From contig NZ_JANQOI010000175.1 of the NCBI RefSeq assembly GCF_028289705.1, positions 1 through 56,079 of the forward strand: DNA of 56,079 bases, in the 5' to 3' direction. Numbering within the stretch: the stretch's first letter is position 1; every line of letters starts with the position of its first letter. The notes under the pieces are model-generated. The model saw nothing but the letters and a program-made list of their open reading frames with translations. It did not search any database and was not told the origin of the DNA. The position numbers and the translations under genes were made by a program. Origin of the DNA: Pelagibius sp. GTDB lineage: Bacteria > Pseudomonadota > Alphaproteobacteria > Kiloniellales > Kiloniellaceae. This document shows, in pieces, positions 1-56,079 of this stretch.

Positions 1-1
1 C

Positions 2-589
2 CTGCCTTGCGTGGAAAACCGCATGCGCCAGTTCGACCAGTCCATCCGCAAGATGCTCTGGCCGGAACTGCGGCGTAAGGACAGCCTGACCGAGCTGCCG
101 GTGCCCGGCTACATCTACCGCATCACGGCGGCCGCCTGCGTCAAGGTCCCCAGCGGCTATCTGCCGAGCTTCATTCGCGACAACCCCCGCCTCTTCCACT
201 GGCTGGCCGACTGGGTTTTCGAAGAAGACGGCTCGGTGGCCCTGGGGCCGCTGCCCGGGGGCTTTCCCATCAACGCGCTCACCAACGTGGAGGTGCTGCC
301 GGACAATGACGAACCGGCCGGCATGCGCCATCTCTGGCGCCTGGCCAAGGCGGGGCCGACGCTGCTGAGGACCTTCAAGCAACTGGGCGGCCAGTGCTCC
401 GATGCGGAGCTTGAGAGCCCCGGCGCGCAGGCCCGGGCCGAACGGATCGTCGCCGACAACGGCCTCGTCGACACGCTGGTGGGTCTCAGCAAGTGTCCCG
501 ACTTCGTCGTCAACCGCGGCCACACCTTCGGCGCGGGACTGTCGGATGACGACAAGGAGGCATTGATCGCCTTCCTCAAGCGCTTCTGA
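2..589 (+). CDS. Probable c-type cytochrome, C-terminal part (5' cut by window edge)
   Basis: The frame is open to the left edge, so this is the end of a longer protein; a GTG at 11 is probably not the true start. The last residues (CPDFVVNRGHTFG, then a final LSDDDKEALIAFLKRF-type helix) resemble the C-terminus of di-haem cytochrome c peroxidase-like or cytochrome c proteins. No CxxCH haem motif lies in the visible part; it would have to be upstream. The stop is 6 bases before the start of a GMC oxidoreductase gene, so the two are probably co-transcribed. A cytochrome could accept electrons from the flavoenzyme, but that is inference from context. Confidence 0.55.
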   Translation: MPCVENRMRQFDQSIRKMLWPELRRKDSLTELPVPGYIYRITAAACVKVPSGYLPSFIRDNPRLFHWLADWVFEEDGSVALGPLPGGFPINALTNVEVLPDNDEPAGMRHLWRLAKAGPTLLRTFKQLGGQCSDAELESPGAQARAERIVADNGLVDTLVGLSKCPDFVVNRGHTFGAGLSDDDKEALIAFLKRF

Positions 590-595
590 GCGCCA

Positions 596-2470
596 ATGGA
601 AGACGGCGGGACCTTCGACTACATCATCGTCGGCGCCGGTGCCGCCGGGGCCGTGCTGGCGGCGCGTCTGGCCGAGGCGGGCCGCGAGGTGCTGCTGCTA
701 GAGGCCGGGGACGATCCCCTGGAAGCAGAAGCGGATGCGACTGCCGCTGGCGAGCGGCCCCTGGCTGACGACGTGGCGGTGCCCGCCTTTCATCCCTTCG
801 CCTCCGAACACCCGGGCATGAGGTGGGACTTCTGGGTAAAGCACTACGACGACCCGGAGGCCCGCGCGCGTGATTGGAAGTACCGGAAGGTCTACGACGG
901 CGAAGAGGTCGACGGCGTGCTCTATCCGCGTTGTAGCGCCCTGGGCGGCTGTGCCGCCCATCACGCGATGATCATCGTGCGCCCCCACAACGCGGACTGG
1001 AACCACATCGCCGAGACGATGGGCGATCCCTCCTGGAAGGCCTCGCGGATGAACCGCTACTGGCGGCGCATCGAACGCTGCCGCCACCGGCTGTTCCTCT
1101 ATCGCTGGGTCGCCAAGCTCACCGGCTGGAACCCGACCGGGCACGGCTGGGATGGCTGGATGACCACCGACAAGGCGGTGCCCCTGCGCATTCTCAGGGA
1201 CTGGTTCATGCGCCGGGCGATCCTCGGCGCCGCCAAGGCGGCCCTACGCTGGCTGCCCGACGCGACCTTGCGCTGGCGCTGGCTGGTGACCGGCCAGAGC
1301 GACCCTAACGACGAGCGCTTGGTGGACGAGCGCGCCTTCGGCCTGCGCCTCGCGCCGATGTCGACGCGCCGCCACACCAGGGCCGGGCCGCGCGAGCGCC
1401 TGCTGGAGGTTCGCGACCGCCACCCCGAGGCCCTGACCATCCGCACCCATGCGCTGGTCAGCCGGGTTGTCTGCGAGGGCCGCAGAGCAACTGGGGTCGT
1501 CTATCGCCATGGCCGCGGGCTCTACCGCGCGGCGGCACAATCCGAATCTGTCGGAACATCGGAGCCTTCGGAGGTGCTGGTCCGCGCCCGCAAGGAGGTG
1601 ATCCTGGCCGGCGGTGTCTTCAACACCCCGCAACTGCTGATGCTGTCGGGCATCGGCGATGCCGAACACCTGGCCGAGAACGAGATTCCGCTGGTCTGGC
1701 ATCTGCCTGGCGTCGGCAAGAACCTGCAGGACCGCTACGAGGTCGGCGTGGTCAACCGGATGAAGCGGCCCTGGGCGGCCATGCGTGGCGCCCGCTTCGA
1801 AGCCGGCGACAAACACCACCGCCTCTGGCAGCGGTTTCGCCGCGGCCTCTACATCAGCAACGGCGCTATGACCTCGGTGATCCTGCGCTCGAAGTCGGAC
1901 CGCCAGCGGCCCGACCTCTTCTGTCTGGGGCTGCTCGCCGACTTCCGCGGCTACTACCCCGGTTACTCCAAGCGCATCCCGAAGCTCGACTACATGTCCT
2001 GGATCGTCCTCAAGGCCCATACCCGCAACCGGGCGGGAGCGGTGCGGCTGAAATCGAACAACGCCCTCGATCGGCCCGAAATATGCTTTCGCTACTTCGA
2101 GGAAGGCAGCGACGCGAGCGGCGACGATCTCGACGCGGTGGTGACGGGCCTGCGTTTCGTGCGCCGGGTGATCGACGGCATCGGCGACCTGGTGGACGAG
2201 GAAGAGGCGCCGGGGCGCCATCTGGTCACAGACGACGACCTGAAGGCCTACATCCGCGATACCGCCTGGGGACACCACGCCTGCGGCACCTGCGCCATGA
2301 TGCCCGAGGCAGAGGATGGTGTGGTGGACAGCCGGTTCCGGGTCTATGGCGTGGAAAACCTGCGCGTGGTCGACGCCTCGATCTTCCCGCGCATTCCCGG
2401 GTTTTTCATCGTCACATCGGTCTACATGATCGCCGAGAAGGCCGCCGACGTGATTCTGGAAGGCGGCTGA
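596..2470 (+). CDS. GMC family FAD-dependent oxidoreductase
   Basis: The 624-residue product starts with a Rossmann dinucleotide site (VGAGAAGAVLAARLAEAG near residue 11, acidic residue at LLLEAG), the FAD-binding signature of glucose-methanol-choline oxidoreductases. A second GMC signature (GVFNTPQLLMLSGIG) lies near residue 340. The C-terminus has HHACGTCAMMPE and ends with the family's FAD-contacting MIAEKAADVIL helix. The usual motif before that helix (around SGNTNAPT) is replaced by PGFFIVTSVY, so the active site departs from choline dehydrogenase and the substrate is unknown. No signal peptide is seen. The gene directly follows the probable cytochrome gene, which suggests a dehydrogenase-cytochrome pair. 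Confidence 0.85.
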   Translation: MEDGGTFDYIIVGAGAAGAVLAARLAEAGREVLLLEAGDDPLEAEADATAAGERPLADDVAVPAFHPFASEHPGMRWDFWVKHYDDPEARARDWKYRKVYDGEEVDGVLYPRCSALGGCAAHHAMIIVRPHNADWNHIAETMGDPSWKASRMNRYWRRIERCRHRLFLYRWVAKLTGWNPTGHGWDGWMTTDKAVPLRILRDWFMRRAILGAAKAALRWLPDATLRWRWLVTGQSDPNDERLVDERAFGLRLAPMSTRRHTRAGPRERLLEVRDRHPEALTIRTHALVSRVVCEGRRATGVVYRHGRGLYRAAAQSESVGTSEPSEVLVRARKEVILAGGVFNTPQLLMLSGIGDAEHLAENEIPLVWHLPGVGKNLQDRYEVGVVNRMKRPWAAMRGARFEAGDKHHRLWQRFRRGLYISNGAMTSVILRSKSDRQRPDLFCLGLLADFRGYYPGYSKRIPKLDYMSWIVLKAHTRNRAGAVRLKSNNALDRPEICFRYFEEGSDASGDDLDAVVTGLRFVRRVIDGIGDLVDEEEAPGRHLVTDDDLKAYIRDTAWGHHACGTCAMMPEAEDGVVDSRFRVYGVENLRVVDASIFPRIPGFFIVTSVYMIAEKAADVILEGG

Positions 2471-2491
2471 GGAAAGCGCCGCAGCGCAGAC

Positions 2492-3499
2492 CTACATGAA
2501 CAGGCGGTCTTTCACCGGGTCCATGTCCTTGTAGAGGTCGGCGACGAATTCCCCATAGCCGTTGTAGAGCAGGGTCGGCACCCGCTCGTCGACGCCCAGC
2601 ACCCGCTCGGTTGCCTGGCTCCAGCGCGGATGGGAAACCTCCGGGTTCACGTTGGCCCAGAAGCCGTATTCGCCGCCCTGGATCTCCTCCCAGAAGGACA
2701 CCGGGCGCTTGTCGGTGAACTCGAAACGCACGATGCCCTTTAAGTGCTTGAAGCCGTACTTCCAGGGCACGGCAAGGCGCAGCGGCGCCCCGTTCTGCTT
2801 GGGGATCGGCTTGCCGTAGAGCCCGGTGGCGATGAAGGCCAGTTCGTGGGTCGCCTCGGCGATGGTCAGCCCCTCGATATAGGGCCAGGGGTACCAGGCC
2901 GCGTTCTGGCCCGAGGCCACCTCGCGGTTGAGGAAGGTTTCCATGCGCACATAGCGTGCCGAGGACAGCGGCCTTGCCAGATCGACCAGGGCCTTCATCG
3001 GAAAGCCGCTGTAGGGCACCGCCATGGACCAGGCCTCCACGCAGCGGTGCCGGTAGAGGCGCTCCTCCAGCGGCATCTTGGCCAGCAGCTCGTCGATGCC
3101 GATCTGCATCGGCTCTTCGACCATGCCGTCGAGGGTCACGGTCCAGGGGCGCAGGGGCAGGGCCTGCGCCTTCTGCCAGATGTTCTTGGAGGAACCGAAC
3201 TCATAGTAGTTGTTGTAGGTGGTGGCGAGCTTCTCCTCGGTCACCGGCCGGTCCAGGGTATAGCGGGGATTGCGCTCCACCGGATAGAGGCCTGCCGAGG
3301 GATCGGCCTCCCCGACGTTCTCCGAGGCTTGCGCCACCTGGCTGGGGCCCTCGTCGCAACCCGCCAGCAGGCTTCCCGTGCCCAGCAGCAAGGGGCCGGC
3401 CGCAGCCGCCTTCAAGAGCTGGCGGCGGCCAAGATAGACGGATTCAGGGGTCGCCGCGGATTCCGGCAGTTCCCATCCGCGCTTGATGCGAATCAGCAT
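2492..3499 (-). CDS. msrP: Protein-methionine-sulfoxide reductase catalytic subunit MsrP
   Basis: The 335-residue product is a periplasmic molybdopterin enzyme of the YedY/MsrP family, which repairs oxidised methionines in envelope proteins. A twin-arginine signal (GRRQLLKAAAAGPLLLG, residues 24-40) fits export with folded cofactor, and the conserved HRCVEAWSMAVPYSGFP segment supplies the Mo-ligating cysteine (about Cys153). The reading frame runs further upstream, but the ATG at 3499 puts the Tat signal at the right place, so it is chosen. The membrane haem partner MsrQ is not adjacent here. A molybdenum cofactor block lies further along in the window. The gene diverges from the sensor kinase at 3748. 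Confidence 0.92.
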   Translation of the reverse strand: MLIRIKRGWELPESAATPESVYLGRRQLLKAAAAGPLLLGTGSLLAGCDEGPSQVAQASENVGEADPSAGLYPVERNPRYTLDRPVTEEKLATTYNNYYEFGSSKNIWQKAQALPLRPWTVTLDGMVEEPMQIGIDELLAKMPLEERLYRHRCVEAWSMAVPYSGFPMKALVDLARPLSSARYVRMETFLNREVASGQNAAWYPWPYIEGLTIAEATHELAFIATGLYGKPIPKQNGAPLRLAVPWKYGFKHLKGIVRFEFTDKRPVSFWEEIQGGEYGFWANVNPEVSHPRWSQATERVLGVDERVPTLLYNGYGEFVADLYKDMDPVKDRLFM

Positions 3500-3747
3500 G
3501 TGAGGCTCGCTCCCGGGTTCAGATCCCTGGCTCTTGGAGTTAGCCCGCAGGATAGCAGACGACAAGTCAACAAAATGCGAGGAGCGGCAACCCACAGGCG
3601 CGACGTAGCACCCGGCTCTATGCAACCTGGATGAGAGTTCTGAGCAGTTTCCTTAATCAATTGTAAAGTGCTTCTTGATATTTAGCAGATGCTCATTGGT
3701 TAAGACCTGAGCAACGATTCGCACTTGAGCCCGGCCCCGAAGTCGAC

Positions 3748-5226
3748 ATGTCACAGACCGCAACGGCGGAGCAGTCCCACCCCCTGACCAGGCAATTTGC
3801 CCTTTTTGCGGGGTTTGTGGTGGTCGCCGCGGGCGTTCTGCTGATGGCGCTCTACAAGGAAATCGCGGCCGACGACCTCAACGACATGGCGGAGCGCAGC
3901 AACTCCGCGGTGGCGCGGGTCTTCTCCAATGTGGTCTGGGACAGCCACGCCGGCTTTCTGACGACGGCGCATTTTCTCACCGCGGACGCGATCCGGGCCC
4001 ACCCGGAAACCTTGGCGATCCGGAAGAGCGTCCTGACGAAAATGCGCAATCTCTCGATCCTCAAGATCAAGATCTACGATCTCAACGGGCTCACGGTCTT
4101 TTCCACCGATCCGCAGCAGATCGGCGAAGACAAGAGCGGCTACGAGGGCTTCCTCGCCGCGCGCATCGGTTCGGCGGCCAGCGAACTGACCTACCGCGAG
4201 AGGTTCAGCGCTTTCGAGCAGGTGGTGGAGAACCGCGACGTGCTGTCGAGCTACGTCCCCATCACCAGCGCCTCCGGCGCCATCGAGGGCGTGCTGGAGG
4301 TCTACTACGACGTCACCGACCTGCTGACCGCCGTGCGTCAGCGCCAGTACGTTCTGGAGGCCGTGGTCGGCGGCACCTTCCTCTTGCTCTACCTGCTCTT
4401 GATTCTCACGGTCTGGCGCAGCGAGAAGCGCAGCCATCGCCACCACCGCCAAAACCTGGAACTGGCGCGGGCGGCAGCGCGGGCCGAGGAAGCCAACCGC
4501 ATGAAGTCCGAGTTCCTGGCCACCATGAGTCACGAGCTGCGCACCCCGCTCAACGCCATCCTCGGCTTCTCGGAAATCCTCAAGGCACAATTGCCGAGCG
4601 TCAAGGGCGAGGCGACCACGCGGGACTACGCCGACAGCATCTGGTCATCCGGCCGTCTGCTCCTGAACATCGTCGACGACGTGCTGGACATGTCGAAGGT
4701 CGAGTCCGGAGCGCTGGAGCTCAAGACCGCCGTCTTCGATCCGCATGACCTCGTGCGGGCCTGCATCAAACAAGTGGAAAACCAGGCTCTGGCTGAGGGC
4801 GTGAGCCTCGATGCCGAAGTGGCCGACGGCTTGCCGGTCGCCTTCGGCGACGAGCGCCGCATCAAGCAGGTGCTGCTCAACCTGCTGTCCAATGGCATCA
4901 AGTTCACCCCGGCCGGGGGCCGTGTACGCCTTTCGGTCAGCGGTAACGATGCCGACGAGTTGGTGTTCACCACCAGCGATACCGGCATCGGCATCGAGGC
5001 CGCGGACATCGAGAAGGTGCTGTCGCCCTTCGGTCAGGTCGAATCGAGCTATGCGCGGCGCTTCGGCGGTACGGGCCTCGGCCTGACCATCGCCAAGTCC
5101 CTGGTCGAGATGCACGGCGGCGGCCTTTCCCTGGAAAGCCAGCCCGGCAAGGGCACGACGGTCAGCTTCAACCTGCCGGCCCCCGAAAGAGAGGCCGACA
5201 TCGCGCCTCTGGCGATGCCGGCCTGA
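3748..5226 (+). CDS. Orphan membrane sensor histidine kinase
   Basis: The 492-residue product has a first membrane helix at about residues 17-36, an extracytoplasmic sensing region of about 165 residues, a second helix at about 205-224, a short coiled linker, then HisKA and HATPase_c domains. The H-box is ATMSHELRTPLNAI with the phospho-accepting His at 262. The ATPase part shows N, G1 (DTGIGI), F and G2 (GGTGLGL) boxes. The family autophosphorylates and passes phosphate to a response regulator. None is encoded next to it: its neighbours are divergent msrP and convergent dps. The signal is unknown. Periplasmic redox stress is possible given the neighbours, but that is a guess. Confidence 0.9.
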   Translation: MSQTATAEQSHPLTRQFALFAGFVVVAAGVLLMALYKEIAADDLNDMAERSNSAVARVFSNVVWDSHAGFLTTAHFLTADAIRAHPETLAIRKSVLTKMRNLSILKIKIYDLNGLTVFSTDPQQIGEDKSGYEGFLAARIGSAASELTYRERFSAFEQVVENRDVLSSYVPITSASGAIEGVLEVYYDVTDLLTAVRQRQYVLEAVVGGTFLLLYLLLILTVWRSEKRSHRHHRQNLELARAAARAEEANRMKSEFLATMSHELRTPLNAILGFSEILKAQLPSVKGEATTRDYADSIWSSGRLLLNIVDDVLDMSKVESGALELKTAVFDPHDLVRACIKQVENQALAEGVSLDAEVADGLPVAFGDERRIKQVLLNLLSNGIKFTPAGGRVRLSVSGNDADELVFTTSDTGIGIEAADIEKVLSPFGQVESSYARRFGGTGLGLTIAKSLVEMHGGGLSLESQPGKGTTVSFNLPAPEREADIAPLAMPA

Positions 5227-5235
5227 TCCTCTTTC

Positions 5236-5261
5236 GCTGCCGCGGAGCGAACCCCGGCAGC
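5236..5261. terminator. Weak hairpin between convergent kinase and dps genes
   Basis: A 7-bp inverted repeat (GCTGCCG and CGGCAGC) sits between the convergent ends at 5226 and 5267. No U-run follows on either strand, so a terminator role is only suggested by position. Confidence 0.25.
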
Positions 5262-5266
5262 ACAAG

Positions 5267-5740
5267 TCAGTCGAGCAGGGACCTCAACATCCAGGCGGTC
5301 TTCTCGTGCACCGTCATCCGCTGGGTCAGGAGGTCGGCGGTCACCTCGTCCTGGCCCGCCTCGGCGGCCGGAAACACGGAGCGGGCGGTTTTCGCCAGGG
5401 CCTCGTGGCCGGCGACAAGCTGGCGGATCATGTCCTTGGCCTCGGGCACGCCCGGCTCCTCCTCGATGGAGGTCAGCTTGGCGAAGGCGGCGTAGCTGCT
5501 GGGGGCCGGTTCGCCCAGCGCACGGATGCGCTCGGCCACCTCGTCCAGCGCGGTCCAGAGCTCGGTGTATTCCTCTTCGAACATGGTGTGCAGCGTCTGG
5601 AACATCGGACCAGTGACATTCCAATGGAAGCCGTGGGTCTTCAGATAGAGGCTGTAGGTGTCTGCCAGCAGGTGCGAAAGGCCGTCGGCAATGGTCTTGC
5701 GGTCCTCGGCCGGAATGCCCGTGTTGATCTGCATTGTCAC
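5267..5740 (-). CDS. dps: Dps family ferritin-like DNA protection protein
   Basis: The 157-residue product has the length of Dps and carries its ferroxidase signature: [18 protein letters not shown] followed by the acidic [18 protein letters not shown] helix. Dps forms a 12-subunit shell that oxidises and stores ferrous iron with hydrogen peroxide and can coat DNA in starved or stressed cells. The GAAGGAAGTGAC stretch before the ATG supplies a ribosome binding site. A good sigma-70-like promoter and an upstream 13-bp palindrome are annotated separately. The N-terminus (MTMQINTGI) has few lysines, so DNA binding is not assured. Confidence 0.93.
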
Positions 5741-5756
5741 TTCCTTCTCTCCATCA

Positions 5757-5776
5757 AACCGCCTTCGGCGGTCTCA
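5757..5776 (-). promoter_or_regulatory. GC-rich hairpin in the dps leader
   Basis: The predicted dps leader contains ACCGCC and GGCGGT arms closed by a four-base loop, just before the ribosome binding site. It could stabilise the 5' end of the mRNA. It is not followed by a clear U-run, so attenuation is less likely. Confidence 0.35.
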
Positions 5777-5792
5777 CTCTTTGTTGACTTGA

Positions 5793-5840
5793 AATATAGT
5801 ATTTTTCTCGTCAGTTACAAGGTTTTTTGGAATTATTCCA
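5793..5840 (-). promoter_or_regulatory. dps promoter with upstream palindrome
   Basis: On the minus strand a -35 of TTGTAA (5815-5820) and a -10 of TATATT (5793-5798) are spaced by 16 bases. Just upstream of the -35 is a perfect palindrome TGGAATTATTCCA (5828-5840). The location suits an activator site. Dps is controlled by OxyR or iron regulators in other bacteria, but this palindrome does not match a consensus I can name with confidence. Confidence 0.5.
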
Positions 5841-5859
5841 GAAACATGATGGCATCGAC

Positions 5860-5891
5860 GAGAGGCGCCCGCCCTAGGGCGCGCGCCTCTC
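5860..5891. terminator. Strong hairpin downstream of the EF-G paralogue
   Basis: Nine-base arms GAGAGGCGC (5860-5868) and GCGCCTCTC (5883-5891) enclose a nested GCCC/GGGC stem. It lies 35 bases past the stop of the EF-G-like gene on the minus strand. There is no U-tract on that strand, so it may be a stabilising 3' hairpin or an atypical terminator. Confidence 0.4.
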
Positions 5892-5925
5892 TCCCCCAAC
5901 AGAAAATCTCCGTCAGATCAGTACC

Positions 5926-7959
5926 TTACGAGTCCGCGGTCTGCCGCTGCGAAATCACCTGATCGGCCAGCCGGCCGGTCAGCTCCTGCAGGTGGTCGAA
6001 CCTCCACTCGAAGCTGCCGACACCGACGGTGAGCGAGCGCAGTTCGATGATCAGATCCTGCAACTCGGCCTCCGGCAAATGGCACTTCAGATCGTCCCAG
6101 CCCTTCCAGCCGGCCCGCATCTCGAAGCCCAGAATCTGGCCGCGACGGCCGCTGACCAGCGAGTGGACCTTGTTGGTGAACTCGTTGGGCACCGAGATCG
6201 TGACCTCGTAGATCGGCTCCAGCAGCACCGGTTCGCAGTTGGGCATGCCCTCGGCCATGGCCATGCGGCCGACGGTCTTGAAAGCCTGGTCCGAGGAATC
6301 GACGGAGTGGTGCTGCCCGTCGTAGAGGGTCACCGAGACATCGACCACCGGGAACCCGAGGGGACCGCGGTCGAGATACTCCTTGGTCCCGTGTTCGACC
6401 GCGCCGATGTACTGGCGCGGCACCGAACCGCCCACCACCTTGTCGATGAACTCGAAGCCCTGGCCGCGGGGCAGCGGGCGGATCTCGACATGAACGTCCC
6501 CGAACTGACCGTGACCGCCGGTCTGGCGTTTGAAGCGCGAATGCTGTTTGGTCGATTTGCGAATGGTTTCCTTGTAGGCCGTCTGCGGCCGCGTCGAGTC
6601 GACCTCCACGTTGTAGCGGTTCTTCAGCCGCTCGAGGGCGAGCTTCAGGTGGATCTCCCCCTGGCCGCGCAACAGCATCTGATTGGTGTCGCCGTTGTGC
6701 TCCATGATCAGGGAGGGGTCCTCCTCCACCAGCTTGCCGATGGAAGCCGTCAGCTTCACTTCGTCCTGGCGGTTGTGCGGCGTGATGGCGAGCGAGAAGA
6801 CCGGGCCCGGTGTCTCCGGCCACAGAAGGCCGGCATCCGGGTTGCGTCCCTCCTCGGTCAGAAGATCGCCGCTTGCCACCGAGTCCATGCGGCCCAGGGC
6901 CACAAGGTCCCCCGCTTCAGCCTGTTCGGTCTTCTGGTTGTCGCCACCCATGAGGCGGTAGAGGCCGGAGACCCGCTCGTCGCCCAGGGTGTCGCCGTCC
7001 TTGATGCCGCCGCGCCAGACCCGCGCGATCGACAGCTTGCCGGTGTGGGACTGATGGACCGAGCGGATGACGCTGGCGGCCAGGCCATCGCCGTCGGGCA
7101 CGCCCAGGCGCTGCGCGGTGACCGAGGGATCGGGCCCCTCGTGGCGCAACGCTTTCAGCAGGCGGGTGATGCCGTGCCCCTGTTCGGCGGAACCGAACAG
7201 CACCGGCACGATCAGGTCGTCCGCCAGATCCTTGCTGAGCTGTTCGTAGATGTCGTCGGGCGGTGGGACCTTGTCCTCCAGGAGCTGCTCCAGGAGGCTG
7301 TCGTCGAAGTCCGCCAGAGACTCCAGCATTTCCTGGCGGGCTTCCTGCTCGCGATCCTTCACCTGGTCCGGCATTTCGATCAGCTCGGACTGCTTGTTGA
7401 TGTTGTAGCGCCAGGCCCGCTCGCTCACCAGATCGACAAAGCCGGTGACCTGTTCGTCGTCACGGATCGGGACCTGGCGCAGCACCAGCGGCTTGCCGCA
7501 GACGCCCTGCAGCGATTCCAGAAGGTCGCGCACCCGGATGGTCGCCTTGTCCATCTTGTTGACGAAGAGGATGTGCGGGATCTGATAGTCGTCGAGATAC
7601 TTGAAGATCGGCGCGAGGATCAGGCTGCGCTCCGGTTCCGGCGGCGCCACGATGATCGCGACATCGACGCCCATCAGGGCGGTGTGGGTGTCTTGGGAAA
7701 GCTCGATCGAGCCGGGACAGTCGATAAAGGACCAGCGTTCGCCCAGGTATTCGCAGTGTGCGAAGTTGGGCTCCGTTGTCATCTGCCGGGCCCGCGCCTC
7801 GGGCACCGAATCGCCGACGCTGTTGCCGTCGACCACGGAACCCTTGCGGTGAATCGCGCCGGTCTGCATGAGCAGCGCTTCCAGCAGCGTCGTCTTGCCG
7901 CTGGTATAGGGTCCAACGAGTGCGGCGCATCGCGCCGCCGCTACCGATCTTGACGTCAT
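5926..7959 (-). CDS. Elongation factor G-like GTPase (EF-G paralogue)
   Basis: The 677-residue product has the EF-G domain order: GTPase domain with P-loop GPYTSGKTTL (residues 16-25), NKMD at 134-137, then domain II, EF-G domain III (GQGEIHLKLALERL), domain IV and a C-terminal EF-G_C domain. Two features separate it from canonical FusA. The P-loop lacks the usual GHxDxGKT form, and the G3 motif reads DCPGS (80-84) where EF-G and EF-Tu have DxPGH, so the catalytic histidine is replaced by serine. It also lies outside any ribosomal protein operon. It is therefore a divergent paralogue and its role in translation is not settled. Confidence 0.88.
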   Translation of the reverse strand: MTSRSVAAARCAALVGPYTSGKTTLLEALLMQTGAIHRKGSVVDGNSVGDSVPEARARQMTTEPNFAHCEYLGERWSFIDCPGSIELSQDTHTALMGVDVAIIVAPPEPERSLILAPIFKYLDDYQIPHILFVNKMDKATIRVRDLLESLQGVCGKPLVLRQVPIRDDEQVTGFVDLVSERAWRYNINKQSELIEMPDQVKDREQEARQEMLESLADFDDSLLEQLLEDKVPPPDDIYEQLSKDLADDLIVPVLFGSAEQGHGITRLLKALRHEGPDPSVTAQRLGVPDGDGLAASVIRSVHQSHTGKLSIARVWRGGIKDGDTLGDERVSGLYRLMGGDNQKTEQAEAGDLVALGRMDSVASGDLLTEEGRNPDAGLLWPETPGPVFSLAITPHNRQDEVKLTASIGKLVEEDPSLIMEHNGDTNQMLLRGQGEIHLKLALERLKNRYNVEVDSTRPQTAYKETIRKSTKQHSRFKRQTGGHGQFGDVHVEIRPLPRGQGFEFIDKVVGGSVPRQYIGAVEHGTKEYLDRGPLGFPVVDVSVTLYDGQHHSVDSSDQAFKTVGRMAMAEGMPNCEPVLLEPIYEVTISVPNEFTNKVHSLVSGRRGQILGFEMRAGWKGWDDLKCHLPEAELQDLIIELRSLTVGVGSFEWRFDHLQELTGRLADQVISQRQTADS

Positions 7960-8345
7960 GGTTTCCTCCCCTTCGCCCCGGGGACTGGACCATGAGTTTC
8001 CCCATGGCGAGCCTTGGGGCGAACTGTCCTTGAGTGAATGAACCTCAGTGGTTGGGCATCGGATCTTAACGACCGCTTTATGGGCACTATGGTTTCAAAG
8101 ATCGCACCGCACTGGCAACAAAAATCAGGGGGTAGCGCGCGGTTGTCCCGGCGCTCTTCCCGGTCCTTCCAAGGAAATCAAGGGGTTGAAAGCCAACAGA
8201 AGAGTGTTAACGAAGCGACTGTGCTCAGGCATCCTGCCCATTACGCTGCGGCAGCAAGGGGGGCCGACCTTGCCTGCTGCGCCACTTCACGCTAAGGATT
8301 GCGCCGGTCGCCGGACCGCGGCATGCGGCAGCAAGCGAGGGTGAC
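7960..8345. other. Intergenic region without a recognised gene
   Basis: This 386-base stretch separates the divergent EF-G-like and argC genes and should hold both promoters. Short open frames here have no ribosome binding site or family features. The sequence is somewhat less GC-rich at 8070-8220. No repeat, RNA gene or convincing promoter was seen. Confidence 0.5.
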
Positions 8346-9311
8346 ATGACGGCAGAGGTATTCATCGACGGCGAAGCCGGCACCACGGGGCTCCAGATCC
8401 GGGCGCGCCTCGAGGCGCGTGCCGACGTGCGCCTGATCCGCCTCGCCGATCATGAGCGCAAGGACCCCGCCGCCCGCGCCCGCGCCCTGAATGCGGCCGA
8501 CCTGGCCATCCTCTGCCTGCCCGATCAGGCGGCGCGGGAGGCTGTCGCCTTGATCGACAACCCCGCCGTCAAGGTGATCGACGCCAGCACCGCCCACCGC
8601 ACCGACCCGGCCTGGACTTACGGCTTTCCGGAGATGGATGCCGCCCAGGCGGCGGCCGTGACGGAAGCCAAGCGCATCAGCAATCCCGGCTGCTATTCGA
8701 CCGGCGCCATCGCCCTGCTGCGCCCACTGGTGGCGGCGGGCCTGGTTCCCGCCGACTTCCCGGTGACGGTCAACGCCGTCTCCGGCTATAGCGGCGGCGG
8801 GCGCAAGCTGATCGAACGCTACGAAGACCCCTCCAACCCGGACCACATCACCGCGGCCCTGCGCAGCTATGCCCTCGGCCTGCAGCACAAGCATCTGCCG
8901 GAGATGCGGGTTCACAGCGGGCTCGATCACACACCGCTCTTCGTGCCCAGCGTCGGCAACTACCGCCAGGGCATGATGGTGCAGGTTCCCCTGCAGCTCT
9001 GGGCCCTGCCGGGCAAACCGGAGCCGGCGCGCCTGCGCGCGACCCTGGCGGAGCACTATGCCGGCCAGGATTTCGTCAGCGTCGCCGCGGCGGAGGACTG
9101 CGCAGGCCTGGAGGATCTGGACCCCGAGGGCCTCAACGGCACCAACACCATGCGCCTTTACGTCTTCGGCAGCCCCGCGGGCGACCAGGCGGTGCTGGCG
9201 GCAGTGCTGGACAACCTCGGCAAGGGCGCCTCCGGCGCGGCGGTCCAGAACATGAACCTCATGCTGGGCCTGGACCCGCAGACCGGCCTCGACCAGCGCC
9301 TCGCGGCGTAG
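8346..9311 (+). CDS. argC: N-acetyl-gamma-glutamyl-phosphate reductase (type 2)
   Basis: The 321-residue product catalyses the NADPH-dependent reduction of N-acetylglutamyl phosphate in arginine synthesis. The N-terminus VFIDGEAGTTGLQIRARL is the nucleotide-binding signature of the shorter, type 2 ArgC found in many proteobacteria. The catalytic cysteine is in ISNPGCYSTGAIALLRPL. The C-terminal MNLMLGLD motif also fits the family. It stands alone on the plus strand and is not in an arginine operon. The ATG follows an AAGCGAGGGTG ribosome binding site. Confidence 0.95.
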   Translation: MTAEVFIDGEAGTTGLQIRARLEARADVRLIRLADHERKDPAARARALNAADLAILCLPDQAAREAVALIDNPAVKVIDASTAHRTDPAWTYGFPEMDAAQAAAVTEAKRISNPGCYSTGAIALLRPLVAAGLVPADFPVTVNAVSGYSGGGRKLIERYEDPSNPDHITAALRSYALGLQHKHLPEMRVHSGLDHTPLFVPSVGNYRQGMMVQVPLQLWALPGKPEPARLRATLAEHYAGQDFVSVAAAEDCAGLEDLDPEGLNGTNTMRLYVFGSPAGDQAVLAAVLDNLGKGASGAAVQNMNLMLGLDPQTGLDQRLAA

Positions 9312-9323
9312 GATTCCGACCGC

Positions 9324-9344
9324 GGCCGGGCAGCCTGCCCGGCC
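9324..9344. terminator. Hairpin between convergent argC and VOC genes
   Basis: Arms GGCCGGGCAG and CTGCCCGGCC are almost contiguous, so about eight pairs with a small loop would form. It lies between the two convergent stops. No U-run follows, so it is a structural candidate only. Confidence 0.4.
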
Positions 9345-9359
9345 ACCGCCGCCCTTCGA

Positions 9360-9752
9360 TCAGTCCTTCTTTTCGTAGGTGATGAAGCTGATCAGCGCGC
9401 CCATAGGGTCCTGCAGGGTAGCAATGCGCCCGACCCCGGGAATGTCGAAGGGCGGGGCCAGTACCCGGGCCCCGGCGTCCGCCGCCTTCTTGGCGCGGTC
9501 ATCCACGTCGTCGACGGTGATGTAGCTGGCCCAGCGTTGCGGCAGGTTGGCCATCTGCGGCGGCCGCTTCAGGATCCCGCCGACCGGCTCGCCCCCGGCC
9601 TTCAGCACGGTGTAAGTCCCGCCTTCGGCCATCTCCATGGCTTCGGTTTCCCAGCCGATGACATCGCTGTAGAAAGACTTGGCCTTCTCGTCGTCGTCGG
9701 TCTGTAGTTCGCACCAACTGAAGGCCCCGTGGGTCTGGAAAACATCACTCAT
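9360..9752 (-). CDS. VOC family (glyoxalase-like) protein
   Basis: The 130-residue product has the two beta-alpha-beta-beta-beta modules of the vicinal oxygen chelate fold: FSWCELQTDDDEKAKSFY at the start and a second module beginning near ASYITVDDVDDRAKKAADAGA. The protein most resembles small VOC proteins often called CFP30-like or glyoxalase-like. The enzyme substrate cannot be read from the sequence. It is transcribed on the minus strand, about 100 bases beyond the GST gene. Confidence 0.88.
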   Translation of the reverse strand: MSDVFQTHGAFSWCELQTDDDEKAKSFYSDVIGWETEAMEMAEGGTYTVLKAGGEPVGGILKRPPQMANLPQRWASYITVDDVDDRAKKAADAGARVLAPPFDIPGVGRIATLQDPMGALISFITYEKKD

Positions 9753-9849
9753 CTTCCCTCTCCTCTCATTGCCCGGCGGCAGGGCCCCATGCCCGCCACG
9801 CGACTTTAACCCGCATTTCTCATCCCCTCCATGGTTCCCCCGGCGGCGT

Positions 9850-10464
9850 TCAGCCCGGCTGGTAGCGGGCCCATACGCCCTGGACCGCCGGGATCTCCAT
9901 CAGCGCCTGGCGCAGGCGTGCGACCGCCGGCCTGTCCTGCACCGGCGGATACCAGTCCGTCAGCATCAGGAGATAGGGATCGAGGGCGGAGACCTGCGCC
10001 CCGGCAAAGAAGGGGCCCGGGCTCAGCGGCTTCTCGAGGAGGGCGAACAGCCGGTCCAGTTCGTCCGCCGCCGCCTGCTTGACGCCTGCGATCCCCGCCT
10101 CCTCGGCGGTGAAGCGCTTGGGATAGTAATAGCGCAGGTCGGCGCCATAGAGGTTCACCGCCATGAAGAACAGCCAGCGGTCGAATTCGGCGCGCGCCAC
10201 GCTGCCGGGCGGCGGCGCCAGGCCGGAGTCGGGATGGCTGTCGGCCAGATGCTGCATCATCGCCGCCGACTCGGTCATGATCCGGCCGCCGGGCAGCACC
10301 AGGACCGGCACCTGGCCCATAGGGTTCAGCCTGCGGAACTCGGCCCCCCAATGCTCCTTGGCGTCCCAATCCACAAGCACCGTTTCGTAGGGCGCCCCGG
10401 CCAGAACCATCGCCACCTCCGGCGCGAAGGCGCCGGTGTTCTCGGCCCAGTAGAGTTTGTACAT
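9850..10464 (-). CDS. Glutathione S-transferase family protein
   Basis: The 204-residue product has a thioredoxin-fold N-terminal domain (MYKLYWAENTGAFAPEVAM, then NPMGQVPVLVLPGG and ESAAMMQHLA, the glutathione-binding segment) and a helical C-terminal domain. A catalytic Ser or Tyr is not obvious. Family members conjugate glutathione to electrophiles or reduce peroxides. It is likely the last gene of a minus-strand run aspartate aminotransferase, amidase, GST, with a 44-base gap to the amidase. Confidence 0.9.
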   Translation of the reverse strand: MYKLYWAENTGAFAPEVAMVLAGAPYETVLVDWDAKEHWGAEFRRLNPMGQVPVLVLPGGRIMTESAAMMQHLADSHPDSGLAPPPGSVARAEFDRWLFFMAVNLYGADLRYYYPKRFTAEEAGIAGVKQAAADELDRLFALLEKPLSPGPFFAGAQVSALDPYLLMLTDWYPPVQDRPAVARLRQALMEIPAVQGVWARYQPG

Positions 10465-10508
10465 CGCCGTTCCTCGTGCGCTCGATCCAAACCGCGCGAA
10501 ACGGCAGC

Positions 10509-11924
10509 TTAGCCCGGGGGCCTCCTGTCAAACCACGGACAAGCTTGTTCGAACTGGGCTGCCAGGGCGAAAAGGCGCGCTTCCTCGCCCACCGCCGCGG
10601 CGATCTGCACGCCGATGGGCAGACCCTGCGCCGACCAGTGCAGCGGCAGGGAGGCCGCCGGCTGACCCGACATGTTGAAGGGCTGGGTGTAGGTAACGTA
10701 AGGCTGGACCGCCCGGTTGAAGCCATCGAAGTCGTCGTGCATCGGATCGATGGTCCCGAGTTTCGGCGGCGGCTGCGCCATGGTCGGGGTCATCAGCACG
10801 TCGTAGTCCTGAAGGAAGGCGTTGAGGCGGTCGCCAATCAGACGCACGTTGTGCTGGGCGCGCAGATAGCGCGGCGCGGGCAGGCGCGCCCCGACCTCGG
10901 CAAAGCGCCAGCTCATGGTCTCCACCTCTTCGCGGCGGGCGGCCTTGGTGCGCAGCGGATTGCCGACCATCAGGGCATCGGCCATGTTCGCCGCGACGAT
11001 GGCAATCATCGACTGGCGCAGCCGCGGATAGTCGATCGGCGGATCGGCTTCCTCGACGACATGCCCCAGCTTTTCCGCCAGCCTGACGGCCTCTTCGATC
11101 GCTGTGCGGCAGTCCTCGTGCAGCGGCACATCGTCCGCCCGCCGCACCGACCAGGCGATGCGCAGCCGGCCGGGGTCCCGCCCCACTGCCTCCAGGAAAG
11201 GGGTTTCCGGCTTGGGCAACGCATAGGGGTGATAGGCCGGCGGACCGCAGATCGCATCGAGCAGCGCCGCCGAATCCCGCACCGAACGGGTCACCGCGTG
11301 AAAGGCGGTGAGCCCCGCCCAGGCATCGCTGGTGAGATTGCGCCCGCGGCTCGGCTTCAGCCCGAAGAGCCCGCAGCAGGAGGCGGGAATGCGGATCGAG
11401 CCGCCACCGTCGGAGGCATGGGCCAAAGGCACCATGCCCGCCGCCACCGCCGCCGCGGCGCCGCCGCTGGACCCGCCCGGCGAATGCTCCGGATTCCAGG
11501 GATTGCGGGTGGCGCCGTGCTCGCGGGTTTCGGTGACGACATTGAGGCCGAACTCGGAGGTGGTGGTCTTGCCGGCAACGACCAGGCCGGCGGCGTCCCA
11601 GCGCGCCGCCATGGCGTCGTCGAAGGGGGCGCGGTAGTCGGCGAGCCAGCGGCTGCCGTTGCCGCAGGGAAGGCCGCGGCGAAAGGTATAGAGGTCCTTC
11701 AGGAGGAACGGCAGGCCGGCGAAAGGCCCGCTCGGAGTCCGCACCGCCAAGACCGATTTCGCGTGGTCATAGAGCTTGTGGACCACCGCGTTGACCCGGG
11801 GATTGCGCGCCTCGATACGCGCGATCACCGCCTCCAACAGCTCCGGGGCGGTAATCTCGCCACTGCGGATCAGCGCCGCCAGGCCCAGCCCGTCGTGACT
11901 GTCCAGCAGCCCGTCGAGGGACAT
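10509..11924 (-). CDS. Amidase signature family hydrolase
   Basis: The 471-residue product carries the Ser-Ser-Lys amidase signature: the lysine in [10 protein letters not shown], the glycine-rich [15 protein letters not shown] with the first serine, and the nucleophile region [21 protein letters not shown]. The long frame continues upstream over the aminotransferase gene, but the ATG at 11924 gives a normal N-terminus ([19 protein letters not shown]). The family hydrolyses amide bonds, and GatA is the best-known relative. GatB and GatC are absent here and the sequence looks like a stand-alone amidase. The substrate is unknown. Confidence 0.9.
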
Positions 11925-11962
11925 CGCGGCGCGGTCCGGCCCGGTCTGACCCCCGGGGCCGT

Positions 11963-15807
<3,845 letters not shown>

Positions 15808-15815
<8 letters not shown>

Positions 15816-16464
15816 CGTCGCGGTCCAGAACCGGGTCCTGCTCGGCCTCGCCCTGCTGCTACTGGCCCTCGGCCTCTGGCAGCTCGGCGGGGCCGGGTGG
15901 ATCAAGGCCAAGGCCTGGCTGGCCCAGCGCCTGCTCGACCAGGCCTGGGCCACGACACTCGCCGGCGACGCGCCGGTGCGGCCCTGGCCTTGGGCCGACA
16001 CCTGGCCGGTCGCCCGCCTGGAGGTCGCGGATCTGGGCATCGACCTCTTCGTGCTTTCCGGCACCAGCGCCCGCAACCTGGCCTTCGGCCCCACAGCGCT
16101 GGAGGACACCGCCGCCCTGGACCACAGCATCGTTTCCGGCCACCGCGATACCCACTTCGCATTCCTGCGCCATCTCGAGGCGGGCAAACGCTTTCGCCTG
16201 CAGGACCGAAAGGGCGCCTGGCAGGACTACGTGGTCCGCGGCCACAGCATTCTGGACGTGCGCCAGGAGATCCGGGTGCGGCCCGGCAACGGCCGGACGC
16301 TTCTGACACTGGTCACCTGCTATCCCTTCGACGCCGTCGATCCCGGCGGGCCGCTGCGCTATGCGGTGACCGCCGAGGCGGTCGAAGGAGACGGTCTGTC
16401 GATTGGGGGGAACACCTTGGGGGGAGAGAGTTCCGGGCAAGCACGCCCGGAAGAACAAAGCTAG
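15808..16464 (+). CDS. Class GN sortase
   Basis: The product is about 218 residues and reads as a membrane-anchored transpeptidase. It has an N-terminal hydrophobic segment (LLGLALLLLALGLWQL), the catalytic histidine in SIVSGHRDTHF, the cysteine in the classic TLVTCYPF motif and the arginine in GGPLRYAVTAE. The most upstream start is TTG at 15808, overlapping the preceding stop, so translational coupling is likely. It matches the Gram-negative sortases always found beside one vWA-type target. The C-terminal tail (GNTLGGESSGQARPEEQS) is low in complexity. Confidence 0.92.
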
Positions 16465-16482
16465 GAAAGGCACCCCCAGACC

Positions 16483-16635
16483 ATGCTCTTCGATCCGACG
16501 CTGCTGACGCAGCACCGGCCCGGCCCCCTCGGCCGGGGCAGCCGCCTGCGCCGCTGGCTGGCCAGGCTGGCATTTCTCGCCGTGCTGGCCGCCGGTTTCG
16601 GCGCCGCCCTCGTCCTCTTCGCCCCACTTCTCTAG
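16483..16635 (+). CDS. Small single-pass membrane protein in the sortase cluster
   Basis: A 50-codon frame begins ATG CTC TTC GAT, 18 bases after the sortase stop, with AGGAAAGG at 16463-16470 as ribosome binding site. The product has a basic stretch (RGSRLRRWLARL) followed by one hydrophobic helix (AFLAVLAAGFGAALVLFAPLL) to the C-terminus. No family is recognised. Position and spacing suggest the third gene of the sortase operon, but being so short it needs comparative support. Confidence 0.5.
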   Translation: MLFDPTLLTQHRPGPLGRGSRLRRWLARLAFLAVLAAGFGAALVLFAPLL

Positions 16636-16847
16636 AGACCGGAAAGTTCCATGAGATCCAATCCAGCCTGGCCGTTCCCACTGGCGGCACGATCGGAAAG
16701 GCCCGCGCAGGTGGCCTCCAATCCCGCGCCTGCCGCCGCCGGCGCCGACGCAGAGGACCAATCGCTGTCCCTGCGCCGCGCTTTCCGCACCCCGCCTCCC
16801 CTGATGGGGTCGCCCTCACTGGGAAGCGGTTGGAAGAAGACGCGCGA

Positions 16848-17570
16848 TCAGTCGTAGCGGAGGCTGGGGAACCAGTCGCCGCGGCCTTCGGGCAAAAGAT
16901 CCAGGAGATGCCAGACCGGCGACATCAGGTCGATGCCGCGGGAGAGGTCCGCGCCGATGGGAGCCGACGCGGTGTAGAAGTGGCAGATGCGGCCGTCGTC
17001 GCCCTTGCGGAACACCGAGACCCCGGGCCACTGGCCGAAATCGTCCTCCATCCCGAAGTCTGCATTGAAGCGCGACCCGTGGCTGGAGAGCAGGCGGATC
17101 CGGGTCCAGCCGCGTTCGGCGGCGAAGCGGCGCAGCTTGGCGATCTCCGCCTTGGCGACCAAGACGAAGCTCGCCCGCTGGCCCACGTGCGCGGCCACGG
17201 CGTCGTAGCCGTCGGCCCACATGGTGCACATCGGGCAGGGCCGCTCCGCTTCGGCGCCAAACATGAAGTGGATCAGGATCAGGCTGTCCTGGCCCGGCGC
17301 GAAGAGGTCGCTGAGCCTGGTCTCGACCATCTCGGCCGGGTCGTTGCGCGCGAGATCGGCGGGACCTTCCTTGAACACATAGTCGGTCTCAACGACCGTA
17401 TCCAAGGGCAGACGGCGGCGCAGCGCGGCCACCCTCTCCCGTTGCTCCTTGAGGGCGATTTCCGCGGCCAGCAGCTCCTCGCGCAGCCGGCGCTGTTCGT
17501 CGCTGGCCGTGGCCAGGAGGATCGGCGAACGGGCGGCCACCCGGGCCAGGGCTTCCTGCATGTCGGACAT
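16848..17570 (-). CDS. DUF899 family thioredoxin-like protein
   Basis: The 240-residue product has the signature HFMFGAEAERPCPMCTMWADGYD with a CxxC pair in a thioredoxin-like fold, and the C-terminal GRICHFYTASAPIG and WHLLDLLPEGRG segments of DUF899. The function is not established. In many proteobacteria and actinobacteria these proteins are encoded with ArsR regulators and SRPBCC proteins, as is seen just upstream here. The 78-bp repeat at 17596 lies between it and those genes, so it may be transcribed separately. Confidence 0.88.
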   Translation of the reverse strand: MSDMQEALARVAARSPILLATASDEQRRLREELLAAEIALKEQRERVAALRRRLPLDTVVETDYVFKEGPADLARNDPAEMVETRLSDLFAPGQDSLILIHFMFGAEAERPCPMCTMWADGYDAVAAHVGQRASFVLVAKAEIAKLRRFAAERGWTRIRLLSSHGSRFNADFGMEDDFGQWPGVSVFRKGDDGRICHFYTASAPIGADLSRGIDLMSPVWHLLDLLPEGRGDWFPSLRYD

Positions 17571-17595
17571 GGTAAGCCTCCTTCATTGAGGTTGC

Positions 17596-17673
17596 GGCGC
17601 CGGCCCGCTCCCCCTCCCGGCCACCCAGCAGCATTATCCTAGCGGGTGGCCGGGAGGGGAGCGGGCTGGAACC
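17596..17673 (-). repeat. 78-bp palindromic repeat, copy 1
   Basis: It begins GGCGCCGGCCCGCTCCCCC and ends GGGAGCGGGCTGGAACC, with arms that pair through the CCGGCCACCC / GGGTGGCCGG core around a variable loop of about 16 bases. It has the same length as the copies at 29422, 34901 and 53837. This copy reads in the reverse orientation relative to 29422. It sits between the DUF899 gene and the SRPBCC gene. Confidence 0.85.
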
Positions 17674-17697
17674 GAGAACGAGCGAGGCGAAACCGAG

Positions 17698-18135
17698 TCA
17701 GCCTTCCACGAAGGGACCGAGCTTCTCCAGGCAGGCGGTCCAGCCGCCGTTGTGCAGGGCCGCCATGGCGTCGTCGGCAAAGCCCTCGTGGGTCACGGTC
17801 AACTCGGAGCCCTCGCCCGCAGGTTCGATCTCGACGGTCACCAGGGTGTCCTTGCCATCGGTGGCCGAGGAGGACCAGGTGAAGACCAGCCGGCGCGGCC
17901 GCTCGATCTCCCGGTAGACGCAGAGGTGCTCGTGCTTGTCCTCGCCCTGCATGGTGAAGTGGAAGCGGCCGCCGACCTTCAGCTCGACCTCGATGGCCGC
18001 CATGACCATGGTGCCGGGCACCAGCCACTGGCGCACCTGCTCCGGGTCGGTCCAGGCGTCGAAGACCCGCTCCGGGCTGGCCGCCAACTGGCGGGTCAGG
18101 CGCACCGTCGGCCGGCTCAAGGCTGTGTCGCTCAT
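17698..18135 (-). CDS. SRPBCC (AHSA1-like) protein, distal copy
   Basis: The 145-residue product is a START/Bet v1-fold protein of the AHSA1 subgroup. Typical segments are VRLTRQLAASPERVFDAWTDPEQVRQW at the start, GGRFHFTMQGEDKHEH in the middle and LTVTHEGFADDAMAALHNGGWTACLEKL at the end. These proteins form a hydrophobic cavity whose ligand is usually unknown. It is a paralogue of the gene just upstream on the same strand, 42 bases away, and part of the ArsR-led unit. Confidence 0.9.
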   Translation of the reverse strand: MSDTALSRPTVRLTRQLAASPERVFDAWTDPEQVRQWLVPGTMVMAAIEVELKVGGRFHFTMQGEDKHEHLCVYREIERPRRLVFTWSSSATDGKDTLVTVEIEPAGEGSELTVTHEGFADDAMAALHNGGWTACLEKLGPFVEG

Positions 18136-18177
18136 CGTTCGTCTCCTTTTCTCATGGGCTGACCCGCCGGGCGGCGT

Positions 18178-18663
18178 TCAGGCATCCAACGCCAGCGCCA
18201 GCTTGTCGAAGGCGCTGTTCCAGCCGCTCTGGTAGTTGGCGGAGGTCTCGGCGTCGGGGAAGCGCTCGTGGATCAGGGTCATGCGGGCACCCTGCCTGCC
18301 GCTTTCGGTCTCTGCCGCTTCGATGCCGATGGTCAGGCGGCTCTCGACGCCTTTCAGGCCGCCACCGGCCCAGGACATGACCAGCCGCTGCGGCGGCTCG
18401 ATGACCTCGAAGACGCCGTGATGTTCGTGATCGTCTTCGCCGCGCATCACGATGCTGTAGGCGCCACCGACCCTCAGGTCCAACTCCACCTTGGCCACTT
18501 TCAGATCGTAGGGGCAGAGCCACTGGCTCAGTTGGTCCGGCTTGGTCCAGGCGTCGAAGACCGCCTGGGGGCAGGCCTCGTAAAGGCGGGTGATGCGCAC
18601 GGTGGGTGCGGTCCCGAAGGCGGCCGCCGGGGCCACGCTGTCGCTCGCTAAGGCTTCGCTCAT
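18178..18663 (-). CDS. SRPBCC (AHSA1-like) protein, proximal copy
   Basis: The 161-residue product has the same fold as its neighbour: VRITRLYEACPQAVFDAWTKPDQLSQWL, GGAYSIVMRGEDDHEH and a C-terminal helix ending NSAFDKLALALDA. Its start codon overlaps the stop of the ArsR gene by four bases (ATGA), so translation is probably coupled. The pair probably arose by duplication. In related clusters the SRPBCC protein is regulated by the linked ArsR protein. Confidence 0.9.
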   Translation of the reverse strand: MSEALASDSVAPAAAFGTAPTVRITRLYEACPQAVFDAWTKPDQLSQWLCPYDLKVAKVELDLRVGGAYSIVMRGEDDHEHHGVFEVIEPPQRLVMSWAGGGLKGVESRLTIGIEAAETESGRQGARMTLIHERFPDAETSANYQSGWNSAFDKLALALDA

Positions 18664-19028
18664 GGTCGTTTGTCCTTTTTCTCGGGGGAATCGGTCTTGG
18701 GTTTCTGCTTCTCGAGGAAGGCCTCCAGGGCATCCAGCCGGGCCTCCCAGAACCTGCGGGTCTCTTCCATCCAGCGGGCCGCCTCCAGAATCGGCGCACC
18801 TTCGAAGGAGAGCTGATGGACCCGGCCCTGCACGTCGCGCCGCACCAGCCCCGCCCGCTCCAGCACGGAGACGTGCTTGGAGACGGCGTTCAGGGACATG
18901 TCGAAGGGCGCAGCGATCTCCGTCACCCGCGCCTCCCCGGTCATCAGACGGGCCAGAATGGCCCGCCGCGTCGGGTCGGCGAGGGCGGAAAAGGTGCGGT
19001 CCAGGGCATCTTCTGAATATTCAACCAT
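18660..19028 (-). CDS. ArsR/SmtB family transcriptional regulator
   Basis: The 122-residue product is a winged-helix regulator: ALADPTRRAILARLMTGEARVTEIAAPFDMSLNAVSKHVSVLERAGLV covers the DNA-binding domain. It lacks the cysteine pairs of metal-sensing ArsR proteins and matches the subgroup linked to SRPBCC/AHSA1 genes. The ATG at 19028 is preferred because the frame upstream has no family similarity. It has no clear ribosome binding site; the promoter placement suggests a leaderless message. A perfect palindrome overlaps the start codon, which points to autoregulation. Confidence 0.9.
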   Translation of the reverse strand: MVEYSEDALDRTFSALADPTRRAILARLMTGEARVTEIAAPFDMSLNAVSKHVSVLERAGLVRRDVQGRVHQLSFEGAPILEAARWMEETRRFWEARLDALEAFLEKQKPKTDSPEKKDKRP

Positions 19029-19040
19029 CTGGTTGAATAT
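19017..19040. promoter_or_regulatory. Candidate ArsR operator overlapping the start codon
   Basis: Perfect 10-base arms ATATTCAACC (19017-19026) and GGTTGAATAT (19031-19040) are separated by four bases. The site covers the -10, the predicted transcription start and the ATG of the ArsR gene. Bound regulator would block RNA polymerase. Confidence 0.65.
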
Positions 19041-19064
19041 ATGGGTTTGGGGCTTGCCGGTCAA
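19036..19064 (-). promoter_or_regulatory. Promoter of the ArsR-SRPBCC unit (leaderless type)
   Basis: On the minus strand a -35 of TTGACC (19059-19064) and a -10 of TATATT (19036-19041) are spaced by exactly 17 bases. Only seven bases (CAACCAG) separate the -10 from the ATG, so transcription would begin at or next to the start codon. Confidence 0.65.
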
Positions 19065-19255
19065 GAGCGCGGCTTCGCCTTCCTGCCAAGCTCCCGACTC
19101 TGCTGACAGAAAGCTGGCAGGAGGCCCCGCGCTCTGCCCTGGCTGCCCGGCACGCGAGGAGTCATAGTGGGCGGCAGCGGACCAGATCCGGCAGAGCGCC
19201 CGAGGCCGCAACGTCAGCAATGTCAGCAACGTCAACACTGGGGAGGAGCATGCGA

Positions 19256-19897
19256 ATGCTGGGACGGATCGGCTTTCTCGGTCTCGCCTGCGCCCTCGTG
19301 CTGGCGGCCTGCGAGCCGAGCCGGCAGACGGCCCGTCCCACGCAGGACCAGCAGATCAGGGAGATCACCGGGGTCGGTGAGAGCCTGCGCTTTCCCCGGC
19401 GGGTCGGGATTTTCCTCCGCGGGCCGGTTTTCGCCTATGCGGAGGGACTGCAGGATGTCTCCATCGGCTACAACTCGACAGAGGGCGACGACCCCGCCGT
19501 GTCGACGATCTACATCTACCCGGTTTACGACCGCGTGGGCGACGCCGAGACCACCTTCAACTGGGAATTCGACACCACCAAGGCACAGATCGCGCGCTAT
19601 CCCGACGGAAGCTGGGAGGTGCGGCGCGAGGCCGTCGACACCCTGCAGCCCGAAGGGCCGATCGAGGGGCTCTCGGCCACTTACCGCTTTCGCACCAGCT
19701 TTATGGGCGAGATCCGCGAGGTCTTTTCGGAACTGCACCTCTTCATGCTGGGCGACCGCTTCGTCAAGTTCCGGCACACCTACCCGGTGGAGCTGGAAGA
19801 CTTTATCCGGCCCCACCTTGATGATTTGATGGCCAGCCTTAGGTGGGCGGATGTTGACGAGCGAGAGATGGCCATCAGCCTCGGCCAGGAACTTTAG
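19256..19897 (+). CDS. Putative lipoprotein of unknown function
   Basis: The 213-residue product starts [19 protein letters not shown], a lipoprotein signal with the lipobox LAAC and lipidated Cys19. GGGAGGA at 19241-19247 is 8 bases from this ATG but only 2 from an ATG six bases earlier, so this start is chosen. The mature part is not recognised. It contains many beta-strand-like segments ([46 protein letters not shown]) and ends in a helix ([10 protein letters not shown]). It precedes uvrB by 56 bases on the same strand; a functional link is not implied. Confidence 0.8.
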
Positions 19898-19953
19898 CCA
19901 GGAGCCCGCGCAACCGAGGGCCCGCCGAAACCAGCAAACGAGATGAACCGCCG

Positions 19954-22128
<2,175 letters not shown>

Positions 22129-22150
22129 AGCTCTCGGCCCGGCAACCCTC

Positions 22151-22669
22151 ATGAGTACAGGCACGACCTTCGAAGCGCGTATCGCCCGGGCCTTTGCCAT
22201 GGACGACGAGACCTGGGCGCGCCATGCCAACCCTTGGAGCGTCTATACCCGCTTCACCGCGCTGCCCCTGCTGCTGCTGGCACTCTGGTCCCATGCCTGG
22301 TTCGGCTGGGGCGCGCTCGTGCCGATCATGCTGGCTTGCGCCTGGATCTGGTTCAACCCGCGGATCTTCGCGCGGCCGCGCAGCACCGACTCCTGGGCCG
22401 CCCGCGCCACTTTCGGCGAGCGCCTCTGGCTGGACCGCAAACGCCGGGTGGTGCCACGGCGCCACCGCGGCCTGCCGGTCCTGCTGGGCGGCCTCGCCGG
22501 CCTCGGCTTCGTCATCGCGATCTGGGCTGCGCTGGCCAATGCCCTCTGGCCGACGCTGTTCGGCCTGCTGCTCTCCGCCGCCGCCAAACTCTGGTTCTGC
22601 GACCGCATGGTCTGGCTCTACGAGGACATGGCCGCGCAGGACCCCAGGCTGAAGGACTGGGTCCGGTGA
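22151..22669 (+). CDS. DUF6653 family membrane protein
   Basis: The 172-residue product opens with a short amphipathic region and the motif [14 protein letters not shown], which I recall as characteristic of DUF6653. Hydrophobic pairs follow near residues 38-70 and 113-145, with a conserved-looking [23 protein letters not shown] segment between them. The function is unknown. The ATG at 22151 is 22 bases past the uvrB stop, and the stop overlaps the GTG of the next gene, so it is part of a tight plus-strand run. Confidence 0.7.
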
Positions 22670-23157
22670 GCGAAGCCCTTGAACCCGCCGGCGCCGGGAC
22701 CATCCCAGGGACCATCTATGTCGACGCTGACGCCTGCCCGGTGAAGCCGGAGATCTACAAGGTCGCCGAGCGCCACGGCTGGACGGTGCAGGTGGTGGCC
22801 AACGACATCATCGCCCTGCCGGTGCATCCGCTGATCCGGCGGGTGGTGGTGGACGGCGGCTTCGATGCCGCCGACGACTGGATTGCCGAGCGCGCCGGGC
22901 CTGGCGACATCGTAATCACCGCCGACGTGCCGCTGGCCAGCCGCTGCGTGACGGCCGGCGCCGAGGTGCTGGCGCACAACGGCAAGGGCTTCTCCGACCG
23001 CTCCATCGGCATGGCGCTGGCGACCCGCAACCTGATGGCCGAGCTGCGCGAGGCGGGCCAAGTGACCGGCGGGCCCAGGCCCTTCTCCCAGCGCGACCGC
23101 TCGGCCTTTCTCTCCGCCCTGCACGAGACCATCGTTCGGTTGACCCGGGCCGGCTGA
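22666..23157 (+). CDS. YaiI/YqxD family protein (DUF188)
   Basis: The 163-residue product has the DUF188 hallmarks [34 protein letters not shown] and [19 protein letters not shown]. The fold is PIN-like with conserved aspartates, suggesting a nuclease-like site, though activity is not established. The GTG start at 22666 overlaps the preceding TGA (GTGA), which suggests translational coupling. Confidence 0.92.
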
Positions 23158-23272
23158 GCCCCGAAACCCGCATATCCGCGATCACAGTTGCGCGACTGGC
23201 CCCCGCTCCGGGCCTTGCAGGCTGCCGCAAGGCAACTCACATAGCTGGGGAACGAAGCAGGAGCATCCGGAC

Positions 23273-23701
23273 GTGGTGGCAAAGCCGGAAGTGGCGGAAA
23301 AGATCCAGAAAAGCGACCGGGAATGGCGGGCGCTGCTGACCCCCGAGCAGTACCGTGTCACCCGGCGGGCCGGCACCGAGCGCGCTTTCACCGGCGCCTA
23401 CCACGATTGCAAGACCCCCGGCATCTACGCCTGCGTCTGCTGCGGCCAGCCGCTCTTCGCCTCCGAGGCCAAGTTCGACTCCGGCACCGGCTGGCCCTCC
23501 TTCACCGCGCCCCTGGCGGCGGAGGCAGTCGAGACGCGGGACGACCGCAGCCTCTGGGTCCGCCGGACCGAGGTGCTCTGCGCGCGCTGCGATGCCCATC
23601 TGGGCCATGTCTTCGACGACGGCCCCGCCCCGACCGGCAAGCGCTATTGCATGAACTCGGCGGCATTGACGCTCGATCCGGCGGGTGGACCGGAAGACTG
23701 A
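23273..23701 (+). CDS. msrB: Peptide-methionine (R)-S-oxide reductase
   Basis: The 142-residue product reduces the R form of methionine sulfoxide in cytoplasmic proteins. Zinc-binding CxxC pairs are seen at [11 protein letters not shown] and [14 protein letters not shown]. The substrate-site motif SGTGWPSF and the catalytic cysteine in RYCMNSAAL are intact. The GTG at 23273 follows a GCAGGAGC ribosome binding site. With the MsrP gene near 3 kb this gives the window repair systems for both compartments, although they are not linked in an operon. Confidence 0.95.
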
Positions 23702-23870
23702 CGGCCCCCGGCGTTCCGGCCGCCGGAAGAACTGATTGAAAAACGCAAGAAGCATCGACATTTAAAGCCGGCTCGGCCATTGTGCGGCCTGCCGCGACGC
23801 GAACCCCAGGCTTTTCCGGCCACTTGGCCTCTGGCCCCCTGCTCCAACGATCCTGAGTGCCACACCGACC

Positions 23871-24902
23871 ATGACAGCATTAGCGTTTTTGCAGGCGGGT
23901 GGCGGATTGGTGCTGTTGTTCATCGGTGGCGAAGTGCTGTTGCGCGGCGCGGTGGGCCTGTCCCTGCGCTTCGGCCTCTCCCCGCTGCTCATCGGCCTGA
24001 CGGTGGTGGCCTTCGCCACCTCCATGCCGGAACTGGTGGTCACCCTGACCGCGGGCCTGCAAGGCGCCCCCGACGTCGGCGTGGGCAACGTCGTCGGCTC
24101 CAACATCGCCAACATTCTGCTGATCCTCGGCGTCGCCGCCCTGCTCTGCCCGATCCTCAAGGAGCCGAAGCGGATTCTGCGCGATATTGGGGCCATGGTG
24201 GCGGCCACCGCGCTCTTCGTCGCGCTCGCCTTCATGCAGCGGATCGGGCTGGTCCACGGTGTGATGATGATCGCCCTGCTGGCCGTCTACCTCTGGGCCA
24301 GCTATCGCGCCGAGTTGAAGGGCGGCAACGACGCCGAGGCCGGGTTGGAGGCGATCGAGGAGACCGGTGCCGCCCCGCGCTCGGCCTGGGTGGCGCTGAT
24401 GCTGGTGGTCGGCGGGATCGTCGCCCTGGCGGCGGGCTCCGAACTGCTGGTGCGCGGCGCCCTGCAGATCGCCCGCGCCGCCGGCGTTTCGGAGACCGTC
24501 ATCGGGCTCACCCTCGTGGCCTTCGGCACCTCCCTGCCGGAACTGGCCACCGCCATCGTCGCCGCGGTCCGCGGCCATACCGAGGTCGCCCTGGGCAACG
24601 TCCTCGGCTCCAACATCTTCAACATCCTGCTGATCCTGGGCGCACTCTTTGTCGTGACGCCGGTGGCGGTGGCGCCGGAGATCCTCGGGTTCGACATCTG
24701 GGTGCTGCTCGGCGCAACCCTGATCGCGGTGCCGGTGATGCTCGTCGGCCGGCGCATCGGCCGAGTCGAAGGCGCGGTTTTCGTCGTACTCTACTGTGCC
24801 TTCATCTGGGTGCAGTTCGACCCGCACAAGCCGGCCGTCGCCGATCCCCTCGACGCGCCGGCGCAGAGCCTGCATCCGGCGACGGCGCCCTCTCGCGGAT
24901 GA
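23871..24902 (+). CDS. Calcium/sodium antiporter (YrbG family)
   Basis: The 343-residue integral membrane protein contains the two inverted alpha-repeats of the cation/Ca exchanger family. The first reads VAFATSMPELVVTL with GNVVGSNIANILLILG, and the second VAFGTSLPELATAI with GNVLGSNIFNILLILG. The acidic residue in each SxPEL motif binds the cation. About ten membrane helices are expected. The C-terminal tail beyond residue 320 is polar. Confidence 0.94.
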   Translation: MTALAFLQAGGGLVLLFIGGEVLLRGAVGLSLRFGLSPLLIGLTVVAFATSMPELVVTLTAGLQGAPDVGVGNVVGSNIANILLILGVAALLCPILKEPKRILRDIGAMVAATALFVALAFMQRIGLVHGVMMIALLAVYLWASYRAELKGGNDAEAGLEAIEETGAAPRSAWVALMLVVGGIVALAAGSELLVRGALQIARAAGVSETVIGLTLVAFGTSLPELATAIVAAVRGHTEVALGNVLGSNIFNILLILGALFVVTPVAVAPEILGFDIWVLLGATLIAVPVMLVGRRIGRVEGAVFVVLYCAFIWVQFDPHKPAVADPLDAPAQSLHPATAPSRG

Positions 24903-24993
24903 CGGCCGCGGCCAACGAAGAACTGCCCGACAGACGGAATTCGGATAGTCTCCTCCAAGCGGACACCACAACCGTCGTGGAATGCCCGAGCTT

Positions 24994-25404
24994 ATGAGCA
25001 AGAACCAAAGAGAGCAGATCGCGCCCGGTGCGGACAGGGTGGCGGTGGCGCAGCGTATCGTGATCCGTGACCTCACCCTCTCCTGCAGCATCGGGGTGAG
25101 CGACGAGGAGCGCGCGACGCGACAGCGCCTAAGGCTCAACCTTGATCTGCTGGTCGAGCCCGTGCCGCCGCGCAGGGACCACATCGGCGAGGTGTTGGAC
25201 TACGGCGTGCTCGCCGATGCGGTGCGGGAGCACTGCCTCACCGCCAACGTCCGCTTGCTCGAAACCTTGGCCGAGGACCTGGCCGGGATCTGTTTCGGCT
25301 TCCCGCAGGTGCTGAGCGCGGTCATCCGGATCGAGAAACTCGACCGCTATGCCGACATCGGCGGGATCGGGATCGAGATCGAGCGCCGGCGCGAGACGTC
25401 CTAG
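24994..25404 (+). CDS. folB: Dihydroneopterin aldolase
   Basis: The 136-residue product belongs to the FolB/FolX family of folate synthesis, cleaving dihydroneopterin to the hydroxymethyl pterin. Typical segments are IVIRDLTLSCSIGVSDEERATRQ, LDYGVLADAVRE and LLETLAEDLAG, the last with the pterin-binding glutamate. A second ATG four codons upstream (24982) is possible. The first 18 residues are not conserved. No other folate gene lies nearby. Confidence 0.9.
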   Translation: MSKNQREQIAPGADRVAVAQRIVIRDLTLSCSIGVSDEERATRQRLRLNLDLLVEPVPPRRDHIGEVLDYGVLADAVREHCLTANVRLLETLAEDLAGICFGFPQVLSAVIRIEKLDRYADIGGIGIEIERRRETS

Positions 25405-25848
25405 CCGGTCTCGATAGCGCCACAAAGATCGCTAAGCCCTTGCATTTGAAGCCAATACACCGCGCGCGGGGGGCCAGTTGTGCACAGGGTTGGGCGGCCG
25501 CTCCGCTCCCCCTAATGAGCCTATGGCAAATTTGGGGCTCCGCCGTTTACTTTATTCTTGACTTGTTTTTCTGTTTGAAAAATCAATAGATTAGAATTAT
25601 CTGCCTAAAAAATATGCAGATTAACAAAAATGTAGAAATAACTAAGGCTCGTCCTCCAGCCCCTATGGATAATAACAGAGTTATCCACAGCACCCGTGGA
25701 TAGAATATCGGCGTTCCCGGAACGTCGCGGGAAGGTCTGCCGGATGGATGACCAGCGGCCCCAGCCCGGGCGTGACCGGGGCGTTGACCGGGGCGCCGAC
25801 AGTTGTTTCTCTACCCGCCGGCCTCTCCGCATAAGCGTCTGATTCGCA
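25405..25848. other. AT-rich intergenic island with DnaA-box-like and IHF-like sites (possible replication origin)
   Basis: This 444-base gap is the most AT-rich part of the window; about 25546-25655 is near 75% A+T by eye. To its right are TATGGATAA (25664-25672, reverse TTATCCATA), TTATCCACA (25681-25689, an exact DnaA box) and GTGGATAGA (25696-25704, reverse TCTATCCAC). TTGTGCACA lies at 25478-25486. AATCAATAGATTA (25581-25593) fits the IHF consensus. The combination is origin-like, but a DnaA-controlled promoter of uvrC is the alternative, and usual alphaproteobacterial origin neighbours are absent. Confidence 0.45.
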
Positions 25849-27861
25849 ATGACCAAAGCCCCCAAGCGCCGTGTGAACGACCCCTCCATCGGGGGCAAGC
25901 GTTCGGCCATGGGGATGGAAGAGGACCCGCCGGAGCCCTTCACGCCGGAGCCGGCGGACCCGGATCAGGCCACGCCCGAGGATGACGAGGCCGCCGCCGA
26001 GGCAGGCCTGCGCGGTCTGGCCCATGGCGTCGCGGTCATCGCCGAGACGGTCAAAACGCTGGCCGCCGGTCCGGGTGTCTATCGTATGCTGAACCGCCGC
26101 GGCGATGCCCTCTACGTCGGCAAGGCGCGCAACCTGAAACGCCGGGTCACCGCCTACACCCAGATGGCCAAGCTGCCGCGGCGCCTGCAGCGCATGGTGG
26201 CGGAGACCGTCGCCATGGAAGTGGTGGAGACCCATACCGAGGTCGAGGCGCTGCTGCTGGAAAGCAACCTCATCAAGCGCTTCATGCCGCGCTACAACGT
26301 GCTGCTGCGCGACGACAAGTCCTTCCCCTACATCCTGCTGACCGACGATCACGCGGTGCCGCAGATCACCAAGCACCGCGGCGCGCAGGAACGCGAGGGC
26401 GACTACTTCGGCCCCTTCGCTTCCGCCGGCGCGGTGAATCGCACCATCACCGCGCTGGAGCGTGCCTTCCTGCTGCGCTCCTGCTCCGATGCCGTCTACG
26501 CCGCCCGCACGCGCCCCTGCCTGATGTATCAGATCAAGCGCTGCTCGGCGCCCTGCGTCGACCGCATCTCCGCCGCCGACTATCTCGACCTGGTGCGCCA
26601 GGCGCGCGCCTTCCTCACCGGCCGCTCCCAGGACGTGCAGCAGCAGCTCGCCGGTGCCATGGAGGCCGCCGCCGCCAAGCTGGACTACGAGGGCGCCGCC
26701 GTCTTCCGCGACCGCATCCGCGCCCTCGCCCACATCCAGTCGCACCAGGACATCAACATCGAAGGCGTCGACAACGCCGACGTCATCGCCGCCCATGAGG
26801 AGGGCGGCCAGATCTGCATCCAGGTGTTTTTCTTCCGCGCCGGGCGCAACTACGGCAACCGCGCCTACTTCCCGAGCCACGACAAGAGCCTCGGCGTGCG
26901 CGCCGTGTTGAGCGCCTTCGTCGCACAGTTCTATGAGAACAAGCCGGTGCCCAAGGCGATCCTCGTCAGCCACGCCCTGGCGGAGGAGGAACTCCTGACC
27001 GAGGCCTTGACCGTGAAGGCGGAGCGCAAGGTACAGATCCTGCAGCCGCGGCGCGGGGCCAAGCGCAAGCTGATCGACAACGCCCTGCACAACGCCCGCG
27101 AGGCTCTCGCCCGGCGCCTGGCGGAAAGCAGCAGCCAGCGCCGCCTCCTGGAACGGCTCGGCGAGGCCTTCGGCCTGGAGACAACGCCGGAGCGGATCGA
27201 GATCTACGACAACAGCCACATCCAGGGCAGCGAGCCCTACGGCGGCATGGTGGTGGCGGGGCCCGAGGGCTTCGTCAAGAACGCCTACCGCAAGTTCCGC
27301 ATCAAGGACCCGAACACCGTCGGCGGCGACGACTACGCGATGATGCGCGAGGTGTTGACCCGGCGCTTCAAGCGCGCCCTGAAGGAAGACCCGGAGCGCA
27401 GCGGCGAGAGCTGGCCGGACCTGGTGCTGCTGGATGGCGGCCTTGGGCAACTCAACGCGGGGGTCGAGGTGCTGGCCGATCTCGGCCTCGGCGACCTGGC
27501 CATCGCCGCCATTGCCAAGGGCCCGGACCGTGACGCCGGGCGGGAGCGCATCTTCGTGCCCGGCAAGCCCTCCTTCATGCTGCAGCCCCGCGACCCGCTG
27601 CTTTACTTCATTCAGCGGCTGCGCGACGAGGCGCACCGCTTTGCCATCGGCAGCCACCGCGCCGGCCGGGCCAAGGCGCGGCTGCGCTCGGTCCTGGACG
27701 AGGTGCCGGGGATCGGCGCCAAGCGCAAGAAGGCCCTGCTGCTGCATTTCGGCGCCGCCAAGGCGGTGGCCCGGGCGGGGTTGGCCGATCTTGAGGCGGT
27801 GGAGGGCATCAGCAAGGCCGTCGCCCGCAAGATCTATGATCATTTTCATAAAGAGAGTTGA
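25849..27861 (+). CDS. uvrC: UvrABC excinuclease subunit C
   Basis: The 670-residue product makes both incisions in nucleotide excision repair. After a polar, acidic N-terminal extension of about 70 residues, the GIY-YIG domain starts at [24 protein letters not shown] (3' incision). A UVR motif ([14 protein letters not shown]) follows, then the RNase H-like domain ([23 protein letters not shown]) for 5' incision and a C-terminal helix-hairpin-helix pair ([17 protein letters not shown]). The long N-terminus is common in Alphaproteobacteria. The start lies just right of the AT-rich island. Confidence 0.96.
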
Positions 27862-27919
27862 ACGGCTCGGGCTCTGGGTTGCCGCGGGCGTCTGTGGTAG
27901 AAGGAACCCAGCCGCATTA

Positions 27920-28185
27920 GGGCCTGTCGGCATTCATCTCGCCGTCGTGGTCCGAGCGAATTTGGCCCTCGGTTAGGAGCGACGAGGAAGGACATGCCCA
28001 AGCATATTCGACGAGGAACGACGCGGCCGCGGGCCAAATGCGCCGGATCCCTTCGGGACGGGGCAGATATGCGCCAGGGCCGCGTCGCGGACGCCTTGTG
28101 GGGCACCACCCCACGGCACCGCCCGCTCCTAGCCCTGGCGAATAGCTGCTCCCGCCACGACGGCGAGATGAATGTCGACAGGCCC
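27920..28185. mobile_element. 266-bp MITE-like element with 31-bp terminal inverted repeats
   Basis: The left end begins GGGCCTGTCGGCATTCATCT (arm 27920-27950) and the right arm (28155-28185) is its reverse complement with one mismatch. A TA dinucleotide flanks each side (27918-27919 and 28186-28187). The interior holds a second inverted pair (CGACGCGGCC and GGCCGCGTCG), making the whole element a broken palindrome. No transposase gene is inside. TA duplication and GGGCCTGT-type ends resemble non-autonomous relatives of IS630 or IS5-family elements, so movement would need a transposase elsewhere. It fills most of the uvrC-pgsA gap. Confidence 0.8.
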
Positions 28186-28256
28186 TAGGCCGGGGGGCAC
28201 CATCGCCGAGGGGCGTCAAGACCCAGATCATGCTCTAGGAAGGATTCCCGAGGGTC

Positions 28257-28826
28257 ATGCTGACCAGCCTGCCAAACCTGCTGACACTCTCGCGCATCGC
28301 GGCCATTCCCCTGTTGCTGGTGCTGCTCTACCTGGACACGCCGCTGCTGCGCTGGTTCGCCCTGGCAGGCTACATCCTGGCCTGCGTCACCGACTACTTC
28401 GACGGCTATCTGGCGCGCCATATGAACGAGGTCTCGCCGCTGGGCCGCTTCCTCGACCCCATCGCCGACAAGCTGCTGGTGGCCTCGCTCATCGTCATGC
28501 TGGTGGCCACCCAGCAGATCGCCGGCCTGCTGATCATCCCGGCCATAATCATCCTGGCGCGGGAGATCCTGGTCTCCGGCCTGCGGGAATACCTCGCCGA
28601 GATCAAGGTCTCGGTGCCGGTGACCACGCTGGCGAAGTGGAAGACCACCATCCAGATGATCGCCCTCGGTTTCCTCATCGTCGGCGACGCCGGCCCGGCC
28701 ATCATCCCGGTGCAGTGGATCGGCGAGGCCGGACTGTGGATCGCCGGTGTCCTCACCGCCATCACCGGCTACGACTATCTCTCCCGCGGCCTCAAGCACA
28801 TGGTGAGCCAGAGCCCCGGTGAGTAG
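28257..28826 (+). CDS. pgsA: CDP-diacylglycerol--glycerol-3-phosphate 3-phosphatidyltransferase
   Basis: The 189-residue membrane enzyme makes phosphatidylglycerol phosphate. The CDP-alcohol phosphotransferase signature is intact: DYFDGYLARHMNE followed by GRFLDPIADK, giving the D-DG-AR-G-D-D metal and substrate site. About five or six hydrophobic segments are visible. It follows uvrC as in many proteobacteria, but here the MITE separates them, so it may depend on a promoter within or after that element. Confidence 0.95.
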   Translation: MLTSLPNLLTLSRIAAIPLLLVLLYLDTPLLRWFALAGYILACVTDYFDGYLARHMNEVSPLGRFLDPIADKLLVASLIVMLVATQQIAGLLIIPAIIILAREILVSGLREYLAEIKVSVPVTTLAKWKTTIQMIALGFLIVGDAGPAIIPVQWIGEAGLWIAGVLTAITGYDYLSRGLKHMVSQSPGE

Positions 28827-28870
28827 AGATCCACGTCACGCAGAGCGCCGGCAGTCATGAGCGGGCGGCC

Positions 28871-29398
28871 ATGAGCGGACCCGGGCGCGTCATCGGCTTC
28901 GCCGGCTGGAGCGGCAGCGGCAAGACCACCCTGGTCACCGGGCTGATCCCCGTGCTGGTGGCCCGCGGGCTGACGGTCTCCACCATGAAGCACGCCCACC
29001 ACAGCTTCGACGTCGACAAGCCCGGCAAGGACTCCTACGAGCACCGCACCGCCGGGGCGACGGAAGTGATGATCGGCTCGGGCAAGCGCTGGGCGCTGAT
29101 GCACGAGCTGCGCGACGCGCCGGAGCCGGACAGTCAGGCCTTAATGCAATTCATGTCACCCGTGGACCTGCTGATCATCGAGGGCTGGAAGGCCGAGGGC
29201 CACGAGAAGATCGAGATCCACCGCCCCTCTGTCGGCAAGCCCCTGATCCAGCCCGACGACCCGAAGATCGTCGCCGTCGCCTCGGACGAAGACCTGCCGG
29301 GCCTGGCGGTGCCGCGCCTCGACCTCAACGACACCGCCGCCATCGCCGATTTCATCGTCGCGCATTGCGGCTTGGCGGGTAGAGTCATGGAGCGCTAG
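28871..29398 (+). CDS. mobB: Molybdopterin-guanine dinucleotide biosynthesis adaptor MobB
   Basis: The 175-residue product has the P-loop GWSGSGKTTL near residue 13 and the MobB signatures STMKHAHHSFDVDKPGKDS, EHRTAGATEV and DLLIIEGWKAEGHEKIEI. MobB is a GTP-binding partner of MobA in forming the guanine-dinucleotide form of the molybdenum cofactor. It opens a cofactor block with moeA, moaD and moaE. An ATG 14 bases upstream reads into a stop after five codons and is not the start. Confidence 0.94.
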   Translation: MSGPGRVIGFAGWSGSGKTTLVTGLIPVLVARGLTVSTMKHAHHSFDVDKPGKDSYEHRTAGATEVMIGSGKRWALMHELRDAPEPDSQALMQFMSPVDLLIIEGWKAEGHEKIEIHRPSVGKPLIQPDDPKIVAVASDEDLPGLAVPRLDLNDTAAIADFIVAHCGLAGRVMER

Positions 29399-29421
29399 AT
29401 GATTTCGCTTCGCGATAATGC

Positions 29422-29499
29422 GGTTCCAGCCCGCTCCCCCGCCCGGCCACCCATAGGATACGGGTGCTGGGTGGCCGGGCGGGGGAGCGGGCCGGCGCC
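29422..29499 (+). repeat. 78-bp palindromic repeat, copy 2
   Basis: It begins GGTTCCAGCCCGCTCCCCC and ends GGGGGAGCGGGCCGGCGCC, with CCGGCCACCC and GGGTGGCCGG arms around the loop ATAGGATACGGGTGCT. It lies inside the molybdenum cofactor block, ending 24 bases before the moeA start, so an operon transcript would carry the hairpin next to the moeA ribosome binding region. Confidence 0.85.
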
Positions 29500-29523
29500 G
29501 AACCGCCCGAAGGGCGACTAAGC

Positions 29524-30792
29524 ATGGCGCAGTTGAGTGACGATTGCTTCGCCCAGGGCGGCCCGCTGATGCGGGTCGACGAAGCCCGCGCCCTGCTGGC
29601 CGACCAAGTGGTGGCGGTGACCGGGCGCGAGACCGTGGCGCTGACCGAAGCCCTGGGGCGCATCCTCGCCGAGGACGTGGTCTCAGCCGTCGACATCCCG
29701 CCGGCCCCCAACTCCGCCGTCGACGGCTATGCGGTCTACCACGCCGACCTCGACCCCGAGGCCGAGACCCGGCTGCCCATCGCCGGGCGTATCACCGCCG
29801 GACAGCAGGACCTACCCGCCGCGCCGCGCGGTAAGGCCGTGCGCATCTTCACCGGCGCGCGCATGCCAGCCGGAGAGGATGGCGGTCCCGACACGGTGAT
29901 GATGCAGGAGGACTGCACCGTCGAGGGCGACACCGTGGTCATCCGCCCGGGCATCAAGAAGGGCGCCAACGCCCGCAAGGCCGGGGAGGACGTGACCCGG
30001 GGCAGCACCGTGCTCCACGCGGGCCAGCGGCTGCGCCCCCAGGACGTCGGCCAGGCCGCCGCCGTCGGCCGGCAAGAGCTGCTGGTCTCGACCCGGCTCA
30101 GGGTGGCGCTGTTTTCCACCGGCGACGAGCTGCGCGAACCCGGCACCGAGCTCGGCGCCGGCGCCATCTACGATTCCAACCGCTACACCATCCATGCCCT
30201 CCTGACCGGCCTCGGCTGCGCCGTCGACGACCTGGGCATCCTGCCGGACCGTCTGGACGCGGTGCAGGCCGCGCTCGCCGACGCCGAGGGCCGCCACGAT
30301 CTCATCGTCACCTCCGGCGGTGTTTCCGTGGGCGAGGAGGACCACGTGAAGACCGCCGTCGAGGCGCTGGGCAAGCTGCACCTCTGGCGCCTGGCGGTGA
30401 AACCGGGCCGGCCCATCGCCCTCGGCCAGGTGGGCCCGGTTCCCTTCGTCGGTCTGCCGGGCAATCCGGTGGCGGTGGTGGTGACCTTCCTGACGGTTGT
30501 GCGCCCGCTGATCCTGCGCCTCATGGGCGGACGCGATACACCGCCCCACACCTTCCGGGTGCGCGCCGGCTTCGACCACAAGAAAAAGAAGGACCGCCGC
30601 GAATGGGTGCGCGCCCGGCTGGTCGACGATGCCTCCGGGGCGCTGACCGCCGAGAAGTTCCCGCGCGAGGGCGCCGGCATCCTTTCGTCGTTGGTCGCCG
30701 CCGACGGCCTGGTGGAACTGCCCGAGGACTTGACCCGCCTGGAGGCCGGCGCGATGGTGGACTTCCTGCCGTTCAGCGAAGTGGCGCAGTGA
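29524..30792 (+). CDS. moeA: Molybdopterin molybdotransferase
   Basis: The 422-residue product inserts molybdate into adenylylated molybdopterin. It has the MoeA segments PPAPNSAVDGYAVY, the nucleotide/pterin site SGGVSVGEEDHVK, KPGRPIALGQV and GLPGNPVAVVVTF. The frame continues upstream through the 78-bp repeat, but the ATG at 29524 gives the normal N-terminus. The ribosome binding site is weak (GAAGGGCGACTAAGC). moaD follows 10 bases after the stop. Confidence 0.95.
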   Translation: MAQLSDDCFAQGGPLMRVDEARALLADQVVAVTGRETVALTEALGRILAEDVVSAVDIPPAPNSAVDGYAVYHADLDPEAETRLPIAGRITAGQQDLPAAPRGKAVRIFTGARMPAGEDGGPDTVMMQEDCTVEGDTVVIRPGIKKGANARKAGEDVTRGSTVLHAGQRLRPQDVGQAAAVGRQELLVSTRLRVALFSTGDELREPGTELGAGAIYDSNRYTIHALLTGLGCAVDDLGILPDRLDAVQAALADAEGRHDLIVTSGGVSVGEEDHVKTAVEALGKLHLWRLAVKPGRPIALGQVGPVPFVGLPGNPVAVVVTFLTVVRPLILRLMGGRDTPPHTFRVRAGFDHKKKKDRREWVRARLVDDASGALTAEKFPREGAGILSSLVAADGLVELPEDLTRLEAGAMVDFLPFSEVAQ

Positions 30793-30802
30793 GGAGAAGC
30801 CC

Positions 30803-31054
30803 TTGAAGCTGTTGTATTTCGCCTGGGTGAAGACCAAGACCGGCCGTGCGGAAGAAGAAGTGAACCCGCCGGCGGGCGTCGCCACCGTGGGCGAACTGCT
30901 GACCTGGCTGGAAGGCCGCGGGCCGGAGTTTGCCGATGCCCTCTCCGACCGGGAGGCCATCCGCGTCGCCGTCAACCAGTCCTTCGCCAAGCCCAGCGAC
31001 CCCGTCGGCCCCAACGACGAGGTGGCGCTGTTTCCTCCCGTGACGGGAGGTTAG
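30803..31054 (+). CDS. moaD: Molybdopterin synthase sulfur carrier subunit
   Basis: The 83-residue ubiquitin-like protein ends in VTGG, the double glycine that carries the thiocarboxylate sulfur. The start is TTG at 30803, after a GAGGAGAAG ribosome binding site. The next gene begins two bases after its stop, so MoaD and MoaE, which form one complex, are translated from adjacent frames. Confidence 0.94.
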   Translation: MKLLYFAWVKTKTGRAEEEVNPPAGVATVGELLTWLEGRGPEFADALSDREAIRVAVNQSFAKPSDPVGPNDEVALFPPVTGG

Positions 31055-31056
31055 AG

Positions 31057-31527
31057 GTGATCCGGGTCCAGGAACAGGACTTCGACGTCGGCCAGGAGTT
31101 GGCCGCACTCACCGCCGGCAACACCGCCATTGGAGGGCTCACCGTCTTCGTCGGTCTGGTGCGGGATATGGCGGGCGGCGCCGGGATCAGCGCCATGACC
31201 CTGGAGCACTACCCGGCGATGACCGAGAAGATGCTCGCCGGGATCGAGACCGAGGCGCAGGCGCGCTGGCCCCTGGAGGCGACACTGATCATCCACCGCC
31301 ACGGGCGCCTCGAACCCGGCGACCAGATCGTCATGGTGGCCGCCGCCTCGGCCCATCGCGAGGCCGCCTTCGAGGCCTGCCAGTTCCTCATGGACTGGCT
31401 GAAGACCAAGGCCCCCTTCTGGAAGCTGGAGGAAACCGAGCAGGGGCCCCAATGGGTCGACGCCCGCGCCAGCGACGATGCCGCCGCCGCAAGGTGGGTG
31501 AAGCGCGATCCCGACGCGGCGGAGTAG
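31057..31527 (+). CDS. moaE: Molybdopterin synthase catalytic subunit
   Basis: The 156-residue product converts precursor Z (cPMP) to molybdopterin with MoaD as sulfur donor. It shows TVFVGLVRDMAGG, LEHYPAMTEKML, HRHGRLEPGDQIVMVAAAS and the catalytic lysine region WLKTKAPFWKLE. A GTG start at 31057 is preceded by GGAGG overlapping the moaD stop region. The rest of the cofactor pathway (moaA, moaC) is not in the window. Confidence 0.95.
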   Translation: MIRVQEQDFDVGQELAALTAGNTAIGGLTVFVGLVRDMAGGAGISAMTLEHYPAMTEKMLAGIETEAQARWPLEATLIIHRHGRLEPGDQIVMVAAASAHREAAFEACQFLMDWLKTKAPFWKLEETEQGPQWVDARASDDAAAARWVKRDPDAAE

Positions 31528-31553
31528 CGCTTCGGACCCTGCCGCCCCACCGG

Positions 31554-31664
31554 CTGTCATCCCGGCCTTGAGCCGGGATCCATGGTGACGCGCGCAAGAG
31601 CCCTTCCGTGATACGTCGCGCCTGTCCCCGCGATGGACCCTGAATCATGTCCGGAGCGACGATT
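31554..31664. repeat. Alphaproteobacterial palindromic intergenic element (REP-like)
   Basis: The stretch begins CTGTCATCCCGGCCTTGAGC, whose ATCCCGGC and GCCGGGAT arms (31559-31566, 31572-31579) form a hairpin. It ends with a diverged partner around GCGATGGACCC and TCCGGAGCGACG. Elements of the form GTCAT-hairpin-ATCCATGG are common between genes in Alphaproteobacteria. It sits between convergent moaE and an MFS gene and overlaps the end of the latter. Confidence 0.6.
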
Positions 31665-32841
31665 GAGGCGCTGGACGCCTCAACGTCAGCCCCGCCGCCA
31701 GCACCAGCCAGCCCGCGGCTACCACCGCCAGTACGGTAAAACCGAAGTCGGCGTAGACCAGGCCCATGGCGGCGCCAGCGAGGAAGTGGGCGACGTAGGT
31801 GACGCCGCTGTAGAGGCCCATGACGGCACCGCGGGTCCGCTCCGGGCCGCTGGAGAGCAGCGAGACGATGATGGTGAGGCCGAGGTGGTTGAGCACACCC
31901 CAGGGCGCGGCCAGCAGGACGATAGCAAGGGGACCAGCAGCGGCCGCCCAGGGCTGGGCCAGGTAGACCCCGCCGATCAGCAGCATCACCGGCGCCGCCA
32001 GGCGCCATGGGCCGAGGCGGTCGACGAGGCCGCCGAAGGCCACCGCCGCGCCGAAGCCGAGGCCGTAGCTGAGGGCGATGAGCCCGCCGAGCCCCGCCCC
32101 GGCGTCATGCAGCCCGCGTAGGTGGTCGCTCAGGAAGGTGTAGGTGCCGTAGAAGGCGATCATGTAGGCCAGGGTCACCAGCAGCAGGCGGACCACGCCC
32201 GGCTGCGCCAGGGCGATGCGGTAGGAGGCGCCGGCCTGGCCTGCCGACCTCGGCCGGGCCGGGAGCGTGAGGAAGCTGAGCGCCGAGAGCGCCGCCAGCC
32301 CGGCCATCGCCACGAAGGCGCCGCGCCAGCCGAGCTGATCGGAGAGCAGGGCCGCCAACGGTACCCCCAGCACGAGCGCCAATGACCAGCCGGTGATCAC
32401 CCGCCCCACGGCCCGGGCCCTCAGTACCTGGGGCGTAAGGTCGGCGGCGAGCGCATAGATAGACGGCAGGATGATGCCGGCGGCGAGACCGCAGGCGCCC
32501 ATGGCAACCGCGAGTTCCCATCCATTCGCGGCGAAGGCCACCGCCAGCAGCGCCAGGGCCAGCGCCGCCATGGCGGCGATCAAGGTTGGTCGGCGCGACC
32601 AGAGGTCGAGCTTCGGCGCCGCGGCCAGGGCGGCCAGCGCCACCCCGGCGCCGTAAGCCCCGACGGCCCGGCCGATGACCGCGGGGCCGACACCCAGGTC
32701 GCGGGCCATGTCCGTCAGCATCGGCGCCACCATCAGCGCCTGCACGCCGACCACGGCGATCCCCAGCATCAGGCAGCCGAGGTGGCGGCTCTGCCGGCCG
32801 GTGAAACGCGCGCGCTCCGCCCCCAGTGCGGCCTCGGCCAT
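31645..32841 (-). CDS. Major facilitator superfamily transporter
   Basis: The 398-residue product reads as a 12-helix transporter of the DHA1-like drug/sugar efflux type, with a motif-A-like loop (APKLDLWSRRPTLIAAMA) between helices 2 and 3 and a related LVDRLGPWRLAAPVM in the second half. No binding protein or other transport gene lies nearby, so the substrate is unknown. The Lrp-type regulator gene at 32975 is divergent and may control it. The last codons lie within the REP-like element. Confidence 0.88.
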   Translation of the reverse strand: MAEAALGAERARFTGRQSRHLGCLMLGIAVVGVQALMVAPMLTDMARDLGVGPAVIGRAVGAYGAGVALAALAAAPKLDLWSRRPTLIAAMAALALALLAVAFAANGWELAVAMGACGLAAGIILPSIYALAADLTPQVLRARAVGRVITGWSLALVLGVPLAALLSDQLGWRGAFVAMAGLAALSALSFLTLPARPRSAGQAGASYRIALAQPGVVRLLLVTLAYMIAFYGTYTFLSDHLRGLHDAGAGLGGLIALSYGLGFGAAVAFGGLVDRLGPWRLAAPVMLLIGGVYLAQPWAAAAGPLAIVLLAAPWGVLNHLGLTIIVSLLSSGPERTRGAVMGLYSGVTYVAHFLAGAAMGLVYADFGFTVLAVVAAGWLVLAAGLTLRRPAPQSSLRT

Positions 32842-32974
32842 GGTCCCCTCCCGTCGCCAATTCTTTCGTGGTCAACCTCATATTTGGTCGAACATCATTC
32901 GGCATAAAGGCCTATCTCGCCGATCCAAGAAAATACGAATGGCGTTCAGTGCCGAACCTGATACGGTATCAACC

Positions 32975-33412
32975 ATGGATACCCTGGACCGAAAGCTGTT
33001 AGGCCTGCTGGCCGAGGACGCCACCCTTTCCTACAAGGAATTGGGCGAGCGGCTTCACCTCTCGGCGCCCGCCGTGCACGAGCGGGTGAAGAAGCTGAAG
33101 AAGTCCGGCGCCATTACCGGCACGGTGGCGCGGCTCGACGGAGCGGCGGTGGGCCGCCCGCTCTGCGCCTTCATCCACATGGACACCGAAGGCTGGGGCA
33201 AGACGCAGGAGCTGATGGCCATCGTCGACGACAGCCGGGTGGAGGAGATCCACGCCGTCGCCGGCAACACCTGTATGGTCCTGAAGGTGCGATGCGAGAG
33301 CACCCAGGCGCTGGAGGACATCCTCCACCGCCTCTACGCGGTGCCCGGCATGATCCGCACCCAGTCCTACATCGTCCTCAACACCTACCTGGAGCGCGGC
33401 CCGGGGGTGTGA
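32975..33412 (+). CDS. Lrp/AsnC family transcriptional regulator
   Basis: The 145-residue product starts MDTLDRKLLGLLAEDATLSYKELGERLHLS, the helix-turn-helix of the Lrp family, and continues with the AsnC ligand-binding domain (AFIHMDTEGWGKTQEL, EEIHAVAGNTCMVLKVRC). These regulators sense amino acids or related small molecules. It diverges from the MFS gene across 133 bases. The open frame extends 300 bases upstream over that gene, but family length fixes the ATG at 32975. Confidence 0.92.
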   Translation: MDTLDRKLLGLLAEDATLSYKELGERLHLSAPAVHERVKKLKKSGAITGTVARLDGAAVGRPLCAFIHMDTEGWGKTQELMAIVDDSRVEEIHAVAGNTCMVLKVRCESTQALEDILHRLYAVPGMIRTQSYIVLNTYLERGPGV

Positions 33413-33498
33413 GGTCCGACGCCCGAACAGCAGTCTTTCCAAGCTGACACTGGCATGAGCCTCCCGACCAACGGCAAGACCCTAGGTGAGATCATCGC

Positions 33499-34293
33499 AT
33501 GAAGATCATTCACCGTGTTTCGCTTTCCGTTTCGTTCAATGAGAAGCAGGCTTTCGGCGCCCTGGGCATTCAGTTGGACGAAGGATTTTCCAGCTTCGAT
33601 ATCGAGGAGTCGGACCCTCGGTGGCCCCAGGTTGCAGAGTTGATCGAGGGCTTTCAGGCCGTCGACATCGCCACCACCAAGTTCTCAGCGAAAGAGATAC
33701 GGCACGCGAAACGTCTGCAGGTGGCTGCGGACAATCACCAAGGTTATCCGGAACCCTCCGACGATTTCGGCTATCTCAACGTGACCTATGACTGCTCGAA
33801 CCACTGCCCCGAATGCGGCTGTGGCCTGGTCCAGAAGGCCCCCTTCCGCATCAAGCTTCGCCCAAAGCACGGCAGGCGGCATATCTTTGGACTGAACTGG
33901 GTCTTCGATGAACTTTTCGTCTCGGCGGAAGCCTGGAAGCAGGTGTTCAAGCCCCATGGCCTGCAGAAGAGACCGGTCTTGGATGCAAAGCCCGGTCGTG
34001 AGCTGCAGCGCTTCGTGCAGCTTTCAATTCCTCAGACCGACCTCGGCTTCGATCTGACGGACTATCCTAGCGAGACCTGCCCGCATTGCGGACGAACCAA
34101 ATGGGAGCCCGTCTCCCGCGGCTTCTTTCCCAAGCTCAAGGGCGACTGTGACCTGCCGCTGTTCAAGGCGGCCCCCTATTTCGGATCGGGCGCCAGCGCC
34201 CACCACGCGCTGATCATGTCGCCCGCACTCTATCGCGCCGCGCAATACGCGAAACTGCGGGGCCTCTCGGTCATGGTCCTGGATGGCGATTGA
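33499..34293 (+). CDS. Unrecognised protein with two zinc-ribbon-like cysteine clusters
   Basis: The 264-residue product is not one I can assign. It has C99-x3-C103-x2-C106-x-C108 (NHCPECGCG) and C194-x2-C197 (TCPHCG), patterns typical of structural zinc sites, with an N-terminal part rich in beta-like and acidic segments and a C-terminal hydrophobic strand. Its base composition is visibly less GC-rich than its neighbours (codons such as TTC AAT GAG, GGA TTT). It looks like a single-gene insertion between the Lrp regulator and greB. Immunity or toxin-associated proteins of similar design exist, but no partner is adjacent. Confidence 0.7.
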   Translation: MKIIHRVSLSVSFNEKQAFGALGIQLDEGFSSFDIEESDPRWPQVAELIEGFQAVDIATTKFSAKEIRHAKRLQVAADNHQGYPEPSDDFGYLNVTYDCSNHCPECGCGLVQKAPFRIKLRPKHGRRHIFGLNWVFDELFVSAEAWKQVFKPHGLQKRPVLDAKPGRELQRFVQLSIPQTDLGFDLTDYPSETCPHCGRTKWEPVSRGFFPKLKGDCDLPLFKAAPYFGSGASAHHALIMSPALYRAAQYAKLRGLSVMVLDGD

Positions 34294-34313
34294 GTCATTG
34301 CCAGGGCAGGAGT

Positions 34314-34823
34314 CTAGTATTCCGCCTCATTGTACCGGATCGCCACCACCTCCAGTTCCTGGTCGCCGGCGGGGCGTTTCCAGGTGATGAGGTCGCCGAC
34401 GGCGGCGCCGTCGAGGGCGCGGGCCAGCGGGGAGACGTAGCTCACCTTGCCGGCCTGGGGATCGGCCTCGTCCTCGCCAACGATCTGGTAGTCGCGCTTC
34501 TGCCCCTCGTCGTCCTCCACCGTCACCACGGCCCCGAAGGCCACTTTATCGCGGGGCTGTTGCGCGAGGTCGACGGGAATCGCCGTGCGCAGGCGCTCCT
34601 CCCAGTAGCGCACCTCCTGCTCGACCCGCGGCAGATGCGCCTGGGCGGCCAGTTCGTCGTCGTGCGCCTTCAGGCTGGCGCGCTCGGCCTCGTACTCGGC
34701 CAACTTGTCGCGCAGCATCTTAAGGCCGGCCGGCGTCACGAAGTTCGGATGCGCGGAGACCGGCAGGTCGACCCGTTCTTCCGGCGCACCGGCATCGTCT
34801 TCTTTCACAAACGCTCGGGACAC
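34314..34823 (-). CDS. greB: Transcript cleavage factor, GreB type
   Basis: The 169-residue product has the N-terminal coiled coil (LKMLRDKLAEYEAERASL) that enters the RNA polymerase secondary channel and a C-terminal FKBP-like domain (VSYVSPLARALDGAAVGDLITWKRP). The opening SRAFVKEDD is typical of GreB. The start is GTG at 34823, directly after a full AAGGAGGT ribosome binding site; an ATG nine codons earlier overlaps that site and is rejected. GreB rescues backtracked polymerase by stimulating RNA cleavage. Confidence 0.88.
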   Translation of the reverse strand: MSRAFVKEDDAGAPEERVDLPVSAHPNFVTPAGLKMLRDKLAEYEAERASLKAHDDELAAQAHLPRVEQEVRYWEERLRTAIPVDLAQQPRDKVAFGAVVTVEDDEGQKRDYQIVGEDEADPQAGKVSYVSPLARALDGAAVGDLITWKRPAGDQELEVVAIRYNEAEY

Positions 34824-34854
34824 GTTCCTACCTCCTTGCATCCCGGAAAAGAAA

Positions 34855-34885
34855 ACCGGGCGGCACCGCCTGGATGCCGCCCGGT
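34855..34885 (-). terminator. Rho-independent terminator downstream of ilvE
   Basis: Perfect 10-bp arms ACCGGGCGGC and GCCGCCCGGT enclose an 11-base loop. On the minus strand the stem is followed by TTTTCTTTT, a good U-tract. It would end transcripts coming from ilvE before greB. The 78-bp repeat lies just upstream of it. Confidence 0.75.
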
Positions 34886-34900
34886 CTCTTCTTATCGGAC

Positions 34901-34978
34901 GGCGCCGGCCCGCGCCCCCGCCCGCCACCCAATGCAATTATGCTCGTGGGTGGCCGGGCGGGGGCGAGGGCCGGAACC
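34901..34978 (-). repeat. 78-bp palindromic repeat, copy 3
   Basis: It begins GGCGCCGGCCCGCGCCCCCG and ends GGGGCGAGGGCCGGAACC, in the same orientation as the copy at 17596. The arms carry small differences (GCGCCCCCGCCCGCC) and the loop is AATGCAATTATGCTCGT. It sits between ilvE and its terminator. Confidence 0.82.
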
Positions 34979-34987
34979 GCAAGAGCA

Positions 34988-35890
34988 TCACGCCACCTTG
35001 ACCGCCTTGGCCGGGGCGTGGGCGCGCACCAGGGCGTCGTAGTCGGTCATCAGGGTCCGGGTGATCTCCCCCGGGGTGAAGTGCCGGCCCTCGATCTCAG
35101 AGACCGGGGTCACCTCCACCGCGGTGCCGGTGATGAAGACCTCCTGCGTGCGGTCCAGTTCCTCCGGCATCAGCGCCCGCTCGATCACCTCATAGCCGCG
35201 CTGCTTGGCCAGGTCGATCACCGTGCGCCGGGTGATGCCGTCGAGGAAGCAGTCCGGGGTCGGCGTGTGGATCTTGCCGTCCTGCACCAGGAAAACGTTG
35301 GCGCCGGTGGCCTCGGCGATCTGGCCGCGGTAGTCCAGCATCAGCGCGTCGGCATAGCCCCGGGCCTCGGCAGCGTGCTTGGAGAGGGTGCAGATCATGT
35401 AGAGGCCGGCGGCCTTGGAGCGGCAGGGCGCGGTGTCCGGCGCCGGGCGGCGGTAGTCGGCCATGGCCATGCGGATGCCCTTCAGGCGCGCTTCCGGCGT
35501 GAAGTAGGCCGGCCAGGGCCAGGCGGCGATGGCCACGTGGATCTTGGTGTGCTGGGCGGAGACCGCCATCATCTCGCTGCCGCGCCAGGCGACCGGGCGC
35601 AGGTAGCCGTCCTCGATGCAGTTGGCCTCCAGGACCGCCATGGCGGCGGCGTCGATCTCGGCACGGCCGTAGGGGATATCGAAGCCCAGCAGCTTGCCGG
35701 AATCCAGCAAGCGCTGGTGGTGCTCCTCCATCTTGAAGATGCGCCCGGCATAGGAGCGTTCGCCCTCGAACACGCAGGAGCCGTAGTGCAGCCCATGGCT
35801 CAGCACGTGGACCTTGGCATCGCGCCAGGGCAGCATTTCGCCGTTGTACCAGATGACGCCGTCACGGTCGTCGAAGGGAAGTATGGACAT
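34988..35890 (-). CDS. ilvE: Branched-chain amino acid aminotransferase
   Basis: The 300-residue class IV PLP enzyme performs the last step of Val, Leu and Ile synthesis. It opens with VIWYNGEMLPWRDAKVHVLSHGLHYGSCVFEG, has the PLP lysine in RSKAAGLYM, then YADALMLDYRGQIAEATGANVF and DGITRRTVIDLA. The lengths and motifs fit the 290-310 residue bacterial enzyme. It is divergent from the MarR gene at 36176; the same arrangement beside a MarR/OmpR pair occurs in related bacteria. Confidence 0.94.
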   Translation of the reverse strand: MSILPFDDRDGVIWYNGEMLPWRDAKVHVLSHGLHYGSCVFEGERSYAGRIFKMEEHHQRLLDSGKLLGFDIPYGRAEIDAAAMAVLEANCIEDGYLRPVAWRGSEMMAVSAQHTKIHVAIAAWPWPAYFTPEARLKGIRMAMADYRRPAPDTAPCRSKAAGLYMICTLSKHAAEARGYADALMLDYRGQIAEATGANVFLVQDGKIHTPTPDCFLDGITRRTVIDLAKQRGYEVIERALMPEELDRTQEVFITGTAVEVTPVSEIEGRHFTPGEITRTLMTDYDALVRAHAPAKAVKVA

Positions 35891-36100
35891 GGCTCTTATC
35901 GTCCCTAGAACTCTGATTGCTTTTCATGGCCGGACGGCTGGACCGCGAACCCTGTCGCGCTTGTTTCCCGTTCTCCCGCCCGGTCGGCTAACCCCAAAAC
36001 CCCAGTCGCTGCATCCTTGGAAGTCCGGCGATCACCAAACTGACCCTTGAATCCTCTGCAAAATCAGTCAGTAATGCTCACCAATTAGCGATTTTATGCG

Positions 36101-36142
36101 CTCGATAGTCTCGAATTGATACTTTTTTTCAAAACTATCGAG
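36101..36142. promoter_or_regulatory. Inverted repeat upstream of the MarR gene
   Basis: Nine-base arms CTCGATAGT (36101-36109) and ACTATCGAG (36134-36142) flank a 24-base AT-rich spacer in the ilvE-MarR gap. The site lies 33 bases before the MarR start. It could be an operator with two half-sites or the stem of a leader hairpin. Confidence 0.4.
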
Positions 36143-36175
36143 TCTGATGTAACAAGATTAGGCAGATATGTCAAC

Positions 36176-36724
36176 ATGGCTGACATAAAAGGCGGGCCCA
36201 ACCCCCTCTTCCTGCGTGAGGAGGAACTGCGCCAGGCGATGGAACTGCTGTTCTTCGCCTACCGCGATTTCACTGGGGAGCCGGACAAGATCCTGGTGGA
36301 CTACGGCTTCGGGCGGGCCCACCACCGGGTGATCTATTTCGTCGGCCGCCATCCCGGGATCACCGTCTCCGACCTGCTGGCGATCCTGCGCATCACCAAG
36401 CAGTCGCTCTCCCGCGTTCTCGGCCAGCTGGTGCGCGAGGGCTTCATCGTCCAGCGCCCAGGCCTGCGCGACCGCCGCCAGCGCCTGCTGGAGCTGACCG
36501 ACAAGGGCCGCGAGCTGGAGACCAAGCTGAGCGAGCGCCAGCAGCGGCGCATCGCCCAGGCCTACCGCAAGGCCGGGGCCGAGGCGGTGGAGGGCTTCCG
36601 CACCGTGCTCACCAACATCATCGACGAACCGGACCGCGGCCGCTTCGAACGCCCCGAGACGCCGGCGAAAGCGCCGGTGAAGACGTCGGCCAAGACCCCA
36701 ACCAAGTCCGCCGCCCGCGGCTAG
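36176..36724 (+). CDS. MarR family transcriptional regulator (PetP-like)
   Basis: The 182-residue product has the MarR winged helix (HHRVIYFVGRHPGITVSDLLAILRITKQSLSRVLGQLVREGFI, then the wing GLRDRRQRLLELTDKG) between dimerisation helices, plus a Pro/Lys/Ala-rich tail of about 28 residues. It is followed by an OmpR-type regulator and an EnvZ-type kinase. The MarR + OmpR order recalls petP-petR of Rhodobacter, where the pair lies near respiratory genes. Here the target is unknown. The ATG at 36176 is chosen over an earlier in-frame codon on conservation. Confidence 0.88.
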   Translation: MADIKGGPNPLFLREEELRQAMELLFFAYRDFTGEPDKILVDYGFGRAHHRVIYFVGRHPGITVSDLLAILRITKQSLSRVLGQLVREGFIVQRPGLRDRRQRLLELTDKGRELETKLSERQQRRIAQAYRKAGAEAVEGFRTVLTNIIDEPDRGRFERPETPAKAPVKTSAKTPTKSAARG

Positions 36725-36757
36725 GCTTGTGCGGGGCGCCGCCCTATACTGCCGGCC

Positions 36758-37456
36758 ATGATCCAATCCGCTGCCAGCGAACCGGCGCATATCCTGGTGG
36801 TCGACGACGACACGCGGCTGCGCGACCTGCTGCAGCGCTTTCTCAGCGACCAGGGCTTTCGCGTCACCACCGCGGTGGACGCCGCCGACGCCCGGGCCAA
36901 GCTGGCGGCCTTCGCCTTCGACCTGCTGGTGCTCGACATCATGATGCCCGGCGAAAGCGGCCTGGAGCTGACCCAGACCCTGCGCCACGACAGCGCGGTG
37001 CCGATCCTGCTGCTCACCGCCATGAACGAGACCGAAGACCGCATCGCCGGCTTCGAGTGCGGGGCCGACGACTATCTGCCCAAGCCCTTCGAGCCGCGCG
37101 AGCTGGTGCTGCGCATCCACGCCATTCTGCGCCGGGTGCCCGCCGACGTACCCAAGCCCAGCGCCCGGATCACCTTCGGCGCCTTCTCCTTCGACCTGGA
37201 CCGCGAAGAGCTGACCCGCGACGGTGACTTCGTGCGCCTCACCGCCGCCGAGGCTTCGCTGCTCAAGGCGCTGGCGCGCCGCGCCGGGGAGCCAATCACG
37301 CGTCAAGATCTCTCCGAGGAAAGCCAGGTCAGCGGCAATGCGCGCACCATCGACGTGCAGGTCACCCGGCTGCGCCGCAAGATCGAGGCCGATCCGAAGT
37401 TCCCCCGCTATCTGCAGACCGTGCGCGGCACCGGCTATGTGCTGATGCCCGACTGA
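36758..37456 (+). CDS. OmpR-family response regulator (PetR-like)
   Basis: The 232-residue product has a receiver domain with the acidic pocket ILVVDDD, phospho-Asp in LLVLDIMMPGESG, Thr in LLLTAMN and Lys in PKPFEPRELVLRI, followed by a winged-helix DNA-binding domain (LTAAEASLLKALARRAGEPITRQDL, ending RGTGYVLMPD). It lies 33 bases after the MarR gene and 10 before the kinase, which is therefore its likely partner. Confidence 0.93.
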   Translation: MIQSAASEPAHILVVDDDTRLRDLLQRFLSDQGFRVTTAVDAADARAKLAAFAFDLLVLDIMMPGESGLELTQTLRHDSAVPILLLTAMNETEDRIAGFECGADDYLPKPFEPRELVLRIHAILRRVPADVPKPSARITFGAFSFDLDREELTRDGDFVRLTAAEASLLKALARRAGEPITRQDLSEESQVSGNARTIDVQVTRLRRKIEADPKFPRYLQTVRGTGYVLMPD

Positions 37457-37466
37457 CAGCCGGCCA

Positions 37467-38825
37467 ATGACCGACAGCGCCACCAACCCGCTCTATCCCC
37501 ACGGCGTTCCCGCCGGGCCGCTCCGGCGACTTCTGCCGCGCTCGCTTTTGGGGCGCGCGGTGCTGATCATCGTCACCCCGCTGATCCTGCTGCAGGTCAT
37601 CTCCACCTGGATCTTCTACGACCGCCACTACGACACCATCACCAAGCGTCTGGCCCAGGGCCTCGCCGGCGATGTCGCCGCCGTGGTCAACCTAATCGAG
37701 CGCAGCCCCGACGACAGCGATCTGGTGCGCATTTTCAGCCTCGCCCGGCGCACCATGCAGTTGGAGTTGTCGGTTAGCGAAGGCGCCACCCTGCTGGTCC
37801 CCGACCAAATCCCGCTGCGCGGCATCGTCGACCAGCGCCTGCGCACCGCCCTGGAGGAGCGGCTGGTCCAGGCCTTCGCTGTCGACACCCGCAGCCTGGA
37901 CGAACGGGTCGAAATCCTGGTGCAACTGAACCAGGGTGTGCTGCGGGTGCTGGTGACCGACGAGCGGCTGTTCTCCTCCACCACCTACATCTTCATTATC
38001 TGGACCATCGGCAGTTCGATCCTGCTGTTCGGCGTGGCGGTGATCTTCATGCGCAACCAGGTGAAGCCGATCCGCCGCCTGGCCAGCGCCGCCGAGGGCT
38101 TCGGCAAGGGGCGCATGGTGGAGGACTTCAAGCCGGAGGGCGCCACCGAAGTGCGCCAGGCCGCCGTCGCCTTCATCAACATGCGCGACCGCCTGAACCG
38201 GCAGGTCCACCAGCGCACCGAGATGCTGGCCGGCGTCAGCCACGACCTGCGCACGCCGCTGACCCGCATGAAGCTGCAGCTCGAAATGCTGAAGGACACG
38301 CCGGGCACCGAGGAGCTGCAGTCCGACGTCGCCGAGATGGAACACATGGTGGAGGGCTATCTCGCCTTCGCCCGCGGCGAGGGCAAGGAGACGCCGGTCA
38401 CCACGGACCTGACCGCCCTGCTGCGCGACGTGGTGGGCCAGATGACCCGGGACGGCCGGGTCGTCGATCTGCACCTGGAGCAGGAAATCACCCTGCCGCT
38501 GCGCCGCGAGGCGATGCGCCGCTGCCTGACCAATTTGATCGGCAACGCCCAGCGCTACGGACGCCAGGTCTCGGTGCGGGCGGGGCGGCGAAAGACGCTG
38601 ATCGAGGTGACCATAGACGACGACGGGCCGGGCATCCCCGAGGCGCAGCGCGAGGACGTCTTCAAACCCTTCTTCCGTCTGGAGCAGTCGCGCAACCCGG
38701 CGACCGGCGGGGTCGGCCTGGGCCTGACCATCGCCCGCGACGTGGCGCGCAGCCATGGCGGCGACGTGGTGCTGGAGACCGCCCCCGGCGGCGGCCTGCG
38801 GGCCCGGATCTGGCTGCCGCGGTAG
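37467..38825 (+). CDS. EnvZ-like membrane sensor histidine kinase
   Basis: The 452-residue product has a first membrane helix (about 30-52), a periplasmic loop of about 110 residues, a second helix (IFIIWTIGSSILLFGVAVIFM), a HAMP linker (RNQVKPIRRLASAAEGFGKG), HisKA (GVSHDLRTPLTRMKL) and HATPase_c (NLIGNAQRYG, DDDGPGIP, GVGLGLTIARDV). It has the architecture of OmpR-partner kinases. With the preceding regulator it forms a two-component system; the signal is unknown. Confidence 0.93.
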   Translation: MTDSATNPLYPHGVPAGPLRRLLPRSLLGRAVLIIVTPLILLQVISTWIFYDRHYDTITKRLAQGLAGDVAAVVNLIERSPDDSDLVRIFSLARRTMQLELSVSEGATLLVPDQIPLRGIVDQRLRTALEERLVQAFAVDTRSLDERVEILVQLNQGVLRVLVTDERLFSSTTYIFIIWTIGSSILLFGVAVIFMRNQVKPIRRLASAAEGFGKGRMVEDFKPEGATEVRQAAVAFINMRDRLNRQVHQRTEMLAGVSHDLRTPLTRMKLQLEMLKDTPGTEELQSDVAEMEHMVEGYLAFARGEGKETPVTTDLTALLRDVVGQMTRDGRVVDLHLEQEITLPLRREAMRRCLTNLIGNAQRYGRQVSVRAGRRKTLIEVTIDDDGPGIPEAQREDVFKPFFRLEQSRNPATGGVGLGLTIARDVARSHGGDVVLETAPGGGLRARIWLPR

Positions 38826-39017
38826 AGTCCTTCGTATTCTAACGGCATCGACCCGCTCCCCAGCTCGCGCCAGGGGCACATGAATGCCGGGCGAATTCGC
38901 CTTTGCTCTTTCAAGCCACAACGCCGCCGGGGCGCCTTCCAGTGCCTGGATTTAGATTGCATTAACGCCAAGCCCCTAAGCTCCGCTCACTCACGAAAGT
39001 CTTGTTGGGAGAGGGTC

Positions 39018-39800
39018 ATGGCGGCCACGAGCGCGCTCATTTCCGAAGAAGAAGTGGAACTCCAGATCGAAGGCGAGGCCCTGGACGAGGCCCGGGATCT
39101 GGTGACGAACCTCGAACTGCGCGTGCAGCAGGTGAAGAACGGCATCCTCGATCCCAAGGAAGCGGCCAAGACCCTGGCGATGGAATCGGCCAACCTGCGC
39201 ATGAAGGCGCGCTCGGTGAACTTGGTCGGTTTCGGCCCCCTCACCCACCAGCTCGACGAATACCTGAGCGAGATCGAGTCCGTCGAAACCAGGCACGCCG
39301 ACGACCTGATCGCCTTCGCCGACCGGATCGGCAGCCTGCTGGACGGCGAGACCGTGGAGGTCGAAGAGGTTTCCGCGGTGCTGCGCGAACTGCCGCAGCA
39401 GAGTTCCTTCAACGTCGAAGATGTCGAGATCACCGACACCATGGTGACGGTGATCATTCCGCAGCGCGCCGCCGCGAAGGTGGTGGGGCGCGAACTGGCG
39501 GCCTGCGGCTACCGCGTCTCCAGCGTCACCAACCCCATCGAGGCCCTGGAACTGATCCTCGAGACCAAGCCGGATCTGGTCATCACCTCCCAGGTGATGC
39601 CGCGGCTGAGCGGCGTCGACCTGGCCTGCGCGCTTTCGGCGATGCCGTCGACCCGCTCCATTCCCATCGCGCTGCTCACCAGCCTGGACCCCGACCATCC
39701 CGACCTGAAGTCCCTGCCGATGAACGTCGGTCTGATCCGCCGCGGCGCCCAGTTCGGCGACGACCTCGCCGACGTTCTGCAGCGCTTCAACATCACCTGA
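39018..39800 (+). CDS. Hpt-like plus receiver-like protein lacking phospho-acceptor residues
   Basis: The 260-residue product has a helical N-terminal half (about 15-125) that resembles an Hpt four-helix bundle and a C-terminal half (about 135-258) that resembles a CheY-type receiver. Neither carries the usual acceptor. Where Hpt has H-x-L-K-G the sequence is NLRMKARSVNLVGF with no His, and the receiver segment PDLVITSQVMPRLSG has Ser191 where the Asp should be. The acidic pocket is also missing (TVIIPQRA). It may act as a phosphate-independent adaptor. ATG 39018 follows GGGAGAGGG. It precedes the haemoglobin-cyclase pair by 190 bases. Confidence 0.72.
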   Translation: MAATSALISEEEVELQIEGEALDEARDLVTNLELRVQQVKNGILDPKEAAKTLAMESANLRMKARSVNLVGFGPLTHQLDEYLSEIESVETRHADDLIAFADRIGSLLDGETVEVEEVSAVLRELPQQSSFNVEDVEITDTMVTVIIPQRAAAKVVGRELAACGYRVSSVTNPIEALELILETKPDLVITSQVMPRLSGVDLACALSAMPSTRSIPIALLTSLDPDHPDLKSLPMNVGLIRRGAQFGDDLADVLQRFNIT

Positions 39801-39989
39801 TCGCCGGACCACCCGATCGCCGGGCGCGGGCCGAGAGGTCGCCCCTCAAAAACACGCCTAGATTGCATCCTACCCGTCGATCCTACAAGGCCGTGAGGAT
39901 CGCCGGGCAAGCCCTGGCCTATCGCCCCGCCGGAAATGCCGTGCTAGGCTAACGAGCCGCAGAAAACAAAAAAGGTCGAGGCGAGGGGG

Positions 39990-40352
39990 ATGAAGGCGAC
40001 GATGTTCGACCGCTACGGCGGCTTCGCCGTCGTGCACCGCGTGGTCTTGACATTCTACGACAAGATGCTCGATTCCGACATCGTCGGGCCCTACTTCGAC
40101 GAGATCGACATGCCGGCCCTGGTCGACCACCAGACCAAGTTCATCTCGCAGGTCATGGGCGGCCCGGCCAGCTACTCGAACGAGGTTCTGGAACAGGTCC
40201 ACCGCAACCTCGACATCAGCCTGGAAGCCTTCGATGAGATGGCGGATCTTCTGGAAGCGACCCTCAAAGAGTACGAATTCGAGCCCGCCGACATGCACCA
40301 GGTCATGAGCGAAATCAGAAGCCGCCGTTCCTTCATCGTCACCGATCAGTAG
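39990..40352 (+). CDS. Truncated haemoglobin (group I-like)
   Basis: The 120-residue product has the 2-on-2 globin pattern. Compared from memory with Mycobacterium GlbN, the distal TyrB10 is Y23 (TFYDKML), LeuE7 is L44 and GlnE11 is Q48 (LVDHQTKF), and the GGP loop at 57-59 is present. The proximal HisF8 is H71 (EQVHRNLDIS). A Tyr/Gln distal pair stabilises bound oxygen and supports NO reactions. GGCGAGGGGG gives a strong ribosome binding site. The adenylate cyclase gene begins 12 bases after the stop, so the globin may supply a haem sensor or protect the cyclase pathway. Confidence 0.88.
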   Translation: MKATMFDRYGGFAVVHRVVLTFYDKMLDSDIVGPYFDEIDMPALVDHQTKFISQVMGGPASYSNEVLEQVHRNLDISLEAFDEMADLLEATLKEYEFEPADMHQVMSEIRSRRSFIVTDQ

Positions 40353-40364
40353 CCCCGGCCGGCG

Positions 40365-41444
40365 ATGGACTTCGAGCTCGACGCCTTCAACAAGCTCTTG
40401 CTTGAAACCGTCGGTGTCGGGCTGATCATCGCAACCTATCCCGAACTTGACGTGCGGTTCCGAAATCAGCGGGTCGCAGACTGGTTCCCGGGTTTCAACG
40501 AGGAAGAAGGATCGCTCTGCGCGCGCCTCGAGGCCATCGACGAAAACGCCCTGCGCGCGAAGCTGGAAGCCGGCGGCAGCTATCAGACCACCATCGAGAC
40601 CAAGGTGCGCCGGCGCACCCACGTTCTCGCCCTGACCGCGACCCGCACGAGCTTCGCCAGCGAGCCCTGGGTCATCGTCGAGCTGCAGAACGACACCAAG
40701 GTGCGCGAGCTGGAATCGATGATCGACTCCTACGCCAAGATGGTCGAACGGCAGAACCGCCAGCTCAAGAAGGAGAAGGAACGGGCCGAGAAGCTGCTGC
40801 TCAACATCATGCCGGAGTCGGTCTACGAGGAACTGAAGACGTTCGGCGTGACGACGCCGCAACGCTACGACGAAGCCTCGATCCTGATGCTGGACTTCGT
40901 CGGCTTCACGCGGATCTCCGTCGAGCACGATCCCTCGACGGTGATCACCGAGCTGAACGACATCTTCACCTCCTTCGACCGCATCGCCGAGCACCAAGGC
41001 TGCGAGCGGATCAAGACCATCGGCGATGCCTATGTCGCGGTCGCGGGGCTGCCGGAGCCCTCCGCCGACCATGCCCAGGCCATCGCGCGGCTGGCGCTGA
41101 TGTGCGTGCGCTACCTGACGCGGCGCAACGAGACCCACAAGATCCAATGGCGCTGCCGCGTCGGCCTGGCGCCGGGGCCGGTGATCGGCTCCGTGGTCGG
41201 GATTCAGAAATACGTCTACGACATCTTCGGTCCCGGCGTGAACCTGGCCGCCAGGCTGGAAGCCCTGGCCGGTCCCATGGAGATCCTGATGGACGAAGGG
41301 ATGCACCGGAACCTGCGCACCCAGTTCCAGATAGAAGACCGCGGCGAGGCCGAGGTGCGCGGCTTCGGGCCGCAGCGCATCTACCGTCTGCTCGGGTCCG
41401 ACGACCTGGCGGTCTCCATGGAGCCCCTCAGCGCCATCGACTGA
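40365..41444 (+). CDS. PAS-like domain class III adenylate cyclase
   Basis: The 359-residue product has a PAS-like N-terminal domain (about 5-110), a signalling coiled coil (115-150, ending KLLLNIMPESVYEEL) and a class III catalytic domain (170-345). The two metal-binding aspartates are D177 (LDFVGFT) and D221 (IGDAY). The base-specifying pair is K217 and D286 (YDIFG), which indicates ATP rather than GTP, and N293 and R297 (VNLAARL) complete the site. No membrane helix is seen. It is predicted to be a soluble, homodimeric cAMP producer, translated from the same message as the truncated haemoglobin. Confidence 0.92.
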   Translation: MDFELDAFNKLLLETVGVGLIIATYPELDVRFRNQRVADWFPGFNEEEGSLCARLEAIDENALRAKLEAGGSYQTTIETKVRRRTHVLALTATRTSFASEPWVIVELQNDTKVRELESMIDSYAKMVERQNRQLKKEKERAEKLLLNIMPESVYEELKTFGVTTPQRYDEASILMLDFVGFTRISVEHDPSTVITELNDIFTSFDRIAEHQGCERIKTIGDAYVAVAGLPEPSADHAQAIARLALMCVRYLTRRNETHKIQWRCRVGLAPGPVIGSVVGIQKYVYDIFGPGVNLAARLEALAGPMEILMDEGMHRNLRTQFQIEDRGEAEVRGFGPQRIYRLLGSDDLAVSMEPLSAID

Positions 41445-41471
41445 CGGTGCACTCCGGATACTCCTCGGCGA

Positions 41472-43154
41472 TCAGGCAAGATCCGCCGGCAGGGTCCGGT
41501 CCAGGATGGCGCGGCTGTCGGCATGGGCCATGCCGGCGCCGTAGGTGTGGCGGAAGGTGCCGTCGAGGCGGCTGGCGATGAAGGCATCGGCGACGGCGGC
41601 GGGGGCATGGGCGCGCAGCAGCGCGGCGGCGGCGCTCAAGGCCAGGGTCTCGACGAAGCCGCGGGCGTTGGCCTCCAGCATCGAAGGGTCGGCGAGCAGG
41701 GCGCGCAGCGAGTGCAGGGAACTGCGCAGCACCGGGTCGCTCTGCCCCACTTCGGCCAGTTCCGCGAGCACCGTGGCGGCGGCTTCGCCGTCGCTGCCCA
41801 AGACCCGCAGGACATCGAGGCACATGACGTTGCCCGAGCCCTCCCAGATCGCGTTCAGCGGCAGCTCGCGGTAGAGCCGCGCGGCCAGCCCCTCCTCCAC
41901 ATAGCCGTTGCCGCCCAGGCACTCCATGGCCTCATAGCCCAGCGCCGGGGCCATCTTGCAGACCCAGTACTTGGTGACCGGCGTCATCAGCCGGCGCCAG
42001 GCGGCCTCCCGCTCGTCGGTCTCCGCGCGCTCGAAGGACCGCGCCAGGCGGAAGGCCAGGGCTGTCGCCGCCTCCACGTCGAGCGCCATGTCGGCCAGCA
42101 CCTGGGCCATCAGCGGCTGGTCGATCAGATGCTTCTGAAACACCCGGCGGTGGCGGCAATGAAACAGAGCCTGCGCCAGGGCGAGACGCATCTGGCCGGC
42201 GGAGGCGACGGCACAGTCGAGCCGGGTCAGGGTTACCATCTCGATGATGGCGGGCACGCCGCGCCCCTCCTCGCCGATCAGCCAGCCGTGGGCGCCCTGG
42301 ATCTCGACTTCCGAGGAGGCGTTGGAGCGGTTGCCGAGTTTTTCCTTCAGGCGCTGCAGGCGCAGCGGATTGCGCGCGCCGTCAGGCAGGAAGCGCGGCA
42401 CGAAGAAGCAGGAGAGACCGCCGGGCGCCTGCGCCAGTATCAGGAAGGCATCGCACATCGGCGCCGAGAGAAACCACTTGTGGCCGACCAGGATGTATTC
42501 ACCGCCCGGGCGGCCGGCGCCCGCCGCGCGGGCCTGCGTGGTGTTGGCGCGGACGTCGGTGCCGCCCTGCTTTTCCGTCATCCCCATGCCGATGGTGACG
42601 CTCGCCTTCCGGTCATGGGGGATGAAGTCCTCGTCGTAGCGGCGCGACAGGATCTTCGGCAGCAGCGGCGTGAAGATCTCCGGCTGCATCCTCAGGCTCG
42701 GCACCGCGGCGTTGGTCATGGTGAGGGGGCAGAGATGCCCGGCCTCCATCTGCGTCACCATGAACAGCCGCGCGAGGCGCGCCACCGTCGTACCGGGGCC
42801 AGGCGCAGCGCCGGGCGTGCCGAGATGCTCCCAGACGCTGCAGTGCAGGCCGGCCTCGAAGCTCATGCGCATGGCCTCGTGATAGGCCGGATGGAACTCG
42901 ACCCGGTCGAGCGGAAAGCCCTTCTGGTCGAAGCGCTGCAGTTTGGGCGGATTCTCGTTGGCCAGCCGGCCGATCTCGAAGGCCTGGGCGCTGCCCACCA
43001 GCGCGCCGAAGTCCGTGAGCTCGCCGGCGGCCGCCCCGGCCCCCTCGCGCCGCACCGCGTCCTGCAGGGCGGCATCGCTCAGATAGAGATTCAGGTCCGC
43101 AAAGGGCGGGCTCTGGTTGGTCACCTCGTGGGTCGCAGGGGTCGATTCGGGCAT
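41472..43154 (-). CDS. AidB-like acyl-CoA dehydrogenase
   Basis: The 560-residue product begins EVTNQSPPFADLNLYLSD, typical of the AidB subgroup of acyl-CoA dehydrogenases, which is longer than the usual 380 residues. Motifs include GMGMTEKQGGTDVRANTT (flavin contact), HKWFLSAPMCDAFLILAQ, EEGRGVPAIIEMVTLTRLD and ECLGGNGYVEE. AidB in E. coli is induced by alkylation damage and binds DNA; whether this paralogue does so is unknown. The C-terminal part is Ala-rich. It is convergent with the cyclase gene. Confidence 0.9.
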   Translation of the reverse strand: MPESTPATHEVTNQSPPFADLNLYLSDAALQDAVRREGAGAAAGELTDFGALVGSAQAFEIGRLANENPPKLQRFDQKGFPLDRVEFHPAYHEAMRMSFEAGLHCSVWEHLGTPGAAPGPGTTVARLARLFMVTQMEAGHLCPLTMTNAAVPSLRMQPEIFTPLLPKILSRRYDEDFIPHDRKASVTIGMGMTEKQGGTDVRANTTQARAAGAGRPGGEYILVGHKWFLSAPMCDAFLILAQAPGGLSCFFVPRFLPDGARNPLRLQRLKEKLGNRSNASSEVEIQGAHGWLIGEEGRGVPAIIEMVTLTRLDCAVASAGQMRLALAQALFHCRHRRVFQKHLIDQPLMAQVLADMALDVEAATALAFRLARSFERAETDEREAAWRRLMTPVTKYWVCKMAPALGYEAMECLGGNGYVEEGLAARLYRELPLNAIWEGSGNVMCLDVLRVLGSDGEAAATVLAELAEVGQSDPVLRSSLHSLRALLADPSMLEANARGFVETLALSAAAALLRAHAPAAVADAFIASRLDGTFRHTYGAGMAHADSRAILDRTLPADLA

Positions 43155-43384
43155 CGCGGCCTCGTGACAGTTTCAAGACACTATAGGCGCCCTGGAGGCC
43201 ACGTCATCAGCGATCCCCTTCGCCCAGAGATCGGATTTCGGGGAACAGAGCTGGCGGCGGCGGTACTACCGAATACCCCGGAGCGCCCCCAAGGTGCGGG
43301 ACAAGAGGACTTGACTCCCTCACCGCGCCAACGAACCCTGTCTGGCGGGGCAGTGATTGATCCATCACTTGCGGAGGCGGACCA

Positions 43385-43861
43385 ATGACGATGTCGAATG
43401 CAATTCCCGCGAGGTTTCGCGGAAAACTAGGCTGCGCGGTTTTCGGTTTCTCCCTGGCGGCCGCGGCGGGCGGGGCCGCACTTGCCCAAAGCAGTCTTCC
43501 CAATGCCTGTCCGGTCGACGGCTGCGAAGTCAAGATCGCGTCGGTCAGCAAGGCCGGCAACGAGTTGGCTGTCACCTTCGAAGCCAACTTCATGCCCGAT
43601 CTGTCGAAGAACCACATCCACATCTGGTGGGGCGAGACCTACACGGTGGAGCAGGTCAGCAACAACGCCGAGCCGACCTATGGCGTCAAGCAGGGCGACT
43701 GGCATCCGACCGACGACTTCCCGGCCTACACGACCCAGAGCGCGGCCTCGCTTTCCGTGCGCAACGGGGCGCGGACCCTTTGCGTCACGGCGGCAGACAG
43801 GAACCACGACATCCTGAATGCCAAGGTCTACCACTGCATGGACGTGGGTGACCACTTATAG
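43385..43861 (+). CDS. Secreted small protein of unknown family
   Basis: The 158-residue product has an N-terminal signal peptide (FSLAAAAGGAALAQ, cleavage near residue 35) and four cysteines in the mature part (NACPVDGC, TLCVTA, YHCMDV), enough for two disulfides. It is rich in aromatic residues (HIHIWWGETYTVE, WHPTDDFPAY). I do not recognise the family. The stop is 8 bases before the giant kinase-WD40 gene, so the two are almost surely co-transcribed, and it could be a periplasmic ligand or partner of that protein. Confidence 0.8.
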   Translation: MTMSNAIPARFRGKLGCAVFGFSLAAAAGGAALAQSSLPNACPVDGCEVKIASVSKAGNELAVTFEANFMPDLSKNHIHIWWGETYTVEQVSNNAEPTYGVKQGDWHPTDDFPAYTTQSAASLSVRNGARTLCVTAADRNHDILNAKVYHCMDVGDHL

Positions 43862-43869
43862 TCCAGCCC

Positions 43870-46800
43870 ATGACGCTGCCTGCTTATGTCGGCCGCTACA
43901 GGGTAGACAATGAGATAGCGAGAGGCGGCTTCGCGACCGTCGTCCGGGCCTGGGATGAGGAACTTGAATCCTTCGTAGCGATCAAGATTCTTCATCCCAA
44001 TCTCGCCGACGACGAGGATATCCTGATGCGCTTTCTGGAGGAGGCCCGCCTCCTCCGACGCATTCGTTCGCCCAATGTCGTCACCGTGCACGACGTGGGC
44101 CGGCTGAACGACGGCCGGCCCTACTTCGTGATGGACTTCGCGGACCGCGCCACTCTGGCCGATCGCATTCGCCCGGGGGACGGGAACGGCCCCGATCCGC
44201 GCGATCTGACCGTTTTGATCGACGCCCTGGCCGACGGCCTGACGGCGATTCACGAGGCCGGCCTGGTGCATCGCGACGTCAAGCCGGCCAACATCCTGTT
44301 TCAGCTTGCCCGCCGGGCCCCCAGCGATCCCGACGCCACGGTGATCGGCGCGGAGGCCACGCCGCAGCGTCTGGTAACCGAGGACGAGCGCGTCCTGGTC
44401 GGCGACCTCGGCATCGCCAAGGACCTGGCCAAGCACGGCCCCTTGGCGACCATCATGGGCGGCACCCCGCTTTATGAAGCGCCGGAGCAGCGCGACGGCC
44501 TCCCCGAGATCACCCCCGCCGCCGACATCTATTCCGCCACCGCCCTGCTGTGGCACGTGCTGACCGCGGAGCGCCCGCCCAATGCCGAAGCCGTTCCCGG
44601 CCGCCTGCCCGGCCTGCCCGCCCACTGGCACACGGTGGTCGAGCAAGGCATGGCGCTGGACCCAGGGGCCCGCTTCACCACCGTCGAAGCCTGGCGCTCG
44701 GCCATTCACGACGTCCTCGCCCACGAGGTCACCACGATCGACGATGACCGCCCCACCGAGACCCGCGTCACGCCATCGACCGCCTGCCCCTACAAGGGTC
44801 TGGCCGCCTATCAGCCCGAAGACGCGGGCAATTTCTTCGGCCGCGAGGCCCTGATCGACGAGCTGGTGCGCCGGGTGCAGCTCGAGCGGGTGCTGGTGGT
44901 CGGCGGGCCGTCGGGCAGCGGCAAGTCCTCGCTGGTGCGCGCCGGGCTCATCCCCGCCTTGCGCGCCGGTGCCCTGCTCGGCAGCGAGTCCTGGCGGATC
45001 GCGCTGCTGACGCCGGGCCGCGACCCGCTGGCGGAGCTGCACCACCGTGTCGCCGCCAGCCTGCCGGATGGGAACCCGTCGGTGTCGATCGAAGACCTGC
45101 TGGCCCGGCCCACCATGGCCCGCCATCTCGGCGAGGCCGGCGACCCGCAGAACCCGCTGCTGCTGTGCATCGACCAGTTCGAGGAACTGTTCACCCTGGC
45201 GCCGGAGACCCAGCGCAGCGCCTTCATCACCGCGCTCTCCGCCATGACCGACCCGGCCGACAGCACGGTCCGGGTCGTCATCTCCGTGCGCGCGGATTTC
45301 TACGCCGCCTGCGCGACGGTGCCCTGGCTGGCCGAACGCATCACCGGCAATCAGGTGCTGGTGGGGCCGATGACCCGCTCGGACCTGCGCCGCGCGATCA
45401 GCGAACCGGCCCGCCGCGCCGGCCTCTACGTCGAGCGCAACCTCGTCGAAGCCATCATCGACGAGGCCGGCGAAGAAGCCGGATCGCTGCCGCTGATCGC
45501 CCATGCCCTGGTGGAGACCTGGGTGCGCCGCCAGGGCAACACCCTGACCGTCGACGGCTTTCGCGATGCCGGGGGCGTTGCCGGGGCGATCAGCCAGACC
45601 GCCGATGCCACCTATCAGAACACCTTCGGCCCGGCCGAGCGCGAGGCCACCAAACGGCTCTTCCTGCGGCTGGTGACCCCCGGCGAGGAGACCCCGGACA
45701 CCCGGCGGATCCTGGGACGCTCCGAGATCGACCACGACACCGACGCGGAGGTCATGCGGCGGGTGGTGGAACGCCTGACCGAGGTCCGGCTGCTGACCGT
45801 CGACGATACCAGCGTGCAGATCGCCCACGAGGCCCTGCTGCGCACCTGGCCGCGGCTGCGCGACTGGATCGAGGAAAGCCGCGACGACCTGCGCACCCGT
45901 CAGCGCATCGCCCGCGCCGCCGCCGAATGGGATGCGGCGGAGCGGGATGCGGATCTGCTCTACCGCGGCACGCCCCTGCTCTCCGCCCAGGACTGGATGA
46001 CCAAGAGCCCCGACCTCTTGGGCGAACTGGATCTGGCCTTCCTCGAGGCCTCGACAAGAGCCAAGGCCGAAGCCGAGGCCATCGACGCGGAGCGGCGCCA
46101 GCGGGCCCGGCGGGCGCGGCGCTTCGCCATCGCCGTGCTGTCCTTCCTCTCGGTCGGCGCCTCCGCCGCCTCGGTGGTGGCCTTCCTGGCCTGGCGCGAG
46201 GCCCGTCAGAACGAGGAGATGGCCGAGCGGGCGACCGCCGTGGCCACCGAACGCTTCGCCGGGGCCCTGGGCGCCGCCGCAAACGGCCTTGTGGAGTCCG
46301 ATCCGCTGCTCGCCCTCGCGCTCGCCGCCGAAGCGGTCGCCCGCGCGCCGGCGGCGAGCCCCGGCTACGATGCCCGCGCCGCCATGATCGCGGCACGCCG
46401 GGCCCTGGCCGGGGCAGGACCTTTCGTCGTCGGCAGCCCGATTTCGGCCGGCGACGCGCTGGCCATCGCCATGACGCCGGACGGCTCCCTCCTGGCGGCA
46501 GGGCGGCGCGACGGCTCCATCGAGTTGATCGACGCGACCCTGCGCCGGCCCATCGGGCCAAGCCTGCAGGGGCATGCCGGCGGGGTTCAGGACCTCGACT
46601 TCGCCCCGGACGGCCGCCGGCTGGTCTCGGTGGGCGACGACGGCGCGGTCCACTTCTGGAGCGTCGCCGACGGTCTGGGACGCCACGAACGCAGCCTCGG
46701 CCAGACGCCGGACATCCTCTGGGGCGTGCGCTTCGACCCGCAGGGAACGAGCCTGGCCACCGCCGGCGAAGACGGCACGGTCCGTCTCTGGGGCGCCAGC

Positions 46801-48315
46801 GAAGGCGCGGCGGAGCGCGCGCCTCTGGTAGACGTGGTACGCGACTTCCTGAGCGTTTCCTTCAGTCCCGACGGGCGTGCCCTGGTGGCCGGCACCGGCG
46901 ACGGCGCAATCTTCGCCTGGGCCCTGCCCTCGGCGAAACCGCTCTTCGAGCCCATCGGCGATGCCCACAGCAGCGATGTCTGGGAGCTGGAATTCAGCCC
47001 CTCGGGCGACCGCTTCGCCACGGCCAGCAGCGATGCGACCGCCGTGATGTTCGACTACCCAAGCGGCCGCATCCTGGGCCCGGCCTTCGCCGACGCCGGC
47101 CCGATCAACGCGGTCGCCTTTTCGCCGGACGGCGAACTGCTGTTCGGCGGCGGATTGGACGGTGCCCTGCACCTCTGGCATGTGGACCGCGAACGCCTGC
47201 TCGCCTCGGCGCCCGGCGGACACAGCCAGGCCATCGCCGATATCGAGGTGAGCCAGGACGGTCGGCGCCTCGCCACCCTTGGCCGCGACCAGTTGATCCG
47301 CCTGTGGAGCATGGGCAGCAGCCATGCTCTGGCCCAGACGCGCAGCGTGCCGGGCGAGGCGGCGAAGGGGCTGGCCATCAGCCCCGACGGTCTGCGCCTG
47401 GCGGCGGGCGACAACGACGGGACCATTCAGGTCTGGCGTCCGGACGGGCGCAGCAGCCCCCAGACCCTGACCGGCCACGGCCACCAGGTCTGGGCCCTGG
47501 CTTTTTCGCCGGACGGGGCGCTGCTGGCCTCCGGCGACCGCAGCGGCGAGGTGCGCCTCTGGGACCTGGGCGACGGGCGGCTGCTCCGGTCTTTCGCCGC
47601 TCAGCAGGGGGCCATCTGGTCGCTGCTGTTCACCGCCGAGGGAAGCCGGCTGGTGACCGCCAGCGACGCCGGCGTCGGGCTTTGGAACGTCGAGACGGCC
47701 AGCGCCGAAGCCACCCTGGACCACCCGGCGGGGCGCATAACCCGCGCGGCGCTGTCGCCGGACGGCGCGTTGCTGGCCACGGTGGCGACCGACGGCCGGG
47801 TCAGGCTCTGGGATCTGGAGTCCGCCAGCGTGACACGGGAACTGGCGGCGGAGGACGATGTGGTCTGGAGCGTGGCCTTCAGCCCCGACGGACGGCATTT
47901 GGCGACGGCCTCGAGCGACGAAGTCGTGGCGCTCTGGGATGTCGAGAGCGGCCAGCGGACCGGGGTCCTGACCGGCCACAGCGGCGGGGCCACCGACCTC
48001 GCCTATCTCGCCGACGGTGTCACCCTGGCGGTCACCGACCGCAGCGGCCAGCTCCATCTCTGGGACGCGCCGACGGGCCGCCGGCTGGCCGCGAGCGCGC
48101 AGGGCCATCAGGGGGCGAGCTGGCGGATCGCCGTCCATCCCGATGGCGAGCGCTTCGCCACCAGCGGCGACGATGGTCAGGTGCAGCTGTGGAACCAGCT
48201 CAGCCTCACCCGCGCCTGCGCGATCAGCCGGCCGGCCTTCGACCGCAACCGCCGGGATCAGTACCTCGGCCTCGGTGAAGACCCCGCGGCCTGCCAGGCT
48301 CCTTTCGACCGATAG
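43870..48315 (+). CDS. Ser/Thr kinase - nSTAND NTPase - TM - WD40 membrane protein
   Basis: The 1481-residue product combines four parts. Residues about 8-285 are a Hanks-type kinase: ARGGFATVV, VAIK with K39, HRDVKPANIL at 134-143, DLG at 179-181 and APE at 204-206, with about 20 extra residues between the last two loops. Residues about 310-700 are an nSTAND1 NTPase domain (Walker A GGPSGSGKSS near 346; Walker B LLLCIDQFEELF near 430). A membrane helix follows at 752-775 after RARRARR, so the N-terminus should be cytoplasmic. About fourteen WD40 repeats (820-1470; VRLWD-type ends) make two seven-blade propellers that would face the periplasm. It lies between a secreted protein gene and an NTF2-like gene. 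Confidence 0.88.
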   Translation: MTLPAYVGRYRVDNEIARGGFATVVRAWDEELESFVAIKILHPNLADDEDILMRFLEEARLLRRIRSPNVVTVHDVGRLNDGRPYFVMDFADRATLADRIRPGDGNGPDPRDLTVLIDALADGLTAIHEAGLVHRDVKPANILFQLARRAPSDPDATVIGAEATPQRLVTEDERVLVGDLGIAKDLAKHGPLATIMGGTPLYEAPEQRDGLPEITPAADIYSATALLWHVLTAERPPNAEAVPGRLPGLPAHWHTVVEQGMALDPGARFTTVEAWRSAIHDVLAHEVTTIDDDRPTETRVTPSTACPYKGLAAYQPEDAGNFFGREALIDELVRRVQLERVLVVGGPSGSGKSSLVRAGLIPALRAGALLGSESWRIALLTPGRDPLAELHHRVAASLPDGNPSVSIEDLLARPTMARHLGEAGDPQNPLLLCIDQFEELFTLAPETQRSAFITALSAMTDPADSTVRVVISVRADFYAACATVPWLAERITGNQVLVGPMTRSDLRRAISEPARRAGLYVERNLVEAIIDEAGEEAGSLPLIAHALVETWVRRQGNTLTVDGFRDAGGVAGAISQTADATYQNTFGPAEREATKRLFLRLVTPGEETPDTRRILGRSEIDHDTDAEVMRRVVERLTEVRLLTVDDTSVQIAHEALLRTWPRLRDWIEESRDDLRTRQRIARAAAEWDAAERDADLLYRGTPLLSAQDWMTKSPDLLGELDLAFLEASTRAKAEAEAIDAERRQRARRARRFAIAVLSFLSVGASAASVVAFLAWREARQNEEMAERATAVATERFAGALGAAANGLVESDPLLALALAAEAVARAPAASPGYDARAAMIAARRALAGAGPFVVGSPISAGDALAIAMTPDGSLLAAGRRDGSIELIDATLRRPIGPSLQGHAGGVQDLDFAPDGRRLVSVGDDGAVHFWSVADGLGRHERSLGQTPDILWGVRFDPQGTSLATAGEDGTVRLWGASEGAAERAPLVDVVRDFLSVSFSPDGRALVAGTGDGAIFAWALPSAKPLFEPIGDAHSSDVWELEFSPSGDRFATASSDATAVMFDYPSGRILGPAFADAGPINAVAFSPDGELLFGGGLDGALHLWHVDRERLLASAPGGHSQAIADIEVSQDGRRLATLGRDQLIRLWSMGSSHALAQTRSVPGEAAKGLAISPDGLRLAAGDNDGTIQVWRPDGRSSPQTLTGHGHQVWALAFSPDGALLASGDRSGEVRLWDLGDGRLLRSFAAQQGAIWSLLFTAEGSRLVTASDAGVGLWNVETASAEATLDHPAGRITRAALSPDGALLATVATDGRVRLWDLESASVTRELAAEDDVVWSVAFSPDGRHLATASSDEVVALWDVESGQRTGVLTGHSGGATDLAYLADGVTLAVTDRSGQLHLWDAPTGRRLAASAQGHQGASWRIAVHPDGERFATSGDDGQVQLWNQLSLTRACAISRPAFDRNRRDQYLGLGEDPAACQAPFDR

Positions 48316-48329
48316 GTTGGAGATCAATC

Positions 48330-48707
48330 ATGGCCGACAGTACGAATGTTGAGGGCCCCGCCATCGAGGCGCTGGTTCAAGACTACTTTCTCGGCATGTA
48401 TGAGGGAGATGTCGAGCGTCTAAGGCGGATCTTCAATCCGCAGTGCTGGCTCTTCGGAGAGAACCGCCGAGGCAGTCACGAGTTCCCTCTGTCCGGCTTT
48501 CTGGATCAGATCGCAAGCGGGCCTGTGCCCAAGACCGAGGACGAACCCTTCGACATGCACCTCGTCTCGGTCGACCGTAGCGGTCCCGTCGCGATTGCGA
48601 AGGTCGCGGTCCGCTATCAGAACCGGCATTTCACCGATTATCTGACGCTGCAAAAGACCGCGGCGGGCTGGCGCATCGTCAACAAGGCCTTCTTCAGTCC
48701 GGACTGA
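48330..48707 (+). CDS. NTF2-like (lumazine-binding-like) protein
   Basis: The 125-residue product has the cone-shaped NTF2/SnoaL fold pattern: an N-terminal helix (IEALVQDYFLGMYEGDVERLRRIFNPQCWLFG), then strands with HLVSVDRSGPVAIAKVAVRYQNRHFTDYLTLQ and WRIVNKAFFSP. Related proteins act as small enzymes or ligand-binding subunits. It has no signal peptide. It starts 14 bases after the kinase-WD40 gene behind TTGGAGATC, so it is likely the third gene of that unit. Confidence 0.85.
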   Translation: MADSTNVEGPAIEALVQDYFLGMYEGDVERLRRIFNPQCWLFGENRRGSHEFPLSGFLDQIASGPVPKTEDEPFDMHLVSVDRSGPVAIAKVAVRYQNRHFTDYLTLQKTAAGWRIVNKAFFSPD

Positions 48708-48761
48708 GGGCGCATCGCTTGGGGCCAGCATACGTGACCAATCGCGGCGAGACCCCGTCCG

Positions 48762-49109
48762 TCAGTAGAGCCGGCCGCCGTTGGGCACCGGCTGGTCGGC
48801 GGTCACCAGCACCACCTCGCCCGCGCCATCGGGAAAGCCCAGGACCAGGATCTCCGACATGAACTTGCCGATCTGCTTGGGCGGGAAGTTCACCACGGCG
48901 GCCACCTGTTTGCCCACCAGATGCTCCGCCGCGTAGTGGACGGTGATCTGGGCCGAGGTCTTCTTGACCCCCAGGGGCTCGCCGAAATCGACCCAGAGCT
49001 TGATCGCCGGGCGCCGCGCCTCTGGGAAGGCCTCCGCCCGCGCGATGGTGCCGACGCGCACGTCGACCTTGAGAAAATCGTCGTAGGAAATGTGGCCGTT
49101 TTCGCTCAT
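48762..49109 (-). CDS. tRNA-binding protein CsaA-like
   Basis: The 115-residue product is a stand-alone tRNA-binding domain (OB fold): FLKVDVRVGTIARAEAFPEARRPAIKLWVDFGE, then TVHYAAEHLVGKQVAAVVNFPPKQIG and SEILVLGF. The length fits CsaA, a homodimer thought to have RNA-binding and export-related chaperone functions. The ATG at 49109 is chosen because upstream residues are not conserved. Confidence 0.92.
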   Translation of the reverse strand: MSENGHISYDDFLKVDVRVGTIARAEAFPEARRPAIKLWVDFGEPLGVKKTSAQITVHYAAEHLVGKQVAAVVNFPPKQIGKFMSEILVLGFPDGAGEVVLVTADQPVPNGGRLY

Positions 49110-49222
49110 CGCGCTGGGGATCGCTCTCGTAAGGCTATGGGACGGCGGCGCGGCGACGCTATCACCGCCGGCCAAGCCCGGGCAAGCCCGGGCCAGCCCA
49201 GGCCAGCGATGTGCGGGCGGGG

Positions 49223-49252
49223 CAAAAAACAAGGGCCGCCCGAAGGCGGCCC
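49223..49252 (-). terminator. Rho-independent terminator of the phasin gene
   Basis: On the minus strand the stem GGGCCGCC-TTCG-GGCGGCCC (49233-49252) is followed by TTGTTTTTT. It lies 36 bases beyond the phasin stop codon. Eight G-C-rich pairs with a stable tetraloop make it a convincing terminator. Confidence 0.88.
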
Positions 49253-49288
49253 CTTAACCGATCAAGTCTTGGAAGATGCGTCGAAGAC

Positions 49289-49795
49289 TTACTTCTTCTT
49301 CGCGGTCTTCTTCACTTCGCTGGTGAACTCGCCGAAGGTCTCGCTGACGCGCTTGGTCAGGAGGTCGGTCGCTTCACCGTTGGACTTGGCAACCATCTCG
49401 GACAGCTCACGCAGGTTGGCGAGAGCGGCCTCGTAGGCCTGCTTGCTCAGCTCGAGCTGCTTGGCGAGCTTGTCCTGCGGGGTGCCGGCGGCGTTCACTT
49501 CGGTGAAAGCCTTGGAGGCTTCCTCGATGCCCTGACGGACGATCTCGGCCTGGCGGCGGATCACCGCCTGAGCGCCCTCGAGGGCGACCTTGTTGGCGGA
49601 AGCGACGGCTTCGATGTTGCGCTTCTGGGCCTGGACCAGGGTCTGGGCGTCAACGCCGGGGACCTTGAACTGCTCGGGAACGGCGGTGAAGTCGACCTTC
49701 TCCCACTGCTCGGCGAACTTGCTGGGGTCCATGAAGGCGGCGAAATCAAACTTAGAAAAATCGCCGTTCAGAAAGGGGTTACCGGAAACAGCCAT
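49289..49795 (-). CDS. phaP: Phasin family protein
   Basis: The 168-residue product is mostly amphipathic helix. It starts MAVSGNPFLNGDFSKFDFAAFMDPSKF and has the phasin core VDAQTLVQAQKRNIEAVASANKVALEGAQAVIRRQAEIVRQ, ending in a Lys-rich tail (EVKKTAKKK). Phasins coat polyhydroxyalkanoate granules and control their size. The ATG at 49795 follows GAGGAGTTCGAGTA. Upstream lie a strong promoter and two TGC-N3-GCA sites, so PhaR-type control is likely. No PHA synthase gene is in the window. Confidence 0.9.
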   Translation of the reverse strand: MAVSGNPFLNGDFSKFDFAAFMDPSKFAEQWEKVDFTAVPEQFKVPGVDAQTLVQAQKRNIEAVASANKVALEGAQAVIRRQAEIVRQGIEEASKAFTEVNAAGTPQDKLAKQLELSKQAYEAALANLRELSEMVAKSNGEATDLLTKRVSETFGEFTSEVKKTAKKK

Positions 49796-49838
49796 TACTC
49801 GAACTCCTCGATCTGTGCGGGCGCCGCCCGCCTTTATG

Positions 49839-49852
49839 TTGCACCGCACAAT
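49839..49852. promoter_or_regulatory. PhaR-like site in the phasin leader
   Basis: TTGCACCGCACAAT contains TGC-N3-GCA, similar to the TGC-N3-GCA core of PhaR operators described for Paracoccus and relatives. It lies just downstream of the predicted transcription start and differs at one base from the site at 49907. Confidence 0.55.
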
Positions 49853-49867
49853 TCCTTGCGTGACCGT

Positions 49868-49896
49868 GATATAGGCGGTTCCCAGCACAGGGTCAA
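49868..49896 (-). promoter_or_regulatory. Phasin promoter
   Basis: Minus-strand -35 TTGACC (49891-49896) and -10 TATATC (49868-49873) are separated by exactly 17 bases. Transcription would begin near 49861, giving a leader of about 65 bases. Confidence 0.7.
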
Positions 49897-49906
49897 GGGA
49901 TTTTTT

Positions 49907-49920
49907 TTGCACTGCACAAT
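49907..49920. promoter_or_regulatory. PhaR-like site upstream of the phasin promoter
   Basis: TTGCACTGCACAAT matches the downstream site at 13 of 14 bases and lies 10 bases upstream of the -35. The two sites flank the promoter 68 bases apart, an arrangement suited to a repressor dimer or DNA loop. Confidence 0.55.
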
Positions 49921-50053
49921 AAATCTGCGAAGGGTCTGATTCGGTTGGGATTTGGCTGCCGGCACAGGCTCCGGTGGTAGTGCCCGGGCCAAAAAACCTG
50001 TTGGCTCCGGCACCGCAGGAGGCGCCGGCCGCCGCCGTCAAACTATGAAGACT

Positions 50054-50659
50054 CTAGCCCGCCGCGCCGCCGGCCCTGCGGCTGGCCCAGCGCCCGAGCA
50101 TGGCATCGGCCCGCTTCAACTGCTTGTCGAGGCTGGCCATGGTCTTGGCCATGTCCTCGCTGTCGTCACGCAGCCAGACCCTGAGGGTCGAGAGATAGAT
50201 TGCCGAGATGCCCTTGATCCGCACGATGCCGCGCAGACCCGTGGTGGAGAAGCCCGCGGTCTCCAGCATGGCCGCCATGGAGCGGCGCAGCCGGGCCAGT
50301 CCGCAGCAGACGGAAAGCGGATCGCGAAGCTGGTCCTGCAGGATCGCGCCGATGGCCTCACGCTGCGGCTGCATGGCCTCGAAACGCCGCATGAGGACGT
50401 CGAACAGGCGGTCTAGGGCCGGCCCCTCGCCGACCTCCCCGGCCTCACCGTCCTCCTCGGCCATCACCGCCGCGTCGACATGGTCGGCAAAGCCCTCGAT
50501 GATCGCCTGCTTGGAGGGATAGAGCGGGTAGAGGGTCGACAGCGGCACCTTTGCCGCTTCGGCAATCTCCGCGAGGGAGAGATCCCGCCAGCCCCGCTCC
50601 GCCGCCAGGGCGAAAGCGGTATCGATGATGTGCTTTGGAATGTCGGCCTTCTTCACCAT
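50054..50659 (-). CDS. TetR family transcriptional regulator
   Basis: The 201-residue product opens with a helix-turn-helix (IIDTAFALAAERGWRDLSLAEIAEAAKVPLSTLYPLYPSKQAIIEGF) followed by an all-helical ligand domain. The C-terminal tail is basic (GRWASRRAGG). The target is not known; it lies between the phasin and YbaK genes, all on the minus strand, but is separated from the phasin promoter. Confidence 0.88.
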   Translation of the reverse strand: MVKKADIPKHIIDTAFALAAERGWRDLSLAEIAEAAKVPLSTLYPLYPSKQAIIEGFADHVDAAVMAEEDGEAGEVGEGPALDRLFDVLMRRFEAMQPQREAIGAILQDQLRDPLSVCCGLARLRRSMAAMLETAGFSTTGLRGIVRIKGISAIYLSTLRVWLRDDSEDMAKTMASLDKQLKRADAMLGRWASRRAGGAAG

Positions 50660-50757
50660 GGGGGAACTCCTTGGCTGCGGTCGCCGGTCGATGGCCCCAT
50701 TCTAGGCAGCCGGGGATGCCAGGTGAAGCCTCCGTCCCGCCGGCGCCCTGCGGCAGT

Positions 50758-51246
50758 TCAGCGCTGCTTGATGTCCGCCACCACCCCGTCGGTGAGGCTG
50801 CGGAGCTGGTCCGGCTGCAGGGAGAAGACCGCGTTGGGCGTGCCCGCCGCGGCCCAGAGCTCCGGCAGGTCCATCAGGTCCCGGTCGATGAAGGCATGGG
50901 GTTTCACGCGGTGGGCCACCGGCGGCACGCCGCCGATGGCAAAGCCGGTGGCCTCGCGCACGAAGTCCGCCCTGGCCCGTTCGATGGGCTCGCCCAGCAG
51001 GCTGCCGACGGCAGCCTCGTCGACCCGGTTGGCGCCGCTGGCCAGCACCAGCACCGGCGCGCCGCTGCCGGCAGCGCGGAAGATCAGGGACTTCACGATC
51101 TGCGCCACCGAACAGCCGATGGCGGCAGCGGCGTCTTCGGCGCTGCGCGTGGAGGCGGGAAACTCCCGCACCTCGAACGCATAGCCGACAGCCTGCAGGG
51201 CGGTCTGGACCTTGCGGGCACTTTCCTTCAGCGATCCTTCCGGCAT
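50758..51246 (-). CDS. YbaK/EbsC-family aminoacyl-tRNA deacylase
   Basis: The 162-residue product has the Cys-tRNA(Pro)/Ala-tRNA(Pro) editing-domain pattern: RSAEDAAAAIGCSVAQIVKSLIFR, VLASGANRVDEAAVG, EATGFAIGGVPPVAH and the C-terminal FIDRDLMDLPELWAAAGTPNAVF. The lysine in IVKSLIF is the residue used by the family. It hydrolyses misacylated tRNA in trans. The frame extends far upstream, but the ATG at 51246 fits the family length. Confidence 0.92.
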   Translation of the reverse strand: MPEGSLKESARKVQTALQAVGYAFEVREFPASTRSAEDAAAAIGCSVAQIVKSLIFRAAGSGAPVLVLASGANRVDEAAVGSLLGEPIERARADFVREATGFAIGGVPPVAHRVKPHAFIDRDLMDLPELWAAAGTPNAVFSLQPDQLRSLTDGVVADIKQR

Positions 51247-51299
51247 GGACCCTTTCCTCTCACCGCGGCGCCCCAAGGTGCCGCCTTTGCCGGGCCACA

Positions 51300-51869
51300 T
51301 CAAGCGCGGCCGGCCGCGAGCGGGCGCCGCCAGCGCCGCCGCAGCAGCCAGAGACCGCCAGCCAGCGCACAGATCAGTTCCATCGCGCTGATCCAGAGGC
51401 CGCCGTGGGCCGGGTCCCAGTGGCTGAACGGCCCGGCCAGCCGCAAACCGCTGTCCAGGGGCCAGAATAGCAGCGGGCCGTCGTTCACGTGGCTCACGAT
51501 GTCGGCCAGGGCATGGGTCATCGCCCCGGCGAGAAAGGCCAGACAGCAGCGGCCCAGGTCCGGCGCAGCGCGGAGCAGCAGAGTGGCGAGGAGTGCCAGC
51601 CCCAGAAGGCTGAGGGGTGCGTGCAGCAGATTGTGCAGGCCGATCACCACCGAGTCGGAGAAATAGAGCGCGTCCATCTCGCGCTGGACCACAGGCTGGG
51701 CAAATCCGCCCTCCCGCCAGGTCACCTTCGTCGCCAGGGCCATCCAGACCGCGGCCACCGGAATGTCCGGCGCCACAGCGCCCAGCAAGCAGGCCCGGCG
51801 CGCGGTCCCACGCCAACCGAAGAGCTGCGCACAGCCGTATCCAATAAGGAGGTGTGTCGGAGTCTTCAC
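51300..51869 (-). CDS. YdjM-like membrane metal-dependent hydrolase
   Basis: The 189-residue product has conserved His and Asp residues on membrane helices: PTHLLIGYG, GAVAPDIPVA, GLHNLLHAPL and AGAMTHALADIVSH. This pattern is that of the YdjM/DUF457-type predicted membrane-bound hydrolases. Four or five hydrophobic segments are visible. Activity has not been shown for most members, so a function is only suggested. Its start is 14 bases from the DOMON stop. Confidence 0.75.
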   Translation of the reverse strand: MKTPTHLLIGYGCAQLFGWRGTARRACLLGAVAPDIPVAAVWMALATKVTWREGGFAQPVVQREMDALYFSDSVVIGLHNLLHAPLSLLGLALLATLLLRAAPDLGRCCLAFLAGAMTHALADIVSHVNDGPLLFWPLDSGLRLAGPFSHWDPAHGGLWISAMELICALAGGLWLLRRRWRRPLAAGRA

Positions 51870-51883
51870 GCTCCACGCCCCTA

Positions 51884-52417
51884 TCAGAGTGTGACCCAGC
51901 GGTGGCCGCGGAAGGCCGAGTGGTGCGTGAAGTCGGTCGCGTGGCTCCAGGCCAGCATCAGATAGCTGGCCGCGCCCGGCGTAAGCCTCACACCCAGGGC
52001 CTTGCCGCTGCGGTGCGGCAGGCGAAAGCCGAGGTGGGAGCGCCCCTCGGCAAAGGAGGCACCTTCCCGGATCAGGGCGGCGCGGGCCTCGGCATCCGCG
52101 ACCGGCGCGTGGGTCGGCACGATGGCCCGGTGCAGCGCCACGCGGGTGGGTGCCTGCGAGACCTGGGCGATGACGAAACAGGTTCCCTTCAGCCGCTCCA
52201 CGTCGTTGAAGCCGACCGCCAGCCAGCCGGCGGTGGGCGCGCTCAGCCTGCCCTGCAGAGCATCGTCACGGTGACGCCAGCGAAAGCGCAGGCCGCCGGC
52301 CTCCACCGCGGACCAGTCCGGACCGGCACCGGCTTGACCCGGCGACGCCTGGCTGTTCACCGAGCTGCCCAGAAGCAGCATGCCGGTGAGAAAGAACCGG
52401 CGTTCGAGGCACCGCAT
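51884..52417 (-). CDS. Tat-exported DOMON domain protein
   Basis: The 177-residue product begins with a twin-arginine-like signal (LERRFFLTGMLLLG) and continues with a DOMON beta-sandwich (SAPTAGWLAVGFNDVERLKGTCFVIAQV). DOMON domains bind haem or sugars and usually take part in extracytoplasmic redox chemistry. Candidate haem ligands (His/Met) cannot be fixed from sequence alone. It diverges from the MarR gene across a 97-base gap that holds two palindromic operators covering its promoter. Confidence 0.82.
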   Translation of the reverse strand: MRCLERRFFLTGMLLLGSSVNSQASPGQAGAGPDWSAVEAGGLRFRWRHRDDALQGRLSAPTAGWLAVGFNDVERLKGTCFVIAQVSQAPTRVALHRAIVPTHAPVADAEARAALIREGASFAEGRSHLGFRLPHRSGKALGVRLTPGAASYLMLAWSHATDFTHHSAFRGHRWVTL

Positions 52418-52436
52418 CGCACCGTCCTTGCATTTA

Positions 52437-52455
52437 TGGTCAAGAAACTTGACTA
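52437..52455. promoter_or_regulatory. MarR operator candidate 1
   Basis: TGGTCAAGAAACTTGACTA contains GTCAAG-N3-CTTGAC. It overlaps the -10 of the DOMON promoter and the -10-like TATAAT (52454-52459) on the plus strand. Confidence 0.65.
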
Positions 52456-52481
52456 TAATGACAGAGATCACATTTAGTCAA
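52452..52481 (-). promoter_or_regulatory. DOMON gene promoter
   Basis: Minus-strand -35 TTGACT (52476-52481) and -10 TATAGT (52452-52457) are spaced by 18 bases. Both hexamers are inside or touch the two operators, so a bound repressor would cover the whole promoter. Confidence 0.6.
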
Positions 52482-52493
52482 GCTCCTTGACCA
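52475..52493. promoter_or_regulatory. MarR operator candidate 2
   Basis: TAGTCAAGCTCCTTGACCA has the same GTCAAG-N3-CTTGAC core as site 1, centred 38 bases away. It overlaps the -35 of the DOMON promoter and is followed by the MarR ribosome binding region. Confidence 0.65.
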
Positions 52494-52514
52494 TCAAGGA
52501 AGGACTCCGCTGAG

Positions 52515-52976
52515 GTGACTGCACGCGAAAACGAGGATCTGAGGCCGGACCACATCGGCTGGCCGCTATGGCAGGCAGCCTTCCTCTGGAAGGAGGCCTA
52601 TATTGCCGCCATGCAGGCGGCAGGGCACGACTGGTATGGCCGGGCGCAGAGCAACATCACCGCCTTTCTCGACCCGCGCGGCACCCGCCAGCGCGATCTG
52701 GTCGCGCGCTCCGGGCTGACCAAGCAGGCGGTCCAGCAGTTGGTCGACGACCTGGAGGCCGCCGGGATCGTCAGCCGCAGTCCCGACCCGGAGGACCGGC
52801 GCGCGAAGATCATCCGCTTCACCGCCAAGGGCAAGGCCGCCCTCAAGGACGGCGCCCAGATCAAAAGACTGATTGAAGCGCGCATGACCGAGGGCCTGGG
52901 CGCGGAGGGCATGACCCAGCTCCGCCGGCTGCTGGAAAGGCTGATCGCAAGAGGCTTCGACGACCGCGCCGCCTAA
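52515..52976 (+). CDS. MarR family transcriptional regulator
   Basis: The 153-residue product has the MarR winged helix (TRQRDLVARSGLTKQAVQQLVDDLEAAGIVSR, wing DPEDRRAKIIRFTAKG) between dimerisation helices. The start is GTG at 52515 with GAGG close before it. It probably controls itself and the divergent DOMON gene through the twin operators. Its stop overlaps the convergent DUF6064 stop by four bases. Confidence 0.9.
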   Translation: MTARENEDLRPDHIGWPLWQAAFLWKEAYIAAMQAAGHDWYGRAQSNITAFLDPRGTRQRDLVARSGLTKQAVQQLVDDLEAAGIVSRSPDPEDRRAKIIRFTAKGKAALKDGAQIKRLIEARMTEGLGAEGMTQLRRLLERLIARGFDDRAA

Positions 52977-53620
52977 GCCGGCCGTTGGGCAGCTCGTCGA
53001 TTGTGTGCGAGCGCGAGAGCCAGCGCAGCACTGCCCAGGGCGGGCTGCAGGAGGTCCGCCGCGATCCCCAGTTCCCAGGCGGTGGCGCCCGCAATCAAGG
53101 TCCAGACAAACGGCAGGATGAGGAGATGCAGCGGGTGGCGTCCCTCGGCCAGCAGCAGCAGGCCCAGGGTGAAGAGCGCCGTCGGGCCCGGCGCCAGTGC
53201 AAAGAGTCGAGCCGAGGCCCAGCCCTCCCCCAGGCCCGCGAGCAACGGCAGCAAGACCAACGCAGTGGCGATGCAGAAGAATCCGAACCAGGCGGACGCG
53301 CCGCGTCCCACCGCGAAGCGGATGCCCCCGCGCAACACCAGGCTCCAGGCCAGCAGCGCGGCCTGGGCCAGGAACAGGACCCCAAACGCCGGGGCGGTGA
53401 AGCTGAGCGCGGCGAAATAGTGCAGGTGGAAGACCAGGCCGCAGGCCAGCCAGGCCCCGGCGAGGATCACCCCGATGGCGCGTCCGGCAAGGCGGTGGCG
53501 CGTGGCCGCAAGCCCGACCGCCCCGAAAGCTGCCGCCAGACAGGCGATCTGCCAGGGCCAGAGGCTTCGGTTGATCTCGGCGAAGAGCGCGGAAAGCACC
53601 TCCGCGTCGAAGGACAGCAT
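52973..53620 (-). CDS. DUF6064 family membrane protein
   Basis: The 215-residue product has six or seven hydrophobic segments and the motifs FAEINRSLWPWQ near the start and FALAPGPTALFTLGLLLL in the C-terminal half, which I recall from DUF6064. The function is unknown. It is convergent with the MarR gene. Confidence 0.72.
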   Translation of the reverse strand: MLSFDAEVLSALFAEINRSLWPWQIACLAAAFGAVGLAATRHRLAGRAIGVILAGAWLACGLVFHLHYFAALSFTAPAFGVLFLAQAALLAWSLVLRGGIRFAVGRGASAWFGFFCIATALVLLPLLAGLGEGWASARLFALAPGPTALFTLGLLLLAEGRHPLHLLILPFVWTLIAGATAWELGIAADLLQPALGSAALALALAHNRRAAQRPA

Positions 53621-54010
53621 ACCTCCGCCATCTCCTTGAGCTCGGGTCCTTCAGGTTCTAACGGAAGCGGCAGTGTTCGCAAAACGTCGATATCGCATCC
53701 ACTTCGGTCCTTGCGCGCGACTTTCGAATCGAAAACGCCCATCCGCTATTCCAACGCATTCCAAGGCAGGGACATCCACCCCACGTCGTTTCCGGCAACC
53801 ATTAGGGCTAGCGTGGTTTCGACCTACGTCGAAATCGGTTCCAGCCCGCTCCCCCGCCCGGCCACCCAGCGCCAGTATCCTATGAGTGGCCGGGCGGGGG
53901 AGCGGGCTGGTGCCGTCAATACATGAAACCCTCTAGCACTGCACTTGCCGCTTGCAGTCGGCTGCAATTGGCACGATATGAACGCGGGCGGGAATGATCG
54001 GGAACAGCGG
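53621..54010. other. Intergenic region holding a 78-bp repeat
   Basis: Between the DUF6064 start and the ExoD start the region holds repeat copy 4 (53837-53914). The stretch 53640-53830 is less GC-rich than neighbouring coding DNA and shows no gene. The end before 54010 includes a possible upstream ATG for ExoD. Confidence 0.5.
53837..53914 (+). repeat. 78-bp palindromic repeat, copy 4
   Basis: It begins GGTTCCAGCCCGCTCCCCC like copy 2 and ends GGGGGAGCGGGCTGGTGCC. The loop is AGCGCCAGTATCCTATGA. This is the only copy that is not close to a stop codon of its upstream neighbour; it lies between a minus-strand start and a plus-strand start. Confidence 0.85.
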
Positions 54011-54634
54011 ATGACGGCATCGCAGGATCGGTCGGGCGCGGCACGGCGCTCCCTGTCCAGGGCGCTGATGTGGGCCGTCAGCCGCTATCGGGAGTTGGAC
54101 GCGGTTCCCCTGGGTCGGATCCTGGAAGACCAGGGCCAGGGCTCCTTCGGCTGGTCGATCCTGATCTTCGCGGCGATCAACCTGATGCCGCTGCCCATCG
54201 GCTCCAACGTCATTACCGCCATCCCCCTGTTGCTGCTGACCGGCCAGATGGCCCTGGGATATACCTATGTGCGCCTGCCCGGCTTCATCAACCGGCGCCA
54301 GGTGCCGCGGCGCAACTTCCAGCGCGTGGTGCTGCGGCTGAAGCCCCTGCTGCGGCCCATCGAAAAGGTGATCCGCCCGCGCCCGCCGGATCTCTTCAGC
54401 GCGCAGTCGGAACGGCTGATCGGCATTCTGCTGTTCGCCGTTTCCTCGGCGCTGTTCCTGCCGATCCCCTTCAGCGGCTGGCTTTCCGCCGCCGCCCTCT
54501 TCGTCTCGGCCATGGGGCTGGTCGAGCGCGACGGCATCGTCACCCTGCTGGGCCTCGGCCTCTGCGTGGTGGCGCTGATCGTCACCACGGTAGCCGGCAC
54601 CGCCCTCATCATCGGCGCCAACAGCCTGATCTGA
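54011..54634 (+). CDS. ExoD family exopolysaccharide-related membrane protein
   Basis: The 207-residue product has the ExoD pattern GRILEDQGQGSFGWSILIFAAINLMPLPIGSNVITAIPLLLL, then RPIEKVIRPRPPDLFSAQSERLIG and hydrophobic segments ending GTALIIGANSLI. ExoD was named for effects on exopolysaccharide in Rhizobium, but its chemistry is unclear. The ATG at 54011 is preferred; an in-frame ATG at 53978 would add 11 residues without a better ribosome binding site. Confidence 0.85.
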   Translation: MTASQDRSGAARRSLSRALMWAVSRYRELDAVPLGRILEDQGQGSFGWSILIFAAINLMPLPIGSNVITAIPLLLLTGQMALGYTYVRLPGFINRRQVPRRNFQRVVLRLKPLLRPIEKVIRPRPPDLFSAQSERLIGILLFAVSSALFLPIPFSGWLSAAALFVSAMGLVERDGIVTLLGLGLCVVALIVTTVAGTALIIGANSLI

Positions 54635-54687
54635 GACAAGGGACCAGCGTCTGCAGTCACCTTCCGCAGCGTCCATTGCATCACAGC

Positions 54688-54799
54688 CGTCATGCTCGGG
54701 CTTGTCCCGAGCATCCATGGTTCGCACAGACCCGAACCCCTCCGGCGGAGGCTCCAGCGAGCGCCACAATGGACCCTCGGGACAAGCCCGAGGGTGACG
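54688..54799. repeat. Bipartite palindromic intergenic element (BIME-like)
   Basis: Hairpin one has ATGCTCGGG and CCCGAGCAT arms (54692-54714) around CTTGT; hairpin two has ACCCTCGGG and CCCGAGGGT (54773-54795) around ACAAG. The two are inverted relative to each other and joined by about 58 bases. GTCATGCTCGGG-type repeats are widespread in Alphaproteobacteria. It lies between convergent ExoD and MFS genes. Confidence 0.72.
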
Positions 54800-54812
54800 A
54801 TCTTTGTTTGGT

Positions 54813-56060
54813 CTACTCCGCCGCCGCCGGGGCTGCCGCCGGGATGCGGCCGACCAGGACCTCTTCGCCGGGGCGGGGGTGGCGGGGCACGTTGAAGGCC
54901 ATGATCAGCGAGCAGCCGGCCATGGCCGCGCCGGTCAGGAAGACCGCCGGCGGCGAGATCAGCCAGAGGAAACCATAGGCCGCCGGCAGCACCACGGCGG
55001 CGATGTGGTTGATGGTGAAGCTGACGCCGGCGGTGGAGGCGATGTCCGCCGGATCGGCGATCTTCTGGAAATAGGTCTTGATGGCAATTGCCAGGGCGAA
55101 GAACAGGTGGTCGACGATGTAGAGCCCGGCGGCCACGACCGCGCTCTCGACGAAGGCATAGGCGACGAACACGCCGATCAGCCCGATGTACTCGAAGATC
55201 AGGGCATGGCGTTCGCCGATGCGCCCGATCAGCCGGCCGATCTTCGGCGCCAGCCAGACGTTGATGGCGGCATTCACCAGGAACAGCAGCGCGATGGCGC
55301 CGACGTCGAAGCCGAACTTTTCCACCATCAGGAAACCGGCGAAGACGATGAAGATCTGGCGCCGCGCGCCGGACATGAAGGTGAGCGCGTAGTAGAGCCA
55401 GTAGCGCTTGCGCAGGATCAGGGTCTTGTGCTGCTCCACCTTCTCGGGGAACTGCGGAAAGCCGAGCCAGGCGACCAGCGCGATGGCCACCGTGGCACCG
55501 CCGCCCATGAGGTAGATCCAGACGTAGTCCAGCGACAGGAAGTCGCTGGTCAGCCAGATCATGGCGAAGACGATGATCGCGGTGAAGGAGCCGACGGCGA
55601 TGATCCGCCCCAGGGTCTCCGGCGCCTTCGCCTTGTCGATCCACTGCAGCGAGAGGGAGGTCTGCAGGGTCTCGTAGTAGTGATAACCGATGGACATGAC
55701 GACGGTTGTCACATAGAGGCCGATCACCGAGGGGAAGAAGCCGGTGATGGCGGTACCCAGGCCCAGCAGCAGCAGGGAAATGTAGGCGAGGCGCTGCTCG
55801 CGGATCAGCAACAGCACGAAGACCACGGCAAAGGCGAGGAAGCCGGGCACCTCACGCAGGGACTGCAGGATACCCATCTCGGCGCCGGTGAAGGCCGCCC
55901 GCTCGATGGCGAAGTTGTTCAAAAGCGCCTGCCAGGTGGCGAAGCTCAGCGGCACCGCCGCGGCCATCAGCAGCAGGAGGACTTCAGGCCTCTTTAGGTT
56001 TTGTGGGCGCCAGGTCTGGGAACGCCCGGAGCCGGCAGATTTGCTTGGGATCGTCGTCAT
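54813..56060 (-). CDS. Major facilitator superfamily transporter
   Basis: The 415-residue product has about 12 membrane helices and a positively charged loop after helix 6 (FPQFPEKVEQHKTLILRKRYW). The segments WQALLNNFAIERAAFTGAEMGILQSLREVPGFL and FYIVDH-like LYIVDHLFFALAIAIKTYFQ suggest a subgroup I cannot assign to a substrate. It begins at 56060, so it is complete inside the window. No regulator or co-transcribed gene is visible. Confidence 0.85.
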   Translation of the reverse strand: MTTIPSKSAGSGRSQTWRPQNLKRPEVLLLLMAAAVPLSFATWQALLNNFAIERAAFTGAEMGILQSLREVPGFLAFAVVFVLLLIREQRLAYISLLLLGLGTAITGFFPSVIGLYVTTVVMSIGYHYYETLQTSLSLQWIDKAKAPETLGRIIAVGSFTAIIVFAMIWLTSDFLSLDYVWIYLMGGGATVAIALVAWLGFPQFPEKVEQHKTLILRKRYWLYYALTFMSGARRQIFIVFAGFLMVEKFGFDVGAIALLFLVNAAINVWLAPKIGRLIGRIGERHALIFEYIGLIGVFVAYAFVESAVVAAGLYIVDHLFFALAIAIKTYFQKIADPADIASTAGVSFTINHIAAVVLPAAYGFLWLISPPAVFLTGAAMAGCSLIMAFNVPRHPRPGEEVLVGRIPAAAPAAAE

Positions 56061-56079
56061 GGACCCTGTTTAGGCTGTC

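Follow-up and report, generated by a model that had tools for sequence, protein, structure and literature searches.

Results

A truncated haemoglobin gene directly precedes a cyclase gene

The window, a 56,079-nt stretch of DNA from Pelagibius sp., carries a globin gene followed by a cyclase gene on the same strand (Table 1). A sequence-only reading of this DNA had placed the two genes 12 bases apart, and the coordinates of the open reading frames agree. To describe the pair as a family, we extracted 90 pairs from the loci found, kept the 86 that fell within length limits, and removed near-copies to leave 71. The globin precedes the cyclase in all 90 loci of the redundant set. Among the 71 non-redundant pairs, with start codons picked by script, the two genes overlap in 16, are 0-34 nt apart in 53, and are separated by 65 and 134 nt in the other 2.

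The gap upstream of the globin gene would probably hold the pair's own promoter; no sigma-70-like or terminator-like match falls inside it. In the 250 bp 5' of the globin gene in the 71 loci, we found 0 strict FNR boxes and 0 CRP boxes, and 5 FNR-like boxes, compared with a mean of 3.0 and a maximum of 6 in shuffled sequences. As these counts are unremarkable, we see no shared regulator. Between a HAMP kinase gene and the globin gene, at 39015-39800, lies a gene whose product has a receiver domain at its C-terminus and, ahead of it, a helical part without an assigned family. Looked for across the loci of the pair, a protein of this kind was found at the window's own locus only. We considered the response-regulator, kinase and receiver genes upstream as part of the unit and rejected them, as they are not conserved beside the pair. 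Downstream, a 1481-aa open reading frame (43870-48315) appears by eye to encode a protein kinase followed by WD40-like repeats.

Table 1. Features of the globin-cyclase locus and of loci in the same or other genomes discussed in the text. Coordinates without a locus prefix refer to the window.
Feature	Coordinates	Strand	Details
Gap 5' of globin gene	39801..39989	+	189 bp, without a chosen ORF
Globin gene	39990..40352	+	ATG start, TAG stop, 120 aa; ORF call
Tyr23 codon	40056..40058	+	distal Tyr (B10); 71/71
E-helix signature D46-H47-Q48-T49-K50-F51	40125..40142	+	Q48 taken as distal Gln, E11
His71 codon	40200..40202	+	proximal haem ligand; 71/71
Arg112 codon	40323..40325	+	near globin C-terminus; 67/71 paired
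Spacer, globin stop to cyclase start	40353..40364	+	12 nt
Cyclase gene	40365..41444	+	ATG start, TGA stop, 359 aa; ORF call
Predicted PAS domain	40419..40691	+	residues 19-109; AlphaFold2 secondary structure
Long signalling helix	40695..40808	+	residues 111-148; AlphaFold2
Catalytic domain	40857..41390	+	presumed metal D177/D221, substrate K217/D286, transition-state N293/R297
Stand-alone H-NOX gene, then PAS histidine kinase gene	L169:60-1983	-	contig C177 of the window's genome
CheA-type kinases with truncated globin	L135:1060-3360; L138:1051-3351; L139:1066-2427		also, by eye, L137 and L143
Cyclic-nucleotide-binding protein	L002:4551-4922; also L099/L108, L100/L107		PF00027 E 5.8e-25

The paired globins are group 1 truncated haemoglobins with a signature of their own

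The sequence-only reading had classed the globin as a stand-alone, group I-like truncated haemoglobin (trHb), and database comparison bears this out. The protein matches Pfam Bac_globin at E 4.8e-14 (53 bits against a cut-off of 21), as do 56/56 members of its family. In a comparison with the PDB that covered groups 1 and 2, its best matches were group 1 truncated haemoglobins, from E 2.9e-11 (3aq5) to about 1e-6, with group 2 HbO far weaker (E 5.8e-4 or weaker; 1ngk at E 7.1e-4). A profile of the globin family again found group 1 proteins, with 3aq5 best at E 2.4e-24. The window's globin is the sole Bac_globin of its genome.

The haem-pocket residues named from the sequence, Y23, Q48 and H71, are where they had been placed, and each is present in 71/71 non-redundant pairs. 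In printed alignments with two Tetrahymena variants, Q48 aligns with the residue changed in 3aq9 and L44 with the residue changed in 3aq8, positions that we take to be E11 and E7, respectively. By these alignments, the distal pair is Tyr-B10/Gln-E11 and the residue at E7 is variable (31 Leu, 21 Met, 12 Ile and 7 Gln across the 71 pairs). The conserved proximal His and the group 1 sequence suggest that the globin binds haem, and the Tyr-B10/Gln-E11 pocket makes O2 the most likely ligand. Such a Tyr/Gln pocket is typical of O2-stabilising truncated haemoglobins; it also resembles that of Mycobacterium tuberculosis HbN, an NO dioxygenase.

Conservation in the paired globins extends beyond the pocket. 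Along the E helix, D46, H47, Q48, K50 and F51 are each found in 71/71 pairs, and position 49 is Thr in 69 and Ser in 2. The full DHQTKF motif occurs in 0 of 23 unpaired truncated globins, and Arg112 is present in 67/71 paired versus 0/23 unpaired globins. Judging from helix spacing, D46 and K50 would face outward on the E helix, with Y23 and Q48 in the haem pocket. One paired globin, from Novosphingobium, reads DHQTQF and keeps the Arg; with Gln at position 50 in a paired protein, K50 is not essential. An orphan globin described below (G039) reads DHQAQF and has Lys at the Arg112 position.

The cyclase combines a predicted PAS domain, a predicted long helix and a complete catalytic site

The downstream protein had been read as a soluble, PAS-type class III cyclase. 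Consistent with this, it matches Guanylate_cyc (PF00211) at E 5e-46 over residues 165-342, a domain matched in 56/56 members of the cyclase family, and an AlphaFold2 model built with 56 relatives (mean pLDDT 86.8, pTM 0.55) contains a PAS fold. The order in the model is an N-cap helix (residues 2-15), the PAS domain, a 38-residue helix, a short helix and the catalytic domain. PAS_8 was found in 29 of the 56 members at E<=1; the predicted PAS domain has pLDDT mostly above 90, and N34, W40 and R84 are near-invariant in it. Across the 71 pairs, cyclase residues 1-116 contain no invariant His and no His column above 21/71, which disfavours the PAS domain as a haem holder in its own right; one column is mostly Cys (55/71), where the window has Leu. 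In the long helix, M119, S122, Y123, E128 and E142 are invariant across the 56 members.

The six residues that we take to serve metal binding, substrate recognition and transition-state stabilisation are all canonical in the window's cyclase. D177, D221 and D286 are each found in 71/71 pairs, N293 in 64/71 and R297 in 69/71, and the K217 column holds 64 Lys and 7 Arg; the substrate residues K217 and D286 are thus where the sequence-only reading had put them. As catalytic residues are kept throughout the family, the enzyme is expected to be active, and as the substrate pair is Lys/Asp, a preference for ATP is expected. By this residue signature the product would be cAMP.

In a Foldseek comparison of the cyclase model, the bacterial cyclase 5o5k ranked first, on the catalytic part. 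Of the 50 matches listed, 17 align over more than 300 columns, and every one of these is a chain of human or Manduca soluble guanylate cyclase. These alignments cover 365-402 columns at E 2.4e-20 to 1.4e-15 (best 2.4e-20 over 375 columns), with TM about 0.5 (of the query) and rmsd of 17-26 Å, and the TM to guanylate cyclase is no higher than to its catalytic domain alone. From the TM and the large rmsd, the domains match in order, with no single rigid superposition. Pfam finds no HNOB (H-NOX) domain in the cyclase. HNOBA reaches 17.6 bits against a cut-off of 23.4 in the window's cyclase, on the helix part only; it appears at E<=1 in 56/56 family members, and the helix of a GAF-cyclase also matches it. 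We rejected membership of the PAS domain in HNOBA, as the score is below the cut-off and the match reports the helix. Our analysis suggests that the cyclase would work like soluble guanylate cyclase with an external sensor, yet it is not a member of that family.

A complex between globin and cyclase, as the sequence-only reading had envisaged, did not emerge from modelling: a read-through AlphaFold2 model of the two proteins as one chain, built from few sequences, had pTM 0.49 compared with 0.55 for the cyclase alone, and it showed no confident docking. The globin part was modelled at pLDDT about 89-98 per block. Such a model is a weak test of docking, as it gives no inter-chain error.

The full-length cyclase is found with the globin

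A scan of genome contigs with the globin as seed gave 61 loci with globin identities of 43-75%, one of them (L041) cut by a contig end, and a cyclase relative lies directly 3' of the globin in 61/61. Because a globin-seeded search could favour close relatives, we added a cyclase-seeded search of 385 genomes of the window's class. This gave 17 full-length relatives at E<=1e-85, the window included; the next match, at E 5e-46, covered the catalytic domain alone. A globin lies upstream in 17/17 of the full-length relatives, counting one, L078, where the globin is partial and stop codons interrupt the cyclase frame, versus 0/13 of the catalytic-only relatives whose loci were fetched; the other catalytic-only matches were compared by coordinates alone. 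One of these other matches (in G342) adjoins a truncated globin of another kind.

The PAS region follows the same pattern. At E<=5e-22, a profile of it (A3) recovered exactly the 17 genomes with the full-length cyclase; beyond these it matched only 3 genomes, at E 1e-8 to 3e-6, suggesting that the PAS domain of this cyclase hardly exists without the globin. On the globin side, a close orphan (G039, E 2.3e-43) is encoded in a genome without the cyclase at E<=1e-30, where its neighbour reads by eye as a Rieske-type oxygenase. The globin fold of this clade is thus able to exist on its own. The globin profile also found more distant unpaired globins (G310, G093). A short PAS-like open reading frame after the G310 globin was tried as a cyclase N-terminus and rejected: it scored -1.1 bits against a shuffled best of 8.5, and it had no Pfam match. 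None of the 62 loci inspected contains a globin-cyclase fusion; in two that a script had flagged as fused (L008, L012), the cyclase frame is merely open upstream and differs from the frame of the globin.

The two genes share a history across several lineages

Trees of the 71 pairs agree closely. Distances in the globin and cyclase trees correlate with r 0.914, compared with a maximum of 0.21 in 1000 permutations, and the cyclase tree divides 42/29 (support 100/100), a division that the globin tree reproduces exactly (support 89). Common descent of the species would by itself yield part of this agreement. Within the window's own family, however, three genomes (G335, G744, G745) carry pairs that group with Rhizobiaceae-type pairs in both trees, which points to joint transfer of the two genes.

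The pair has a scattered distribution and is not common, as 398 genomes of the phylum gave only 3 full-length cyclase matches, the window and two of the same class. Within the window's family, 8 of 23 genomes have the cyclase, 7 of them beside a Bac_globin and the eighth with globin and cyclase at the termini of two contigs; the cyclase is missing from the remaining 15, several of which have other truncated globins. Alphaproteobacterial loci with the pair come from Pelagibius, Oceanibacterium, Sneathiella, Ruegeria and other Roseobacter relatives, and Rhizobiaceae and their relatives, and gammaproteobacterial ones from the Oceanospirillaceae Marinobacterium and Motiliproteus. The pair is thus not confined to one close lineage but spans several orders of Alphaproteobacteria as well as Oceanospirillaceae. 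Two metagenome-assembled genomes with the pair, labelled Betaproteobacteria (L018) and Polyangiaceae (L004), may both be mislabelled; the latter falls among Kiloniellaceae in the tree. Plasmid pLA3 of Novosphingobium pentaromativorans also holds the pair, annotated as 'group 1 truncated hemoglobin' and 'adenylate/guanylate cyclase domain-containing protein'. Named loci overlap the other genome sets (the globins of L020 and L072 are the same), and counts from separate searches are not additive.

One large clade has a further neighbour. Searching with annotated Novosphingobium neighbours, we found that 32/36 non-redundant loci of clade A also encode a soluble PAS-HisKA-HATPase-REC kinase, in either orientation and mostly accompanied by an OmpR-like regulator. 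The kinase is beside the pair in 0/17 non-redundant loci of clade B, to which the window belongs. In Pelagibius relatives, a gene for a stand-alone cyclic-nucleotide-binding protein lies 78 nt upstream of the globin gene (L002; also G758 and G763). The copies in L002 and G758 are identical and may come from one species; the window's genome has only distant relatives of this protein, located elsewhere, the best at 30% identity.

Truncated globins accompany other signalling proteins in related genomes

Several alphaproteobacterial genomes encode CheA-type kinases with an inserted truncated globin, in the order Hpt, Bac_globin, dimerisation domain (Table 1); HATPase and CheW follow where the stretch is long enough. 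The literature searched for globin-CheA proteins returned only unrelated papers. At L151:3360-6956, a 1198-aa CheA-like protein has two truncated globin stretches, three CheW stretches and a receiver domain. In G342, which also holds the main globin-cyclase pair, a second, different truncated globin is encoded 14 nt upstream of a GAF-helix-cyclase (L164:1505-3249, minus strand), a possible independent origin of a globin-cyclase pair. A cyclase related to it, in G041, has no such globin among the listed open reading frames.

Discussion

Collectively, our data favour a model in which globin and cyclase together make up a haem-based adenylate cyclase split over two chains, the globin acting in trans as its sensor subunit; we put the probability of this at about 0.6. 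Four observations carry it: the obligate adjacency, the matching trees, the near confinement of the PAS region to pairs, and a globin signature limited to paired proteins. The haem ligand and all catalytic residues are kept, the PAS domain shows no invariant His with which to hold haem, the longest of the listed fold matches are to soluble guanylate cyclase, and the CheA kinases with truncated globins and the globin next to a GAF-cyclase provide precedents in related genomes. The split gas sensor that the sequence-only reading had proposed is therefore the best-supported reading, with adjacency seen in both search directions, although the docking that it implies was not recovered with confidence. 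Further points against it are that no fusion was seen in the 62 loci, that the globin of G039 is an orphan, that one pair has Gln at position 50, and that the whole-length match to guanylate cyclase is no rigid superposition.

In this model, the globin would bind haem and then, most likely, O2. Docking would be to the cyclase's PAS domain, with the outward side of the globin E helix (D46, K50) and the C-terminal tail of the globin (R112) as the probable contact surface. Since metal, substrate and transition-state residues are all present in each chain, the cyclase would presumably work as a homodimer. The PAS domain and the signalling helix would move with the ligand state of the globin, and this would fix how far apart the two catalytic domains lie, by analogy with soluble guanylate cyclase, where H-NOX does this job within the same chain. 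Expression from one mRNA, with genes that overlap or nearly touch, would supply globin and cyclase in matched amounts, and the output, going by the residue signature, would be cAMP.

The same split architecture could serve another stimulus, with the globin reporting peroxide or haem redox state to the cyclase. Near the 61 loci are OsmC-like genes in 11 and flavoprotein genes in 12, and on pLA3 (L162) the order is OsmC-FAD-FAD-globin-cyclase-HK-RR, neighbours that would fit a redox role and to that extent count against the gas-sensor model. They occur, however, in a minority of loci and in 0/5 Pelagibius-type loci (L002-L005 and the window), and the Tyr/Gln pocket is of the kind that stabilises O2, so we regard redox sensing as unlikely. 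Peroxidase activity is described for a truncated haemoglobin of Roseobacter denitrificans in PMC4319818, which names no cyclase; that protein is of group II (glbO), and we rejected it as a member of the present family.

A further alternative is that the two proteins make no contact, the globin being an NO dioxygenase or O2/NO scavenger that protects the cyclase or is only co-regulated with it. The HbN-like pocket, the absence of fusions in the 62 loci and the lack of a docking signal would all suit such a role. A scavenger, however, has no need for strict co-inheritance with one PAS-cyclase (17/17 versus 0/13), nor for matching trees or a PAS region almost confined to pairs, and no NOR, NOS or flavohaemoglobin was noticed among the sampled neighbours scanned with Pfam; we consider this improbable. 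That the PAS domain senses a small ligand of its own, such as haem or O2, which the globin supplies or removes, seems very unlikely, for although the model of the domain is highly confident and N34, W40 and R84 are near-invariant in it, no His or Cys in residues 1-116 is invariant, as would be expected of a site for haem or a flavin adduct.

The split adenylate cyclase that we favour can be set beside several known systems. Soluble guanylate cyclase has the order of PAS, long helix and cyclase that is predicted for our protein, with a haem gas sensor feeding this core; here, the putative sensor is a globin on a separate chain, the substrate residues are of adenylate type, and there is no H-NOX. 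Stand-alone bacterial H-NOX proteins resemble our pair in layout, with the gene for a small haem protein directly before that for a PAS-containing effector, but a globin fold takes the place of H-NOX here and a cyclase that of the kinase. The window's genome itself holds such an H-NOX and PAS-kinase pair (Table 1), so the cell already uses the layout of a small haem protein with a separate enzyme.

In globin-coupled sensors of the type of Leishmania HemAC-Lm, a globin is the O2 sensor of a signalling enzyme, and this longer, sensor-type globin lies in the same chain as the enzyme. HemAC-Lm is named as an O2-sensing adenylate cyclase in PMC12755159. Our globin, in contrast, is a truncated 2/2 globin on a separate chain, with no fusion in 62 loci. 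With M. tuberculosis HbN and Tetrahymena trHb it shares the sequence family, the proximal His, Tyr-B10 and Gln-E11, but differs in its strict genetic partner, the DHQTKF motif and the conserved C-terminal Arg. The CheA proteins likewise use a truncated haemoglobin as a signalling-protein domain in related bacteria, although there it is fused, and to a chemotaxis-type kinase.

We found no description of the globin-cyclase pair in the open-access literature searched, which covers subscription journals little; as far as their accessible text goes, neither PMC1592074 nor PMC12755159 is about it. Haem-controlled nucleotide cyclases are known as a kind; what is new, as far as we searched, is the sensor fold and the split.

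A broader formulation, to which we give even odds, is that the pair is a two-chain globin counterpart of soluble guanylate cyclase, in which a truncated haemoglobin replaces H-NOX as the trans-acting O2 sensor of a PAS-helix adenylate cyclase. The pair would spread between bacteria as a unit; in one large clade, a soluble PAS hybrid histidine kinase and a response regulator would be linked to it as well, so that gas, cAMP and phosphorelay signals would come together at a single locus.

For most bacterial truncated haemoglobins, the job is unsettled. In the subfamily described here, the constant presence of one enzyme partner opens the way to a direct test of function. Should the globin control the cyclase, it would be a second haem fold, in the form of a detachable subunit, that couples gas to cyclic nucleotides, and it would represent convergence with the animal NO receptor. 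The pair would then also provide a small two-gene tool for oxygen-controlled cAMP.
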